Part shown: in pieces, positions 1-64,000 of the stretch
How the letters are laid out: each line of letters starts with the position of its first letter
Numbering within the stretch: position 1 is the stretch's first letter
NCBI RefSeq assembly: GCF_029909975.1
Contig: NZ_CP094516.1
Span: forward strand, 744,001 to 808,000
Origin: Bradyrhizobium sp. ISRA430
GTDB taxonomy: Bacteria > Pseudomonadota > Alphaproteobacteria > Rhizobiales > Xanthobacteraceae
Reading direction: 5' to 3'
Length of the DNA stretch: 64,000 nucleotides
Translations under genes and position numbers: made by a program
The notes under the pieces: model-generated
The model's database searches: none
Told to the model about the DNA's origin: nothing
What the model saw: only the letters and a program-made list of their open reading frames with translations

Positions 1-1
1 G

Positions 2-397
2 CACGAAGGTGAATTTCCGCGCCTGTTCTCCGACCTCAGCAACAAGCACCCCGGCCGCTCGAAGCTCGAGCGTGTCCGCGCCGCGGCCGAACGCTCGAGC
101 GCGGTCGTGCTGCTGAAGGGCCCGGACACCACCGTTGCCGCGCCCGATGGCCGCGCCGCCATCGCAGCCAACGCACCGCCATGGCTCGCCACCGCCGGCG
201 CCGGCGACGTGCTCTCCGGCATCGTTGCCGGCCTTCTTGCCCAGGGCGTACCGGCGTTCGAGGCCGCCAGCATCGGCGTGTGGATGCATGGCGAGGCGGC
301 CAGCGAAGCGGGCCCCGGGCTGATCGCGGAAGACCTGACCGAGACGCTGCCGGCCGTGCACCGGCGGATCTATGACGCGCTGGGGGTGGAGTACTGA
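2..397 (+). CDS. nnrD: NAD(P)H-hydrate dehydratase (C-terminal part, cut by window edge)
   Basis: This is the 3' end of a gene that starts before the window; the frame is open from base 2 to a TGA at 395-397 (131 residues visible). The visible part carries the signature of the ribokinase-like ADP/ATP-dependent NAD(P)HX dehydratase, with the [20 protein letters not shown] motif, in which the Gly-Asp pair forms the anion hole and catalytic base. The family repairs hydrated NADH and NADPH in the cytoplasm. Many bacterial versions are fused to an N-terminal epimerase (nnrE); whether this one is fused cannot be seen. It converges on the next gene with a gap of only four bases. Confidence 0.88.
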
Positions 398-401
398 AGC
401 T

Positions 402-1715
402 TCACTCCACCGCGTACCAGCGCACGAGGCGCGGCGCGGCCCAGTCGGTTGCGACGGACTCGATCAGCCAGCGGCCGGGCGTGCTCGTTGCGAAAGCAAT
501 GCGCTGGGTCTGGCCGGGCTCAATCGCGAGCGTGTCGAGCCAGTAGGGCTTCCAGCCGTCGTCGAGTCGATCGAGCAGGCGGAAGTGGTGGCCGTGCAGG
601 TGGAAGACGGTCGCGATGGCGGCGATGTTCTTCAGTGCCAGCACGACAGTGCGGCCGGCCTTGGCGCGGAAGGCGGGGGCTGCCGAGGCAGAGAAGCTCG
701 ACGGGCGCACCCAGCCGGTTAGCCCCAGCGCGACATCGAACCGCAGGGCGCCCCCGAGGTCGAGATTGGCAGGGAGGCCGTTGGAGGGCAGCGGGGCCGG
801 GGGCGAAAGGCGGCTCGGGCGGAGCGGCGGCTCGGCTGACATCAGGAGCCGGGCGATCGGACGGGCCTCCTTGCCATCATGCAGCAGGATCGGCGCCGTG
901 GAGCCCGGCGCCGTTGTGCCGTCGAGAAAAACGTCGGCCCGGCCGCCGGGCGCCAGCACCAGGGCGCCGTTGCGGGCGGTGAAGGGTTCGGCCGGCTGGC
1001 CGTCCAGGGCCATGACCAGGACGTCAGCGCCCTCGAATTTGACCGCAATGACAGCGCGTTGGCAGCCGTTGATCATGCGCAGCCTGAGCCGCTCGTTCGC
1101 TCGGAGGGTGAAGTCCGGCGCAATCTTGCCGTTGACGGTGAAGACCGGCGCGATCTCGCCCCCGGCGGCGCCCGGGAGAAGTGCGGTGCCGTCCGGGGCC
1201 AGGCGCCAGTCCTCCACCAGGAAGGGCTCGTCACGGTCGACCTCGGACGGCTCGGACTCCTGAACAATAATGGGAAGTGGCCGGACCGGCTGGTTCAGAC
1301 CATCGTCCAGCAGGCGAAGGTCGGCCATCAGGATTCCGGCATGAGGCATTGAAAGAATTGAGGTTTCCGTCCCTCCTGAGGTGACCGTTGAGCCCGCGAG
1401 CAGCGGTTCGGCCGCGCTTGCCCCGTCGAGCCCGTACCAGGCCGGGGCAACCGGGACAGGCAGGTCGTTCCGGAGTGTCACCTCGCAGCGCTCGCCGCGC
1501 TTGAGACGGACGTCGCCGCCGGGATTTAAGGCTGCCAGCTCCCAGATCGGTGTAGCCGGCTGAGCCGACCTCAGTGCCAGCGTTGCCGGCCTGGCCTGGA
1601 GGGCGAGCCGGGCAGTCGCGGCTGAAGTTGCGCCGCCGGCAATCAACCCCGCCGCCGAGGCTCCCAGGCCGGCCAGAACATCGCGTCGGGTGGGCGCAAA
1701 AAATGTTGTCGTCAT
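402..1715 (-). CDS. Tat-exported multicopper oxidase-like protein with missing copper ligands
   Basis: The 437-residue protein has an N-terminal twin-arginine signal (TRRDVLAGLG, Arg10-Arg11), which decides the start; a longer frame reaching 2276 would run through tRNA-Leu and into tig. Cupredoxin domains of the multicopper oxidase/FtsP type follow. The C-terminal HLHGHHF motif is present (about 372-378), but the other copper motifs are not. The usual HWHG is AWYG, the usual WYHPH is replaced by MADLR, and the terminal HCHIxxH is replaced by ESVATDW. It is therefore probably not a normal laccase. A structural role like that of copper-free FtsP/SufI, or a single remaining copper site, are alternatives. 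Stand-alone gene, convergent with nnrD. Confidence 0.82.
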   Translation of the reverse strand: MTTTFFAPTRRDVLAGLGASAAGLIAGGATSAATARLALQARPATLALRSAQPATPIWELAALNPGGDVRLKRGERCEVTLRNDLPVPVAPAWYGLDGASAAEPLLAGSTVTSGGTETSILSMPHAGILMADLRLLDDGLNQPVRPLPIIVQESEPSEVDRDEPFLVEDWRLAPDGTALLPGAAGGEIAPVFTVNGKIAPDFTLRANERLRLRMINGCQRAVIAVKFEGADVLVMALDGQPAEPFTARNGALVLAPGGRADVFLDGTTAPGSTAPILLHDGKEARPIARLLMSAEPPLRPSRLSPPAPLPSNGLPANLDLGGALRFDVALGLTGWVRPSSFSASAAPAFRAKAGRTVVLALKNIAAIATVFHLHGHHFRLLDRLDDGWKPYWLDTLAIEPGQTQRIAFATSTPGRWLIESVATDWAAPRLVRWYAVE

Positions 1716-1819
1716 GGCCCGATGCGGATCACGCTGCGCTGGATAAGTCCAGCCGTCGTGCCTACTTGAACTGTGCCTCCAACCGGCCATTTTTTTGCTG
1801 CGAACAGTCGGGCGCATGC

Positions 1820-1852
1820 TATAAGCCCGGCCGCCCGCGGCATCGCGGCCGG
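1820..1852 (+). promoter_or_regulatory. Candidate tRNA-Leu promoter -10 and GC-rich hairpin
   Basis: TATAAG at 1820-1825 resembles a -10 box, with TTGCTG at 1795-1800 as a weak -35 (spacing 19). An 8-bp inverted repeat CCGGCCGC/GCGGCCGG (1827-1834 and 1845-1852) follows directly before the tRNA. Function is inferred from position only. Confidence 0.3.
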
Positions 1853-1870
1853 TCTTGATGCAAATTTCAC

Positions 1871-1955
1871 GCGGGCGTGGCGGAACTGGTAGACGCGCTG
1901 GATTTAGGTTCCAGTGACGAAAGTTGTGGGGGTTCGAGTCCCTCCGCCCGCACCA
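1871..1955 (+). tRNA. tRNA-Leu (anticodon UAG)
   Basis: An 85-base cloverleaf can be folded by eye. The acceptor GCGGGCG pairs with CGCCCGC, the anticodon stem CTGGA/TCCAG encloses the loop TTTAGGT with anticodon TAG, and the T arm contains GGTTCGAGTCC. There is a long variable arm as expected for a class II tRNA, and the CCA end is encoded. It reads CUA leucine codons. Confidence 0.96.
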
Positions 1956-2133
1956 AGCGCTTTCAGCGTTTGCACGGATTACCGAAGGGCCTGCTTCCTC
2001 GCGGATATTTTTCCGTCGGCGGCCAGGTCCGATGAACCACCGGCGGGAGGCGTTAGCCTTCACGCCGGATCGATTGATGACAACGTCCCGACGCAATGCG
2101 CGCCGGGACCGAACGAGAAGAAGATTGGACGCC

Positions 2134-3495
2134 ATGCAGGTCACAGAGACCCTCTCGGAAGGTTTGAAGCACGAGTTCAAGATCAGCGTTCCCGCGTCTG
2201 ATCTCGATGCCAAAGCCGATGCCAAAATCGTCGATCTCAAGGACAAGGTCCGTCTCAACGGCTTCCGTCCGGGCAAGGTGCCGGTCGCTCACCTCAAGAA
2301 GGTCTATGGCCGTTCGGTGATGGCCGAGACCATTGACCAGACCATTCGCGATACCAACACGCAGCTATTCTCCGAGCGCGGCTTCCGCCTTGCGACCGAG
2401 CCGAAGATCACGATGCCGACCGAGCAGAAAGAGGTCGAGGAGCTGCTCTCGGGCAAGTCCGACCTGACCTACACGGTCGCGATCGAAGTGGTGCCGCCGA
2501 TCGCGCTCGCCGACTTCAAGGGCTTCCAGGTCGAGAAGCCCGTCGCCGATGTCTCCGACACTGATGTTGACGAGGCGATCAAGCGCATCGCCGATTCCAA
2601 CCGCGGCTATGCCGCCAAGGGCGAGGGCGCGAAGGCCGCCTCCGGCGACCGCGTCACCGTCAACTTCAAGGGCAGCATCAACGGTGAAGCCTTCGAGGGC
2701 GGCACGGGTGAGGGCATCCAGGTCGTGATCGGCTCCAACACCTTCATCCCGGGCTTCGAGGAGCAACTCATCGGCATCGCGGCGGGCGAGACCCGCACGC
2801 TGAAGGTGTCGTTCCCCAAGAACTACATGAACGACAAGCTCGCCGGCCAGCCGGCCGAGTTCGAGACCACCGCGACGCTGGTCGAAGCGCCGCAGGATGT
2901 CGCCATCGATGACGAGTTCGCCAAGTCGCTCGGCCTTGAGTCGCTGGACAAGCTGAAGGAGGCCGCGCGCGAGCGGCTCGCCGCCGAGTTCGCGACCGCG
3001 ACGCGCCAGCGTGTCAAGCGCGCGCTGCTCGATCGCCTCGACGAGGCGCATCGCTTCGACGCGCCGCCCTCGCTGGTCGACGAGGAATTCAATCTGATGT
3101 GGAACTCGGTCAAGGCCGAGATGGACTCCGCCGGCAAGACCTTCGCCGACGAGAACACCACGGAAGATGCGGCGAAGGAGGAGTACCGCAAGATCGCCGA
3201 CCGCCGCGTGCGGCTCGGCCTCGTGCTGTCGGAGATCGGCGAGAAGAACAAGATCACCGTGACCGACGACGAGGTGGGTCGCGCCGTGATCGAGCGTGCT
3301 CGCCAGATGCCCGGCCGCGAGAAGGAGGTCTGGGACTTTTACCGCAACAACGCCAACGCGCTGGCCCAGCTTCGTGCACCGATCTATGAGGACAAGGTCG
3401 TCGACTTCATCCTCGAGCTCGCCAATGTGACCGAGAAGAAGGTTTCGCGCGAGGATCTCTACAAGGATGACGAGGCGGACAAGACTGCTGCCTGA
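2134..3495 (+). CDS. tig: Trigger factor (ribosome-associated chaperone / prolyl isomerase)
   Basis: The 453-residue protein matches the usual trigger factor length and domain order. The N-terminal ribosome-binding domain has the signature GFRPGKVP (about 43-50), the central FKBP-type prolyl isomerase domain spans about 160-250 ([18 protein letters not shown]), and the C-terminal helical chaperone domain follows. The ATG at 2134 was chosen because it gives the standard [15 protein letters not shown] start; earlier in-frame starts lie within or just after tRNA-Leu. Trigger factor binds ribosomal protein L23 and shields nascent chains. It opens the tig-clpP-clpX-lon protein quality-control block. 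Confidence 0.97.
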
Positions 3496-3533
3496 GAGCT
3501 TTGAGGCAGTCTTCTGTTAAGGATGATCGGCAC

Positions 3534-3573
3534 AAGAGGTCCAGCTAGCCAGGTGGCCGGCTGGGCCTCTTTG
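3534..3573 (+). terminator. Hairpin terminator after tig
   Basis: A 12-bp stem AAGAGGTCCAGC (3534-3545) pairs with GCTGGGCCTCTT (3560-3571) with one G-U pair, and a short T run follows. A weaker hairpin (about 3481-3513) overlaps the tig stop codon. Confidence 0.6.
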
Positions 3574-3623
3574 CGCGAATCAGCTTCAACTCCCGCGTGG
3601 ATTAAGCCTTAATTCGGTCCGCA

Positions 3624-3650
3624 CTTGTCTGGCGCGAATTGGGCTATATC
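3624..3650 (+). promoter_or_regulatory. Candidate heat-shock promoter for clpP
   Basis: CTTGTCT (3624-3630), 13 bases, then CTATATC (3644-3650) fits the general layout of sigma-32/RpoH promoters (CTTG near -35 and a CxxxATxT-like -10). It lies about 120 bases before clpP, a gene commonly heat-induced. This is a pattern match by eye, not a measured start site. Confidence 0.4.
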
Positions 3651-3771
3651 TGTGGCTTCATCCGCTACCCAAGCCTTCTACGAAAGTTCCTGCATCACGG
3701 GACATTCATCGGCCTTCCGGCAAATCCAGCGAGAGCTGGCGATGTCCGTCTCCGAAAACCCTAGGTGACTC

Positions 3772-4407
3772 ATGCGCGATCCGGTTGAAACCTATATGAA
3801 CCTCGTGCCCATGGTGGTCGAGCAGACCAACCGTGGCGAGCGCGCCTACGACATTTTCTCGCGCCTGTTGAAGGAGCGCATCATCTTCGTGACCGGACCA
3901 GTCGAGGACGGCATGTCGACGCTGATCGTCGCGCAGCTCCTGTTCCTTGAGGCGGAAAATCCGAAGAAAGAAATCTCGATGTACATCAACTCGCCGGGCG
4001 GCGTGGTGACGTCGGGCCTTGCGATCTACGACACCATGCAGTTCATCCGCCCGCCGGTCTCGACGCTGTGCACCGGCCAGGCGGCCTCGATGGGCTCGCT
4101 GCTGCTTGCCGCCGGCGAGAAGGACATGCGCTTCTCGCTGCCGAACGCGCGCATCATGGTGCACCAGCCCTCCGGCGGCTTCCAGGGCCAAGCCACCGAC
4201 ATCATGCTGCACGCCCAGGAAATCCTGAATCTGAAAAAGCGGCTCAACGAGATCTACGTCAAGCACACCGGCCAGACCTACAAGTCGATCGAGGACGCGC
4301 TGGAGCGCGACAAGTTCCTGACCGCCGTCGACGCCAAGGAGTTCGGTCTGGTCGACAAGGTGATCGACAAGCGCGCCGAGGAGCCGGCGCCTGCGAAAGC
4401 CCCGTAG
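3772..4407 (+). CDS. clpP: ATP-dependent Clp protease proteolytic subunit ClpP
   Basis: The 211-residue serine peptidase has an intact triad: Ser106 in GQAASMGS, His131 in MVHQPSGG and Asp180 in ALERDKFL. The oxyanion strand SPGG is at about 74-77. It forms the barrel-shaped proteolytic chamber that works with ClpX (next gene) and ClpA. The C-terminus carries a short Ala/Pro tail (EEPAPAKAP). It is separated from clpX by 449 bases with a good terminator, so the two are probably not one simple transcript. Confidence 0.98.
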
Positions 4408-4856
4408 GATTACCACCATTGCACCGGCGATCCCTGCAATTGCAGGGGATCGTCAGGGCCGCGTTCACGTTAAGGACGTGTTCGCAAGGGCGCAAAACGG
4501 ACTTTTGCGCCCTGCAGCAAGCAGAAAGTTCCGCTTTCGTGCTTGTTTTTCGTGGCAATCCAGCAACGCGCGCGCGATTTCGATCACTTCTTCCGTGCCA
4601 AGACGTGAAATCACGGTATTGTCACGGGTAGCCAGCGACTCCCTGATTAGCGAATTCTTGATAGTCGGGTGACAGCATGGTTGGCTACGCTTGATCGGCT
4701 ATGATCGCGGGAGAATCGAGTGACCGTGATTCGCACGGGATGTAACGCGTAGGGTCTTTTTTGGTACGGAATTTGCTCTATTTGAACCTTATGCCGGCGA
4801 GTGTGTCGGGGTGAGGCGATCGAGCGGACGGGATCGAACCGCGGACGGAGACAGGA
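4408..4856. other. 449-base clpP-clpX intergenic region with stacked inverted repeats
   Basis: No gene is supported here. Visible structures are an imperfect palindrome at 4428-4452 (CGATCCCTGCAA/TTGCAGGGGATCG), a perfect 10-bp inverted repeat at 4488-4512 (GGGCGCAAAA, loop CGGAC, TTTTGCGCCC) and the terminator at 4518-4550. The rest (4551-4856) presumably holds the clpX promoter, which I could not place confidently. Confidence 0.7.
4518..4550 (+). terminator. Rho-independent terminator downstream of clpP
   Basis: The stem CAAGCAGAAAG (4518-4528) pairs with CTTTC-G-TGCTTG (4534-4545, one bulged G) around loop TTCCG and is followed immediately by five T. Confidence 0.75.
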
Positions 4857-6128
<1,272 letters not shown>

Positions 6129-6449
6129 ATTGCGGCGCTGGCACGCTCCAATCGTCTCAATCTGAACTTATGGCTGCGGAATTCTCCGCAGCCAATGTTG
6201 CGTCGCTCACTTGTGTCGTAAGCGCCGAATGGCGCGCATTTTTCAATGACTTGACACCCCCCGGGGCGATAGCCACCTAATGTCGGCGGCGAGTGAGATT
6301 TCTCTTCAAGATTCGCCTCAGTTACGATCCGGCGATGCCGATCCGTCTGACAAGGACCGACCGGTTTTGCGGATCATCTCGGCACCTTGTGGCGGTTGCG
6401 CATAAGCAAGCGGACTGCGTGCAAGGGGGCAAAGCAAAAGGAAAAGGCC
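6129..6449. other. 321-base clpX-lon intergenic region
   Basis: No gene is seen. It contains a perfect hairpin TGGCTGCGGA-ATTC-TCCGCAGCCA at 6171-6194 (no T run, so possibly a weak terminator or a mRNA-stabilising stem) and the candidate lon promoter near 6250. Confidence 0.65.
6250..6281 (+). promoter_or_regulatory. Candidate lon promoter with heat-shock-like -35
   Basis: CTTGACA at 6250-6256 fits both RpoD (TTGACA) and RpoH (CTTGA) -35 boxes. CCACCTAAT (6273-6281) is the best -10 candidate, but the match is poor. Assignment is tentative. Confidence 0.35.
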
Positions 6450-8873
<2,424 letters not shown>

Positions 8874-8891
8874 GGTTCAGCGAAAGATGAT

Positions 8892-8923
8892 AAAACGGCG
8901 CCTTCGGGCGCCGTTTTTGTTTT
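8892..8923 (+). terminator. Rho-independent terminator of lon
   Basis: A perfect 11-bp stem AAAACGGCGCC/GGCGCCGTTTT closes a TTCG tetraloop and continues into TTTTTGTTTT. Confidence 0.92.
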
Positions 8924-8952
8924 GGAGGCGATTTCCTAGGGAGGGCAGACCC

Positions 8953-9357
8953 ATGCAGATCGACGGGCAATGCCATTGCGGCCGGATCACCTATGAGGCC
9001 GAGATCGACCCCGACGCCGTCTCGGTCTGCCATTGCACCGATTGCCAGGCCCTGAGCGGCTCGCCGTTCCGGGTGACCGCGATCTGCTCCAGGCAGGCGA
9101 TCCGGCTGACCAGCGGCACGCCAAAGGTCTACGGCAAGCACGGCGACAATGGCCGGATGCGCTTCCAGCACTTTTGCGGGAACTGCGGGGCTCCGCTGTT
9201 CACGAGCGGCGAGGGCGACCAGGCCGACGATTGGGGCATTCGCTGGGGCAGCATCCGCCAGCGCGATGCCTTGCGGCCGGTCAGGCAGATCTGGTGCCAG
9301 TCGGCCGCGGCGTGGATCGATTCCGTTCCCGGCCTGCCGGGCCGGCCGCAGGATTGA
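8953..9357 (+). CDS. GFA family (CENP-V/GFA domain) zinc protein
   Basis: The 134-residue protein has the cysteine pattern of the GFA fold: CHCG near residue 7, CHCTDCQ at about 29-35 and CGNCG at about 76-80. These are two zinc sites. The family was named after a formaldehyde-glutathione condensing activity, but most members have unproven substrates, so no reaction is assigned. The ATG at 8953 is preceded by GGGAGGG at a good distance; an earlier in-frame start at 8887 lies inside the lon terminator and is rejected. Confidence 0.85.
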   Translation: MQIDGQCHCGRITYEAEIDPDAVSVCHCTDCQALSGSPFRVTAICSRQAIRLTSGTPKVYGKHGDNGRMRFQHFCGNCGAPLFTSGEGDQADDWGIRWGSIRQRDALRPVRQIWCQSAAAWIDSVPGLPGRPQD

Positions 9358-9420
9358 CGTCGAGGTCGCTAGGGCTGGGCACTTGCCCCTTCGGGGCACG
9401 TAGGGCTAAAGAGGCGGCGA

Positions 9421-9497
9421 GGGCGGTTAGCTCAGCCGGTTAGAGCATCTCGTTTACACCGAGAGGGTCCGCGGTTCGAATCCGTGACCGCCCACCA
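9421..9497 (+). tRNA. tRNA-Val (anticodon UAC)
   Basis: A 77-base cloverleaf: acceptor GGGCGGT pairs with ACCGCCC, D arm GCTCAGCCGGTTAGAGC, anticodon loop TTTACAC (anticodon TAC) on stem TCTCG/CGAGA, T loop TTCGAAT, encoded CCA. Confidence 0.96.
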
Positions 9498-9722
9498 GCC
9501 TTCGCTCGCTTCGCGAGCTACGGCTGGGCAAGCCAGCCCCAACACCGATGTCGCGAAGCGAGCAAAGGCTGCCGCGCCGAAGGCCAACGGGTGAAGGCGG
9601 GCTTTTCGCCGCGAGCTGCGGCCGGGCGAACCAACTTTCCTTCCCGCGCGTCCTGGATTGGCAGGCCAGCACCTGGTGTGGCAACAAAAAGAAGACGGAC
9701 ACCGGCGCTCGCGCGGCGAGCC

Positions 9723-9950
9723 TCAATGGCTGAGTTCCGCCTCGACCGCGCGCAGTCCGTCGGATGTAATCCTGTACTGATCGCCTTGCGCCGTCATCCA
9801 TCCGGACCTGACCATCTCACGGGCTGTATGTATCGAACAGACCGGGTGACTGGCTCCGGGGTGGTACAGCCTGTCGCTTCGGACAATCAGGTGTCCATAG
9901 AGCTGCGCTTGACGCAGTGCTCGGCACATCGTCGGCGAAGGCTTGTCCAT
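9723..9950 (-). CDS. Small winged-helix-like protein of unknown function
   Basis: A 75-residue frame with a coherent composition and a C-terminal stretch (VRSGWMTAQGDQYRITSDGL) that resembles the recognition helix and wing of short winged-helix proteins. No family could be named. It stands alone on the minus strand between tRNA-Val debris and the next small gene. It may be a DNA-binding protein; a chance frame cannot be excluded at this length. Confidence 0.5.
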   Translation of the reverse strand: MDKPSPTMCRALRQAQLYGHLIVRSDRLYHPGASHPVCSIHTAREMVRSGWMTAQGDQYRITSDGLRAVEAELSH

Positions 9951-10244
9951 CTCTGGTCAAGCGCGGCCGCAGCGAATGTTCCTACGGCGTCGGTGCTTTT
10001 GAAGCATCTGGAGTTTGATTCGTGGGAGCCTGTCCTTGCTCAGCGAGCTGCGGCTGATGAGGCAACCACGGCCCGATTGATCGGCCCACTAGGCAGCCGG
10101 CGGCCGTCCTTCCTCGCCGAGCCTGGGGCCCGACGCCCGAAAGAGGCCTTCGGGACGTCCAAAATTACCTTTTTTCGGTCATCTTTTCGATCGCCGTCCG
10201 AACCACGGTTTTGGCTCCCTGCATCAGCGTGGAGTATCGCCGAG

Positions 10245-10436
10245 ATGAGTGATCTTCGCATCAAGCTGGAAAGGTACGAGGCCAAAGCCGCCCACTGCAT
10301 GAAAGCGGCTCAAGAAGCTCCTGATGAGGCCGGTCGGGCCTTTTACGAGGAGCTTGCTCACTACTACGACGAGCTGGCAACGGACTTCCGCCGTGTCCTT
10401 GCGAAGCGTACCGGAGTCTCGCTGGCGGCCGAATGA
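10245..10436 (+). CDS. Small helical protein of unknown function
   Basis: A 63-residue protein starting MSDLRIKLERYEAKAAHCM. It is predicted almost entirely helical, with heptad-like Ala, Leu and Tyr spacing, and is the kind of short conserved hypothetical common in Bradyrhizobium. The ATG at 10245 has a nearby GGAG; the longer open frame upstream (from 9591) has no such coherence. The 294 bases before it (9951-10244) show no gene. Confidence 0.65.
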   Translation: MSDLRIKLERYEAKAAHCMKAAQEAPDEAGRAFYEELAHYYDELATDFRRVLAKRTGVSLAAE

Positions 10437-10547
10437 TCGGCGTAGCGCAGGTCGGCAGTTAAATCCTCTCGCCGTCTCTCAACCTCTGACGCCGTGCCGC
10501 GCGGCGTGAGCGCAAGAACGTCTCGCTGACAGGTGGACCGAAGAGGC

Positions 10548-10565
10548 CGCCGTCAGTTGACGGCG
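10548..10565. repeat. Short inverted repeat before the methyltransferase gene
   Basis: CGCCGTCAGTTGACGGCG folds into a stem of about 7-8 bp followed by TCTTTGTATTT, so it may be a weak terminator reading into the methyltransferase leader. Confidence 0.35.
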
Positions 10566-10617
10566 TCTTTGTATTTCGGCATCGGGGTCGTTCGACCAAG
10601 TTGCCGGAGGGACTTCC

Positions 10618-11478
10618 ATGGAACAGCCAAGCGGACACGCGGAGAACGCCGACCAGATCGCCTATTGGAACGGACCGAGCGGGCAGCGCTGGGCCGATCG
10701 CCATGCGGCGCAGGAGAGTTTGCTCGGGCCGATCGCTGACGTGCTGATCGACCGCGCCAAGCCCAGGCCGGGCGAGCGCGTCCTTGATGTCGGCTGCGGC
10801 TCCGGTGCGACGACCTTCGCATTCGCGAAAGCGGTGGCGCCGAACGGGTTCGCGCTCGGCCTCGACGTATCAGACCCGATGCTGTCGCAGGCGCGTGCGC
10901 TGGCGCCCAAAGGCCTACCGCTCGATTTCGCGCTCGCGGATGCGACGGTCTATCCGTTCGAGCCGGCGAGCTTTGATCTCCTGGCCTCGCGCTTCGGCGT
11001 CATGTTCTTCGCCGATCCGATCGCATCCTTCACCAACCTTCGTCGTGCGTTGAAGCCGACCGGGCGGCTGGCCTTCATCTGCTGGCGCGAGCCGCGCGAA
11101 AACCCCTGGATGATGGCACCGCTGATGGCGGTCTACAAACACGTGCCGAAGATGCCGCCGGTCGGGCCCGAGGAGCCCGGTCCGTTCGCCTTCGCGTCGG
11201 AGGAGCGCGTGATGCGCATCCTCAGAGGCGCCGGCTTCGTCGATGTGGCGATGGAGCCGCACAATCTCGCGATGGACATAGCGATCGGCGGCGGGCTCGA
11301 AGCGGCCGTCGACGGTGCCTTGCAGATTGGCCCCGCCAGCCGCGCGCTTCAGGGCCACCCGCCGGAGACATATGCGGCCGCCAAGGCCTCGATCCGCGAG
11401 ACGCTCGCGCCGTTCGTGAAAGGGCAGTCGGTGGCCTTGCAGGGGGCGATCTGGACCGTCACGGCGAAGGCGGCGTAG
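10618..11478 (+). CDS. Class I SAM-dependent methyltransferase
   Basis: The 286-residue protein has a Rossmann methyltransferase fold: motif I VLDVGCGSGATT (about residues 59-70), acidic motif II LGLDVSDPM, and motif post-I FDLLASRFGVMFF. The C-terminal half is helical with a lid-like region. Substrate is unknown; the sequence resembles UbiE/COQ5-like methyltransferases of small molecules. A GGAGGG Shine-Dalgarno sequence lies just before the ATG (10618). It appears monocistronic. Confidence 0.87.
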   Translation: MEQPSGHAENADQIAYWNGPSGQRWADRHAAQESLLGPIADVLIDRAKPRPGERVLDVGCGSGATTFAFAKAVAPNGFALGLDVSDPMLSQARALAPKGLPLDFALADATVYPFEPASFDLLASRFGVMFFADPIASFTNLRRALKPTGRLAFICWREPRENPWMMAPLMAVYKHVPKMPPVGPEEPGPFAFASEERVMRILRGAGFVDVAMEPHNLAMDIAIGGGLEAAVDGALQIGPASRALQGHPPETYAAAKASIRETLAPFVKGQSVALQGAIWTVTAKAA

Positions 11479-11499
11479 AGGCCGCTGCTCACGCCGCGC

Positions 11500-11565
11500 C
11501 GTCATTACGAAGTAGAGTGCCGCCGTGGTGACAGACTGGATTGCTTCGCTGCGCTCGCAATGACG
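11500..11565. repeat. Palindromic dispersed repeat
   Basis: A 66-base element whose ends are inverted copies (CGTCATTACGA at 11500-11510 and TCGCAATGACG at 11555-11565). It contains GGATTGCTTCGCTGCGCTCG, an internal sequence I recognise as highly repeated in many alphaproteobacterial chromosomes. A second repeat-like fragment (GCCGTCATGCCCGGGCT) follows at about 11597-11613. No gene is present in 11479-11623. Confidence 0.6.
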
Positions 11566-11623
11566 ATGTGGATGCGTTCTTACGCTATGTTCTCTGCCGT
11601 CATGCCCGGGCTGAGCGAACCCC

Positions 11624-12601
11624 TCACACCACATCATCCGGCGCGAGCGCGCAGCCGTTGTCGGCTCCCGTCTCCACTTGAAGCGTGGTGTGGCCGATGC
11701 GGAAGGAGGTCTTCAGCAACTGCGCCGTTTCCATCAGGAATGCATCGCCCGCAGCGCCGCCGGGCATGACGAGGTGACAGGTCAGCGCCGTCTCGGTGGT
11801 CGAGATCGGCCAGACATGGAGATCGTGGATCGCTGATACGCCGGGGCGGTTCAGGAGGAATGCCCTGATGGCATCGAGGTCGGTCCCCTTCGGCGCGGCG
11901 GCCATCGACATGTCGATGGAACTGCGCAGCAGGCTGGTCGTGCTCCAGAGGATGGTGGCGCAGATCGCGAGGCTGGTCACGGGATCCAGCCAGAGCCAGC
12001 CGGTCCAGATGATCAGCGCCGCCGAGACGACGACGCCGAGCGAGACCGCGGCGTCGCCGGCCATGTGCAGAAAGGCGCCTTCGATGTTGATGTCGTCTTT
12101 CCGCCCGCGCGCAAACAGCATGGCTGTGGCGCCATTGATCAGGATGCCGATGCCGGCGACCACCATTACGGTCACGCCGGCGATCGGCTGGGGCTCGCGC
12201 AGGCGCAAGATCGCTTCCCAGCCGATCGCGCCGGTCGCGACCAGCAGGAACACCGCGTTGGCCAGTGCCGAGAGAATGGTGGACGCGCGCAGGCCATAGG
12301 TGAAACGGCCGCTCGGCGCGCGCTTTGAGGCCACCGAAGCCCCCCAGGCCACGACCAGGCCGAGCACGTCGCTGAGATTGTGGCCGGCATCGGCGAGCAG
12401 TGCAGTGGAATTGGCGATATAGCCGTACACTGCCTCGGCCACGACCAGCGCGGTGTTGAGCGAGATGCCGATTGCGAAAGCCTTGCCGAAATTGGCCGGC
12501 GCATGGGCATGGCCGTGGCTGTGATCATGGCCATGATAATGACCTTGTGCGTGGCCGGCATGGTCATCGTGATGACCGGCATGATGATCGTGGCTTGCCA
12601 C
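11624..12601 (-). CDS. czcD: Cation diffusion facilitator (CzcD/DmeF-like)
   Basis: The 325-residue inner-membrane CDF carrier has a very His-rich N-terminus (about 14 His in the first 35 residues), six predicted membrane spans and the metal-binding motif LLADAGHNLSDVLGL (HxxxD) in span 2. A second site (HMAGDAAVSLG) lies in span 5. It exports Zn, Co, Cd or Ni by proton antiport from cytoplasm to periplasm. It lies two bases after czcA and shares its direction, so it is the last gene of the czcCBAD unit, where it would feed metal to the RND pump. The exact metal is not determined by sequence. Confidence 0.9.
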   Translation of the reverse strand: MASHDHHAGHHDDHAGHAQGHYHGHDHSHGHAHAPANFGKAFAIGISLNTALVVAEAVYGYIANSTALLADAGHNLSDVLGLVVAWGASVASKRAPSGRFTYGLRASTILSALANAVFLLVATGAIGWEAILRLREPQPIAGVTVMVVAGIGILINGATAMLFARGRKDDINIEGAFLHMAGDAAVSLGVVVSAALIIWTGWLWLDPVTSLAICATILWSTTSLLRSSIDMSMAAAPKGTDLDAIRAFLLNRPGVSAIHDLHVWPISTTETALTCHLVMPGGAAGDAFLMETAQLLKTSFRIGHTTLQVETGADNGCALAPDDVV

Positions 12602-12603
12602 GT

Positions 12604-15600
12604 CTATCGCTCCTCCGAAGCGGCCAAATCCGCGCCCATTGTAGGCGCTTCGCTCGTTCCGTCGCGGCGGAACAGCACATAAAGCGCCGGCAGCACCAGC
12701 AGCGTCAGCATGGTCGAGGAGATGATGCCGCCGATCACCACGGTCGCAAGCGGCCGCTGCACCTCGGCGCCGGCGCCGGTGGCGAGCGCCATCGGCACGA
12801 AGCCGAGTGAGGCGACCAGCGCGGTCATCAGCACCGGGCGCAGGCGCGTCAGCGCGCCCACGCGCACCGCGTCCGCGACGGAGCGTCCCTCGCGGCGCAG
12901 CCGCTCGATGAAGGCGATGATGACGAGGCCGTTGAGCACGGCTACGCCCGACAGGGCGATAAAGCCGACGCCGGCGCTGATCGACAGCGGGATGCCGCGC
13001 AGCAGCAGCGCTGCAACACCTCCGGTCAGCGCCAGCGGTACGCCGCTGAACACCAGCAGCGCATCGGCGGCAGAGCCCATGCTCATGAACAGCAGCAGGA
13101 ACACCAGGAGCAGCGCCACCGGCACGACGATCGTCAGCCGCTTGGTCGCGGAAACAAGCTGCTCGAACTGTCCGCCCCAGCCGATCCAGTAGCCCGGCGG
13201 CATCTTCACCTTTTGCGCTACGGCGGCCTCGGCTTCAGCGACGAAGGAGCCGAGATCGCGTCCGCGGACGTTCGTTGCGACCACGACGCGGCGCTTGCCG
13301 TTCTCGCGGCTGATCTGGTTCGGTCCCGGCGCGACCTCCACCGTGGCCAGCGAGGAGAGCGGTACGTAACGCAGCGCCGCGCCGGTTGCTCCCGTCCACG
13401 CTGTCCTGGTCAGTGCCGTACTCTCTGGTGCGGGGGGCAGGGAAATGGGGATGGCCTTGATGGCATCAAGGTTGGCACGCAGGTCCTCCGGCAAGCGCAC
13501 GATGATATCGAAGCGGCGATCGCCCTCGTAGAGCTTGCCTGCAGGCTTTCCGCCGACCGCGATTTCGACCACGTTCTGTACGTCGGCGACGCTGAGGCCG
13601 TAACGCGACAGCGCTTGCCGGTCGAGCTTGACGGTCAGGATCGGCAGGCCCGCGACCTGCTCGGTCTTGATGTCGGCGGCGCCTTCAATGCCACGCAGGA
13701 CGGATTGCACCTGCTGCGCGATTCCGAGCAGGATATCGAGGTCGTCGCCGAATATCTTGACGCCGACGTCGCTGCGCACGCCCGCGATGAGTTCATTGAA
13801 GCGCATCTGGATCGGCTGCGTCATGCCGTAGGTCGTGCCCGGCAGCGTGTTGGCGACGCGCTCGAGCTCCTCGACGACATCGGCCTTGGACTTGTCGGGG
13901 TCGGGCCATTGCTCCTTTGGCTTCAGCATGACGTAGGTATCGCCGGCGTTGGGCGGCATCGGATCGTTGGCAACCTCCGCGATGCCGAGCTTGGAGAACA
14001 CGGTGGCGACCTCAGGGACCCGCTTGAGTGTGCTCTCGAGCCGAAGCTGCATCTCGACGCTTTGCGTCAGGCTGGTTCCGGGAATCCGGATCGCCTCGAT
14101 CGTCACGTCTCCCTCATCCAGATTCGGGATGAATTCGCCGCCCATCCGGGTTGCGGCAAACAGGCTGCCGGCCACGATCACGAGAGCGGCGAGGACGACG
14201 CCGGCATGGTGACGGATGACCCGGTCGAGAAGCGGGACATAGACCCGCCTCGCACCGCGCATGAAGATGTTCTCCTTCTCCGAGACCTTGCCGCTGACCA
14301 GGATCGCGATCGCGGCAGGAACGAAGGTGACGGACAGCAGCGCGGCGCCAGCCAGCGCCATCAGCACGCTGAGCGCCATCGGCGTGAACATCTTGCCCTC
14401 GGTGCCGGTCAGCGTCAGGACCGGGAGATAGACCACTGCGATGATGAGCGTCCCGAACAGGCTCGGCTTGATGACTTCGCTGGCTCCGGCGCGGATCGTT
14501 TCGGTCCGTTCCGTGAGCGACAACAGGCGTCGCCGCCTTTGTTGCTCTTGCGCAAGCAGGCGCAGGCAGTTCTCGACGATGATGACGGCGCCGTCGACGA
14601 TGATGCCGAAGTCGATCGCGCCGAGGCTCATCAGATTGGCACTGACCCTGGTCTCGACCATGCCGGTGATCGTCAGCAGCATGGACAGCGGAATGACGCA
14701 GGCGGTGATCAGAGCCGCGCGGATGTTGCCGAGGACGAGGAACAGGACGGCAATGACGAGGGCGGCTCCCTCCAAAAGGTTCTTCTGAACCGTCTCGATC
14801 GTCGCTTCCACGAGATGCGTCCGGTCATAGACCGCGTGCGCGACGACGCCATCCGGCAGCGACTTCGCGATCTCGCGCAGCTTGGCCGCGATCCGCTGCG
14901 CGACAGAGCGGCTATTTTCGCCGATCAACAGCATCGCTGTGCCCAGCACGGTCTCCTGGCCGTCGACGGATGCCGCGCCGGTCCGCAGGTCTTTGCCTTC
15001 CTGGACGTCGGCGACGTCGCGAACGCGAACCGGCACGCCGCCGCGGGATCCGATGACGATATCGCGGATTTCATCGATGGTTGCGACCTGGCCGGGCGCA
15101 CGGACCAGATATTGCTCGCCGTTGCGCTCGATGTAACCGGCTCCGACATTGGCATTGTTGGCAGCTAGGGCGGTGAGCACGTCCTGGAAGCCAAAATTGT
15201 AGGCCATCAGCCGGCCCGGATTTGGCAGCACGTGGAATTGTCGCTCGTAGCCGCCGATCGAGTTGACCTCGACCACACCGGGGACGGTACGGAGCTGTGG
15301 CTTGATGATCCAGTCCTGGATGGTCCGGAGCTCGGTTGGCGTGTACTCGCGGCCATTCGCCGATTTCGCGCCCGGCATGGCGCTGACGGTGTACATGTAG
15401 ATTTCGCCGAGACCGGTCGATATCGGTCCCACCGCGACCTCGGTTCCGGCAGGCAGTTGATCCTTCACCTGCTGAATGCGCTCGCCCACGAGCTGGCGGG
15501 CGAAGTAGACGTCGGTGCCTTCCTGAAACACGACCGTGACCTGGCTCAGGCCATAGCGGGAGATCGAGCGCGTATAGTCGAGCCTGGGCAGGCCGCCCAT

Positions 15601-15816
15601 CACGGTCTCGATAGGAAAGGTGATACGCTGTTCGGCTTCGAGCGGGGAGAGGCCGGGAGCGTTCGTATTGATCTGGACCTGGACGTTGGTGATATCCGGG
15701 ACCGCATCGATCGGCAGGCGTGCGAAATTCGAGGCGCCGAAGGCGCCGGCCGCGAGCGTGAGAAGAACCACCAACCAGCGCTGACGGATGGAGAAGGCGA
15801 GGAGACGCTCAATCAT
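12604..15816 (-). CDS. czcA: Heavy-metal RND efflux pump, CzcA type
   Basis: The 1070-residue inner-membrane RND permease has 12 spans and two large periplasmic loops. The proton-relay motif in span 4 is DFGIIVDGAVIIVEN, with Asp402, Asp408 and Glu415, as in divalent-cation members (Zn, Co, Cd, Ni). It lacks the three methionines that mark Cu/Ag pumps. The start overlaps the end of czcB by eight bases, showing translational coupling. It drives metal out through CzcB and CzcC. Confidence 0.94.
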   Translation of the reverse strand: MIERLLAFSIRQRWLVVLLTLAAGAFGASNFARLPIDAVPDITNVQVQINTNAPGLSPLEAEQRITFPIETVMGGLPRLDYTRSISRYGLSQVTVVFQEGTDVYFARQLVGERIQQVKDQLPAGTEVAVGPISTGLGEIYMYTVSAMPGAKSANGREYTPTELRTIQDWIIKPQLRTVPGVVEVNSIGGYERQFHVLPNPGRLMAYNFGFQDVLTALAANNANVGAGYIERNGEQYLVRAPGQVATIDEIRDIVIGSRGGVPVRVRDVADVQEGKDLRTGAASVDGQETVLGTAMLLIGENSRSVAQRIAAKLREIAKSLPDGVVAHAVYDRTHLVEATIETVQKNLLEGAALVIAVLFLVLGNIRAALITACVIPLSMLLTITGMVETRVSANLMSLGAIDFGIIVDGAVIIVENCLRLLAQEQQRRRRLLSLTERTETIRAGASEVIKPSLFGTLIIAVVYLPVLTLTGTEGKMFTPMALSVLMALAGAALLSVTFVPAAIAILVSGKVSEKENIFMRGARRVYVPLLDRVIRHHAGVVLAALVIVAGSLFAATRMGGEFIPNLDEGDVTIEAIRIPGTSLTQSVEMQLRLESTLKRVPEVATVFSKLGIAEVANDPMPPNAGDTYVMLKPKEQWPDPDKSKADVVEELERVANTLPGTTYGMTQPIQMRFNELIAGVRSDVGVKIFGDDLDILLGIAQQVQSVLRGIEGAADIKTEQVAGLPILTVKLDRQALSRYGLSVADVQNVVEIAVGGKPAGKLYEGDRRFDIIVRLPEDLRANLDAIKAIPISLPPAPESTALTRTAWTGATGAALRYVPLSSLATVEVAPGPNQISRENGKRRVVVATNVRGRDLGSFVAEAEAAVAQKVKMPPGYWIGWGGQFEQLVSATKRLTIVVPVALLLVFLLLFMSMGSAADALLVFSGVPLALTGGVAALLLRGIPLSISAGVGFIALSGVAVLNGLVIIAFIERLRREGRSVADAVRVGALTRLRPVLMTALVASLGFVPMALATGAGAEVQRPLATVVIGGIISSTMLTLLVLPALYVLFRRDGTSEAPTMGADLAASEER

Positions 15817-16786
15817 GATCGGCCTCTCCCTTGCCCATCTCCGCCTTCACGACAAAGCTGTTCTCGGCAACGTAGCGCTCGCCTGCGGAAAGGCCTGCGC
15901 GGATTTCGACGAATTTCGGATCGGACTCGCCGAGCTCGACCGGGCGCGCCTCGATCTTGTCACCGTCCTCGCGAACGAAGACGATCGTTCTGTTCTCCAG
16001 CGTCTGGATCGCGGCCTTTCGAACCGCGACGGCAACGTTGCGCGCGGCCAGGATCAGCCGCGCCGTGACGAACAGCCCGGGCCGCAGCCTGCCGTCGGGA
16101 TTTGGCAAGACGACGCGTGCGAGCGCGGTCTGAGTCTCGCTCGAGCCGATCGGCGCGAGGTAGGAGATCGTGCCCTGGATCTCGCCGCGGCGGTCGTCCG
16201 GATCGATCAGCACCGCGTCGCCGAGGCGAACGCGCCGGAGGTCCTGGCGATAGATCGAGAGATCGACCCAGATGGTGGAGAGGTCGGCGACGACGAAGGC
16301 CGGCTTCTGCTCGGAGGCGTATTCGCCAAGCGAGATCTGCCGCTCGATGATGGTGCCGCCGATCGGCGCCTTGAGCTCGTAAACCGTTAGGCTCTGGTTG
16401 CTCTCGATCGCGGCGAGCAGGTCGTCCTTGGCAACCTTGTCGCCGATGCGCTTCTGGATTGATTTGGCGATGCCGGGAAAACGCGGCGTCACCTGCACCA
16501 CTGCTTCCTGGTTGGCGTGCAAGGTACCGTTGAAGGCGAGGGTGTCCGTCAGCGTGGCGCTTGCGGCCTCGGCCAGGACCACGCCGGCGGCAGCGAGCTT
16601 GACGTCGGAGATCCGGATGCGGTCGGCGCCGTGCTCGTCCTGCTCGACGTGTTCGTTCGGCTTCCCGGGCTTCCTCTCCTCGTTGTGAGCTGTCGGCTCG
16701 ACCCTGGCGGGCGCGAGCATCGCGTAGCCGTAGGCGCCGAGCGCGGCGGCGATGAGTGCGACGAGGATGGCGGATGACGTCTTCAT
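15809..16786 (-). CDS. czcB: RND periplasmic adaptor, CzcB type
   Basis: The 325-residue membrane fusion protein has an N-terminal membrane anchor or signal (MKTSSAILVALIAAALGAYG) and a short charged, His-containing linker. Split barrel-sandwich (lipoyl-like) halves follow (FNGTLHANQEAVVQVTPRFP and LKAPIGGTIIERQISLGEY), then a beta-barrel domain. The helical hairpin is short, as in many heavy-metal adaptors. It links CzcA to the outer-membrane channel. The ATG overlaps the czcC stop by four bases. Confidence 0.92.
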   Translation of the reverse strand: MKTSSAILVALIAAALGAYGYAMLAPARVEPTAHNEERKPGKPNEHVEQDEHGADRIRISDVKLAAAGVVLAEAASATLTDTLAFNGTLHANQEAVVQVTPRFPGIAKSIQKRIGDKVAKDDLLAAIESNQSLTVYELKAPIGGTIIERQISLGEYASEQKPAFVVADLSTIWVDLSIYRQDLRRVRLGDAVLIDPDDRRGEIQGTISYLAPIGSSETQTALARVVLPNPDGRLRPGLFVTARLILAARNVAVAVRKAAIQTLENRTIVFVREDGDKIEARPVELGESDPKFVEIRAGLSAGERYVAENSFVVKAEMGKGEADHD

Positions 16787-18057
16787 CTTGCGCTCTCCCG
16801 GGCGAGCGTGAAGGGATTGCCGACGAGGCCTTCAATGGTCGCAACGCCGGCGTGGAAATTCTGCAGCGCCTCCTGCTCGCGCAGGCGCGCCTGGGTGACG
16901 CTTGCCTGGGCGTCGAGCACTTCGAGCAGCGTGAAGCGGCCCTGGCCGTAGCCTTGCGAGATCGCTTCCGCAGCTTCAGTCGCCTTCGGGATCGCGGTCT
17001 CGCGCAACACGGCAAGCTCGCGCAGCGAGCCCTCGAGCGAGTCGTAGGCACGGCCCGCGACCACGATCAGCGTGTTGCGGTTGGCCTCGCGCTCGGCGCG
17101 GGTCTTGGCAAGACTCTCCTGCGCCGAGAGGATATTGCCCTGGTTCTGGTCGAACACCGGAATCGGCACCGAGACGGTGAGGCGCACCGCGTCGTCATTG
17201 GTTTCGTTGAAATGCCGCCAGCCGGCGGCGATCCGCACGTCCGGATAGGGTTTCAGCCGCGCCAGCAGCAACTCGGCATTGCGCTGCGCATAGACCGCGG
17301 TCCAGCGCACAAGCTGCGGATTGGCGTCGATCGCGGCGACCACCGACTTGAACGAGGGCGGGCGTCCGGTGGTGTCGAGCCGGCCGGAGACCTCTTGGAA
17401 TTTCGCCGCGGGATCGCCCATCAGCACGGCAAGCTCTCGTCGAGCGCTGGCCAAGGTTGCCTTGAGACGCTCACGATCGGCCTTGACCAGCGCAGAGGCA
17501 ACCTCGGCGCGGCCGGTTTCGGCGGGCGAGGAGGCGCCGGCTTCGACGCGACGGCGCAAGAGCGGCGTCAGCCGGTCGATCGCGGCAATCTGCTCGTCTA
17601 GGATCTGGATGCGCCGCTGCGCGCCGAGCACGTTGAGGAAGGCGATCGCGGTCTCCGACAGCACCTCGAGCCTGATGGCCTTGCGCTGGATCGCAGCGAC
17701 CTCGACGCCGGCCGCACCGGCGGTGATCCGCGCCTCGCGCTTGCCGAACAGCTCGAAGGCCTGGCTGATCTGGAGGGTGGTTTCGGCCGATTTTGTGCCG
17801 CGGTAGATGCCGGAGCCGAACGAGTTGTCCTGCTCATAGGACAGTTCCGGATTGAGCAGCGCTCCGGCCTGGATGCGCTGGCCCGTCGCGATGCCGACGT
17901 CGCGCTCGGCCGCGGTGAGCCGCGGGCTGGCCGCGAGCGCGCGCGTCAGCGCTCCCCGCATCGTCAGGGTCTGGGCGTGTGACGTCAGCACAAGGAATGG
18001 GCTGATGAGAAAAGCCATCGCGCATGCCATGCGCGCGGCCGTTCGCCTGCAAAACAT
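16783..18057 (-). CDS. czcC: Outer-membrane efflux protein, CzcC/TolC family
   Basis: The 424-residue protein has a signal peptide ending near SHAQ and the two internal repeats of TolC-type channels (long helices with Ala, Arg and Gln heptads; ALTRALAASPRLTAAERDVG starts the first). It forms the trimeric exit duct for CzcAB. It is the first large gene of the minus-strand czcCBAD unit. It is also the only TolC-type gene in the window, and may therefore serve the neighbouring cus pump, which has none of its own (inference). Confidence 0.9.
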   Translation of the reverse strand: MFCRRTAARMACAMAFLISPFLVLTSHAQTLTMRGALTRALAASPRLTAAERDVGIATGQRIQAGALLNPELSYEQDNSFGSGIYRGTKSAETTLQISQAFELFGKREARITAGAAGVEVAAIQRKAIRLEVLSETAIAFLNVLGAQRRIQILDEQIAAIDRLTPLLRRRVEAGASSPAETGRAEVASALVKADRERLKATLASARRELAVLMGDPAAKFQEVSGRLDTTGRPPSFKSVVAAIDANPQLVRWTAVYAQRNAELLLARLKPYPDVRIAAGWRHFNETNDDAVRLTVSVPIPVFDQNQGNILSAQESLAKTRAEREANRNTLIVVAGRAYDSLEGSLRELAVLRETAIPKATEAAEAISQGYGQGRFTLLEVLDAQASVTQARLREQEALQNFHAGVATIEGLVGNPFTLARESAR

Positions 18058-18111
18058 GAATACGACCTGTGAAGGAGGACCGATGGGCGCATGCGGCGCC
18101 CGGCTATCCGC

Positions 18112-18504
18112 TCAGGTCAGATGCTTGGGAGGCGGGGAGTCCGTATCGGGCGCAATGCCGGCAAGCGCGGCTTGAAGCGGCAGCGGCGGCTCCGCAGGGA
18201 GGTCGGCAACGCCGTCCGGCTGCGCCGGCTGGACCACCGCGACCGAGAAGCAACCGTGGCAGTGATGGCCGGCGACGGCCTTATGGTCGCCATGTCCAGC
18301 AGGGCCATTGTCGAGGATCGAAGCGATCTCCGAGCCGCCGGAGGGACTGGTCACGTCGATGTCAAGCGCACCATGCAGCGCGCCCGCGAGCAGGTACATG
18401 GTCGAAACGAACACGGCCACAAGCCCGCGCCAATTGCGCGGGTGAAAGAATCCTCGAGGCCTTCGGATCGAAGTCACGACATCACTCAGGTTTTCGATCC
18501 GCAT
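18112..18504 (-). CDS. Small exported Cys/His-containing protein (CzcI-like position)
   Basis: The 130-residue protein has a membrane or signal segment (about 28-45, GLVAVFVSTMYLLAGALHGA) and a metal-binding-like cluster GHGDHKAVAGHHCHGCFS (about 71-88). The C-terminus is Pro-rich. Its place directly upstream of czcC (54-base gap) and its His/Cys cluster recall the small regulatory periplasmic protein CzcI of czc operons, but I cannot prove homology. It probably binds zinc or a similar cation in the periplasm (inference). Confidence 0.65.
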   Translation of the reverse strand: MRIENLSDVVTSIRRPRGFFHPRNWRGLVAVFVSTMYLLAGALHGALDIDVTSPSGGSEIASILDNGPAGHGDHKAVAGHHCHGCFSVAVVQPAQPDGVADLPAEPPLPLQAALAGIAPDTDSPPPKHLT

Positions 18505-18624
18505 GCGGTAGCATGGCGGCGGGAACAGTGTCGACCCGCAATAATGTTACGTGTGGGGAACTCGATGTCGCGGGGGCAGAACGCCGCAATTGTCCGGGTA
18601 ACACGATCGTCTTATCCTACCGGC

Positions 18625-19254
18625 ATGGCCGACGCCTGCTGTTCACCCCCACCGCTGAATCTCGATCGCCATCGCGACAAAGGGGCCTATCGCCGCGTGC
18701 TATGGGTGGTGCTTGCCGTCAATGCAGTCATGTTCCTGGCCGAAATCGGAGTGGGCCTTGCCGCCGGATCGGCCTCGCTTCAGGCGGACGCTCTCGATTT
18801 CCTGGGAGACTCCGCGAACTACGCCATCAGCCTCTTTGTGGTCGGGATGGCGCTGCGTTATCGCGCTGGAGCGGCCCTTGCGAAGGGGCTGACGATGGGC
18901 GCCTTTGGGCTCTGGGTCGTCGGTACGGTCGTCTGGCACGCCGCCCACGGCACGCTGCCGAACGCATTCGCCATGGGTGCGGTCGGAGTGGCCGCCCTTG
19001 CCGCGAACGCTGCTTCGTTCGGGTTGCTATGGGCCTATCGCAAGGGCGACTCCAATATGCGCTCCGCCTGGATATGCACCCGCAATGACGTGCTCGGAAA
19101 CATCGCCGTGCTGCTGGCCGCGCTCGGCGTGTTCGGGACCGGTACGGGCTGGCCCGATGTCATCGTGGCTGCCATCATGGCCGGCCTCGCGCTTCAGGGA
19201 GCGGTTGTCGTGGTACGGCACTCCCGAATGGAGCTGAACATCGCTCCAGCCTAG
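18625..19254 (+). CDS. Short CDF-type cation transporter
   Basis: The 209-residue protein, with about six membrane spans, begins MADACCSPPP, so it has a Cys pair at the N-terminus. The spans carry the CDF-like metal motif LQADALDFLGDSANY (DxxxD) and CTRNDVLGN. It lacks the cytoplasmic C-terminal domain of standard CDF proteins. Homologues of this short type are typically found next to heavy-metal operons. Transcribed divergently from the czc unit; the 120 bases between probably hold both promoters. An ATG at 18565 with a GGGGA ribosome site would add 20 residues and cannot be excluded. Confidence 0.78.
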   Translation: MADACCSPPPLNLDRHRDKGAYRRVLWVVLAVNAVMFLAEIGVGLAAGSASLQADALDFLGDSANYAISLFVVGMALRYRAGAALAKGLTMGAFGLWVVGTVVWHAAHGTLPNAFAMGAVGVAALAANAASFGLLWAYRKGDSNMRSAWICTRNDVLGNIAVLLAALGVFGTGTGWPDVIVAAIMAGLALQGAVVVVRHSRMELNIAPA

Positions 19255-19335
19255 AACAAACCCCGGTTGATGTCGTGACCTGCTGGAACAAGTCGCGCCG
19301 GCGGATAGGAACGTCCGTTAGGCCGCTAGGGTTCG

Positions 19336-19863
19336 TTATTCCTCGTGGTGGTGGTGCATCGATGCGCCTCCCGCGTAGCCGCGCAATTCGGCGTACCTAT
19401 CCAATTGAGGCTTGTCGAGAACGGCCCGCGTAAGCAGATGGTACTTGAGATGTGCGTTTCGAAGCTCGCCCTGAATGAATGAGATTGCGGCCGTCGCCGC
19501 TCTGAGGCTTTCGGGGGTTACGCTTCCGCTGGCGAATTGCTGGTCTAACTCGCCTTCCTTGTCGATCAGCCGGCTTCCGAGAGGGATCGCTTCAGACCTC
19601 ATGGCGGCAAACATCTCCTGCACCTTGCCCCGTTGCTCGGAGGTCAACCCCAAACGGTCCGCAAGCTCAAGAACATGGGAAGGCCCAGGATAGCCGTTGA
19701 TCTCGGCAGCGAGCGCCAATCCCATGCCGCGGCCAGCGCGCAAGTCTGCGATCTCTTGATCCGAGAGCGCCTTTATCTGGCGGAGCTGCATCCCGGCATA
19801 GGGTGTCTGCGCCCACAGCGATGCCGAGACAAGGAAAATGACTATTGCAGCGATGAACTTCAT
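19336..19863 (-). CDS. Spy/CpxP-like periplasmic metal-stress protein
   Basis: The 175-residue protein has a signal peptide (MKFIAAIVIFLVSASLWAQ), followed by four-helix features of the LTxxQ/heavy-metal-sensor family: LGLTSEQRGKVQEMF and a helical hairpin ending LLTRAVLDKPQLDRYAELRG. It ends in a His-rich tail (MHHHHEE) suggesting metal binding. Family members act as periplasmic chaperones (Spy, CpxP) or metal sensors (CnrX, ZraP); which applies is unknown. It is the last gene of the minus-strand copper cluster and follows the cytochrome gene after 65 bases. Confidence 0.75.
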   Translation of the reverse strand: MKFIAAIVIFLVSASLWAQTPYAGMQLRQIKALSDQEIADLRAGRGMGLALAAEINGYPGPSHVLELADRLGLTSEQRGKVQEMFAAMRSEAIPLGSRLIDKEGELDQQFASGSVTPESLRAATAAISFIQGELRNAHLKYHLLTRAVLDKPQLDRYAELRGYAGGASMHHHHEE

Positions 19864-19928
19864 GTCGATATTCCTTCCGGCTTAGACAATCTGTAGCTTG
19901 TAATTCGTGGTCGAGACCAACCAAGAGC

Positions 19929-20645
19929 TCAGCAGTGATCTTCTATCGTCTTGGAGATTTCGCTTGGCGCAGCGAAAATGACGTCCGCCCGATCACCCAT
20001 CATTCCGGCTGACACGATAGCGGGCGCGCCGCTCTGCGGTCCGTCCTGGCTGGAATCCGTTTTCAGACGCAGATTGCGCTCCCAGTAGGGGCGCGTCTTG
20101 CCGTCGGCCGTTGTCACGCGATAGGTGTCGCGACAATGACTGATGCCGGTCACGCGCTGTGTGGGATCAAGGGCCTTCAGATTGGGCGCGCGCCCGCCGC
20201 CCATCATCCCTCCCATCATGCCGCCCATCCCGTTCATGCGGTTTTGCGCAGTTCGCTCCGGCGCGGCCCCCGGTTTGGTGGCCTCCTTGAGGAACGCCAG
20301 TAGATCGGCGCGAACGCGTGAGTCCTTGATGCCCTCAAACGGCATCTCGTTGTCCGGCACCATCCGCGCGGGATCGGTCAACCAAGCATCCAGCGAGCGG
20401 TCGTCCCAAATGATCGCCGAAGCTTTCAGCGCGTCGGAGTAGCGGTCGAAGCTCGGCAGGCTTCCCGCCTTTCTGCCCCAGAGGTTTGCGAGACTTGGCC
20501 CCGTCATGTTGCGGTCTGTCTCGAGTGAGTGACATGCCGCACAGACGCGAAAATCGTGCTCCCCGCGAGTTATGCTGTCCTGTTGCGCGCGGGCCGTCGG
20601 GGAGGCGAGGATAGCCGCGAGAGCCGCAAATAGAATGCGATGCAT
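19929..20645 (-). CDS. Periplasmic c-type cytochrome with Met/Gly-rich linker
   Basis: The 238-residue protein has a signal peptide and then a class I cytochrome c domain: heme motif CAACHS near residues 35-40, and a later Met in EMPFEGI as probable sixth ligand. This is followed by a Met/Gly-rich linker (RMNGMGGMMGGMMGGGR) that may bind Cu(I), and a C-terminal domain of about 90 residues (GISHCRDTYRVTTADGKTRP) not recognised. The ATG at 20645 is preceded by GGAGAG; a TTG at 20651 is less likely. It probably couples copper chemistry to electron transfer (inference). Confidence 0.78.
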   Translation of the reverse strand: MHRILFAALAAILASPTARAQQDSITRGEHDFRVCAACHSLETDRNMTGPSLANLWGRKAGSLPSFDRYSDALKASAIIWDDRSLDAWLTDPARMVPDNEMPFEGIKDSRVRADLLAFLKEATKPGAAPERTAQNRMNGMGGMMGGMMGGGRAPNLKALDPTQRVTGISHCRDTYRVTTADGKTRPYWERNLRLKTDSSQDGPQSGAPAIVSAGMMGDRADVIFAAPSEISKTIEDHC

Positions 20646-20647
20646 GT

Positions 20648-20776
20648 TCAATCTCTCCGGTTTGAGAAGAACAGGTATTTGATCAACGCTGCCGCCCCTA
20701 ACAAAAGAACGAGGACAATCAGGACGGCCGTAAGCCCCATGTAGCCCATCATTCCCGACATCATGTCGTGCATCAT
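20648..20776 (-). CDS. 42-residue Met-rich single-span membrane peptide
   Basis: Reading the minus strand gives a 42-codon frame beginning MMHDMMSGMMGYMGL, then a hydrophobic span (TAVLIVLVLLLGAAALIKYL) and a short basic end (FFSNRRD). Seven of the first 13 residues are Met, plus one His and one Asp, typical of Cu(I)/Ag(I) ligands facing the periplasm. It fits between cusA (9 bases upstream) and the cytochrome (stop two bases before the ATG), consistent with translational coupling. No family name is known to me. Confidence 0.72.
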   Translation of the reverse strand: MMHDMMSGMMGYMGLTAVLIVLVLLLGAAALIKYLFFSNRRD

Positions 20777-20785
20777 TGGCTCACC

Positions 20786-23700
20786 TCATTTGGCAGGCTC
20801 CGGGATTCGCAATTTCGTGACGATCGCTTTCGACTTCGCCGGCGGTCGTGGTTTGCCCGCAGGAGGCAAACGGAAGCCCTTGACCAGCCCGAAGATCGCC
20901 GGGATGACGATCAACGTCAGCAGCGTCGACGAGATCATGCCGCCGATCATCGGCACTGCAATGCGCTGCATGATCTCCGACCCTGTGCCGCTGCTCCACA
21001 TGATCGGAAGCAGGCCGGCCATGATCGCGACCACCGTCATCATCTTCGGCCGGACGCGCTCGACGGCGCCTTCCATGATGGCGTCGTAGAGGTCGCCGCG
21101 GCTCATGGCCCGGCCTTCGAGCGCGCAGCGCGCCCTGATCTCGGCAAGTGCCTGGTTGAGGTAGATGAGCATCACTACGCCGGTCTCGGCGGCCACGCCG
21201 GCAAGCGCAATGAAGCCGACGGCGACCGCGACCGAGAGGCTGAAGCCGAGCCACCGCATCAGCCACAGCCCGCCGACGAGGGCGAACGGCAACGACAGCA
21301 TCACGATCAGGGTCTCGGTGAGCGAGCGGAAATTGAGGTACAGCAGCAGGAAGATGATGAGCAGCGTCGCCGGCACGACGATCTTCAGACGGGCCATGGC
21401 CCGCTCGAGATATTCATACTGTCCGCTCCAGACCACGTAATAGCCCGGCGGGAACTGGACGCTCGCCTGCACCGCGCGCTGCGCCTCAGTGACGTAGCCG
21501 CCGAGGTCGCGGTCGCGGATGTCGACATAGATGTAGGTCGCAAGCTGTGCGTTCTCCGTCCGTATCGATGTCGGACCGCGTGCGAGTTGGACGGTCGCGA
21601 CTTCGGCGAGCGGGACCGCACCGCCGGCCGGCATGGGAACGAGGATGTCGCTTGCGATCTTCTTCGGATTGTCCCTGAGATCGCGCGGATAGCGCATGTT
21701 GACCGTGAAGCGCTGGCGACCCTCGACGGTGGTGGTGACCGCCTGGCCGCCGAGCGCGGTCGCGATCGTGTCCTGGACGTCCTGGACCATAATTCCGTAG
21801 CGGGCCAGCGCGGAGCGATCGGGCGTGATTTCCAGGTAGTAGCCGCCGATGCTGCGCTCCGCGTAGGCGGACGAGGTCCCGGGCACCGCCCGCAGCACCT
21901 GCTCGATCTGCTTGGCCAGCCTGTCGATCTCGACGAGATCGGTGCCGATGACCTTGACGCCGACGGGGGTCCGGATGCCGGTCGAGAGCATGTCGATGCG
22001 CGCCTTGATCGGCATCGTCCACGCGTTCGACACGCCTGGGAATTGCAGCGCCTTGTCCATCTCGGCGATCAGCCCGTCTATCGTGAGGCCTGGCCGCCAC
22101 TGCTTCCTTGGTTTGAGATTGACGACGGTCTCGAACATCTCGGTCGGCGCCGGGTCCGTCGACGTCGACGCGCGGCCGGCCTTGCCGTAGACGGACTCCA
22201 CTTCCGGAAACGACTTGATGATCCGATCCTGCGTCTGCATCAGTTCGGCCGCCTTGGTGACCGAGATGCCGGGCAGCGTCGTCGGCATGTAGAGCAGCGT
22301 GCCTTCGTTGAGGTTCGGCATGAACTCGGTGCCGAGCTGACGTGCGGGCCAGATCGTGACGGCGAGCACTCCGATCGCGATCAGGACGACGAGGGTCTTC
22401 GCGCGCAGCACGCCCTTGATAACCGGGCGGTAGATCCAGATCAGCAACCGGTTGAGCGGGTTTCTGTGCTCGGGAACGATCCGTCCCCGGACGAAGATCA
22501 CCATCAGCGCCGGCACCAGTGTGACCGACAGCAGCGCCGCCGCGGCCATTGCGAAGGTCTTGGTGAAGGCGAGCGGGCTGAACAGCCGGCCTTCCTGCGA
22601 TTCCAGCGTGAAGATCGGCATGAACGACACGGTGATGATCAGCAGGCTGAAGAACAGCGCCGGCCCGACCTCTGAGGCGGCATCGATCAGGATCGCGATC
22701 CGCGACCTGCCGGGCTCGGCGCGCTCCAGGTGTTTGTGGGCGTTCTCGATCATGACGATAGCGGCATCGACCATGGCGCCGATCGCAATCGCGATGCCGC
22801 CGAGACTCATGATGTTGGAGCCGATTCCGAGCAGCTTCATCGCGCCAAAGGCCATCAGCACGCCGACTGGCAGCATCAGGATGGCGACGAGCGCGCTGCG
22901 GACGTGCAGCAGGAAGACGATGCACACCAGCGCGACGACCACGCTTTCCTCGACCAGCGTGTGCTTGAGCGTATCGATGGCGGCGTAGATCAGGTTCGAC
23001 CGGTCGTAGACAGGAACGACCTCGACCGACTTCGGAAGGCTGGTGGCGATCTCCTTGAACCGCTTCTTGACGTTCTCGATCACGTCGAGCGCGTTCATGC
23101 CGAAGCGCTGCAGCACGATCCCGCTGGCGACTTCTCCATCGCCGTTGAGCTCGGTGATGCCGCGCCGCTCGTCCGGCCCCAGTTCGACCCGGGAGACGTC
23201 CCGCAGCAGCACGGGCGTGCCCTTGTCCGTCTTGAGGACGATGTTGCCGAGATCGTCGATGCTCTTCAGATAGCCCTTTCCGCGGATGACGTATTCGAAC
23301 TCCGACAGCTCGACGGTACGCCCGCCGACGTCGGCGTTGCTGGCGCGGATCGCGTCCCGGACCTTTTGCATGGTGATGCCGAGGTCTCGCATGCGCTGTG
23401 CGTCGAGGATCACATTGTACTGCTTGACGAAGCCGCCGACGCTCGCGACCTCCGCGACGCCCTCGGCCTTCGCGAGCGCGAATTTGAGATTCCAGTCCTG
23501 AATCGTCCTTGTCTCGGCCAGATTCAGTTCCTTGGACATCACCGCGTACTGGTAGACCCAGCCGACGCCGGTCGCGTCCGGGCCGATGGTCGGCGTCACG
23601 CCTGCCGGCAGCCGCGACGTCGCACTGTTGAGGAATTCGAGAACGCGGGAGCGCGCCCAATAGATGTCGGTGCCGTCCTCGAAGATCACGTAGACGAAGG

Positions 23701-23971
23701 AAACTCCGAAGAAGGAGAATCCGCGCACGACCTTGGATTTCGGGACCGTGAGCATCGCGGTAGCGAGCGGATAGGTGACCTGGTCTTCGATCACCTGCGG
23801 CGCCTGCCCAGGATACTCCGTGTAGACGATGACCTGCGTGTCGGAGAGGTCGGGGATGGCGTCGAGCGGCAGATGGACGAGCGCGTAGATTCCGGCGGCA
23901 GCGGCGAAGCCGGTACCGAACAGCACCAGCAGCAGGTTGCGCGCCGACCAGGCGATGACGCGTGCGATCAC
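20786..23971 (-). CDS. cusA: Cu(I)/Ag(I) RND efflux pump, CusA type
   Basis: The 1061-residue RND permease has proton-relay motif GGIAIAIGAMVDAAIVMIEN, with Asp402 and Glu409, in the form of monovalent-metal members. The three methionines of the E. coli CusA metal site are all conserved in context: LLYMPTTLPG, APTEMFETV and RIDMLSTGI. It should export Cu(I)/Ag(I) from the periplasm or cytoplasm. The start overlaps the cusB stop by four bases. The C-terminus ends about 10 bases before the small Met-rich peptide gene. Confidence 0.94.
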   Translation of the reverse strand: MIARVIAWSARNLLLVLFGTGFAAAAGIYALVHLPLDAIPDLSDTQVIVYTEYPGQAPQVIEDQVTYPLATAMLTVPKSKVVRGFSFFGVSFVYVIFEDGTDIYWARSRVLEFLNSATSRLPAGVTPTIGPDATGVGWVYQYAVMSKELNLAETRTIQDWNLKFALAKAEGVAEVASVGGFVKQYNVILDAQRMRDLGITMQKVRDAIRASNADVGGRTVELSEFEYVIRGKGYLKSIDDLGNIVLKTDKGTPVLLRDVSRVELGPDERRGITELNGDGEVASGIVLQRFGMNALDVIENVKKRFKEIATSLPKSVEVVPVYDRSNLIYAAIDTLKHTLVEESVVVALVCIVFLLHVRSALVAILMLPVGVLMAFGAMKLLGIGSNIMSLGGIAIAIGAMVDAAIVMIENAHKHLERAEPGRSRIAILIDAASEVGPALFFSLLIITVSFMPIFTLESQEGRLFSPLAFTKTFAMAAAALLSVTLVPALMVIFVRGRIVPEHRNPLNRLLIWIYRPVIKGVLRAKTLVVLIAIGVLAVTIWPARQLGTEFMPNLNEGTLLYMPTTLPGISVTKAAELMQTQDRIIKSFPEVESVYGKAGRASTSTDPAPTEMFETVVNLKPRKQWRPGLTIDGLIAEMDKALQFPGVSNAWTMPIKARIDMLSTGIRTPVGVKVIGTDLVEIDRLAKQIEQVLRAVPGTSSAYAERSIGGYYLEITPDRSALARYGIMVQDVQDTIATALGGQAVTTTVEGRQRFTVNMRYPRDLRDNPKKIASDILVPMPAGGAVPLAEVATVQLARGPTSIRTENAQLATYIYVDIRDRDLGGYVTEAQRAVQASVQFPPGYYVVWSGQYEYLERAMARLKIVVPATLLIIFLLLYLNFRSLTETLIVMLSLPFALVGGLWLMRWLGFSLSVAVAVGFIALAGVAAETGVVMLIYLNQALAEIRARCALEGRAMSRGDLYDAIMEGAVERVRPKMMTVVAIMAGLLPIMWSSGTGSEIMQRIAVPMIGGMISSTLLTLIVIPAIFGLVKGFRLPPAGKPRPPAKSKAIVTKLRIPEPAK

Positions 23972-25401
23972 GGGCGCGCCTCCATGCTGCCTACCGCCGG
24001 CTCGGCCGGTTTCTCGTTCGCCTCGGAAAATCCCTTCAGTGCAGCCTTCAGATTGCTCTCGGCATCGATCAGGAAGTTTGCCGAGGTGACGACGGCCTCG
24101 CCTTCCGACACGCCTTGGGCAACCTCGACGAAGCCGCCGCCCCGACGACCGAGCTTCACTTCGCGCGGCTCGAAGCGCCCTTCGCCTTTGTCGACCAGGA
24201 CGGCCTGGCGGCTTCCGCTGTCGAGCACGGCGCTTTCCGGCACCGCCAGCACCGGTCCCGGCGTGCCGACCTCGATCTCCGCATCGACATACATCTCGGG
24301 TCGCAGCAGTTCATCGGGATTGGGCACCTCGATCCGAATCCGCGCCGTGCGCGTCGCTGCGTTGAGATGAGGATAGATCAGCGCCACCGTGCCGCCGAAG
24401 CTCTGGCTGGCGAGCGCGCGCGGCCTGACGGTTACCTTCGTGCCGACAGCGACCTGCGCCAGATCGCGCTCTGCGACATCGATGAGCACCCAAACCAGAC
24501 GGTGGTCGGCGATCCTGAACAGGACGTCGCCGGGGCCCGCACGCATGCCGTTCACGGCGTTGCGCTCCAGGATCTCGCCGTCCTGCGGCGCGAGCCAGGG
24601 AATCGACAGCAAGATTTCCCGGGTGCGTTCGAGCTCCCTGATGGCCGGCTCCGGGGTGGCCAGATTTTCCAACCTGCGGCGCGCGCCCTTCAGCTCCTTC
24701 CCGGTCGCGCCGGCGTTGATGGCGGAGAGATATTCGGCGGCGGCGCTGGACAGCGCCGGGCTGTACACGTTCATGAGCGGTTGCCCCTTGTGGACGTGAT
24801 CGCCCGTCGTGACGTTGGCGACGCTCTCGACGAATCCCTCGAAGCGCAGCGCGACCACCGAGACGCGTCTCTCGTCCTCCTGGACGGTCCCTGGCGCCCG
24901 GATCAGCGACTTCACGAGCCGCCTCACCACCGGCTCCGATTTGACGCCGGTGCGCTGGATCTTGCCGGGCGACAGTTTGATTGAGCCGTCGTCACTATCG
25001 TCGCCCTCATAGACGGGAATGTAGTCCATCCCCATCGAGTCCTTCTTCGGCACCGGGGAGGTGTCGGGCAGGCCCATCGGGTTGCGGTAATATTTGACTT
25101 TGCGATCGCTCTGCGCCTTTGCCGAGTTCTTGGCCGCGGTCATCGTTGCTGGCTGGTCGGGCGTATCGGCGGTCGCCGGCACGGCGACATAGTCGCGGCC
25201 GTCCTCGGTTTTCTTCGGCGTCGGCGAATAAAGCGGTTTGCCGTCGGGGTCCTGATAGTAGAGCGGGGCGCTGGCGTCCGCTGCACCGGCAGCGGACAGC
25301 AAGGGGCCGACGTTCGGCGGCAAGTTGCTGCCGGCGAACAGCGCGACACCTGCCGCTGCGAGGATCGCAGCAGCAGTGCCGATGAGGCGGTTGCGGCTCA
25401 T
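23968..25401 (-). CDS. cusB: RND periplasmic adaptor, CusB type, with duplicated metal-binding domain
   Basis: The 477-residue adaptor has an N-terminal anchor (LIGTAAAILAAAGVALFAGS) and two copies of a short heavy-metal-binding module. The first (about 47-77, YYQDPDGKPLYSPTPKK) lacks methionines; the second (about 104-134, YYRNPMGLPDTSPVPKKDSM) keeps them. Barrel-sandwich, lipoyl and membrane-proximal domains of CusB follow. It passes Cu(I)/Ag(I) to CusA and bridges to an outer-membrane channel, which is not encoded in this cluster. It overlaps the preceding gene by four bases. Confidence 0.92.
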   Translation of the reverse strand: MSRNRLIGTAAAILAAAGVALFAGSNLPPNVGPLLSAAGAADASAPLYYQDPDGKPLYSPTPKKTEDGRDYVAVPATADTPDQPATMTAAKNSAKAQSDRKVKYYRNPMGLPDTSPVPKKDSMGMDYIPVYEGDDSDDGSIKLSPGKIQRTGVKSEPVVRRLVKSLIRAPGTVQEDERRVSVVALRFEGFVESVANVTTGDHVHKGQPLMNVYSPALSSAAAEYLSAINAGATGKELKGARRRLENLATPEPAIRELERTREILLSIPWLAPQDGEILERNAVNGMRAGPGDVLFRIADHRLVWVLIDVAERDLAQVAVGTKVTVRPRALASQSFGGTVALIYPHLNAATRTARIRIEVPNPDELLRPEMYVDAEIEVGTPGPVLAVPESAVLDSGSRQAVLVDKGEGRFEPREVKLGRRGGGFVEVAQGVSEGEAVVTSANFLIDAESNLKAALKGFSEANEKPAEPAVGSMEARP

Positions 25402-25796
25402 TGCTCGGCCGTGACGACGAGCTTATTTTCGACCGTTCCGGTTTCGCCTTGCACCTTGGCGCCAAGCGAAAGCTGCCATCGTCCAGCCATGCCGAAGGTC
25501 GCCTTGAATCGGTAGGTGCCGAGCTCGGTCGCCGGCATGGGCGTGACCTTGGTGGCCATCTCCTGCATGCCGTCCGGAGCCATGTCGAGCCGGCTGGCGA
25601 AGACCACCGCGTCGGGCACGGCCTTGCCGGTGGTCTTGTCGACAAGTCGCACCGCCACGATGCGATCGTCTCCGGCCTTTACGGTCGGCTGAACGAGCCG
25701 GAACTCGTAATTCTTGATTTCGGCATGCGCAGTACCCGTGAGGGCAGCGCCGATCAGCACGGCCACGGCGGCGCGCGCGACGTTGAACGTTGTCAT
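25398..25796 (-). CDS. Secreted YtkA/FixH-like protein
   Basis: The 132-residue protein has a signal peptide (ending near AHAEIKNYEF) and one immunoglobulin-like domain of the YtkA/FixH type (VRLVDKTTGKAVPDAVVFAS, GTYRFKATFGMAGRWQLSL). Conserved DMAPDGM and MP segments could bind copper. Start at 25796, chosen for the GAGGAA ribosome site at 25805-25810; a longer frame begins at 25841. First gene of the fixH-like/cusB/cusA/42-aa/cytochrome/Spy-like run, all joined by overlaps or short gaps. It may take the place of CusF as a periplasmic copper handler (inference). Confidence 0.83.
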   Translation of the reverse strand: MTTFNVARAAVAVLIGAALTGTAHAEIKNYEFRLVQPTVKAGDDRIVAVRLVDKTTGKAVPDAVVFASRLDMAPDGMQEMATKVTPMPATELGTYRFKATFGMAGRWQLSLGAKVQGETGTVENKLVVTAEQ

Positions 25797-25928
25797 GAAT
25801 TCAATTCCTCGATTGGTCTGATGGAGCCGCCAGGGCCGCACGCGACAAGCCGCAATGCAGCCAGGCGACAGGCAGCAGTTGCGCGCGCCGGCTTAGACGC
25901 GCGGGATCATCAGGCGCGTGAACGCCGA

Positions 25929-26369
25929 TCAGACCTGGGTTCGAGGGGGATGGTCGGGCGGCTTTGCGCCGAGTCCGTCGACGAGAGGATCATTACGCAG
26001 CACAAGCGCGCTGTGCCGGGCCTGGCGCTCGGTCAGCGCAGCAGCTCCAGACGGCGCGGGGACCGAGATGTTCAGCAGGCAGAGCGCCACGAACGGGCAG
26101 GGACCGTCATCCTTGCCCTTGGTCTGTCCTGGGCAGCACGGCATGTCCGCCATCGCTTGCATATCATCCGACAAAGCCTGCACGTCGCCCGGCATAACCT
26201 GCGTGTCGTCCGACATCGCTTGCATGTCGTCTGACATGCCCTTCATGCTCTGGTAGTGCGCGGCGCCGGAGACGGGCACGGCAAGCGCAGGGGCGGCCAG
26301 CGGCGCGAGCAGAAGCCCGAGCGCGACCAACAGCATGACCAGAGCGTTGGCGAACCGTTTCAGCACCAT
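25929..26369 (-). CDS. Secreted Met/Asp heptad-repeat protein
   Basis: The 146-residue protein has a signal or anchor (FANALVMLLVALGLLLAPLA) and four tandem seven-residue repeats of the type MSDDMQA, ending in MADMPCCPGQ. A second Cys segment is GPCPFVALCLL. The repeat is acidic and Met-rich, a composition seen in periplasmic copper-binding proteins. An in-frame GTG at 26384 is an alternative start. It lies 132 bases upstream of the copper cluster in the same direction and is probably co-regulated. No family recognised. Confidence 0.68.
   Translation of the reverse strand: MVLKRFANALVMLLVALGLLLAPLAAPALAVPVSGAAHYQSMKGMSDDMQAMSDDTQVMPGDVQALSDDMQAMADMPCCPGQTKGKDDGPCPFVALCLLNISVPAPSGAAALTERQARHSALVLRNDPLVDGLGAKPPDHPPRTQV
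26154..26237 (-). repeat. Four tandem 21-bp coding repeats
   Basis: Units at 26217-26237, 26196-26216, 26175-26195 and 26154-26174 each encode a heptad (MSDDMQA, MSDDTQV, MPGDVQA, LSDDMQA). The first and fourth units differ at only four positions. Confidence 0.85.
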
Positions 26370-26512
26370 ACCCGATTGTCGCACGTCGTGACGGAACCTG
26401 CAAACCGTGCCGCCATCACGATTTGGCCAGACACAAACGCGGCGGGCGTTTTTCCTGTCGGGAAAAATTTATTCGTGTTGTGCGAATTTGGACTCTCTTA
26501 ACGAGAATGCGA

Positions 26513-26740
26513 TCAGGCGCGGCGCTCGGATCGTTGCGACAGGAGTGCGTCGGCTGCCGCGTCTTGAACGAGCCAGTCCTCCCTGGCTTCGACCGTGACC
26601 GTCACGTGACAACTCGCCTCCATCGCCCGTTCGAGCCATTTGATGGCTTCGTCGATCCACTGGTCATGGTGCGCGGGATCGGCGATGGCCTTCTCCCGAA
26701 ATGCGTTGGCCTGGTTCAGGCAGGCGGTTCTGCGGTCCAC
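26513..26740 (-). CDS. Small helical protein of unknown function
   Basis: A 75-residue protein, MDRRTACLNQANAFREKAIA and onwards, predicted helical with a conserved-looking DQWIDEAIKWLERAM segment. Proteins of this style are frequent in Bradyrhizobium and have no assigned role. It stands alone on the minus strand between the copper cluster and a methyltransferase gene. Confidence 0.65.
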   Translation of the reverse strand: MDRRTACLNQANAFREKAIADPAHHDQWIDEAIKWLERAMEASCHVTVTVEAREDWLVQDAAADALLSQRSERRA

Positions 26741-26836
26741 GCGGCTCTCCGATGTTCCGCCCCGAGCGCATCTTTGAGCATCAAAGGAAGGGCGTCGTTA
26801 ACATAGGACAGGCGGCGCGGCGCAAAAACGATAAGA

Positions 26837-26864
26837 CCAAGCTCCGGCGCGAACCGGAGCTTGG
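26837..26864 (-). terminator. Terminator hairpin of the minus-strand methyltransferase
   Basis: A perfect 11-bp stem CCAAGCTCCGG/CCGGAGCTTGG with a 6-base loop. On the minus strand it runs into TCTTATCGTTTTTG, giving a T-rich tail about 85 bases after the methyltransferase stop. Confidence 0.7.
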
Positions 26865-26950
26865 GGCGACTGATAACCTGGATCGTGAGGGTTCGTTCCC
26901 GCCGACGATGCCGGTCTTCGGGCATCATTGCGGGCGCGGCAACGCGGTTG

Positions 26951-27568
26951 TTACGGGTGTGGGACGGCCCGACCTTCATACATGAACGTCATCGGCTTTG
27001 GTCCCCGCATGTAGCCGACATTGAGATCCTCGACGGCGAAACCGTTGCTGCGGATCAGGTCCGCGATGGCACGATTGAGATGGCAGCCGCCCGCGATGAC
27101 CTTCCAGGGCGGGGTCAAATGATCCTGCCACCATTGCACGCTGGCCTCGGGCGCACGGCCATGCTCAACGAATAGGAGCTGTCCGCCCGGCTTCAGGATG
27201 CGCCGCGCTTCCGAGAGCGCGCGACTGACGTCGGGGATGCTGCACATCGTCCACGTTGTCACGACGGTGTCCACGCTTGCATTCTCCAGCGGAATGGCTT
27301 CCGCGGAGCCCTCGATCAGCTCGAGGTGGCTTGCGTGCCGCCGGCCGGCGTCGCGCGCGATCTCCAGCAGCTTTGATGATGGATCAATGCCAATGATTTG
27401 CGTCACGCTCGGCCCGTAGAAGCCGAGATTGAGCCCCGGACCTATTCCGAGCGCGAGGACGCGGCCCGTCGCGGCGGATGCTACCCGGGTACGATACGGC
27501 ACGAGCTGGGCTTGGCGCATCGCGAGATGCGTCAGCCAAGGCAACATCCTGTCCTGATAGAAGCTCAT
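26951..27568 (-). CDS. Class I SAM-dependent methyltransferase (UbiE/PmtA-like)
   Basis: The 205-residue protein has motif I VLALGIGPGLNLGFY (about residues 37-51), motif II IIGIDPSSKLLEIA and the post-motif region VDTVVTTWTMCSIPDVSRAL. This form is seen in phospholipid and quinone methyltransferases. The N-terminus FYQDRMLPWLTHLAM is a likely membrane-associating helix. Substrate is unknown. It precedes a terminator and follows pepT after 76 bases in the same direction, but is probably a separate unit. Confidence 0.85.
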   Translation of the reverse strand: MSFYQDRMLPWLTHLAMRQAQLVPYRTRVASAATGRVLALGIGPGLNLGFYGPSVTQIIGIDPSSKLLEIARDAGRRHASHLELIEGSAEAIPLENASVDTVVTTWTMCSIPDVSRALSEARRILKPGGQLLFVEHGRAPEASVQWWQDHLTPPWKVIAGGCHLNRAIADLIRSNGFAVEDLNVGYMRGPKPMTFMYEGRAVPHP

Positions 27569-27644
27569 ACGAGTCCCCGGACATCGTGTTCTTTACCGCT
27601 GCCTCGCGGGGCCGTGCCGGGCCCCGCGTCTTGCCGCGGTGAAC

Positions 27645-28895
27645 CTACGCGCGCTCTTCCCAGATCATCGCGAGATGCACGATGGTCTGTACCGCCTTCT
27701 CCATGTCCTGCCGGCTGACCCATTCCAGGCGCGAGTGGAATGCGTGCTCGCCGGCGAAGATGTTGGGACAGGGCAGGCCCATGAATGACAGCCGCGAGCC
27801 GTCCGTGCCGCCGCGGATCGCGGTGCGCATCGGACGCAGGCCGGCGCGGCGGATGGCCTCGATGGCGTATTCCAGGATGTGCGGGTGACGGTCGATCACC
27901 TGCTTCATGTTGCGGTACTGCTCTCTGACCTCGAACCGGTAGGTCGAGCGCGGATACTCCTTCATCACGTCCTTGACGATGCCTTCGAGCAGGGCCTCCT
28001 TCTCCTTCAGGCCCTCTTCGGTGAAGTCGCGCACGATGAAAGCGAGCGCCGCCTGCTCGAGCGCGCCGCTAATGCCGATCGGATGCAGGAAACCATGCTT
28101 GCCTGACGTGGTCTCGGGCGAGCAGCCTTCCTTTGGCAGCCGCTCGATGATGGCGGCGGCGATCTTGATCGCGTGCTCCATCTTGCCCTTGGCGTAGCCG
28201 GGATGGGCGCTGACGCCATTGATGGTGATGGTGGCGCCGTCGGCCGAGAAAGTCTCATCCTCGACGCTGCCGGCGCTCTCGCCGTCCATGGTGTAGCCGA
28301 AGTCGGCTCCCAGCTTCTTCAGGTCGACATTGTCGACGCCGCGGCCGATCTCCTCGTCGGGCGTGAACAGGATCTTGATGGTGCCGTGCTTCACGTCGGG
28401 ATTGTTGATGAAGAAATGCGCGGCATCCATGATCTCGGCGACGCCGGCCTTGTTGTCGGCCCCCAACAGCGTGGTGCCGTCGGTGGTGATGATGTCGTTG
28501 CCGATCTGGTTCTTCAGCGCCGGGTGCTCGGCAAAGCGGATCACCTGGGTGGGATCGCCCGATAGTGTGATGTCGCCGCCGCGATAGTTCTTCACGACCT
28601 GCGGCTTGACGTCCTTGCCGGAGCAATCGGGCGAGGTGTCCATGTGCGAGCAGAAGCAGATCACCGGCACTTTCTTGTCTGTGTTGGCCGGGATCGTCGC
28701 ATAGACGTAGCCATAGTCATCGAGATGGGCATCAGTGACGCCCATGGCCTTGAGCTCGGTGACGAGCACGCGGCCGAGATCCTTCTGCTTCTCGGTCGAG
28801 GGCGAGGAGGGAGATTCAGGATCGGATTGGGTGTCGATGGTGACGTAGCGCAGGAAGCGCTCGGTCACGGTATGCGTGAAGGTGAGGGAGGACAT
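27645..28895 (-). CDS. pepT: Peptidase T (tripeptide aminopeptidase)
   Basis: The 416-residue M20B metallopeptidase has zinc ligands and catalytic residues in order: CFCSHMDTSPD (His84; Asp86 is the catalytic Asp next to it), LLGADNKAG (Asp), FTPDEEIGRG (catalytic Glu plus Glu ligand), TMDGESAG (Asp) and AGEHAFHSRLE (His). It removes the N-terminal residue from tripeptides in the cytoplasm. Length agrees with the family (about 410). Confidence 0.96.
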   Translation of the reverse strand: MSSLTFTHTVTERFLRYVTIDTQSDPESPSSPSTEKQKDLGRVLVTELKAMGVTDAHLDDYGYVYATIPANTDKKVPVICFCSHMDTSPDCSGKDVKPQVVKNYRGGDITLSGDPTQVIRFAEHPALKNQIGNDIITTDGTTLLGADNKAGVAEIMDAAHFFINNPDVKHGTIKILFTPDEEIGRGVDNVDLKKLGADFGYTMDGESAGSVEDETFSADGATITINGVSAHPGYAKGKMEHAIKIAAAIIERLPKEGCSPETTSGKHGFLHPIGISGALEQAALAFIVRDFTEEGLKEKEALLEGIVKDVMKEYPRSTYRFEVREQYRNMKQVIDRHPHILEYAIEAIRRAGLRPMRTAIRGGTDGSRLSFMGLPCPNIFAGEHAFHSRLEWVSRQDMEKAVQTIVHLAMIWEERA

Positions 28896-29009
28896 TTTCT
28901 GTTCAAACCGCCGGGTCAGGTGAGCAAGGCGGTATACCAGAAAAGCGTCATTCCGGGGGCCGCGTTGAGGTCCGCGCGACGCCGGATCAGGCTTAACGAA
29001 ACGTAGCGC

Positions 29010-29309
29010 TCAGATCGCCTCTTTGAGTTCCTTGACCGGGCGGAATGCGACCTTCTTGCTGGCCTTGATGTGGATCGGCTCGCCGGTGGCGGGATTGCGC
29101 CCGGTGCGCGCGGCGCGCTTGCGGACCTGGAGAATGCCGAGGCCCACGATCCGGACACGGTCGCCCTTCTTCAGGTGCTTGGTGATCAGGTCGACCATGT
29201 TGGTCAGGATCGCCTCGGCATGCTTTTTCGAAAGCTCCTGGCCTTCCGCGATGGCGGCGGCGAGGTGCTTGAGCGTGATGGTGGCTGGAGCGGCTGCCTT
29301 CTTCGCCAT
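29010..29309 (-). CDS. HU-family DNA-binding protein
   Basis: The 99-residue basic protein carries the HU/IHF signature GRNPATGEPIHIKASKKVAF (about residues 71-90), which is the DNA-inserting beta arm. It has a slightly extended Ala/Lys N-terminus (MAKKAAAPATITLK). The start at 29309 is preceded by GGAGG at a good distance; an upstream in-frame codon at 29441 is rejected. It is a nucleoid protein that bends DNA; assignment to HU or IHF is not settled. Confidence 0.93.
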   Translation of the reverse strand: MAKKAAAPATITLKHLAAAIAEGQELSKKHAEAILTNMVDLITKHLKKGDRVRIVGLGILQVRKRAARTGRNPATGEPIHIKASKKVAFRPVKELKEAI

Positions 29310-29548
29310 GTCTGGCCTCCTTGTTTCTTGCCGGTGTTCTGAGGGAAGATGGCCTCGAAACCGCGCAAGTTCCGGAACGCGTAGACGATTCGGGACTGGA
29401 CTGACTACGCCGCCGGCGCGACCGTTAAGCATGGTCTGCATGCGCCGCTGGTAGAAGTGCGGACGTTGCGACTAACGATGCAACGTCCTTGACTTCACCA
29501 AGTCCCGCCTTTAAGTCCCCCCTCGTTCCGCGGACATCTGCGCGTCAC

Positions 29549-29625
<77 letters not shown>

Positions 29626-29819
29626 TTTTTGGCAACATCTTCATCCCCTTCGCTTTGAACCTTGGTCTCGACGGCGTCCGCATTGGACCGTCGATGCGCC
29701 TTTCCGATGTTTGAATCGTGCCAGTGCTAGCGGAAAGGCCGTGTGCTGAGCTTCGGTTTCATAGATTTTCTTGTTAAATCAAATCTTTGCCAGCAGATAT
29801 TGAGCCTTTGCCAGAAAGC

Positions 29820-29846
29820 AAAAGGCCGCCCGGAGGCGGCCGTTTT
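29820..29846. terminator. Bidirectional-looking hairpin terminator
   Basis: The stem GGCCGCC (29824-29830) and GGCGGCC (29835-29841) is flanked by A and T runs on both sides. It lies about 30 bases after the stop of the minus-strand small protein. Confidence 0.7.
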
Positions 29847-29873
29847 GTCTCAAACCGGACCTTTCTCGCGCCG

Positions 29874-30077
29874 TCAGCGAATCTCCGAGGAGCCCGAGCT
29901 GGTGACCACCACCGGCTTGCCAGCCTTGATCACTTGGGTCGACTGGGCGGTCTGGCTGTAATCGCCACCGGTACGGGCTGCGATTCCGAAGGCGGCCACC
30001 GCGATACCAGCCACCAGCGCCACCACCACGATCTTCAGGTGGGTCGCACGATCAGCAGAGTGAATTGAGTGGTTCAT
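29874..30077 (-). CDS. Small single-span membrane protein of unknown function
   Basis: A 67-residue protein: cytoplasmic N-terminus with His residues (MNHSIHSADRATHLK), one membrane span (IVVVALVAGIAVAAFGIAA), then a polar periplasmic tail. The GGGAGG ribosome site lies 5 bases before the ATG. A 7-bp hairpin GACGGCC/GGCCGTC (30089-30107) sits immediately upstream of this site and might affect translation. Typical of conserved small rhizobial proteins; no function known. Confidence 0.72.
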   Translation of the reverse strand: MNHSIHSADRATHLKIVVVALVAGIAVAAFGIAARTGGDYSQTAQSTQVIKAGKPVVVTSSGSSEIR

Positions 30078-30220
30078 CTGAGCCTCCCGACGGCCTTTGC
30101 GGCCGTCTGTTGGCTCTTCTCTTACGGACCATCTGTTTCTGGATGGTTTCGCCGGTTCCGCAAAATGGTTTCATGAGGCTGCCGGGTTGGTTTCGCCCCC
30201 GGCGGCCGTGGGAACCGGTT

Positions 30221-31516
30221 TCAGGCCGCAGCGCGAGCGATATCCGCTCTGATCGGGCGGGCCGCCCAGACGAACAGGAGGGCGCCGAGGGTGGTCGTGA
30301 TCGCGGCCGAGAGCAGCGAATAGCGCACCGCATCGGTGCCATAGCTGCCCTTCAGCGCGTCATTGACCATTCCCACCGCGAGCGGGCCGACACCCTGGCC
30401 GAAGCAGGTCGCGGTCAGCGCGATGAGGGCGGAGGCCAGCGCCCGCATGCTGGGTTTCGCCACGGTCTGCGCGATCGCGAAGATCGGCCCGAGATGAAAG
30501 CCGACCAGGAACGAGGTGAGCGCCAGCATGGCCACCATCATCGCGAAATCCTGCGTCAGCATGCACAGCGCGAACACGGGCCCGGCGAGCCCTGAGGTGA
30601 TCGCGGGCGCCCACAGCTTCCAGCGATCGTCGCGGCGACTCACTTGCGCCACCACGAAGCCGCCGAGCAGGGTCCCGGCCATGCCAGCGAGTCCCTTGAA
30701 AGTGCCGGCATAGGTGCCGATCTCCACGCTCGACAGATGATGCACGCGGGCGAGGAACGGCGGGATCCAGGCCGCGGTCGCGTAATTGGTGTAGGTGGTG
30801 AGGCAGAAGCCGATCAGCACGATGACAAAGCTTCGTTGCGAGGCGAGGAAGCGCAGCGTCGGGCCGAGCGGTTCGGGCACGAAGTTCTCCTGCATCGCGC
30901 CGCGCTTCGGCTCGGAGATCGTCAGCCACAGGATCGCGGCGAGCAGGACGCCGGGCAGGCCCGCGACATAGAACGCCATCCGCCAGCCATAGTGCTGACT
31001 GACGTAGCCGCCGACGAAATAACCGAGAAAGACGCCGAGATAGGTGCCGATGGCGTAGATGCCGAGCGCGCGCGGACGCTCGTTCTTGGCAAAGAGATCG
31101 GCGACGATCGATTGCGAGGCCGGCGAGCCTGCGGATTCGCCGATGCCGACGCCGATTCTGGCCAGCGCCAGCGAGGTCACGCTCGAGGCCGCGCCGCACA
31201 GCGCCGTCATCGCGCTCCAGAACGCAAACGCCATCGCGACGATGTTGCGCCGGTTGAGCCGGTCGGCCACGCGTGCGATGGGGATGCCGAGCAAGGAGTA
31301 GAACAGCGCGAAGCCGAAGCCCGCGAGCAGGCCCATCATGGTGTCGCTGAGCGCAAACTCCTTCTTGATCGGCTCGATCAGGACATTGAAGATCGTGCGA
31401 TCGAGGAAGTTCAGCGCATAGATGATGGTGAGCAGTCCCAGCACGTAGTAGCGCCGCGCCGAGGGCTTTGCCGCGGCGGCCGTTTGCACCGGCACTTGTG
31501 ACGTCACATCGACCAT
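30221..31516 (-). CDS. MFS transporter
   Basis: The 431-residue protein has 12 predicted spans and the MFS loop 2-3 signature GIPIARVADRLNRRNIV. A conserved NFLDRTIFNVLIEPIKKEF lies after span 1, as in the organic-anion/spinster-like group. The start at 31516 has GGGGGGAAGCG before it; a 51-codon longer frame is rejected. It lies 61 bases after the Rieske oxygenase gene in the same direction. This suggests that it imports or exports that enzyme's aromatic substrate or product (inference). Confidence 0.87.
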   Translation of the reverse strand: MVDVTSQVPVQTAAAAKPSARRYYVLGLLTIIYALNFLDRTIFNVLIEPIKKEFALSDTMMGLLAGFGFALFYSLLGIPIARVADRLNRRNIVAMAFAFWSAMTALCGAASSVTSLALARIGVGIGESAGSPASQSIVADLFAKNERPRALGIYAIGTYLGVFLGYFVGGYVSQHYGWRMAFYVAGLPGVLLAAILWLTISEPKRGAMQENFVPEPLGPTLRFLASQRSFVIVLIGFCLTTYTNYATAAWIPPFLARVHHLSSVEIGTYAGTFKGLAGMAGTLLGGFVVAQVSRRDDRWKLWAPAITSGLAGPVFALCMLTQDFAMMVAMLALTSFLVGFHLGPIFAIAQTVAKPSMRALASALIALTATCFGQGVGPLAVGMVNDALKGSYGTDAVRYSLLSAAITTTLGALLFVWAARPIRADIARAAA

Positions 31517-31577
31517 CGCTTCCCCCCAATGTGTCTTTGTTGTTGTCATAGGTCCAGCTCTCAATGGAGCCGGCCGC

Positions 31578-32768
31578 TCAGCCTTCGCGGATGTAATTCC
31601 CCGCTTCGAACTCGACCGCCGGCGCGCCTTCTTCGAACGAGATACCCACCGGATCGCGGCCTGCCGCAAGCGCCTCGAGCTGGTCGCTCAGCATCCGGCG
31701 GATCATCAGGATGCCGCGGTCGCTCTGGCCGAAATGCTCCTCGGAGTGGACGGTCACCGGGCCCTGGCCGACCTGGGCTTCGTAGTCGCCCGGGAATTGC
31801 TGGTGCTCGGCCTCGGTCATGTCCCACCAGAACTTGCCGTTGAATTTCGAACGCATGCGGCCGATGTCACCGGCATTCTTGACGCGGCCGGCGACATAGA
31901 TGCGGAACGAAGTGTCGTCGATCGGCAGCGTCCAGCCGATCGACTCGACCCGGGCGAACTGCGCCACGCGCGGATTCGGAACCACGCGCAAGGTGGGGAG
32001 GGCGGCTTCAGTGACGCGGTAAAACACCTTGCCGTCGTCCTGCTTGCGGATCGAACGTACGGCAATGCCGCGCGGCGTTTTGTCGAACTTCACCTCCGGC
32101 ATCGAGGCCATCATGTTGGTGAATTGCGGACCGCTGAACGAGCCGTGCAGCACCGGCACGTGGTAGGGATCGACCACGTTCTCGAAATGCTGCAGCCAGT
32201 TGCAGGGGATGATCGCGGGCCCGCCGCCGCCGATCGAGGAATCGTCCGCTTCGACGAACTCGCCCTCGTCCATGGTCTCCAGGCACTCGTAGCGCGGCAG
32301 CACCGGGCGTTTCTCGGCCGGGCCCATGTAGGCGAAGATCAGCCCGTAGCGTTCCTCGACCGGGTACCACGGCTGGCGCACCTTGTCCTTGAACTGGCCG
32401 CCGTCGGGCTCGCAGGGTTGCTCGAGGCAGTGGCCTTCGGTGTCGAACTTCCAGCCGTGATAGCAGCAGCGGATGCCGTCTTCCTCGACCTTGCCATAGT
32501 AGAGCGTGGTGCCGCGGTGGCAGCAGCGGGCGTGCAGGAGTCCGACGCGCCCATGCTTGTCGCGGAACAGGATCAGATCCTCGCCCAGCGCGCGCACTTT
32601 CTTCGGCGTGTCGGTGGCGTCACCGGCGAGGCCGACCGGATGCCAGTAGCGGCGGAGCAGTTCACCCATGGGTGTGCCACGGACGACAGAGGTCAGCTCG
32701 GTGCGCGTGCGCGCCGGCTTCATCGCATAGGCCGTGCCGAGATCGCGATCCCGCTGAGTGTTGCTCAT
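31578..32768 (-). CDS. Rieske non-heme iron oxygenase (large subunit)
   Basis: The 396-residue protein has Rieske ligands Cys82, His84, Cys101 and His104 (RCCHRG and CCYHGW). A C-terminal catalytic domain has mononuclear-iron ligands His203 and His208 and bridging Asp200 (NVVDPYHVPVLHGSF). It belongs to the single-component-type group acting on aromatic or cyclic compounds (phthalate/vanillate demethylase-like). No reductase or ferredoxin gene is near, so electron donors lie elsewhere. It is divergent from the MarR regulator with paired palindromes between. The substrate cannot be told from sequence. Confidence 0.9.
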   Translation of the reverse strand: MSNTQRDRDLGTAYAMKPARTRTELTSVVRGTPMGELLRRYWHPVGLAGDATDTPKKVRALGEDLILFRDKHGRVGLLHARCCHRGTTLYYGKVEEDGIRCCYHGWKFDTEGHCLEQPCEPDGGQFKDKVRQPWYPVEERYGLIFAYMGPAEKRPVLPRYECLETMDEGEFVEADDSSIGGGGPAIIPCNWLQHFENVVDPYHVPVLHGSFSGPQFTNMMASMPEVKFDKTPRGIAVRSIRKQDDGKVFYRVTEAALPTLRVVPNPRVAQFARVESIGWTLPIDDTSFRIYVAGRVKNAGDIGRMRSKFNGKFWWDMTEAEHQQFPGDYEAQVGQGPVTVHSEEHFGQSDRGILMIRRMLSDQLEALAAGRDPVGISFEEGAPAVEFEAGNYIREG

Positions 32769-32781
32769 GATGTTCCTCCCG

Positions 32782-32800
32782 CCCGGCCTTCAAGGCCGGG
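32782..32800 (-). promoter_or_regulatory. Palindrome in the Rieske gene leader
   Basis: CCCGGCCTT-C-AAGGCCGGG, a 9-bp stem (practically 7 bp with a 5-base loop), sits directly upstream of the GGGAGGAA ribosome site, 13 bases from the ATG. It could limit translation or bind a protein; no function is shown. Confidence 0.4.
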
Positions 32801-32812
32801 TCGTCTTTGAAG

Positions 32813-32852
32813 CGTTGACCAAGTCAACGATAGATCGATGACAATGTCAACG
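32813..32852. promoter_or_regulatory. Twin 17-bp palindromic operator, probable MarR sites
   Basis: CGTTGAC-CAA-GTCAACG (32813-32829) is perfectly symmetric. A second copy CGATGAC-AAT-GTCAACG (32836-32852) differs in one arm base plus the spacer. Centres are 23 bp apart, close to two helical turns. They lie between the divergent Rieske and marR starts, where MarR dimers usually bind. Binding is inferred from position and symmetry. Confidence 0.65.
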
Positions 32853-32940
32853 ATTTTCAAGATGCCTCTTAGTTGCAGTTGGGGGGGGGACGCCGAGGCC
32901 TGGACTTGGCAGGCCGCGGCTTTCTTGGCAGAGGTGGGCC

Positions 32941-33456
32941 ATGAGCAAGACACAGGGCAAGGGCGGGTCGACGTCGCCCGCAGCGGACGAAAGCGAGCCG
33001 GCGGCGCCGATCACAGTGATGCTGTCGTCGCGGTTGATGGTGCTCGCCAACCTGCTCAAGCGCGGCGCCATGCTGCGCTACAAGCGCCTCGCCGGATTGT
33101 CCTCGGTTGAGTTCGGTCTGGTGGCCTCGCTCGGCCGGCGGCCGCCGATGAGCGTCGCGCGTCTTGCCGAGGCCGTGGGTCAGGACAAGGGACAGATCAG
33201 CCGCGCGCTCGCAGACCTCGTGTCGCGCAAGCTGATCGCGAAGTCGGCCAATCCAAAAGACAGTCGCGAGGTGCTGGTCTCGCTGACCAAGGCGGGGCTC
33301 GCCGCGCATGATGCGGTCGTCGCCGGCGCGCAGGAGCGCAACCGCCGCCTGCTGGAACATCTCAGCGAAGACGAGTTCCGTACACTGCTGCGGCAGGTCG
33401 ACGCACTCACCGCTATCGCGGCCGAGATGCTCGAGGCCGAGAAGGCTCTACGCTGA
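32941..33456 (+). CDS. MarR-family transcriptional regulator
   Basis: The 171-residue protein has a winged helix-turn-helix of the MarR type: MSVARLAEAVGQDKGQISRA is the recognition region, followed by the wing NPKDSREVLVSLT, and terminal dimerisation helices. MarR proteins usually repress nearby genes until a phenolic or other small ligand binds. Divergent from the Rieske oxygenase-MFS pair, with twin palindromes in the 172-bp gap, so it probably controls that pair and itself. Confidence 0.91.
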   Translation: MSKTQGKGGSTSPAADESEPAAPITVMLSSRLMVLANLLKRGAMLRYKRLAGLSSVEFGLVASLGRRPPMSVARLAEAVGQDKGQISRALADLVSRKLIAKSANPKDSREVLVSLTKAGLAAHDAVVAGAQERNRRLLEHLSEDEFRTLLRQVDALTAIAAEMLEAEKALR

Positions 33457-33488
33457 TCCCTTGGAAATCTCCGGAAATATTGAATCGC

Positions 33489-33514
33489 TTCTAAGAGTCT
33501 TTCTAAGAACTTTT
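33489..33514 (+). promoter_or_regulatory. 12-bp tandem repeat upstream of the TonB-dependent receptor
   Basis: TTCTAAGAGTCT and TTCTAAGAACTT follow directly in tandem (period 12) and a third related start (TTCAATTA) comes next. This AT-rich tract in GC-rich DNA lies about 75-100 bases before the receptor start. It is a candidate iron-response element (Irr- or RirA-type), but it does not match a consensus exactly. Confidence 0.35.
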
Positions 33515-33589
33515 CAATTAGCGAGATCGCGCTCACTCACATAAAGCGTCGTCACAACGCATGTCGTCGTGGGGCTGACGGCATGAGGA

Positions 33590-35881
33590 ATGAACTACGC
33601 AGTTTGGGGTGGCGCGTTGAACAGTCTTCGTATGCTGCGGTCGGCCGTGTTGGCGACCGCATCCGCTTGGGTCTTGGCTCCGCAAGCATCATTCTCACAA
33701 TCTTCCACGCAGACCGGCGCACAGAATCTGCCGCCGGTGACGGTTGCGGCACCGGAAGCGCGCCGCCGCACGGCGACGGCCGCTCCGCGCCGCGCACAGC
33801 GTTCGGTGCGGACCGTCAGCAACCCAAAGCCCCAGCCGCAGCGGAGCGTCGGATTCGTCGAGACCGCGCGCGGCCCGGTGCACGGCTACGTCGCGGGCCG
33901 CAGCTCGTCCGGCACCAAGACCGACACGCCGATCATGGAGACGCCGCAGTCGGTGTCGGTCATCGGCGCGGAGCAGATCCGCGACCAGAAGCCGAACAAG
34001 CTCGACGAGGTGCTGCGTTACACCGCCGGCGTGCGCGCCGGAACCTTCGGCGCCGACACGCGCAACGATTGGTGGCTAATCCGCGGCTTCAAGTCGGATG
34101 ACGTCGGGCTGTTCCTCGACGGCATGCAGCTATTCTATACGTCCTATGCGAGCTGGAAGCTGCAGCCCTTCAACATGGAGCGTGTCGAAGTGCTGCGTGG
34201 TCCGTCGGCAGTGCTCTATGGCGGATCGAGCCCGAGCGGCATCGTCAACGTCATCAGCAAGATGCCGCCGGCCGAGCCGATCCGCTACATTGAAACCGGC
34301 GTCAACAATTTCGGCAATGCCTATGTCGGCTTCGATGTGGGCGGGCCGGTCGCGACCAGCCCCGAGAACGGCAAGCTATTCTACCGCGTCGTCGGCGAGG
34401 TCCAGAACGGCGCCACGCAGGTCAACTTCACGCCGGACAACAACTACTTCATTGCACCGTCGGTCACCTGGAAGCCGGATGCCGACACGACCTTCACGGT
34501 GCTGGCATCGGCCTCGAGGCAGGACACCCGCGGCATCAACTTCTTGCCTTACCGGGGCACGGTGACCAACGCCCCGTTCGGTAAGATCCCGACCAGCTTC
34601 TTCGTCGGTGATCCCAACGTCGACAAGTTCACGCGCGAGCAGGAGATGCTCGGCTACCAGTTCGAGCGCAATCTCACCGACGACCTGACGTTCCGGCAGA
34701 ATGCTCGCTTTGCGCATGTCGACATCACCTATCGCGGTTACGTCGGCAACGGTTGGGCCGATATCAACACGGCCACTCTCGGCCGCTACAATTGGTACGC
34801 GAAGGACACCGCCAACCAGGCCGATCTCGACAACCAGCTCGAGTACCGCATCAACACCGGTCCGGTGCAGCACACGATGCTGTTCGGAGTCGACCTGAAG
34901 GGTTATCAGATCGACGACTATCAGGCCTTCGGGTTCGGAGTGCCCTCGATCAACGTCTTCAACCCCGTCTATGGGTTGAGCGAGGTTCCACTACCCGCTC
35001 CGTTCCGAAACTTCCTCATCACGCAGAAGCAGGCCGGCACCTATCTTCAGGATCAGATGAAGCTGGGCAACTTCACACTGGTGCTGAGCGGCCGCAATGA
35101 CTGGGTCGAGACGACGCAAGCCGCCCGTGACACCGGCGCCATCGTCAGCAGTCGCGATGACAGCACGTTCAGCGGGCGCGCCGGGCTGATCTACAATTTC
35201 GACAACGGCATCGCGCCCTACGTGGCCTATGCGACGAGCTTTAACCCGATCATCGGCCTCAATGCCCAGAACCAGTTGTTCCTGCCGGAGACCGGCAAGC
35301 AGGCAGAAGTCGGTCTGAAGGTCGCGCCCAAGGGATTCGACGGCTATTTCACGGTCTCGGCGTTCGATCTTGTCCGTCAAAATGTGCCGACGACGCTGCC
35401 GGGCAGTGTTCCGATCTTGCAAACCCAGACCGGCGAGGTGACCTCGCGCGGTATCGAGCTCGAAGCGGTGGCCAATGTCACACGTGAGCTGAAGCTGGTC
35501 GGCGCCTTCACGTCCTATCATCTGTTCACCAGCAAGGACCTCGATCCGACACTTGTCGGCAAGACGCCGACCAACACGCCCCAGATGCTGGCGTCGGGCT
35601 GGGCGGACTACACCTTCAAGGATGGCCCGCTTGCGGGATTCGGCTTCGGCGGCGGTGTGCGCTATGTCGGCTCGTCGTGGGCCGATGCCGCCAACACGCT
35701 GGAGGTTCCCGCCGTCGTGCTCGGCGATCTCGCGATCCACTACGAATGGCAGAACTGGCGCACGGCACTCAACGTGATCAACGTGACGGACAAGATCTAC
35801 GTCGCGAGCTGCGCATCGGATACGTCCTGCTTCTATGGCGACCGCCGGCGCGTCACCGCGAGCGTCTCCTACAAGTGGTAA
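33590..35881 (+). CDS. TonB-dependent siderophore receptor
   Basis: The 763-residue outer-membrane receptor has a signal peptide, then a TonB-box-like LPPVTVAAP, an Arg/Ala/Pro-rich linker (about 57-85) and a plug domain (TPQSVSVIGAEQIRDQKPNK, VEVLRGPSAVLYGGSSPSG). A 22-strand barrel follows, ending in a terminal aromatic (SYKW). The plug is of the ferrichrome/FhuA-like ferrisiderophore class. It takes up an iron-siderophore complex using TonB energy. A PepSY protein follows after 22 bases, so they are likely one operon. Confidence 0.91.
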   Translation: MNYAVWGGALNSLRMLRSAVLATASAWVLAPQASFSQSSTQTGAQNLPPVTVAAPEARRRTATAAPRRAQRSVRTVSNPKPQPQRSVGFVETARGPVHGYVAGRSSSGTKTDTPIMETPQSVSVIGAEQIRDQKPNKLDEVLRYTAGVRAGTFGADTRNDWWLIRGFKSDDVGLFLDGMQLFYTSYASWKLQPFNMERVEVLRGPSAVLYGGSSPSGIVNVISKMPPAEPIRYIETGVNNFGNAYVGFDVGGPVATSPENGKLFYRVVGEVQNGATQVNFTPDNNYFIAPSVTWKPDADTTFTVLASASRQDTRGINFLPYRGTVTNAPFGKIPTSFFVGDPNVDKFTREQEMLGYQFERNLTDDLTFRQNARFAHVDITYRGYVGNGWADINTATLGRYNWYAKDTANQADLDNQLEYRINTGPVQHTMLFGVDLKGYQIDDYQAFGFGVPSINVFNPVYGLSEVPLPAPFRNFLITQKQAGTYLQDQMKLGNFTLVLSGRNDWVETTQAARDTGAIVSSRDDSTFSGRAGLIYNFDNGIAPYVAYATSFNPIIGLNAQNQLFLPETGKQAEVGLKVAPKGFDGYFTVSAFDLVRQNVPTTLPGSVPILQTQTGEVTSRGIELEAVANVTRELKLVGAFTSYHLFTSKDLDPTLVGKTPTNTPQMLASGWADYTFKDGPLAGFGFGGGVRYVGSSWADAANTLEVPAVVLGDLAIHYEWQNWRTALNVINVTDKIYVASCASDTSCFYGDRRRVTASVSYKW

Positions 35882-35903
35882 CGGCAGGCGAGGGGAGTCC
35901 GAG

Positions 35904-37040
35904 GTGAAAGCGCGCACGATCAGGCTCTGGTCCGTGGTCCACACCTGGACCAGCCTGGTCTCGACCGTGTTCCTGCTGCTGCTCTGCGTGACGGGCCTGC
36001 CGCTGGTCTTCCATCACGAGATCGATGAGCTCCTGGGCTATGCCCCCCAGCCCGAAGCTCACGCGAGCGCGGCGCGTGCGACGCCCCAAAGCATCGCCGA
36101 CGCCGCGCTCGCTGCCGACCCTAGCCGGGTGCTGCAATATATCTCCTGGGACAAGGATCAGCCCGGGATCGTGATGGCCTTCACCAACAGCGCCCCCGAC
36201 GGCGCTCCGGACAATGCCACCGTGCGCGCCTTCGATGCCGTGTCGACGAAATTGCTCGGGCCGGTCGGCGTCGGCCCGATGCTGATCGTGCTGAAGCTGC
36301 ACACGGACATGTTCGCCGGCCAGGCCGGAAAGCTGTTTCTGGGAGCGATGGGCCTGTTGTTCTCAGTGGCTATCGTCTCCGGCGTTGTGCTGTACTGGCC
36401 GTTCACCCGCCGCTTTCGCTTTGCCACCATCCGCGACAGCGCCTCCCGCCGTGTCGTCTGGCTCGATTGGCACAATCTGATCGGGGTCGTCACGGTGGCC
36501 TGGGCGCTGGTGGTGGGGCTGACCGGTGTCGTCAACACCTGGGCGGAATTGATGCTGAATCAATGGAAGGCCACCGAGCTCGCCAGCATGGTCGCGCCCT
36601 ATGCCGGCAAGCCGCCGCCTTCGCATCTTGCCTCGCTCGACAAGGTTGTCGCAGGCGCAAGGCAGGCTGCCCCGGGCATGGAGATCGCCTTCATCGCCTT
36701 TCCAGGGACGCCATTCACCTCCACGCACCATTTTGCCGCCTTCATGCGCGGGGATACGCCGCTCACCTCACGGCTCCTGAAGCCGGTCCTGCTCGACGGT
36801 GAAACGGGAGAGGTCGCAGACAGCCGGGCGCTGCCGATGTACCTCCAGGCGCTCCTGATCTCCCAGCCGCTGCATTTCGGCGACTACGGCGGCATGCCGC
36901 TCAAGCTGATCTGGGCTGCGCTCGACGTGCTGACGATTGTCGTGATCGGCAGCGGTCTCTATCTTTGGCTGGCCCGGCGGCGGAGACGGACGTCCGCCCG
37001 CGCTAATGCATTCGCCAAACGAGCCCCGGTCCCGACGTGA
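35904..37040 (+). CDS. PepSY-domain inner-membrane protein
   Basis: The 378-residue protein has a PepSY-associated transmembrane segment at the N-terminus (SLVSTVFLLLLCVTGLPLVF), a periplasmic PepSY-like part, and further spans (about 145-165, 185-210, 335-355) with conserved His residues that could bind heme. Such proteins in TonB-receptor operons are thought to be ferrisiderophore reductases. GTG start at 35904 chosen because of the GGGGAG ribosome site; no in-frame ATG is nearer. It follows the receptor gene and overlaps the next gene by one base. Confidence 0.8.
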   Translation: MKARTIRLWSVVHTWTSLVSTVFLLLLCVTGLPLVFHHEIDELLGYAPQPEAHASAARATPQSIADAALAADPSRVLQYISWDKDQPGIVMAFTNSAPDGAPDNATVRAFDAVSTKLLGPVGVGPMLIVLKLHTDMFAGQAGKLFLGAMGLLFSVAIVSGVVLYWPFTRRFRFATIRDSASRRVVWLDWHNLIGVVTVAWALVVGLTGVVNTWAELMLNQWKATELASMVAPYAGKPPPSHLASLDKVVAGARQAAPGMEIAFIAFPGTPFTSTHHFAAFMRGDTPLTSRLLKPVLLDGETGEVADSRALPMYLQALLISQPLHFGDYGGMPLKLIWAALDVLTIVVIGSGLYLWLARRRRRTSARANAFAKRAPVPT

Positions 37041-37267
37041 TGCATGGCTCGATCAACCGTCCGCGCCTGTGGATACGTGTCTTTGGTGCACCGATCCTGC
37101 TGGCGGCGGCGACCTTCATCGGCCTCCTGAGTGCGCTGCTATGGGCTGGGTTTGGCCAATATGTCGCCTGGGTGACGGTGGGAGCTCCCGTGTTGGTCAC
37201 CGCGTGGGCGTGGGCGCGCCGCCGCACCAGAAAAACCGGGCATTTCGGGCAGACGACACGCGGCTGA
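37040..37267 (+). CDS. Small two-span membrane protein of the iron operon
   Basis: A 75-residue protein, MHGSINRPRLWIRVFGAPIL, with two hydrophobic spans and a basic C-terminus (WARRRTRKTGHFG). The ATG overlaps the PepSY stop (TGATG), showing translational coupling. Small membrane proteins are common third members of TonB receptor-PepSY operons. Function is unknown. Confidence 0.7.
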   Translation: MHGSINRPRLWIRVFGAPILLAAATFIGLLSALLWAGFGQYVAWVTVGAPVLVTAWAWARRRTRKTGHFGQTTRG

Positions 37268-37507
37268 CGAGCGCCTGGAGCTGTGCACGGGCTGCCACTC
37301 TGCTGGATCGTGACCACCCTTGCTGGGCTGGCCGATCTGCTCCATACCAACGCGGGGCGATTCCGGGATTTCCACCGTCCGGGGAGCGGTAAAGGGCCTA
37401 AAAACAGCGTGTCTTGCGCCCATTGGTGCACTGCGCTAAGGCTCAGAATAATTCCAAATCGGACGAATCCGTGGCTGTCCCGAGGCCGCGGGAACAAGGG
37501 CTCGCCA

Positions 37508-37873
37508 ATGAGCGGCATTTTGCAGAACTATCTTCCACTCGTCGTCTTTATAGGGGTAGCAGGCCTCATCGGCCTCGTGCTGCTGATCGCGCCGTTCATT
37601 GTCGCGTTCCAGCAGCCGGATCCCGAGAAACTGTCGGCGTATGAGTGCGGCTTCAACGCCTTCGACGACGCGCGAATGAAGTTCGACGTCCGCTTCTATC
37701 TGGTCGCCATCCTCTTCATCATCTTCGACCTCGAGGTGGCGTTCCTGTTCCCCTGGGCGGTGGCGTTCGGGAAGCTCGGTGCCACCGGCTTCTGGTCGAT
37801 GGTGGTTTTCCTCGCCGTGCTCACGGTGGGATTTGCCTATGAATGGAAGAAAGGGGCCCTGGAATGGGATTGA
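37508..37873 (+). CDS. nuoA: NADH-quinone oxidoreductase subunit A
   Basis: The 121-residue membrane subunit of complex I has three spans and the conserved loop [20 protein letters not shown] with its cysteine near the quinone channel, followed by [21 protein letters not shown]. First gene of the nuoA-N operon. The preceding 240 bases (37268-37507) hold no gene and presumably the promoter. Confidence 0.98.
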
Positions 37874-38454
37874 ACCCTCCCACGCAGTCCTTGGGTCCGG
37901 TGGTCGCACCGGCGCCAAAGGGCATTTTGGATCCGTCGACCGGCAAGCCGGTCGGCGCCAATGACCCGTTCTTCCTCGAGGTCAATCACGAGCTGTCCGA
38001 CAAGGGCTTCTTCGTGGCCGCGGCCGACGACCTGGTTACCTGGGCCCGCACGGGTTCCCTGATGTGGATGACCTTCGGTCTTGCCTGCTGCGCGGTTGAG
38101 ATGATGCAAGTCTCGATGCCGCGCTACGACGTCGAGCGCTTCGGCTTTGCGCCGCGTGCTTCGCCGCGCCAGTCCGACGTGATGATCGTGGCTGGTACGC
38201 TCACCAACAAGATGGCCCCGGCGCTGCGCAAGGTCTACGACCAGATGCCCGAGCCGCGTTACGTCATCTCGATGGGTTCCTGCGCCAACGGCGGCGGCTA
38301 CTACCACTATTCGTACTCGGTCGTGCGCGGCTGTGACCGCATCGTGCCGATCGACATCTACGTGCCGGGCTGCCCGCCGACGGCGGAAGCGCTGCTCTAC
38401 GGCGTGCTGCTGCTGCAGAAAAAGATCCGGCGCACCGGCACCATTGAACGCTAA
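37864..38454 (+). CDS. nuoB: NADH-quinone oxidoreductase subunit B
   Basis: The 196-residue peripheral subunit binds iron-sulfur cluster N2, the last electron carrier before quinone. Ligands: LACCAVEMM (two adjacent Cys), the Cys in [21 protein letters not shown] and the Cys in VPGCPP. The ATG at 37864 overlaps the end of nuoA by 10 bases and removes an unlikely seven-residue extension. Confidence 0.98.
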
Positions 38455-38465
38455 GGTTTTACGTC

Positions 38466-39077
38466 ATGGACGACGGCAAGCTCGAGGCCCTTGGGCAAAC
38501 GATCGTTAGCGCGCTTCCGGGCGCCGCCACCGCTCACTCGGTGGCCTTCAACCAGCTCACGGTGGAGGTCGAGGTCAGCAAGATCGTCGAGGTGGTCAAG
38601 TACCTCCGCGACGATCCGAACTGCCGTTTCGTCAACTTCACCGACGTGACGGCGGTCGATTATCCGGAGCGCGAGAAGCGTTTTGACGTCGTCTATCATC
38701 TGATGTCGCCGACACTGAACACGCGCATCCGCCTCAAGGCTCAGGCCGACGAGACCACGCAGGTGCCGTCGCTGATCGACGTATTTCCCGGCGCCGACTG
38801 GTTCGAGCGCGAGGCCTACGACCTCTATGGCGTGTTTTTCGTCGGCCATCCCGACATGCGCCGCATCCTCACCGATTACGGTTTCGAGGGTCACCCGCTG
38901 CGCAAGGATTTCCCGCTCACCGGCTTCGTCGAGGTCCGCTACGACGACCAGGAGAAGCGGGTGGTGTACGAGCCGGTCCGGCTCAACCAGGAATTCCGCA
39001 AGTTCGATTTCCTCTCGCCGTGGGAAGGGGCGGACTATCCGCTGCCGGGCGATGAAAAGGCGGGGCCGAAGGTCTGA
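38466..39077 (+). CDS. nuoC: NADH-quinone oxidoreductase subunit C
   Basis: The 203-residue 30 kDa subunit has the family signature ERE(A)[16 protein letters not shown] followed by [19 protein letters not shown]. It is separate from NuoD, unlike the fused NuoCD of enterobacteria. It supports the quinone-binding module. Confidence 0.97.
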
Positions 39078-39079
39078 TC

Positions 39080-40276
39080 ATGAATGAACAACCGGAAAAT
39101 CTCCGCAACTTCACGATCAATTTTGGTCCGCAGCATCCGGCAGCGCACGGCGTTCTGCGCCTTGTGCTCGAATTGGATGGTGAGGTCGTCGCGCGTGTCG
39201 ACCCGCATATCGGCCTGCTTCACCGCGGCACCGAGAAGCTGATCGAGCAGAAGACCTATCTCCAAGCGATTCCTTACTTCGACCGGCTCGACTACGTCGC
39301 GCCGATGAACCAGGAGCACGCCTTCTGCCTCGCCGCCGAGAAGCTGCTCGGCATCGAGGTGCCGCGCCGCGGCCAGCTCATCCGCGTACTCTATTGTGAG
39401 ATCGGCCGCATCCTGTCGCATCTGCTCAACGTCACCACGCAGGCGATGGACGTCGGCGCGCTCACCCCGCCGCTGTGGGGCTTTGAAGAGCGCGAGAAGC
39501 TGATGGTGTTCTACGAGCGCGCCTCGGGCAGCCGCATGCACGCGGCCTTCTTCCGCGTCGGCGGCGTGCATCAGGACCTGCCGCCGAAGCTGATCGACGA
39601 CATCGACGCCTGGTGCGATCCGTTCCTGAAGGTGGTCGACGACCTCGATCGCCTGCTCACCGCCAACCGCATCTTCAAGCAGCGCAACGTCGACATCGGC
39701 GTGGTGCCGTTGAAGGAAGCCTGGGAGTGGGGCTTTTCGGGCGTGATGGTCCGCGGCTCCGGCGCGGCCTGGGATCTGCGCAAGTCGCAGCCTTATGAGT
39801 GCTACGCCGAGATGGATTTCGACATTCCGATCGGCAAGAACGGCGACTGCTACGACCGCTATCTGATCCGCATGGAAGAGATGCGCCAGTCCGTGCGCAT
39901 CATGAAGCAGTGCATCGAGAAGCTGAGGGCTGCTGACGGGCAGGGCCCGGTCGCCGTCGCCGACAACAAGGTGTTCCCGCCGCGTCGCGGCGAGATGAAG
40001 CGCTCGATGGAGGCGCTGATCCACCACTTCAAGCTCTACACCGAGGGCGCCCGCGTGCCCGCCGGTGAGGTCTATGCCGCGGTCGAGGCGCCGAAGGGCG
40101 AGTTCGGCGTCTATCTGGTCTCCGACGGCAGCAACAAGCCGTACAAGTGCAAGATCCGCGCGCCGGGCTTTGCCCATCTCCAGTCCATGGATCACATCTG
40201 CCGGGGCCATCTGCTCGCCGACGTCTCGGCGATCCTCGGCTCGCTCGACATCGTGTTCGGAGAGGTCGATCGGTGA
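39080..40276 (+). CDS. nuoD: NADH-quinone oxidoreductase subunit D
   Basis: The 398-residue 49 kDa subunit begins with [20 protein letters not shown], which forms part of the quinone site, and contains [17 protein letters not shown]. The C-terminus VFGEVDR is the conserved end. Two bases separate it from nuoC; its TGA overlaps the GTG of the next, non-subunit gene. Confidence 0.98.
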
Positions 40277-41238
40277 CGGCGCAGGCGCCAATTCAGTTTG
40301 ACCGCGCCTCGGGGGCCCTTGAAGGGGCCAACCTGTGGGAGCGGACGGCTGCCTTGGCGCTGGTGACGGGATCGAAGATCTCGTCGCACTTCTCGCATAT
40401 GGGCTACATCGCCTGCGCCAATCTGCTGCGCAAGGCGCTGGCCGAGCGCAACATCGCGATCAAGCTCAACCCCGACGCGGTGTTCGAATTTCCCTATGGC
40501 GACGGCTATTGGAGCAAGCTGCTCAATCGCTCCTACAATTACGAGGACGAGCTGGAGTTGCTGTTCGCCAATTCCGCCGACGTCGACTACACGCTGATCG
40601 ATTGCGGCGCCAACTACGGCTACTGGTCGGTGCTGGTCTCGAGCGCGCCGTTCGGCGCGCACAAGGTGGTGGCGATCGAGCCGTCCTCGGACAATTTCGC
40701 CAAGCTCTCCAACAACGCGGCAGTGAACGGCCATCGCTTCGAATGCATGCGTGTGGCGATCGGCGCCTCGCGCGGCACGGCGCGGCTGTCCGGCACCAAG
40801 CACGAGAAGTTCAGCATCGCTGGCGAGCTTTCGGGAGGCGGCGAGGAGGTGCCGGTCATCGCCCTCGACAATCTCATCGACGACGGCAAGGTTGCATCCA
40901 GCGGCAAATATCTGATCAAGCTCGACGTCGAGGGGGTCGAGATCGAGGCGATCAAGGGCGGCGCCCGGCTGCTCCAGGCCGACAGCGTCATCATGTGCGA
41001 GGAGCACGGCAGTGACCGCTCGCATGCGGTGTCGCGCTACATCCTCGAGGAGACCCCGCTGAAGCTGATCGTGTTCGATCCGCGCAGCAGCCGGCTGGAG
41101 ACCGTGACCGAGCTGTCGATCCTCGACCGCATCAAGGTGTCCACCCACGTCGGCTACAACGTTTTCGGCACCGCAAGCGCATTCTGGCAGGACAGGATCG
41201 ATGCCCTGAATGCGAACACCGCGCGCCGCATGCAGTGA
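40273..41238 (+). CDS. FkbM-type SAM-dependent methyltransferase embedded in the nuo operon
   Basis: The 321-residue protein has motif [16 protein letters not shown] (about 107-121), motif [16 protein letters not shown] (132-145) and the FkbM signature [15 protein letters not shown]. Start is a GTG at 40273 whose bases overlap the nuoD stop (GTGA), so translation is coupled to nuoD; an earlier frame start at 40147 would lie inside nuoD. FkbM enzymes are mostly O-methyltransferases of sugars or natural products. Nothing shows the target here; glycan or quinone-site related methylation is only a guess. Confidence 0.86.
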
Positions 41239-41250
41239 GAGATTGAAGAG

Positions 41251-41862
41251 ATGTCCGTCCGCCGATTAGCGCCCAAGGAAGTCCAGCCCGCGAGCTTTGC
41301 GTTCACGGAGGAGAACCTTGCGTTCGCCAAGCAGCAGATCGCGAAATATCCGGCCGATCGCCAGGCGTCCGCTGTCATCGCGATCCTCTGGCGCGCGCAG
41401 GAGCAGAACGAGGGCTGGGTGTCGGAAGCCGCGATCCGCGTGATCGCCGACATGCTCGACATGCCCTACATCCGCGTGCTCGAGGTTGCGACATTCTACA
41501 CGATGTTCCAGCTCGCCCCCGTCGGCAAGAAGGCCCACGTCCAGGTTTGCGGCACCACGCCGTGCCGCTTGCGCGGTGCGGAGGATCTGATCCACGTCTG
41601 CGAGAGCCGCATCCATCACGAGCCCTTCCATCTCTCCAAGGACGGCAATTTTAGTTGGGAGGAGGTGGAGTGCCTCGGTGCCTGCGTGAACGCGCCGATG
41701 GTGCTGATCGGCAAGGACACCTATGAGGACCTGACCAAGGACAGCTTCGGCAAGGTGCTCGACGGCTTCGCCTCGGGCAATCCGCCCAAGCCCGGCCCGC
41801 AGAATGGCCGCCAGTTCTCCGCGCCCATCACCGGGCCAACCACGCTGAAGGAGACCACCTGA
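41251..41862 (+). CDS. nuoE: NADH-quinone oxidoreductase subunit E
   Basis: The 203-residue 24 kDa subunit has thioredoxin-like fold and binds 2Fe-2S cluster N1a: the first two Cys in [17 protein letters not shown] and the second two in [14 protein letters not shown]. It sits 12 bases after the FkbM gene. Confidence 0.97.
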
Positions 41863-42068
41863 TGCGTGATCTCATGACGCAAGCGATCGGAGGGAGCGGC
41901 GCCGTGAAGAAGTGGGGCTACGTTGCCATGCACGCCGCCGTCGCGGCCGCATTCATCTTCCTGCTCCAGCGGTTCGCGCTGAACGCGACGCTGGAAGCCA
42001 GTCTGCTCTGGGCGCTGACCTTCGCGGTCTGCGCCGCCGGGCTTGCCTACAAGCAGGCCAACCGTTGA
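41862..42068 (+). CDS. Small membrane protein embedded between nuoE and nuoF
   Basis: A 68-residue protein, [20 protein letters not shown], with two hydrophobic segments (VAMHAAVAAAFIFLLQRFAL and LLWALTFAVCAAGLAYK). The ATG shares its A with the nuoE stop (TGATG), so it is translationally coupled. It is not one of the 14 core subunits. It could be an assembly factor or accessory subunit; no family name is known to me. Confidence 0.75.
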   Translation: MRDLMTQAIGGSGAVKKWGYVAMHAAVAAAFIFLLQRFALNATLEASLLWALTFAVCAAGLAYKQANR

Positions 42069-42083
42069 TCGGAAAGCACTGAA

Positions 42084-43409
<1,326 letters not shown>

Positions 43410-43414
43410 GAAGA

Positions 43415-45490
43415 ATGACCAAGCTCATCATCGACGGCAAAGAGATCGATGTCCCGCCGGAGTACACGCTGCTCCAGGCGTGCGAGGCCGCCGGCGCCGA
43501 GATTCCGCGCTTCTGCTACCACGAGCGGCTGTCGATCGCCGGCAATTGCCGGATGTGCCTCGTCGAAGTGAAGGGCGGCCCGAAGCCGGTCGCGAGCTGC
43601 GCCTGGGGCGTGCGCGACTGCCGTCCGGGTCCCAAGGGCGAGCCGCCGGAAATCTCCACGCGTTCGCCGATGGTGAAGAAGGCGCGCGAAGGCGTGATGG
43701 AGTTCCTGCTGATCAACCATCCGCTGGACTGCCCGATCTGCGACCAGGGCGGCGAGTGCGACCTGCAGGACCAGGCGATGGGCTATGGTGTCGACACCAG
43801 CCGCTTCGCCGAGAACAAGCGCGCGGTCGAGGACAAGTATCTCGGCGCGCTGGTCAAGACCTCGATGAACCGCTGCATCCAGTGCACGCGCTGCGTCCGC
43901 TTCTCGGCGGAAGTCGCCGGCGCCCCCGAGATGGGCGCGACCGGCCGCGGCGAGGACATGGAGATCACGACCTATCTCGAGCATGCGCTGACCTCGGAAT
44001 TACAAGGCAATCTCGTCGACATCTGCCCGGTCGGTGCGCTGACCTCGAAGCCCTATGCCTTCGCGGCGCGGCCCTGGGAGCTCGGCAAGACCCAGTCGAT
44101 CGACGTGATGGACGGTCTCGGCTCGGCGATCCGCGTCGACACCCGCGGCCGCGAGGTGATGCGCGTGCTGCCGCGCATCAACGAGGCCGTGAACGAGGAG
44201 TGGATCTCGGACAAGACCCGCCACGTCGTCGACGGCCTGCGCACCCAGCGGCTCGACCGGCCCTATATCCGTGAAGGCGGCAAGCTGCGTGCGGCGAGCT
44301 GGACGGAAGCCTTTGCGGCGATCGCGGCCAAGGCGGCCCGCACCGACGGCAAGCGGATCGGCGCGATCGCGGGCGATCTCGCCGGCGTCGAAGAGATGTT
44401 CGCGCTGAAGGACCTGCTCGCCAAATACGGCTCGGGCAATCTCGCGGTGCAGGGCGGCGACGCCTTCGATCCCGCGCTCGGCCGCGGCGCCTATATGTTC
44501 AATCCGACGCTCGCGGGCGTCGAGCAGGCCGATGCGCTGCTGATCATCGGCGCCAATCCGCGCAAGGAAGCGGCCGTGTTCAACGCGCGCATCCGCAAGC
44601 GCTGGCGTGCCGGTGGCTTCAAGATCGGCGTGATCGGCGCCAAGGCCGATCTCACCTATGACTACGATCATCTCGGCGCGGGCACCGAGACGCTCAGCGA
44701 GCTCGCGGCCGGCAAGCACTCCTTCATGGACGTGCTGAAGAACGCCAAGAACCCGATCATTCTGGTCGGCGCCGGGGCTGCCGCGCGCCATGACGGCGCG
44801 GCCATCCTCGCCGCCGCCGCTAAGCTGGCGCTCGACGTCGGCGCGGTGAAGGACGGCTGGAACGGCTTTGGCGTGCTGCATGAGAGCGCCTCGCGCGTCG
44901 GCGCGCTCGACATCGGCTTTGCGGCCGCCAGCGGCGAGCTGAACGCGGCACAGATGACGACGTTCGGCACGCTGGATCTGTTGTTCCTGCTTGGCGCCGA
45001 CGAGATCAAGGCACCGGACGGCACCTTCGTCGTCTATATCGGCACCCATGGCGACCGCGGCGCGCATCGCGCCGACGTGATCCTGCCGGCGGCTGCCTAT
45101 ACCGAGAAGTCCGCGATCTACGTCAACACCGAAGGGCGCGTGCAGATGACCGGCCGCGCCGCGTTCCCGCCGGGCGAGGCCCGCGAGGACTGGGCGATCA
45201 TCCGCGCGCTGTCGGAAGCGCTCGGCAAGAAGCTCGCCTATGACTCGCTCGCAGGCCTGCGCCAGGCGATCTTCAAGGCCGTACCGCATCTGATCCGTCT
45301 CGATCAGATCGAGGCGGGCACGGCCGACCAGGTCAAGAAGCTCGCGGGCAAGGGCGGCACGCCGGAGAAGGCACCGTTCAAGCCTCTGATCGAGGACTTC
45401 TACCTGACCAATCCAATCGCGCGTGCATCGGCCGTGATGGCTGAGTGCTCGCGGCTTGCCTCCGGGCAGATGCTGACCGCAGCGGAGTGA
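43415..45490 (+). CDS. nuoG: NADH-quinone oxidoreductase subunit G
   Basis: The 691-residue 75 kDa subunit has the N-terminal 2Fe-2S domain ([19 protein letters not shown]), His-Cys cluster N5 region ([17 protein letters not shown]) and 4Fe-4S cluster N4 ([10 protein letters not shown]). A molybdopterin-oxidoreductase-like domain without cofactor follows. It carries electrons from NuoF to NuoI. The length is typical for alphaproteobacteria. Confidence 0.98.
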
Positions 45491-45500
45491 GCGTGATCTG

Positions 45501-46568
45501 ATGGAATTCTTCGAAAGCGCATTCTGGACCGGTTTCCTCTGGCCGTTGATCATCATGGTCGCGGAGAGCGTGCTGGTGCTCGTCGTGCTCCTGGTCGCGA
45601 TCGCCTACATCCTGCTCGCCGACCGCAAGATCTGGGCGGCGGTGCAGATCCGGCGCGGTCCCAACGTGGTCGGGCCCTGGGGCCTGTTCCAGTCCTTCGC
45701 CGACCTGCTGAAGTTCGTGCTCAAGGAGCCGATCATCCCGGCCGGCGCCAACAAGGGCGTATTCCTGCTGGCGCCGCTGGTCTCCTGCGTGCTCGCGCTC
45801 GCGGCCTGGGCGGTGATCCCGACCAATCTCGGCTGGGTGATCTCCGACATCAATGTCGGCGTCCTCTTCATCTTCGCGATCTCTTCGCTGTCGATCTACG
45901 GCATCATCATGGCCGGCTGGTCGTCGAACTCGAAGTATCCGTTCCTGGCCGCGCTGCGCTCGGCGGCGCAGATGGTGTCCTATGAGGTCTCGATCGGCTT
46001 CGTCATCATCACGGTGCTGCTCTGCGCCGGCACGCTGAACCTGTCGGCCGTGGTCGAGGCGCAGCATGCGCGCGGGCTTGCCAGCCTGATCGGGCTGCCG
46101 CAGCTCACCATACTGAACTGGTATGTGTGGCCGCTGTTCCCGATGTTCGTGGTGTTCTACGTCTCGGCGCTGGCGGAAACCAACCGTCCGCCGTTCGACC
46201 TCGTCGAAGCCGAGTCCGAGCTCGTCGCCGGCTTCATGGTCGAATACGGCTCGACGCCGTATCTGCTGTTCATGCTCGGCGAGTATGTCGCCATCGTCAC
46301 CATGTGCGCGTTGGCGACCATCCTGTTCCTGGGAGGCTGGCTGCCGCCGGTCGACCTGCCGCCCTTCAACTGGGTGCCGGGGATCATCTGGTTCTCGCTG
46401 AAACTGTTCTTCATGTTCTTTCTGTTCGCGATGGCGAAGGCGATCGTGCCGCGCTACCGCTACGATCAACTGATGCGTCTCGGCTGGAAGGTGTTCCTGC
46501 CGCTGTCGCTCGTGATGGTGGTCGTGGTGGCCGGCGTGCTGCATTTCGCCGGCATCGCGCCGAAGTGA
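45501..46568 (+). CDS. nuoH: NADH-quinone oxidoreductase subunit H
   Basis: The 355-residue membrane subunit forms the quinone chamber together with NuoB and NuoD. Signatures: [32 protein letters not shown], and the acidic loop [20 protein letters not shown]. Eight or nine spans. Ten bases after nuoG. Confidence 0.98.
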
Positions 46569-46576
46569 GGGCCGTC

Positions 46577-47071
46577 ATGGGTATCAACGTCAACGCCACT
46601 GCACGCTCGCTTCTGCTGTCGGAATTCGTCTCGGCGTTCTTCCTCGCCATGCGCTACTTCTTCCAGCCGAAGCCGACCATCAACTATCCCTTCGAGAAGA
46701 ACCCGATCTCGCCGCGTTTCCGCGGCGAGCACGCGCTGCGCCGCTATCCCAACGGCGAAGAGCGCTGCATCGCCTGCAAGCTGTGCGAGGCGGTGTGCCC
46801 CGCGCAGGCCATCACCATCGAGGCCGGCCCGCGCCGCAACGACGGCACCCGCCGCACCGTGCGCTACGACATCGACATGGTGAAGTGTATCTATTGTGGC
46901 CTCTGCCAGGAGGCCTGTCCGGTCGACGCCATCGTCGAGGGCCCGAACTTCGAGTTCGCGACCGAGACCCGCGAGGAGCTCTATTATGACAAGGCCAAGC
47001 TGCTCGCCAATGGCGACCGCTGGGAACGCGAGATCGCCAAGGCGATCGAGCTCGACGCGCCGTACCGGTGA
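46577..47071 (+). CDS. nuoI: NADH-quinone oxidoreductase subunit I
   Basis: The 164-residue subunit holds two 4Fe-4S clusters (N6a, N6b): [15 protein letters not shown] and [15 protein letters not shown]. An amphipathic N-terminal helix attaches it to the membrane arm. ATG at 46577 chosen because the longer frame (from 46127) overlaps nuoH. Confidence 0.98.
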
Positions 47072-47080
47072 GGTGAGGGC

Positions 47081-47719
47081 ATGATCCTTCCCGCACTGTT
47101 CTTTTATCTGTTCGCCGGCGTCTGCGTCGCCTCGGCGGTGATGGTGATTGTCTCGCGCAATCCCGTGCACTCCGTGCTGTACCTGATCCTGGCCTTCGTC
47201 AACGCCTCGGGCCTGTTCGTGCTGATGGGCGCCGAGTTCCTGGCCATGATCCTGATCGTGGTCTATGTCGGCGCGGTCGCGGTGCTGTTCCTGTTCGTGA
47301 TCATGATGCTCGACGTCGACTTCATCGAGCTGCGCGAGGGCTTCATCGAGTATTTGCCGGTCGGCCTCGTGATCGGTGGCATCTTTCTGTTCGAGCTGCT
47401 GCTCACCGTCGGCTTCTGGGTGATCAATCCTGGCGTCGCCAAGACGATCACCGCGGCGATCCCGACCAACGTCTCGAACACCGAGGCGCTGGGTCTCGTG
47501 CTCTATACGAAGTACATCCATTACTTCCAGCTCGCCGGCATGGTGCTGCTGGTCGCGATGATCGGCGCCATCGTGCTGACGCTGCGGCACAAGGCTTCCG
47601 TGAAGCGGCAGGACATCAACGTTCAGAACGCGCGCACGCCCGAGATGGCGATGGCGCTGCGCAAGGTGGCGTCGGGGCAGGGGCTGTCCGATACCGACGC
47701 GGCGGAGTGGGTGAAATGA
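47081..47719 (+). CDS. nuoJ: NADH-quinone oxidoreductase subunit J
   Basis: The 212-residue membrane subunit has five spans; [20 protein letters not shown] and [20 protein letters not shown] are family signatures. The TGA overlaps the nuoK start (ATGA). Confidence 0.97.
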
Positions 47720-48024
47720 CGATCGGCCTCGGACATTACCTCGCGGTCGGCGCGATCCTGTTCACGCTCGGGATCCTCGGCATCTTCCTGAACCGCAAGA
47801 ACATCATCGTCATCCTGATGTCGATCGAGCTGATCCTGCTCTCGGTCAACATCAACCTGGTGGCGTTCTCGACCTTCCTCGGCGACATCGTCGGCCAAGT
47901 CTTCGCGCTTCTGGTGCTGACGGTAGCGGCCGCTGAAGCCGCGATCGGTCTCGCCATCCTGGTGGTCTATTTCCGCAACCGCGGCTCGATCGCGGTTGAG
48001 GACGTCAATCTGATGAAGGGCTGA
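47716..48024 (+). CDS. nuoK: NADH-quinone oxidoreductase subunit K
   Basis: The 102-residue membrane subunit has three spans and conserved glutamates in [15 protein letters not shown] and [11 protein letters not shown], which take part in proton transfer. The ATG at 47716 overlaps the nuoJ stop by four bases. Confidence 0.97.
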
Positions 48025-48032
48025 GCTCAGTC

Positions 48033-50126
48033 ATGGTTCAGGCAATTGTCTTTCTGCCTCTGCTGGGCGCCATTCTGGCTGGCCTGATCTCGTTGGTCGG
48101 CGCGCATGGGCGCAACCCCAGCGGCGACACGGTCGAGCATCACGACGACGCGCATGGTAATGGCGCGAATAACGGTCATGTTTCCGCTGCCTCCATCGAG
48201 GAGGTGGGAGGCGTTATTCACGAAAGCCATGACGAGCCGGGCCATCACGACCACGAGCCCGCGGCGGCAGGCTCGCGCGCGGCCGAGCTGATCACGACGG
48301 GGCTCCTGTTCGTGTCGGCGGCGCTGTCCTGGTTCACGCTGGTCGACGTCGGCTTCCTGCACCACGACGCGCGGATCCAGCTTCTGCCGTGGATCTTCTC
48401 CGGCGACCTCCAGGTCTACTGGACGCTGCGCGTCGACACGCTCACGGCCGTGATGCTGGTCGTGGTCAACACGGTGTCCTCGCTCGTGCACCTCTATTCC
48501 ATCGGCTACATGGACGAGGACCCGAACCGGCCGCGCTTCTTCGGCTATCTCTCGCTGTTCACCTTCGCCATGCTGATGCTGGTGACGGCCGACAACCTCG
48601 TGCAGCTCTTCTTCGGCTGGGAAGGCGTGGGTCTGGCGAGCTACCTCCTGATCGGCTTCTGGTACCAGAGGCCGTCGGCGAACGCGGCGGCGATCAAGGC
48701 CTTCGTGGTCAACCGCGTCGGCGATTTCGGCTTCGCGCTCGGCATCTTCGCGATCTTCATGCTGGCCGGCTCGACCGATTTCGAGACGATCTTCCATGCC
48801 GCGCCCGGCCTCACGGGCAAGACCATCAACTTCCTCGGCTGGCACGCCGACGCGCTGACCTTGACCTGCCTGTTGCTGTTCATGGGCGCGATGGGCAAGT
48901 CGGCGCAGTTCCTGCTGCACACCTGGTTGCCGGATGCGATGGAAGGCCCGACCCCGGTCTCGGCGCTGATCCATGCCGCAACCATGGTCACCGCCGGCGT
49001 GTTCATGGTGGCGCGCCTGTCGCCGCTGTTCGAGCTCGCGCCGGACGCGCAGGCCGTCGTGATGTTCTTCGGCGCGACGACGGCGTTCTTCGCCGCGACC
49101 GTCGGCCTCGTCCAGAACGACATCAAGCGGATCGTCGCCTATTCGACCTGCTCCCAGCTCGGCTACATGTTCGTGGCGATGGGTGCAGGGGCCTATTCGG
49201 TCGGCATGTTCCACCTGTTCACCCACGCCTTCTTCAAGGCGCTGCTGTTCTTGGGCTCCGGCTCGGTGATCTATGCGATGCACCACGAGCAGGACATCCG
49301 CAACATGGGCGGCCTGTGGAAGAAGATCCCCTACACCTATGCAGTGATGGTGGTCGGCACCCTGGCGCTGACCGGCTTCCCGCTCACCGCCGGCTACTTC
49401 TCCAAGGACGCGATCATCGAGTCCGCCTACGCCTCGCACAATCCGTTCGCGGTGTACGGCTTCCTGATGACGGTCATCGCGGCAGCCCTGACCTCGTTCT
49501 ACTCCTGGCGCCTCGTCTTCAAGACGTTCCACGGTGAGCCGCATGACGAGCATCACTACGAGGCGGCTCATGAGAGCCCGATCTGGATGCTGGTTCCGAT
49601 CGGTGTGCTCGCCGTCGGCTCGATCGTCGCGGGCTTCCCGTTCAAGGAGCTGTTCGCCGGCCACGGCATCGAGGAGTTCTTCCGCGAGTCCGTGAAGATG
49701 AACCCGCATATCATCGAGGAGATGCACCACATCCCCGAGAGCATCGCCTTCCTGCCGACGGTGATGATGGTGCTGGGCTTCCTGGTGTCGTACCTGTTCT
49801 ACATCCGCCGGCCATATCTGCCGGTCGAACTGGCGAAGACCCAGCCGATGCTGTACCAGTTCCTGCTCAACAAATGGTACTTCGACGAGCTCTACGAGGT
49901 CATCTTCGTCCGGCCGGCGAAGTGGATCGGCTACCAGCTCTGGAAGAAGGGCGATGGCTTCATCATCGACGGCTTCGGCCCCGACGGCGTCTCGGCGCGC
50001 GTGCTGGACGTCACCCGCAACGTCGTGAAGATCCAGACCGGCTATCTCTATCACTACGCATTCGCAATGCTGATCGGCGTCGCCGGCCTGATCACCTGGT
50101 TCATGTTCGGCTTTGGAGGCCAGTAA
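48033..50126 (+). CDS. nuoL: NADH-quinone oxidoreductase subunit L with His-rich insertion
   Basis: The 697-residue antiporter-like subunit has the Mrp-like core: [57 protein letters not shown], and the long lateral C-terminal helix. Between the first two spans it carries a polar insertion (about residues 25-80) with ten His and many Asp/Glu ([25 protein letters not shown]). Typical NuoL proteins have only a short loop there, and this accounts for its extra length. Confidence 0.96.
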
Positions 50127-51632
<1,506 letters not shown>

Positions 51633-51654
51633 GCGGGCAGGTCAGGATATCGCC

Positions 51655-53091
51655 ATGAGCTTTGAGACTGCAGGATATCAACTGGCGCCGGTCGTGCCCG
51701 AGCTCGTGCTCGCGGTCGGCAGCATGGCGCTCTTGATGCTGGGCGCTTATCGCGGCCAGGGGACGACCAGGGCGATCAACGTGCTTGCGGTCCTGCTCCT
51801 GATCGTGGTCGGCGTGCTCGAATATTTGCAGCCGGCAGGCAAGCACGTGACCTTCGGCGGCAGCTTCATCGTCGATGATTTCGCGCGCTTCATGAAGATC
51901 CTGGCGCTTATCGGCTCGGCTGTGACGCTGATCCTGTCGACGGAGTTCCTGTATGACCCGTCGCGCCGCATCTTCGAATATTCGATCCTGGTGCTGCTCT
52001 CGACCCTCGGCATGATGGTGCTGATCTCGGCCGGCGACCTGATCTCGCTCTATCTCGGCCTCGAGCTGATGTCGCTCGCGCTCTATGTCGTTGCGACCTC
52101 GAACCGGGACAATGCCAAGTCGAACGAGGCAGGCCTGAAGTATTTCGTGCTGGGCGCGCTGTCCTCGGGCATGCTGCTGTACGGCGCTTCGCTGATCTAC
52201 GGCTTCACCGGCACGGTCAGCTTCACCGGCATCGCTACCGCCGCGACATCAGCGAATGTCGGCCTGGTGTTCGGCCTCGTCTTCCTGCTTGCCGGCCTCT
52301 GTTTCAAGATCTCGGTGGTGCCGTTCCACATGTGGACGCCCGACGTCTATGAGGGCGCGCCGACGCCGGTCACGGCCTTCTTCGCCTCTGCGCCGAAGGT
52401 TGCCGCACTCGCCGTCTTCACCCGCGCGACGCTGACCGCATTCCCCGGCATCGTGCCGCAGTGGCAGCAGATCCTGGTATTCGTGGCGATCGCCTCGATG
52501 GCGCTCGGCGCCTTCGCAGCGATCGGCCAGAGCAACATCAAGCGCCTGATGGCCTATTCCTCGATCGGCCATATGGGCTTTGCCCTGGTCGGGCTTGCCT
52601 CCGGCACCGTCGAGGGTGCGCAGGGCGTGCTGATGTACATCGTGATCTATGTGACCATGACGCTCGGCGCGTTCTCGGTCATCCTTGCCATGAAGCGCAA
52701 CGGCCAGGCGGTCGAGCAGATCAGCGATTTCGCCGGCCTGTCGCGGACCAATCCGCTGCTTGCCTTCTTCTTCGCGATGCTGCTGTTCTCGCTCGCCGGC
52801 GTTCCGCCGCTCGCCGGCTTCTTCGCCAAGTGGTACGTCTTCGTCGCTGCGATCAAGGCCAACCTGTTCACGCTCGCGGTCATCGGCGTGCTGACCAGCG
52901 TGGTGGGCGCCTACTACTATCTCGCCATCGTCAAGACGATGTATTTCGACGAACCGGCCGGCCAGGTCGATCCGGTGCGCGTCGAGGTGCGGACGGTTCT
53001 GGCGGTCGCGGGCCTGTTCAACATCCTGTTTGCGCTGTTCGCGGGCCCGGTGGTGAGCGTGGCCTCCGCAGCGGCAAAGTCGCTGTTCTAG
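51655..53091 (+). CDS. nuoN: NADH-quinone oxidoreductase subunit N
   Basis: The 478-residue antiporter-like subunit has LGLELMSLALYVV, VPFHMWTPDVYEGAPTPVTA and NIKRLMAYSSIGHMGFAL. Last of the 14 nuo genes; one base separates its stop from the birA-like gene, so the transcript probably continues. Confidence 0.98.
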   Translation: MSFETAGYQLAPVVPELVLAVGSMALLMLGAYRGQGTTRAINVLAVLLLIVVGVLEYLQPAGKHVTFGGSFIVDDFARFMKILALIGSAVTLILSTEFLYDPSRRIFEYSILVLLSTLGMMVLISAGDLISLYLGLELMSLALYVVATSNRDNAKSNEAGLKYFVLGALSSGMLLYGASLIYGFTGTVSFTGIATAATSANVGLVFGLVFLLAGLCFKISVVPFHMWTPDVYEGAPTPVTAFFASAPKVAALAVFTRATLTAFPGIVPQWQQILVFVAIASMALGAFAAIGQSNIKRLMAYSSIGHMGFALVGLASGTVEGAQGVLMYIVIYVTMTLGAFSVILAMKRNGQAVEQISDFAGLSRTNPLLAFFFAMLLFSLAGVPPLAGFFAKWYVFVAAIKANLFTLAVIGVLTSVVGAYYYLAIVKTMYFDEPAGQVDPVRVEVRTVLAVAGLFNILFALFAGPVVSVASAAAKSLF

Positions 53092-53092
53092 G

Positions 53093-53899
53093 ATGGGGTT
53101 CGCGCTCGGTCCTCGCGCATCGTCCGCGGGCTACCGGCTCGCAGCCTTCGATCAGATTGGCTCGACCAATACCGAGGCGCTGGAACGCGCCCGCGCCGGC
53201 GAGCGCGGCCCGATCTGGTTCGTGACCTCCGAGCAGACGGCGGGACGCGGCCGGCGCCAGCGCGCCTGGATCGCGCCGCGCGGCAATCTGGCGGCCAGCA
53301 TCCTCGAGGTCATGGACGTCGCGCCTGCCGTGGCCGCGACGCTGGGCTTTGCGGCCGGGCTGGCGGAGGAGGCGGCGCTGGAGAAGGTCAGCGTTGAGGC
53401 CGCGCTGCGCCTTGGCCCGGACCGGCCCCGCTACGCCCTGAAATGGCCGAACGACGTACTCGCCGGCGGCAGGAAGCTCGTCGGCATTGGCCTTGAGGCC
53501 GAAGCCGTCGGCGACCGCCTCGCAGTGGTCGTCGGCATCGGCACCAACGTGGTTGCTGCGCCCGAGGGCACACCCACCCCGGCGGTGTCCCTGGCCGCGC
53601 TCGGCGTGCAGATCAGCGCTGAGGAACTGTTCGCCGCGCTGTCGGACGCCTGGGTGGAGTTCCGCGACATCTGGGACAATGGTCGCGGCTTTGCCGAGAT
53701 CCGCCGCCTTTGGCTGGAGCGCGCCGCCGGCCTCGGCGAGAAGGTCGCGATCCACACGGGAACGATGACGCTCGAAGGCGTCTTTGACACGATCGACGAT
53801 ACCGGCTGCCTGATCGTTCGCACCGCGGAGGGCCGGCGCGTGCCCGTGGCCGCGGGCGAGGTGTTCTTCGGCGCGGCCGCCTCCGTGGGAGCTGCCTGA
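53093..53899 (+). CDS. birA: Biotin--[acetyl-CoA-carboxylase] ligase
   Basis: The 268-residue ligase has STNTEALERA, the biotinyl-AMP loop TAGRGRRQRAW and KWPNDVLAGGRKLVGIGLE. It lacks the N-terminal DNA-binding domain of E. coli BirA, so it is a pure ligase and not a repressor. It attaches biotin to carboxylase carrier proteins. It is placed after nuoN and overlaps rnj by one base (TGATGG), an arrangement that in my experience recurs in Rhizobiales. Confidence 0.95.
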   Translation: MGFALGPRASSAGYRLAAFDQIGSTNTEALERARAGERGPIWFVTSEQTAGRGRRQRAWIAPRGNLAASILEVMDVAPAVAATLGFAAGLAEEAALEKVSVEAALRLGPDRPRYALKWPNDVLAGGRKLVGIGLEAEAVGDRLAVVVGIGTNVVAAPEGTPTPAVSLAALGVQISAEELFAALSDAWVEFRDIWDNGRGFAEIRRLWLERAAGLGEKVAIHTGTMTLEGVFDTIDDTGCLIVRTAEGRRVPVAAGEVFFGAAASVGAA

Positions 53900-55569
53900 T
53901 GGCGAGGCCCGACGAACTCGTATTTGCGCCGCTCGGCGGCGTCGGCGAGATCGGCATGAACCTGTCGATCTACGGGCTTGGCAACCGCCACCAGCGTGCC
54001 TGGCTCGCGATCGATCTCGGCGTGTCCTTCGGCGACGAGGAGCACCTGCCGGGCATCGACCTGATCATGCCTGACGTCAGCTTCCTGGAGAAGGAGCGCA
54101 AGAACCTGATGGGCCTGGTCCTGACCCATGCCCATGAGGACCATTTCGGCGCGATCATCGATCTCTGGCCGAAGCTGCAATGCCCGATCTACGCGACGCA
54201 GTTCAGCGCGGCGCTGTTCGAGGCCAAATGCGCGGCCGAGCGCAATCCGCCCAAAATCCCGGTGACCGTGGTGCCGTCCGGCGGCCGCGTCGACATCGGC
54301 CCATTCAACGTCGAGTTCATCCCAGTCGCGCACTCGATCCCGGAATCGCACGCGCTGGCGATCCACACCGAAGCCGGCACGGTGCTGCACACCGGCGACT
54401 GGAAGATCGACCCGACCCCGATCATCGGTCGCCCCACGGACGAGCGGCGGCTGCGCGAGCTGGGCGAAGAGGGGGTGCTTGCCCTGATCGGCGATTCCAC
54501 CAATGCGGTGCGCGACGGCCGCTCGCCCTCGGAAGCCGAGGTCGCCAAGACCATCATCGAGCTGGTCAAGGCCGCCAAGGGCCGCGTCGCCGTGACGACG
54601 TTCGCCTCCAACGTCGCGCGCATCAAGGCCGTGGCCGATGCGGCGAAGGCCGCCGACCGCGAGGTCGTCGTGGTCGGCCGCGCCATGGACCGTGTGGTGC
54701 AGGTCGCGCGCGAGACCGGCTATCTCGACGGCGTGCAGAATTTCCGCTCGCCGGAGGTCTACGGCCATCTCCCGCAGGACAAGGTGCTGGCGCTGTGCAC
54801 CGGCAGCCAGGGCGAACCCCGCGCGGCGCTGGCGCGTATCGCCAATGACGACCACCCCGAGATCACGCTCAACCGCGGCGACAGCGTGATCTTCTCCTCG
54901 CGCACCATTCCCGGCAACGAGAAGGCGGTCGGCTCGATCGTCAACAACCTGGTCCTGCAGGGCGTCGAAATCATCACCGATCGCGACCATCTGGTTCACG
55001 TCTCCGGCCATCCCCGTCGCGACGAGTTGCGTGACCTGATCGCCTGGACCAAGCCGAAGCTCCTGGTCCCCGTCCATGGCGAGGCCCTGCATCTGCACGA
55101 GCACGCCAAGCTCGCCCGCGCCGCCGGCGTGCCCCGCGTGCTGGTCTGCCGCAACGGCGATCTGGTGAAGCTCGGTCCCGGCGACCCCGGCATCGTCGGC
55201 GAGGTGCCGGCGGGGCGGCTCTACAAGGATGGGACGATCCTGGAGGACTCCAAGTCGCGTGCGGTGGTCGAGCGGCGCCGGATGGCGTTTTCCGGTTGCG
55301 CCTTCGTCGCCATCGCCATGACCGAGCAGGGCGAGCTTGCCGACGACCCCGAGGTTGATCTCGTCGGCATCCCCGAGAAGAATAAAGCGGGCGAGCTCTT
55401 CGACGACCTCGTCTTCGACGCCGTCGTGTCGACAATCGAAGGCCTGCCCAAGTCGCGCCGCCGCGATCCCGATGCTCTGGCTGAGTCGGTGCGGCGCGCG
55501 GTGCGGGCGGTGATCAACGAACACTGGGGCAAAAAGCCCCCCTGTCTGGTACATGTGCTGACAGTCTAA
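53899..55569 (+). CDS. rnj: Ribonuclease J
   Basis: The 556-residue metallo-beta-lactamase/beta-CASP nuclease has zinc-site motif LTHAHEDHFGAI, later His ligands in LHTGDWKID and GDSTNA, and the beta-CASP and C-terminal domains (VHVSGHPRRDEL). It processes and degrades mRNA with endo- and 5'-3' exonuclease activity, and matures rRNA in alphaproteobacteria. Start ATG at 53899 overlaps the birA stop. Confidence 0.95.
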   Translation: MARPDELVFAPLGGVGEIGMNLSIYGLGNRHQRAWLAIDLGVSFGDEEHLPGIDLIMPDVSFLEKERKNLMGLVLTHAHEDHFGAIIDLWPKLQCPIYATQFSAALFEAKCAAERNPPKIPVTVVPSGGRVDIGPFNVEFIPVAHSIPESHALAIHTEAGTVLHTGDWKIDPTPIIGRPTDERRLRELGEEGVLALIGDSTNAVRDGRSPSEAEVAKTIIELVKAAKGRVAVTTFASNVARIKAVADAAKAADREVVVVGRAMDRVVQVARETGYLDGVQNFRSPEVYGHLPQDKVLALCTGSQGEPRAALARIANDDHPEITLNRGDSVIFSSRTIPGNEKAVGSIVNNLVLQGVEIITDRDHLVHVSGHPRRDELRDLIAWTKPKLLVPVHGEALHLHEHAKLARAAGVPRVLVCRNGDLVKLGPGDPGIVGEVPAGRLYKDGTILEDSKSRAVVERRRMAFSGCAFVAIAMTEQGELADDPEVDLVGIPEKNKAGELFDDLVFDAVVSTIEGLPKSRRRDPDALAESVRRAVRAVINEHWGKKPPCLVHVLTV

Positions 55570-55573
55570 TTTA

Positions 55574-55620
55574 AGCATGATCCTTTCGGAAAACCGCTTC
55601 ATACTTTTCCGGATCATGCT
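55574..55620. repeat. Palindromic dispersed repeat between rnj and mce
   Basis: AGCATGATCC and CGGAAAA are mirrored by TTTTCCG and GATCATGCT, giving an imperfect stem with a loop of about 12 bases. I recognise this sequence type (AGCATGATCC...GGAAAA) as a high-copy palindromic element of Bradyrhizobium and other Rhizobiales. Copy number is not visible from one window. Confidence 0.65.
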
Positions 55621-55635
55621 CGAAGGGAGAGAACC

Positions 55636-56040
55636 ATGCTGGGCCGGCTCAACCATGTCGCGATCGCGACCAAGGATGCCGCCAAGGCGGCCAAGATCTA
55701 CGGCGCGGCGTTCGGAGCGCGGATCTCGGAGGCCGTCGCCTTGCCCGAGCATGGCGTGACCACCGTTTTCGTGACGTTGCCCAACACCAAGATCGAGTTT
55801 ATCGAGCCCTATGGCGAGGCTTCGCCGATCGCAAAGTTCCTCGAGCGCAATGCCGACGGCGGCATCCACCACGTCTGCTACGAGGTCGTCGACATCATTG
55901 CCTCGCGCGATTTGCTGGTGAAGGAGGGCGCGCGGGTACTCGGCGACGGCGTGCCGAAAATCGGCGCCCACGGCAAGCCGGTGCTATTCCTGCACCCGAA
56001 GGATTTTTCCGGGGCGCTCGTCGAGATCGAGCAGGCATAA
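55636..56040 (+). CDS. mce: Methylmalonyl-CoA epimerase
   Basis: The 134-residue vicinal-oxygen-chelate protein has the family start LGRLNHVAIATKDAAKAAKI, the second metal/active segment GGIHHVCYEV and terminal FSGALVEIEQ. It interconverts (2R)- and (2S)-methylmalonyl-CoA in the propionyl-CoA pathway. The ATG has GGGAGAG before it. It probably shares a transcript with the genes before and after. Confidence 0.93.
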   Translation: MLGRLNHVAIATKDAAKAAKIYGAAFGARISEAVALPEHGVTTVFVTLPNTKIEFIEPYGEASPIAKFLERNADGGIHHVCYEVVDIIASRDLLVKEGARVLGDGVPKIGAHGKPVLFLHPKDFSGALVEIEQA

Positions 56041-56050
56041 AGGCCGGGCC

Positions 56051-56326
56051 ATGGCCTACCAGATATCAACCGCGCTCGCGATCTACTTTGTCATCTGGTG
56101 GATCGCGCTGTTCTTGACGCTGCCCTTCGGCGTGCGCAGCCAGCATGAGGACGGCGGTGGCGCTCCCGGCACCGATCCCGGGGCGCCGATCCTGGCGCGG
56201 ATGGGGCGCAAGCTGATCTGGACCACGATCATCTCCGCCGTTGTATTCGCGATCGGCATGGCCGCCTACCACGCCGGATATTTGTCGATCGAGCGATTGT
56301 CGAAATTGATGGGAACGCCGTTCTAG
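56051..56326 (+). CDS. DUF1467-family membrane protein
   Basis: The 91-residue two-span membrane protein has IYFVIWWIALFLTLPFGVRS, the signature of a conserved alphaproteobacterial family (DUF1467) regularly found beside mce. Ten bases separate them. Function is unknown. Confidence 0.88.
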   Translation: MAYQISTALAIYFVIWWIALFLTLPFGVRSQHEDGGGAPGTDPGAPILARMGRKLIWTTIISAVVFAIGMAAYHAGYLSIERLSKLMGTPF

Positions 56327-56360
56327 AATTTCCTTGAAGCGGCGCTGATTGGGGGGACAA

Positions 56361-56708
56361 ATGGCTTTTCAGCGGATCGTCATTGCGCTTCTGGTGCTGA
56401 TCGTCGCAGGGCTCGGTGCTATCGGCTATGTCGAGTGGAAGACGGCCGTGCAGACCCGGACGTTGAAGGCGTTCGTCGAGGGCTACGTCTTCAACGAGGC
56501 GGTCATGGCTTGCGAGCGGGCGCAGAGCTCGACGCCGTTCAAATGGAACGGGGGCAAGAGCACCTCGGTCATCGGGCTGAACTCGGTCAAAACGGACAAA
56601 TACAACGTCAGTGCCAGCTACACGCTGGTGGCGGACAGCGTCTATTGCGATTACGATCCGATCAAAAGAAAGGCCGAGATCGGCTCGAGCTTCCTGGAGC
56701 GGGAGTAA
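56361..56708 (+). CDS. Small membrane-anchored protein of unknown function
   Basis: A 115-residue protein with one N-terminal membrane anchor (IVIALLVLIVAGLGAIGYVE) and an exported polar domain with two Cys (AVMACERAQ and SVYCDYDPIK) that could form a disulfide. Start ATG at 56361, with GGGGGG at a good distance upstream. It may be co-transcribed with the preceding genes. No family recognised. Confidence 0.73.
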   Translation: MAFQRIVIALLVLIVAGLGAIGYVEWKTAVQTRTLKAFVEGYVFNEAVMACERAQSSTPFKWNGGKSTSVIGLNSVKTDKYNVSASYTLVADSVYCDYDPIKRKAEIGSSFLERE

Positions 56709-56743
56709 CGATCCGGCCATGACAAGCATGGGATGGGATCGTC

Positions 56744-58036
56744 ATGACCGAGCAGCGGGCAGGGGGCTATCGGATTCTGCATGAGGCGGCCTTGCGGGAT
56801 TATCTCGCAGGCCTGCCGGACCTGGCCGCGGCCCTCGGCGGCCAGCCGGCTTCCTGGTCGATTCTTGAGGTCGGCGACGGCAATCTTAACCTCGTCTTCA
56901 TCGTGAAGGGCACGCGCGGCGGCATCGCCGTGAAGCAGGCGCTGCCTTACGTCCGCCTCGTCGGCGAGAGCTGGCCGCTGCCGCTGTCGCGGGCCCATTA
57001 CGAATATCTGGCGCTGTCGCGGCAGGCCCAGCTCGCACCAGGCCTCGTGCCGGCATTGCTGCATCACAACGAGGCGCTGGCGCTGACGGTGATGGAGCTG
57101 TTGGAGCCCCACATCATCATGCGCAAGGGGCTGGTCGTGGCAACGCAATATCTACGCTTCGCCAGTGACATCACCACCTTCATGGCGCGGACGCTGTTCT
57201 TCAGCTCCGACCTCGCGCTCCCGGCCGCGGACAAGAAGGAGGGCATCGCCGCCTTCGCCGGCAATCACGCGCTGTGCAAGATCACTGAGGACTTGATCTT
57301 CACCGATCCCTATCGCGTCGCCGAGCAGAACCGCTGGACCACGCCTTACCTTGATTCCACGGCGGCGAGCCTGCGCGAGGACATGGACCTGCATGTCGCG
57401 ATCTCGCGGCTGAAGCTGAAGTTCATGGCGAGCCCGGAGGCGCTGATCCATGGCGACCTCCACACCGGCTCGATCATGGTGACGGACCGCGAGACGCGGG
57501 TGATCGATCCCGAATTCGCGTTCTACGGTCCGATGGGGTTCGACGTCGGCGCCGTGCTCGCCAATCTGCTGATGGCCTATTTCGCTTCCGCCGGCCACGA
57601 GCGTACGCCGGGTGAACGGCGCGCCTTCGAGGGCTGGATACTCGAGACGGTTGAGCAGGTCTGGAGTGAGTTCGCGCGCAAATTCCTCGACCTGTGGCGG
57701 ACCGAGGCCGCTGGCGATGCCTATCCCGCTTCGCTCTTTGCCGGCGAAAGGGGCGCCGCGTGCCTGGAGATCGAGCGGCAAGCCTACATGCAGCGTCTTT
57801 TCGCCGACACGGTCGGCTTTGCCGCCGCAAAGACCATCCGCCGCATCTTCGGCCTCGCCCATAACATCGATTTCGAGCTGATCGAGGATCCACGCAAGCG
57901 GGCGATCAGCGAAGCCCGAGCCGTGCGCCTCGCGCGGGCGATGATGGTGGAAACAGGATCATTTCCGACGATCGCGGACATCACCGGCGCAGCGCGAAAA
58001 CTGCGCGACTGGCAGCCGGAATTCGCGAACGGCTAG
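56744..58036 (+). CDS. mtnK: S-methyl-5-thioribose kinase
   Basis: The 430-residue choline/aminoglycoside-kinase-like protein has ATP-site region GDGNLNLVFIVKG, catalytic loop ALIHGDLHTGSIMVT and metal-binding RVIDPEFAFYGPMGFDVG. It phosphorylates methylthioribose in methionine salvage. The partner isomerase gene mtnA, often adjacent, is not in this window on either side. Confidence 0.92.
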   Translation: MTEQRAGGYRILHEAALRDYLAGLPDLAAALGGQPASWSILEVGDGNLNLVFIVKGTRGGIAVKQALPYVRLVGESWPLPLSRAHYEYLALSRQAQLAPGLVPALLHHNEALALTVMELLEPHIIMRKGLVVATQYLRFASDITTFMARTLFFSSDLALPAADKKEGIAAFAGNHALCKITEDLIFTDPYRVAEQNRWTTPYLDSTAASLREDMDLHVAISRLKLKFMASPEALIHGDLHTGSIMVTDRETRVIDPEFAFYGPMGFDVGAVLANLLMAYFASAGHERTPGERRAFEGWILETVEQVWSEFARKFLDLWRTEAAGDAYPASLFAGERGAACLEIERQAYMQRLFADTVGFAAAKTIRRIFGLAHNIDFELIEDPRKRAISEARAVRLARAMMVETGSFPTIADITGAARKLRDWQPEFANG

Positions 58037-58292
58037 GCCGTGTACTCGTAAATCGGCGGCTTGGCTCAGGCACGTCTGGTGCGCGCGGGCACCATCGGGG
58101 GTGTCGAACCCTGCTATGCGATTCGAATTGTGCGGCGCTGCATTCGGCTAATTTTGTGAACCACATCACACGTCCGACCGGCGATCGAATGTAACCTTCT
58201 GCCGAAGGGCACAGGCTGAATTCGATCGACAACGCTAGCGCACGGGGTGCATCAACGGCAGCCTCGGCGGTCCGTCCATGATGGAGAGTGGC
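58037..58292. other. Intergenic region before the peroxidase operon
   Basis: About 256 bases without a supported gene. It contains the Crp-type palindrome (58155-58170) and the likely promoter of the peroxidase operon. Confidence 0.6.
58155..58170. promoter_or_regulatory. Perfect Crp-type operator TGTGA-N6-TCACA
   Basis: TGTGA ACCACA TCACA matches both consensus half-sites of Crp-family regulators without a mismatch. It is distinct from the Fnr/FixK box (TTGAT-N4-ATCAA). It lies about 120-135 bases upstream of the catalase-like gene start. Regulation by a cAMP receptor is inferred. Confidence 0.6.
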
Positions 58293-59324
58293 ATGGTCGA
58301 TGATGCATCAGTAGCAAAGCAACTCGTCGAAGCCATCATTGCCAATTTGCCGGCTCCCGTCCCCGGGAGGAGGCCGGTTCACACGATCGGTGTGGGCGTG
58401 AGGGGCAAATTCGTGGCGTCGGATGCGGCGCGCACCTATTGCATCGCAGAGCACTTCAACGGACAGCCCGTCGACGTGTCGGTGAGATTCTCCAACGGAT
58501 TGGGAGGGCCGGAGCAGCATGATGGGTGGTCCGATGTTCGGGGAATGGCGACCCGCTTCCATCTTTCGGACGGAACGGGAAGCGATCTGATCGCCACGAC
58601 GCTCGGCGAATTCTTTGTCCGCAACGTCGAGGACTTTTTCGAGTTCGCCAAGGTCGCGAAGCTCGAGACGTATCGAAGACGACGCTGGTGGCTGAAGCTT
58701 TGGGACATCCTGCAGCTCAAGGTGCCTCCTCGCAACCCTTACCCGAACGAAACCAGGAGTGTCGATGCGGGAGCACTCCGTTACGCCAATCGGCACCGGT
58801 TCGCTCAGTTGGGAGTATTCCAGATCGGTCTGATCGGCGCACCGGTGAGCTATGCCCGCGCGAGCTATCATGCCGTCCACACCTTCATGGTGACGGCCCC
58901 CGATGGAGTTCGCCGCCCGGTTCGCTTTTCCTGGCAGCCGGTCGCAGGCGTTCGCAACACAGATCCCACGGCCGTGCCGCGCGACAAATATCTGTTCGAG
59001 GAGCTCAAGAAACGCCTGCAGCGATGGCCGGCCCGATTCCTGCTGATGATGACGATCGGCGAAGCGGGCGATGCGCTCGACGATCCCACAAAGCCCTGGC
59101 CGGGGACGCGAATCCGGGTGGTCATGGGTACCCTTACGCTCACCGAGGTCCCCGCGGATCAGGAAGCGGCAGGCGAACGCATCAGTTTCAATCCCTGCCG
59201 TCTCGCGCCCGGCATCGAAGTCTCCGGGGATCCCATCCTCGAGGCCCGCCTGGGCGCCTATGAAGTCTCGCGTAAAATGCGCGGCGGGTGTCCCTTCAGG
59301 TGGAGATCGGACGATGCCCAGTGA
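58293..59324 (+). CDS. Catalase-related heme peroxidase (SrpA-like)
   Basis: The 343-residue protein belongs to the small catalase-like peroxidases. Distal His in GRRPVHTIGVGVRGKF (His30 with this start), core VDVSVRFSNGLGGPEQHDGW, and proximal Tyr in EARLGAYEVSRKMR (RxxxY, about Arg319/Tyr323). It is shorter than monofunctional catalases, which often means peroxidase rather than catalase activity. The ATG at 58293 is preceded by GGAGAG; an ATG at 58278 would add five residues. It overlaps the next gene by 11 bases. Confidence 0.83.
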   Translation: MVDDASVAKQLVEAIIANLPAPVPGRRPVHTIGVGVRGKFVASDAARTYCIAEHFNGQPVDVSVRFSNGLGGPEQHDGWSDVRGMATRFHLSDGTGSDLIATTLGEFFVRNVEDFFEFAKVAKLETYRRRRWWLKLWDILQLKVPPRNPYPNETRSVDAGALRYANRHRFAQLGVFQIGLIGAPVSYARASYHAVHTFMVTAPDGVRRPVRFSWQPVAGVRNTDPTAVPRDKYLFEELKKRLQRWPARFLLMMTIGEAGDALDDPTKPWPGTRIRVVMGTLTLTEVPADQEAAGERISFNPCRLAPGIEVSGDPILEARLGAYEVSRKMRGGCPFRWRSDDAQ

Positions 59325-60033
59325 CGAAGGTTTGCTCGATCGTTTTGTGGACTGGTTGCCCACGACCCTCGTGTTCAAGCGCATGGCGTCATGGACCCTG
59401 GTGCCTTTCTGGGCGCGACGGACACCGGTGAAGCCTTTGCCCGGTGGTCCCCACCCGTCGTTCCAGTCCGGTGACGGTGTTCAGTGCATGATGAATCTGA
59501 TCATGCCGCTCAAGATCAAGTCGCCGATCGGACGAGCGGAAGCCGCGCTGGCGATCGCGCAAAACAAGGATGCGATATATGCCGGATTGAACAATGTCGG
59601 CACGGTGCACTTCGCGCGCTTCGTCATCGTCGGCGATAATATTTGCATGTTCTCCGTCTATGACGGGGATTTCACCAACTACATTCGTGACTTTATCGCC
59701 ACGATCGGCAGCGTGTTCAACGCCGTGGTCGAGCTCGTCGAAGGCGGGGAGGAGGTGCTCCCTTGCGAGGAGAATGTCGAGGCATTCATCCAATGGGTGC
59801 ATGAGCGCGACCTGTACCAGGTGCCGGACACCGCCACCGATTTCCTGAGAGACCAGGAAGCCTTGAATGGAGACAGGGCCGTATCACCCGTCCAAGACGA
59901 TCTGACCCTGCTTCCGCGCAAACTGGTGCTGCAGCTTCGCGCCAATGCGAACGTTTCGCTCGGCAGCGGCTACCGGGCCTATCCCGGGTTTTCGGTGGCT
60001 CAGGTCCGCAAACAACTGGGGCTAGGCTGGTGA
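59314..60033 (+). CDS. Unknown protein linking the two peroxidase genes
   Basis: The 239-residue protein is cytoplasmic by appearance (no signal). A conserved-looking core, NVGTVHFARFVIVGDNICMF (about 94-113) followed by SVYDGDFTNYIRDFIATIGS (114-133), resembles the beta-alpha units of dimeric alpha/beta-barrel heme and oxidoreductase proteins related to DyP, but family membership is not proven. It overlaps the catalase-like gene by 11 bases and the DyP start by four, so it is tightly coupled to both. It may be a partner, chaperone or a third oxidative enzyme. Confidence 0.75.
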   Translation: MPSDEGLLDRFVDWLPTTLVFKRMASWTLVPFWARRTPVKPLPGGPHPSFQSGDGVQCMMNLIMPLKIKSPIGRAEAALAIAQNKDAIYAGLNNVGTVHFARFVIVGDNICMFSVYDGDFTNYIRDFIATIGSVFNAVVELVEGGEEVLPCEENVEAFIQWVHERDLYQVPDTATDFLRDQEALNGDRAVSPVQDDLTLLPRKLVLQLRANANVSLGSGYRAYPGFSVAQVRKQLGLGW

Positions 60034-61451
60034 GTACTATGTTCGACCTCGCTGATCTGCAGGGCAACATCTTGCGTGGCTACACCAAGAAGCCGTGCGT
60101 GCGTTACCTCATTCTTGAAGTCGCCGATCGCATCGCGGCCCGGCGCTGGCTCGCCGCCTCCATATCCGGCCGTGATCACGGCGTTCCGCAGATCACGACC
60201 GGGAATTGGGGGGCAAACAAGCCGGAAACCTGTTTCAACATTGGCCTGACCTACGAGGGACTGCGTGCCCTCGGTACGCCGAGTTCTTCGCTTGAAATGT
60301 TCCCCAACGAATTCATAGAGGGCATGACCGCCCGCGCCTTGAAGCTCGGGGATATCGGGCCGAGCGCGCCGGAAACCTGGCCATCGCCCTTCGATGAGCC
60401 CAGCCGGATCCATCTCATCGCAACGATCTACGCGGACGATGTCAGGCAACTGGACCAAGTCCAGCAGCACGCGCTCGACCGAAACGCCCTGACGCTGCTC
60501 GGTACACGCGAGGGCCGCAATTTCCGAGACGACTACGTTCACTTCGGTTATCGCGACAACATCATGCAACCGAGGTTCGAGAGGGTTCACGACCGGCAGC
60601 GCCATGCCGACGGACAACCCAGGGCGCCGCTCGGCACCGTGTTGCTGGGACATCCGACCAACCTGGAAGGTTTGATGTGGCGGGTTCCTCAACCCGCGGC
60701 GTTGGGACACAACGGCACGTTCAACGCCTTTCGCGTGCTGAAGCAGGACGTGGTGGGCTTCGAGGCGTATCTCGATCAGGCCGCATCCGAGTTGCTCGAG
60801 CACCCGCAAGTCGACGAGTTGCTGCCGCCCGGCGCTGAAACGAAAATTGCCCAGGTCATGTCAGTCGCAGGCCGTCATGGTGCCTTGCGCGAGATCGTCG
60901 CCGCCAACCTCTGCGGCCGATGGCGCGATGGCACGCCGCTGGCGCTGTCGCCAGACGCACCTGATCCCAGCGTGAGTCAGTCGAATTTTGACTATGACGG
61001 TGAGTCCCGCTGCCCCTATGGCGCCCATATCCGCCGGTGCAATCCGCGGGGCGGGCAGATCGTGCAGCGCGTAGCGAACAACAGTCGGCGCCTTGTGCGG
61101 CGTGGCATGCCCTATGGACCAGCCTATGATCCGGCGAAGCGTGATCGGGACAAGCCCGAGCCGGAACGGGGCCTGCTCGGAAACTTCATAGGAGCCAGCC
61201 TCGGCGCCCAGTTCGAGGCCATGTCCTGCGACTGGCTGAACCTTGGCCTGCAGGATCCGCGCATCACCGGCTCCAACGATCCGATCGTAGGCGCCAACGA
61301 TCCCAAGACGAGCTGGTTCGACTTGCCGCTCAAATCCGGCCGCGCGATCCGGCTGCGGGGATTGCCCCGATTGGTCTGGACGCGGGGCGGCGCCTATACA
61401 TTCCTGCCGAGCCTCTCGGCGATCCGTTATCTGGGATCGCTGACGACGTGA
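60030..61451 (+). CDS. DyP-type heme peroxidase
   Basis: The 473-residue protein has the DyP start DLADLQGNILRGYTK, the region HFGYRDNIMQPRF (173-177 reads GYRDN instead of the signature GxxDG; Asp176 kept), the proximal heme His333 in CPYGAHIRRCNPR and distal Arg in LVRRGMPYGPAYD. There is no signal peptide, so it is cytoplasmic or uses a partner for encapsulation. GTG start at 60030 overlaps the preceding stop; an ATG at 60039 is an alternative. It reduces H2O2 with dyes or aromatic donors in known members; its true donor is unknown. Confidence 0.86.
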   Translation: MSTMFDLADLQGNILRGYTKKPCVRYLILEVADRIAARRWLAASISGRDHGVPQITTGNWGANKPETCFNIGLTYEGLRALGTPSSSLEMFPNEFIEGMTARALKLGDIGPSAPETWPSPFDEPSRIHLIATIYADDVRQLDQVQQHALDRNALTLLGTREGRNFRDDYVHFGYRDNIMQPRFERVHDRQRHADGQPRAPLGTVLLGHPTNLEGLMWRVPQPAALGHNGTFNAFRVLKQDVVGFEAYLDQAASELLEHPQVDELLPPGAETKIAQVMSVAGRHGALREIVAANLCGRWRDGTPLALSPDAPDPSVSQSNFDYDGESRCPYGAHIRRCNPRGGQIVQRVANNSRRLVRRGMPYGPAYDPAKRDRDKPEPERGLLGNFIGASLGAQFEAMSCDWLNLGLQDPRITGSNDPIVGANDPKTSWFDLPLKSGRAIRLRGLPRLVWTRGGAYTFLPSLSAIRYLGSLTT

Positions 61452-61505
61452 CTCCAACGTCCGTTCACTCCCGAGGCGCGGACATGTCTGGTCGACCTTG
61501 ATTCA

Positions 61506-64000
61506 CTAGTTCAACACTTTCACCAGGTCATCAGCCTCGCGCAGATCGCGGGACGTTTCCGCAGATGCAAATTTCGCCCGGGTCGATATCAGCAGCTCTC
61601 GTGCTTCGGCGCGTCCGGATGCGCTCTCGCCGGCGCTGACCAGGCGCCCGATGCTGATCGCCGTGCGCAATTCCCAACCGACCGCCCCAAGCTTCCTGGC
61701 AGAGGTAAGCGAACGCTTGAACAAGCGCATGGCAGCGCGGTCGTCTCGCAATGGTTCGCAACACAATAGCGAGCCGTGAATCCGATAAATCTCGGGAGCT
61801 GCCCAGCGCTCGCCGGTTTTCTTCATCAGCGCCTCAGCCGAAGCAGCGAAGCTTCGAGCCCTTTCCATCTGCCCGATCCGTCCGAATTCTGTGGCGAGCA
61901 GAGTTCGATAGAGTGGAATCTGAATGCACCGAGTCTCGGCAGGTAGCCTGCCGAGCAAGCCGCATAATTGTTCGAGCACTTCCGGCGCGGGGCCTCGTGC
62001 CGCCAACGCAGCGGTTGCCCACAATGGGCCGATGACCCGGTACATCGGATAGCCGTACTCGTCAGCGACCTTCAGGCCGCGCTTTACGCTGGCAAGGTTG
62101 GCCGCAAGATCGCCCTCATACCAGTGATCGGCGACGCCAAGAATGGAGGCAAAAGCTTGCATGAACGGATGCCCGATCTCGTTCGCGAGCTGACGCGCCG
62201 TCACACAGCACTCCCTGGCTCGCCCCGGGCGGCCCAGCAACCATTCGATGTGTCCGGAATAGACAAGCGATACGATCAATGGATCATGCTGATAAATCTG
62301 GACCAGCTTGCCATGCTCACGCGGATTGTAGCGAGCGCTGACCAGAGCCGCGAGCTCGCTCGCCTGCTCCAAACGACCGAGAAAGAAATTGGCGATTACG
62401 GCAGCGGTGTAGGCCATGAGGGCGGCCTCGTCATCGCGCCACGCTTCTGCCCGCCGGACGAAATCCTGCGCGTGTTCGAGGCCCTTGGTGAGCTCGCAGT
62501 TGACCAGCTTGGCTATAGTACTTCCCCACAGCACCGTCGCCTTCTCGCGAATGGTGCCATGGCTCGCGCAAAGCTTGAGTGCACGACTGTAGGGGCCATA
62601 GACGTTCGGATCGGACCATCCGGCATTGGCCGTGTACGCCATCGCCAAATTGGATTGCAGTGCGATTTCGGCCTCGAAGCGCCGTGGTGACGCCGGCATC
62701 TTGGGTATCAGCGAGAGGCCTTCGCGAAGATGAGCCACGGCTTCCTTGGTGGCAGAGCTGCGGAGCGCGGATTTGCCCGCCTGAAGCCAAGCCTCGATCG
62801 CTTCCGGAATGTTGCCTGCGCGTGCATAGTGATAGCCCAACACCGCCGGCTGGCTGCTTTCTCCAATGCCGGCTTCCTGGAGCAGCCACGATGCGACGCG
62901 CGCATGGAGCTCACGCCTTTCCTCCTTGAGCAACGAGGAGTAGGCGACTTCCTGTATCATCGCGTGCTTGAACGTGAAGACCGTGCCTTGAGACTCCTCG
63001 CTACGATACACAATCCCGGCTCTCTCGAGCGCCCGCAACGAGTGTTTCAGCGTTTCGTCTTGACCTGGAAGCACGCTGAAAATGCCGTCATAGTTGAAGC
63101 GCCTTCCGAAAACTGAGGCGATCTGGGCGACGCGCTTGGCAGGTCCGAGGCGATCAAGGCGCTCCATCAGTGAATCGTGAATGCTTGCCGGCACCAGAGG
63201 TTCCGGCAACCTCCCGCTCGGCACAGGGCTCTCAGCGGCCAGCGGGACCGCGCCGGAATCGACGACGGCCCGCGTAAACTCCTCGACGAAGAGTGGCACG
63301 CCGTCGGTTCTTTCCACGATCTGGCTGGTAATCCGGCGCGGTACGAGATCGCTGCCCGCCACGGCTGCGACCATCTGCTCGCATTCATGCGCCGCCAGCT
63401 TTTGCAGAGAAATCCGTCGAATTGCCGGGCCTGACAACCAGTCGGCGCTGTAATCATCGCGATGCGTGATCAGGACCATGATCCGCTCGCCAGGACATTG
63501 AGCTATCACGCGCACCATCAGTTCGATGGTGGTCGGGTCCATCCACTGGACGTCCTCGACGATTCCGAGGACCGGCCGCTTGCGCGAGGCCGCGACCAGA
63601 GCATCGATGAACACCTGCAAGGCACGCTCGCGCTCCGAGGGAGATCCGAGATCCGCGGGTTCGTATCCCGAGCATGCGGGTATCGACAGCACCGCTCCGT
63701 AGTAACGAAGCGCCTGCTCGACATCGGTCACGGCTCTTGCCAAGAGCGAACGCAACTTTGCCAATGCGAGTTGCGCGTCGTCGGTGTCCTGGATGCCGGT
63801 CGCACGTGTGAGCCGCTCGATTTCCGGGGCAAGCGGCGTGTTGACGTGGAATGGTGAGCATTGCAGCGACAGAACATCGCGCGGAGATGCATCAAGTGAA
63901 CTGCGAAACTGGCGGATCAAACGTGATTTGCCGATGCCGGGTTCACCGGAAATCACGCCGACCTGTCCCGAGCCGGCTACGCTTTGCTGCCACATCTCGG
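61506..64000 (-). CDS. Large AAA/TPR signalling ATPase (partial, continues past the right edge)
   Basis: At least 831 residues of the C-terminal part are visible; the frame is open at base 64000. NTPase domain with Walker A GEPGIGKSRLIRQF and Walker B VLGIVEDVQWMDP, then a winged-helix-like segment, followed by about 400 residues of helical TPR-like repeats. This is the layout of the AAA-ATPase half of rhizobial proteins that begin with an adenylate/guanylate cyclase domain, or of LuxR-type MalT-like regulators. The N-terminal domain is outside the window, so neither is proven. It converges on the DyP gene with a 54-base gap. Confidence 0.85.
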   Translation of the reverse strand, partial: EMWQQSVAGSGQVGVISGEPGIGKSRLIRQFRSSLDASPRDVLSLQCSPFHVNTPLAPEIERLTRATGIQDTDDAQLALAKLRSLLARAVTDVEQALRYYGAVLSIPACSGYEPADLGSPSERERALQVFIDALVAASRKRPVLGIVEDVQWMDPTTIELMVRVIAQCPGERIMVLITHRDDYSADWLSGPAIRRISLQKLAAHECEQMVAAVAGSDLVPRRITSQIVERTDGVPLFVEEFTRAVVDSGAVPLAAESPVPSGRLPEPLVPASIHDSLMERLDRLGPAKRVAQIASVFGRRFNYDGIFSVLPGQDETLKHSLRALERAGIVYRSEESQGTVFTFKHAMIQEVAYSSLLKEERRELHARVASWLLQEAGIGESSQPAVLGYHYARAGNIPEAIEAWLQAGKSALRSSATKEAVAHLREGLSLIPKMPASPRRFEAEIALQSNLAMAYTANAGWSDPNVYGPYSRALKLCASHGTIREKATVLWGSTIAKLVNCELTKGLEHAQDFVRRAEAWRDDEAALMAYTAAVIANFFLGRLEQASELAALVSARYNPREHGKLVQIYQHDPLIVSLVYSGHIEWLLGRPGRARECCVTARQLANEIGHPFMQAFASILGVADHWYEGDLAANLASVKRGLKVADEYGYPMYRVIGPLWATAALAARGPAPEVLEQLCGLLGRLPAETRCIQIPLYRTLLATEFGRIGQMERARSFAASAEALMKKTGERWAAPEIYRIHGSLLCCEPLRDDRAAMRLFKRSLTSARKLGAVGWELRTAISIGRLVSAGESASGRAEARELLISTRAKFASAETSRDLREADDLVKVLN

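Follow-up and report, generated by a model that had tools for sequence, protein, structure and literature searches.

The window, the whole stretch of 64,000 nucleotides of Bradyrhizobium sp. ISRA430 DNA analysed here, carries three genes on the forward strand, which encode a catalase-like hemoprotein (58293..59324, 343 aa), a middle protein belonging to an unnamed DyP-partner family (59314..60033, 239 aa), and a DyP-type peroxidase (60030..61451, 473 aa). The catalase-like ORF runs from an ATG at 58293 to a stop at 59322-59324; in-frame ATGs also occur at 58278 and 58281, but counted from the ATG at 58293, most orthologue matches to the protein start at codon 4 or 5. The middle ORF extends from an ATG at 59314 to a stop at 60031-60033, and the DyP ORF from a GTG at 60030 to a stop ending at 61451. 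These ORF coordinates confirm the predicted overlaps of 11 nt (catalase-like/middle) and 4 nt (middle/DyP). In the shorter overlap, the GTG start of the DyP gene overlaps the TGA stop of the middle gene (GTGA), an arrangement found in 28/28 triad loci, which are mostly proteobacterial with one from Actinomycetota. Strong matches to the middle gene (73-100% identity) were found in 16 of 117 Bradyrhizobium genomes. Both partner genes are present in all 16, so the triad is not a chance arrangement; the original prediction of a single three-gene unit holds. The catalase-like gene is split in one of these genomes (locus L014). A contig survey likewise found the catalase-like gene at 29/29 middle-gene loci and the DyP gene at 27/29, the contig edge being reached at the other two. 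No Rfam match was found in 57500-64000, and the promoter/terminator consensus scan returned matches at chance level only.

The catalase-like product matches Pfam PF00199 (E 6e-30), and its best solved relative is PDB 3e4w, “Putative uncharacterized protein” (E 6.5e-39), which we take to be the small catalase-like protein of M. avium paratuberculosis. Monofunctional catalases use a distal His, a proximal Arg, and a Tyr heme ligand, and His30, Arg319, and Tyr323 are present in 45/45 alignment rows. The catalase distal Asn, by contrast, is not retained. In the alignment from the 3e4w search, the catalase NN pair has its second Asn (presumably Asn148 of human catalase) opposite Thr103, and this place is occupied by Thr in 42, Ser in 2, and Pro in 1 of the 45 rows; the preceding place is not Asn in these rows either. 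The 3e4w/3e4y protein likewise lacks Asn at the distal place in this alignment. The residue before the distal His is Val in 37 rows, Ile in 7, and Ala in 1. Catalase-related allene oxide synthase has Thr66 before the distal His and Asn137 (PMC5617202), and this identity was rejected for the gene 1 product because it has no Thr before the His and the distal Asn is replaced.

The third product scores just below the cut-off for Pfam DyP_N (26.1 vs 27.5 bits) and well below that for NCBIfam TIGR01413, Dyp_perox_fam (E 6e-15, 55.3 vs 100.5 bits). Despite this, its kinship to DyP peroxidases is clear from its best solved relatives, 8re2 and 8re3 (“Peroxidase, putative,” about E 1e-53; 8re2 at E 1.3e-53). 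DyP peroxidases rely on the distal Asp of a GXXDG motif, a distal Arg, and a proximal His, and Asp176, Arg357, Arg358, and His333 are found in 48/48 rows. The GXXDG motif is incomplete, with its second Gly position occupied by Asn in 39 rows, Gly in 6, and Ser in 3. Both flanking proteins, originally assigned to heme-binding, peroxide-using families, keep their heme residues. We know of no natural substrates for most DyP peroxidases.

The middle protein, previously described as of unknown family, indeed has no Pfam or NCBIfam match, and single-sequence and profile searches against the PDB gave nothing better than E 0.5, but it is no orphan: 918 relatives were found at E<=1e-3, and the family comprises at least 6055 clusters by profile. 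Among 120 relatives listed, 119 have no Pfam domain; a PF14583 link (two distant relatives at E 0.05-0.11, 1 of the 120 listed) was taken as chance. Two weak family matches, L086 (E 0.005) and L087 (E 0.009), had no local middle/DyP match and were dropped as chance. In AlphaFold2 models (mean pLDDT 64.5 and 70.1), a core at residues 57-140 (59482..59733, forward strand) has the order strand-helices-strand-strand-helix, with ten-residue mean pLDDT of 64-88 over residues 61-140. This core is probably ferredoxin-like, and ABM proteins and polyketide cyclases head the list of fold matches. It carries the motifs G-T-V-H99-x-x-R102 and Y-D117-G-D-F-x-x-Y-x-x-D126-F. The four numbered residues occur in 22/22 near rows, and in a deeper alignment H99 and D117 are found in 73/73, D126 in 72/73, and R102 in 71/73 rows; in some wider members (L075, L112, and L113) the stretch reads T-I-L-S-A-R-W and the His is lost. 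A duplicated DyP half is unsupported as an origin for the protein, as hhalign shows no similarity between the middle family and DyP (probability 0.4 of 100 over 18 columns); no DyP appears among the best 50 Foldseek rows. HMG-CoA reductase rows, with low TM-score, are among those 50.

The original prediction named as the case against it a middle gene occurring mostly apart from peroxidases. Surroundings were read for 93 distinct family members, and the DyP is encoded downstream in 82, fused in 8, and upstream in 1, whereas in the other two the contig ends first; none of the members examined was seen to stand away from a peroxidase. The constant partner of the middle gene is DyP, not catalase. 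A P450 can stand in for the catalase-like enzyme, or the latter can be missing; L132 and L133 are middle-DyP pairs in which no second enzyme was recognised. There are also natural fusions of about 1400 aa with the order P450-middle-DyP, as in the operon, and because of these the idea that the middle protein forms a bridge gains ground. In 115/115 fusions, Pro occupies the place of the catalytic Thr of P450 monooxygenases. This Pro is shared with CYP152 P450 peroxygenases, in which Arg-Pro replaces the acid-alcohol pair, but the fusion P450s differ in having no Arg before it (0/115; Val, Ala, Gly, Thr, Ile, or Met instead) and in being joined to middle and DyP domains (PMC5818669 for CYP152).

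Upstream of the catalase-like gene lies a perfect CRP-type box, TGTGA-N6-TCACA (58155..58170, -138 to -123 from the start). The pattern occurs once in the window against 0.04 expected per window; genome-wide it has 16 sites, compared with 1 for a reversed-pattern control. Of 30 triad loci, the 15 from Bradyrhizobium that have no cyclase upstream all keep the box, this window included; the best CRP-type site in each of the other 15 has 3-5 mismatches, and a perfect box was found in 0/12 triads outside Bradyrhizobium. In a 15-row alignment of upstream regions, several columns from -110 to -96 are invariant, in the area of the conserved stretch GATCGAATGTAAC downstream of the box (58183..58195, forward strand), which may be the -10 region of a class II CRP promoter; the sigma-70 consensus scan had no match at 58183..58195. 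On the opposite strand, a convergent gene (61506..64000) is cut by the window end and retains the C-terminal part (~830 codons) of a cyclase-AAA-TPR protein, present whole at L137:4507-7728 (1073 aa). Its domains are PF00211 (E 3.5e-19), AAA_16 (E 6.4e-19), and a TPR_2 below cut-off. The motifs IDIVGS and GDG supply both metal-binding Asp of class III cyclases, and with its catalytic domain the neighbour qualifies as a class III nucleotide cyclase. Homologues adjoin other triads, where the island neighbours are cyclase-AAA-TPR or TIR-TPR proteins. The original prediction covered neither the box nor this neighbour, both of which lie outside its interval.

The preferred reading of the gene order, the link with DyP, the overlap, the fusions, the residues, and the conserved box and neighbour, given a probability of just under one half, is that the middle protein would be a dedicated DyP partner that couples the peroxidase to another heme enzyme working with peroxide, probably under CRP control in this genus. 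It would consist of one ferredoxin-like domain preceded by helices, would be made in step with DyP through the fixed GTGA overlap, would dock on it, and would link it to a second peroxide-working heme enzyme, catalase-like here and elsewhere mostly a P450 that lacks the oxygen-activating residue pair and might itself use peroxide. The two enzymes would probably carry out consecutive peroxide-dependent oxidations of one shared organic substrate, perhaps lipid-like, rather than bulk H2O2 removal. In Bradyrhizobium, a CRP-family factor at the box probably switches on transcription, and the cyclase-AAA-TPR protein is a likely cyclic-nucleotide source.

A plain oxidative-stress operon, in which the catalase-like protein and DyP each remove peroxides beside a non-bridging accessory, is unlikely. 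Catalase and DyP families do use peroxides, heme residues are kept in both flanking families, and the pairs lacking a second enzyme suit such an operon, but the Thr at the distal-Asn place, the P450 in the catalase-like position even within one chain, and the apparently CRP-type control do not. We consider it distinctly unlikely that the middle protein binds heme and loads DyP in the manner of ferredoxin-like IsdG/HemQ-type heme proteins, given the His missing from some wider members, a fold match that many ABM proteins equal, and the up to three tandem copies of the gene (locus L055), which would not be expected of a loader.

Those same ABM and polyketide cyclase matches, together with the four near-invariant residues, would fit an ABM-type enzyme (cofactor-less oxygenase or cyclase) that supplies the two heme enzymes with their substrate, either by making it or by completing it. 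This is very improbable, since the gene is tied to DyP wherever examined and no polyketide gene was noticed among the partly scanned neighbours. The patchy spread in Bradyrhizobium and the cyclase-AAA-TPR or TIR-TPR neighbours might instead mark a conflict or defence island whose sensors trigger an oxidative response. We regard this as the least probable reading, as the CRP box suggests ordinary metabolic control and the PADLOC library matched none of the three triad genes; its matches were confined to the cyclase or TIR neighbours and came through generic domains (for the cyclase, PycC models over the cyclase domain).

Coupling of DyP to a second heme enzyme could be one face of a broader two-heme machine, although we hold this extension to be somewhat unlikely: the ferredoxin-like family would join DyP to an interchangeable catalase-like or peroxygenase-like P450 enzyme, the product being an oxidised molecule for signalling or defence, with CRP-driven expression fed by a neighbouring cyclase-AAA-TPR or TIR-TPR sensor. 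If true, this would be a widespread, undescribed bacterial oxidation machine and a counterpart of oxylipin pathways. With its thousands of members and its ties to DyP through overlap, order, and fusion, the partner family offers a direct handle on the function of many DyPs; that a P450 (mostly of peroxygenase appearance) can stand where the catalase-like protein stands points to a peroxide chemistry common to both, and the box and cyclase neighbour name conditions under which to seek it.

In agreement with the original prediction, which knew of no complex of this make-up, we found no description of a catalase-like/middle/DyP system in the open-access literature searched; in the text of a DyP review, the words “P450” and “fusion” are absent (PMC8197335). 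Encapsulin cargo DyPs and EfeUOB, as that review presents them, likewise have partners encoded alongside, but here the partner is small, probably ferredoxin-like, from an unnamed family, and accompanied by a second heme enzyme. According to PMC5617202, allene oxide synthase/hydroperoxide lyase chemistry can rely on either a P450 or a catalase-fold protein for the same role, and in catalase-related allene oxide synthase/hydroperoxide lyase-lipoxygenase fusions a catalase-fold hemoprotein is likewise coupled to a second oxidation enzyme; gene 1 differs in having Val for Thr66, Thr at the Asn137 place, and DyP rather than lipoxygenase as partner. Fungal dioxygenase-P450 fusions (PMC11719350) similarly combine a P450 domain and another enzyme domain, acting in successive steps, within a single chain; the other domain is a dioxygenase where P450-middle-DyP has DyP.

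The three genes lie on the plus strand, and the coordinates of the catalase-like gene (gene 1, 58293-59324), the middle gene (59314-60033, 239 aa) and the DyP-type peroxidase gene (gene 3, 60030-61451) in the original prediction, together with their overlaps of 11 and 4 nt, were confirmed in the window sequence. At the middle/DyP overlap, the last Trp codon and the TGA stop supply the GTG start. Gene 1 encodes a catalase-family protein (Pfam PF00199, E 6e-30; nearest solved structure 3e4w), and gene 3 a DyP-type peroxidase with a clear match to 8re2/8re3 and weak matches to curated models (Pfam, NCBIfam). No match to the middle protein was found in Pfam, NCBIfam or PDB sequences. The window's genome holds a single match each for the middle and DyP genes, and one further, distant match for gene 1.

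What the analysis supports best, as judged from sequence and gene order, is that the middle protein acts as a dedicated partner of DyP. A profile built on both close and remote members recovered at least 6055 protein clusters at E<=1e-3 (7998 candidates scored, best 120 listed), and 119 of the best 120 lack a Pfam domain. Members occur in 29 of 398 phylum-sample genomes (E<=0.01) and 58 of 117 genus-sample genomes (E<=0.001), and a close-family profile found members in 3 of 385 class-sample genomes. Neighborhoods were read at matches with a given locus, at most 30 per search (E<=1e-5, repeats removed), yielding 93 members with each tandem copy counted singly, or 84 under another repeat rule. 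In 82 of the 93, a same-strand DyP follows downstream by no more than 2.6 kb (in 56 cases at most 150 nt from the profile edges), and eight share one open frame with DyP. The three members with neither a downstream DyP nor a fusion are at L050 and L053, where the contig ends, and at L019/L091, where the order is DyP-middle-catalase. Middle-family genes mostly apart from peroxidases, the finding that would have spoken against the original prediction of a joint peroxidase system, were thus not what we observed among the 93 members examined. Arrangements include tandem genes, double domains (L017) and fusions; at L055:784-2664, three middle-family genes stand in tandem right before one DyP gene.

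The complete triad is also conserved. Middle-gene matches of any strength occur in 21 of 117 genus-sample genomes, and in all 16 with strong matches (73-100% identity) the catalase-like and DyP genes flank the middle gene. In one of these 16, a draft genome (L014/L099), the catalase-like gene is split over two frames, and the middle and DyP matches are each in a single frame. A second contig collection, which shares some genomes with the genus sample, contributed 29 triad-type loci, 17 labeled Bradyrhizobium and 12 labeled Acidiphilium, Betaproteobacteria, Roseiarcus, Sedimentitalea, Hellea, Sphingomonas (two), Rhodobacterales, Granulosicoccaceae, Variovorax, Actinomycetota and Acidimicrobiia. 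The catalase-like gene is upstream in 29/29 and DyP downstream in 27/29 (that of L052 runs off the contig); the other two, L050 and L053, stop at a contig edge inside the middle gene. Full triads were found in Alpha- and Betaproteobacteria and on one Actinomycetota contig, and a single gammaproteobacterial contig displays two of the three genes. The GTGA middle/DyP overlap is identical in all 28 testable loci (the window and 27 others), and the catalase/middle junction varies from overlap to gap. Pairwise distances of the three proteins correlate, with r of 0.92, 0.94 and 0.87 over 27 loci and 0.76-0.81 over nine non-Bradyrhizobium loci.

A P450 may take the place of the catalase-like protein. 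Five frames of 1410-1544 aa (L117-L121) run from a Pfam P450 through strongly hydrophobic stretches to the middle and DyP domains; the L128 and L129 fusions join middle and DyP, with P450 not detected by Pfam. The middle-DyP part of L117 matched 1558 proteins of similar size; Pfam P450 is present in 116 of the best 120, and the 120 listed, many of them annotated as cytochrome P450 or Dyp-type peroxidase, are mostly from Mesorhizobium and relatives. Across 20 stretches chosen for variety (L117-L136), P450 is fused in five, a separate Pfam-supported gene in five (L122, L123, L126, L135, L136) and a partial similarity in L127; a catalase-like gene is Pfam-supported in L131 and more weakly indicated in L125, L130 and L134. 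The Pfam and similarity scan of these stretches recognized no second heme enzyme in L124, L128, L129, L132 and L133. Because operon order equals fusion order, the mechanism we favor is a putative bridging role, in which the middle protein would link DyP to a second heme enzyme. A subtilase-family gene (PF00082) lies at L118:8685-11000, near the fusion, and clustering places a related gene near L117.

DyP Asp, His and Arg are kept in 48/48 rows, and gene 1 retains His30, Arg319 and Tyr323 (45 rows), some genomes appearing twice in both alignments. In gene 1, the distal Asn of catalases is replaced by Thr, and the residue before His is Val, not the Thr of allene oxide synthase (PMC5617202). The heme Cys and ExxR are present in all 124 P450 rows (115 fusions and nine from loci). 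In the I-helix, located by alignment to CYP113A1, all 115 fusions have Pro, none directly preceded by Asp/Glu; the L122 and L126 P450s have Ala at this position. Pro is likewise found in CYP152 peroxygenases, in which Arg-Pro replaces the acid-alcohol pair (PMC5818669), and we read the fusion Pro without a preceding acid as suggesting, though not proving, peroxide use by the fusion P450. Against this counts the separate P450 at L056:2640-3161 (minus strand; Pfam E 3e-10), just upstream of a middle-DyP fusion, whose I-helix, unlike that of the Pro-bearing fusions, reads GAIDTT by eye, the ordinary acid-alcohol pair.

Convergent to DyP on the minus strand is a class III cyclase-AAA-TPR gene (61506-64000, cut by the window end; whole at L137:4507-7728), encoding 1073 aa with a cyclase domain retaining both metal-binding motifs, AAA_16 and a weak TPR match. 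A homolog is convergent to DyP in 16 of the 29 triad loci (L035 and L047 partly covered, L047 by the TPR part only), and a related cyclase-AAA protein is directly upstream of the triad in six. The cyclase domains of L044 and L050, not listed by Pfam, were assigned by their motifs and their homology with L042 and L043, and the L040 neighbor by homology alone. The cyclase's place is taken by TIR-TPR genes in two Sphingomonas-labeled loci (L048:6098-8440; L054:7199-9181) and by a TPR protein in one; L052 is too short to judge, and the available flanks of L032-L034 contain no cyclase, TIR or TPR neighbor. With 37 cyclase-domain matches and 11 long homologs, including the neighbor itself, in the 8.56-Mb genome, we calculate a chance of adjacency within 5 kb of ~2-6%. 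The Bradyrhizobium loci represent few independent events, so that more weight falls on the remaining lineages. Cyclase-TPR or TPR proteins are neighbors of P450 fusions (L117-L119; L120, L121) and of separate P450-middle-DyP sets (L122, L126) as well, and CRP-family or cNMP-binding genes occur near L043, L117 and L122, and near L118 by clustering only.

A perfect palindromic CRP-type box, TGTGAACCACATCACA (58155-58170; 0.04 expected), precedes the operon. It sits between the operon and an S-methyl-5-thioribose kinase gene (56744-58036, same direction; TIGR01767, 500 bits) ending ~250 nt before it. The genome has 16 perfect sites vs. one for a reversed-pattern control. A perfect box begins 126-138 nt before gene 1 in the window and the 14 other Bradyrhizobium loci without an upstream cyclase (15/15); of the six bases inside it, three are highly variable across these loci. 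Its flanks average ~0.80 column identity, so that the box stands out, yet conservation extends over the entire region. The remaining 15 loci, among them the 12 from outside Bradyrhizobium, have no box at <=2 mismatches. Over 49 loci (L026-L054 and L117-L136; 496,731 bases), 24 perfect boxes comprise 14 before gene 1, five shortly upstream of the unit as compared with gene positions (L117, L118, L126, L132, L134) and five elsewhere. We infer that CRP reads the candidate box in Bradyrhizobium. A further perfect CRP-type box lies at G000:C1:3578786-3578801 in the window's genome, ~140 nt upstream of a minus-strand cyclase-domain match.
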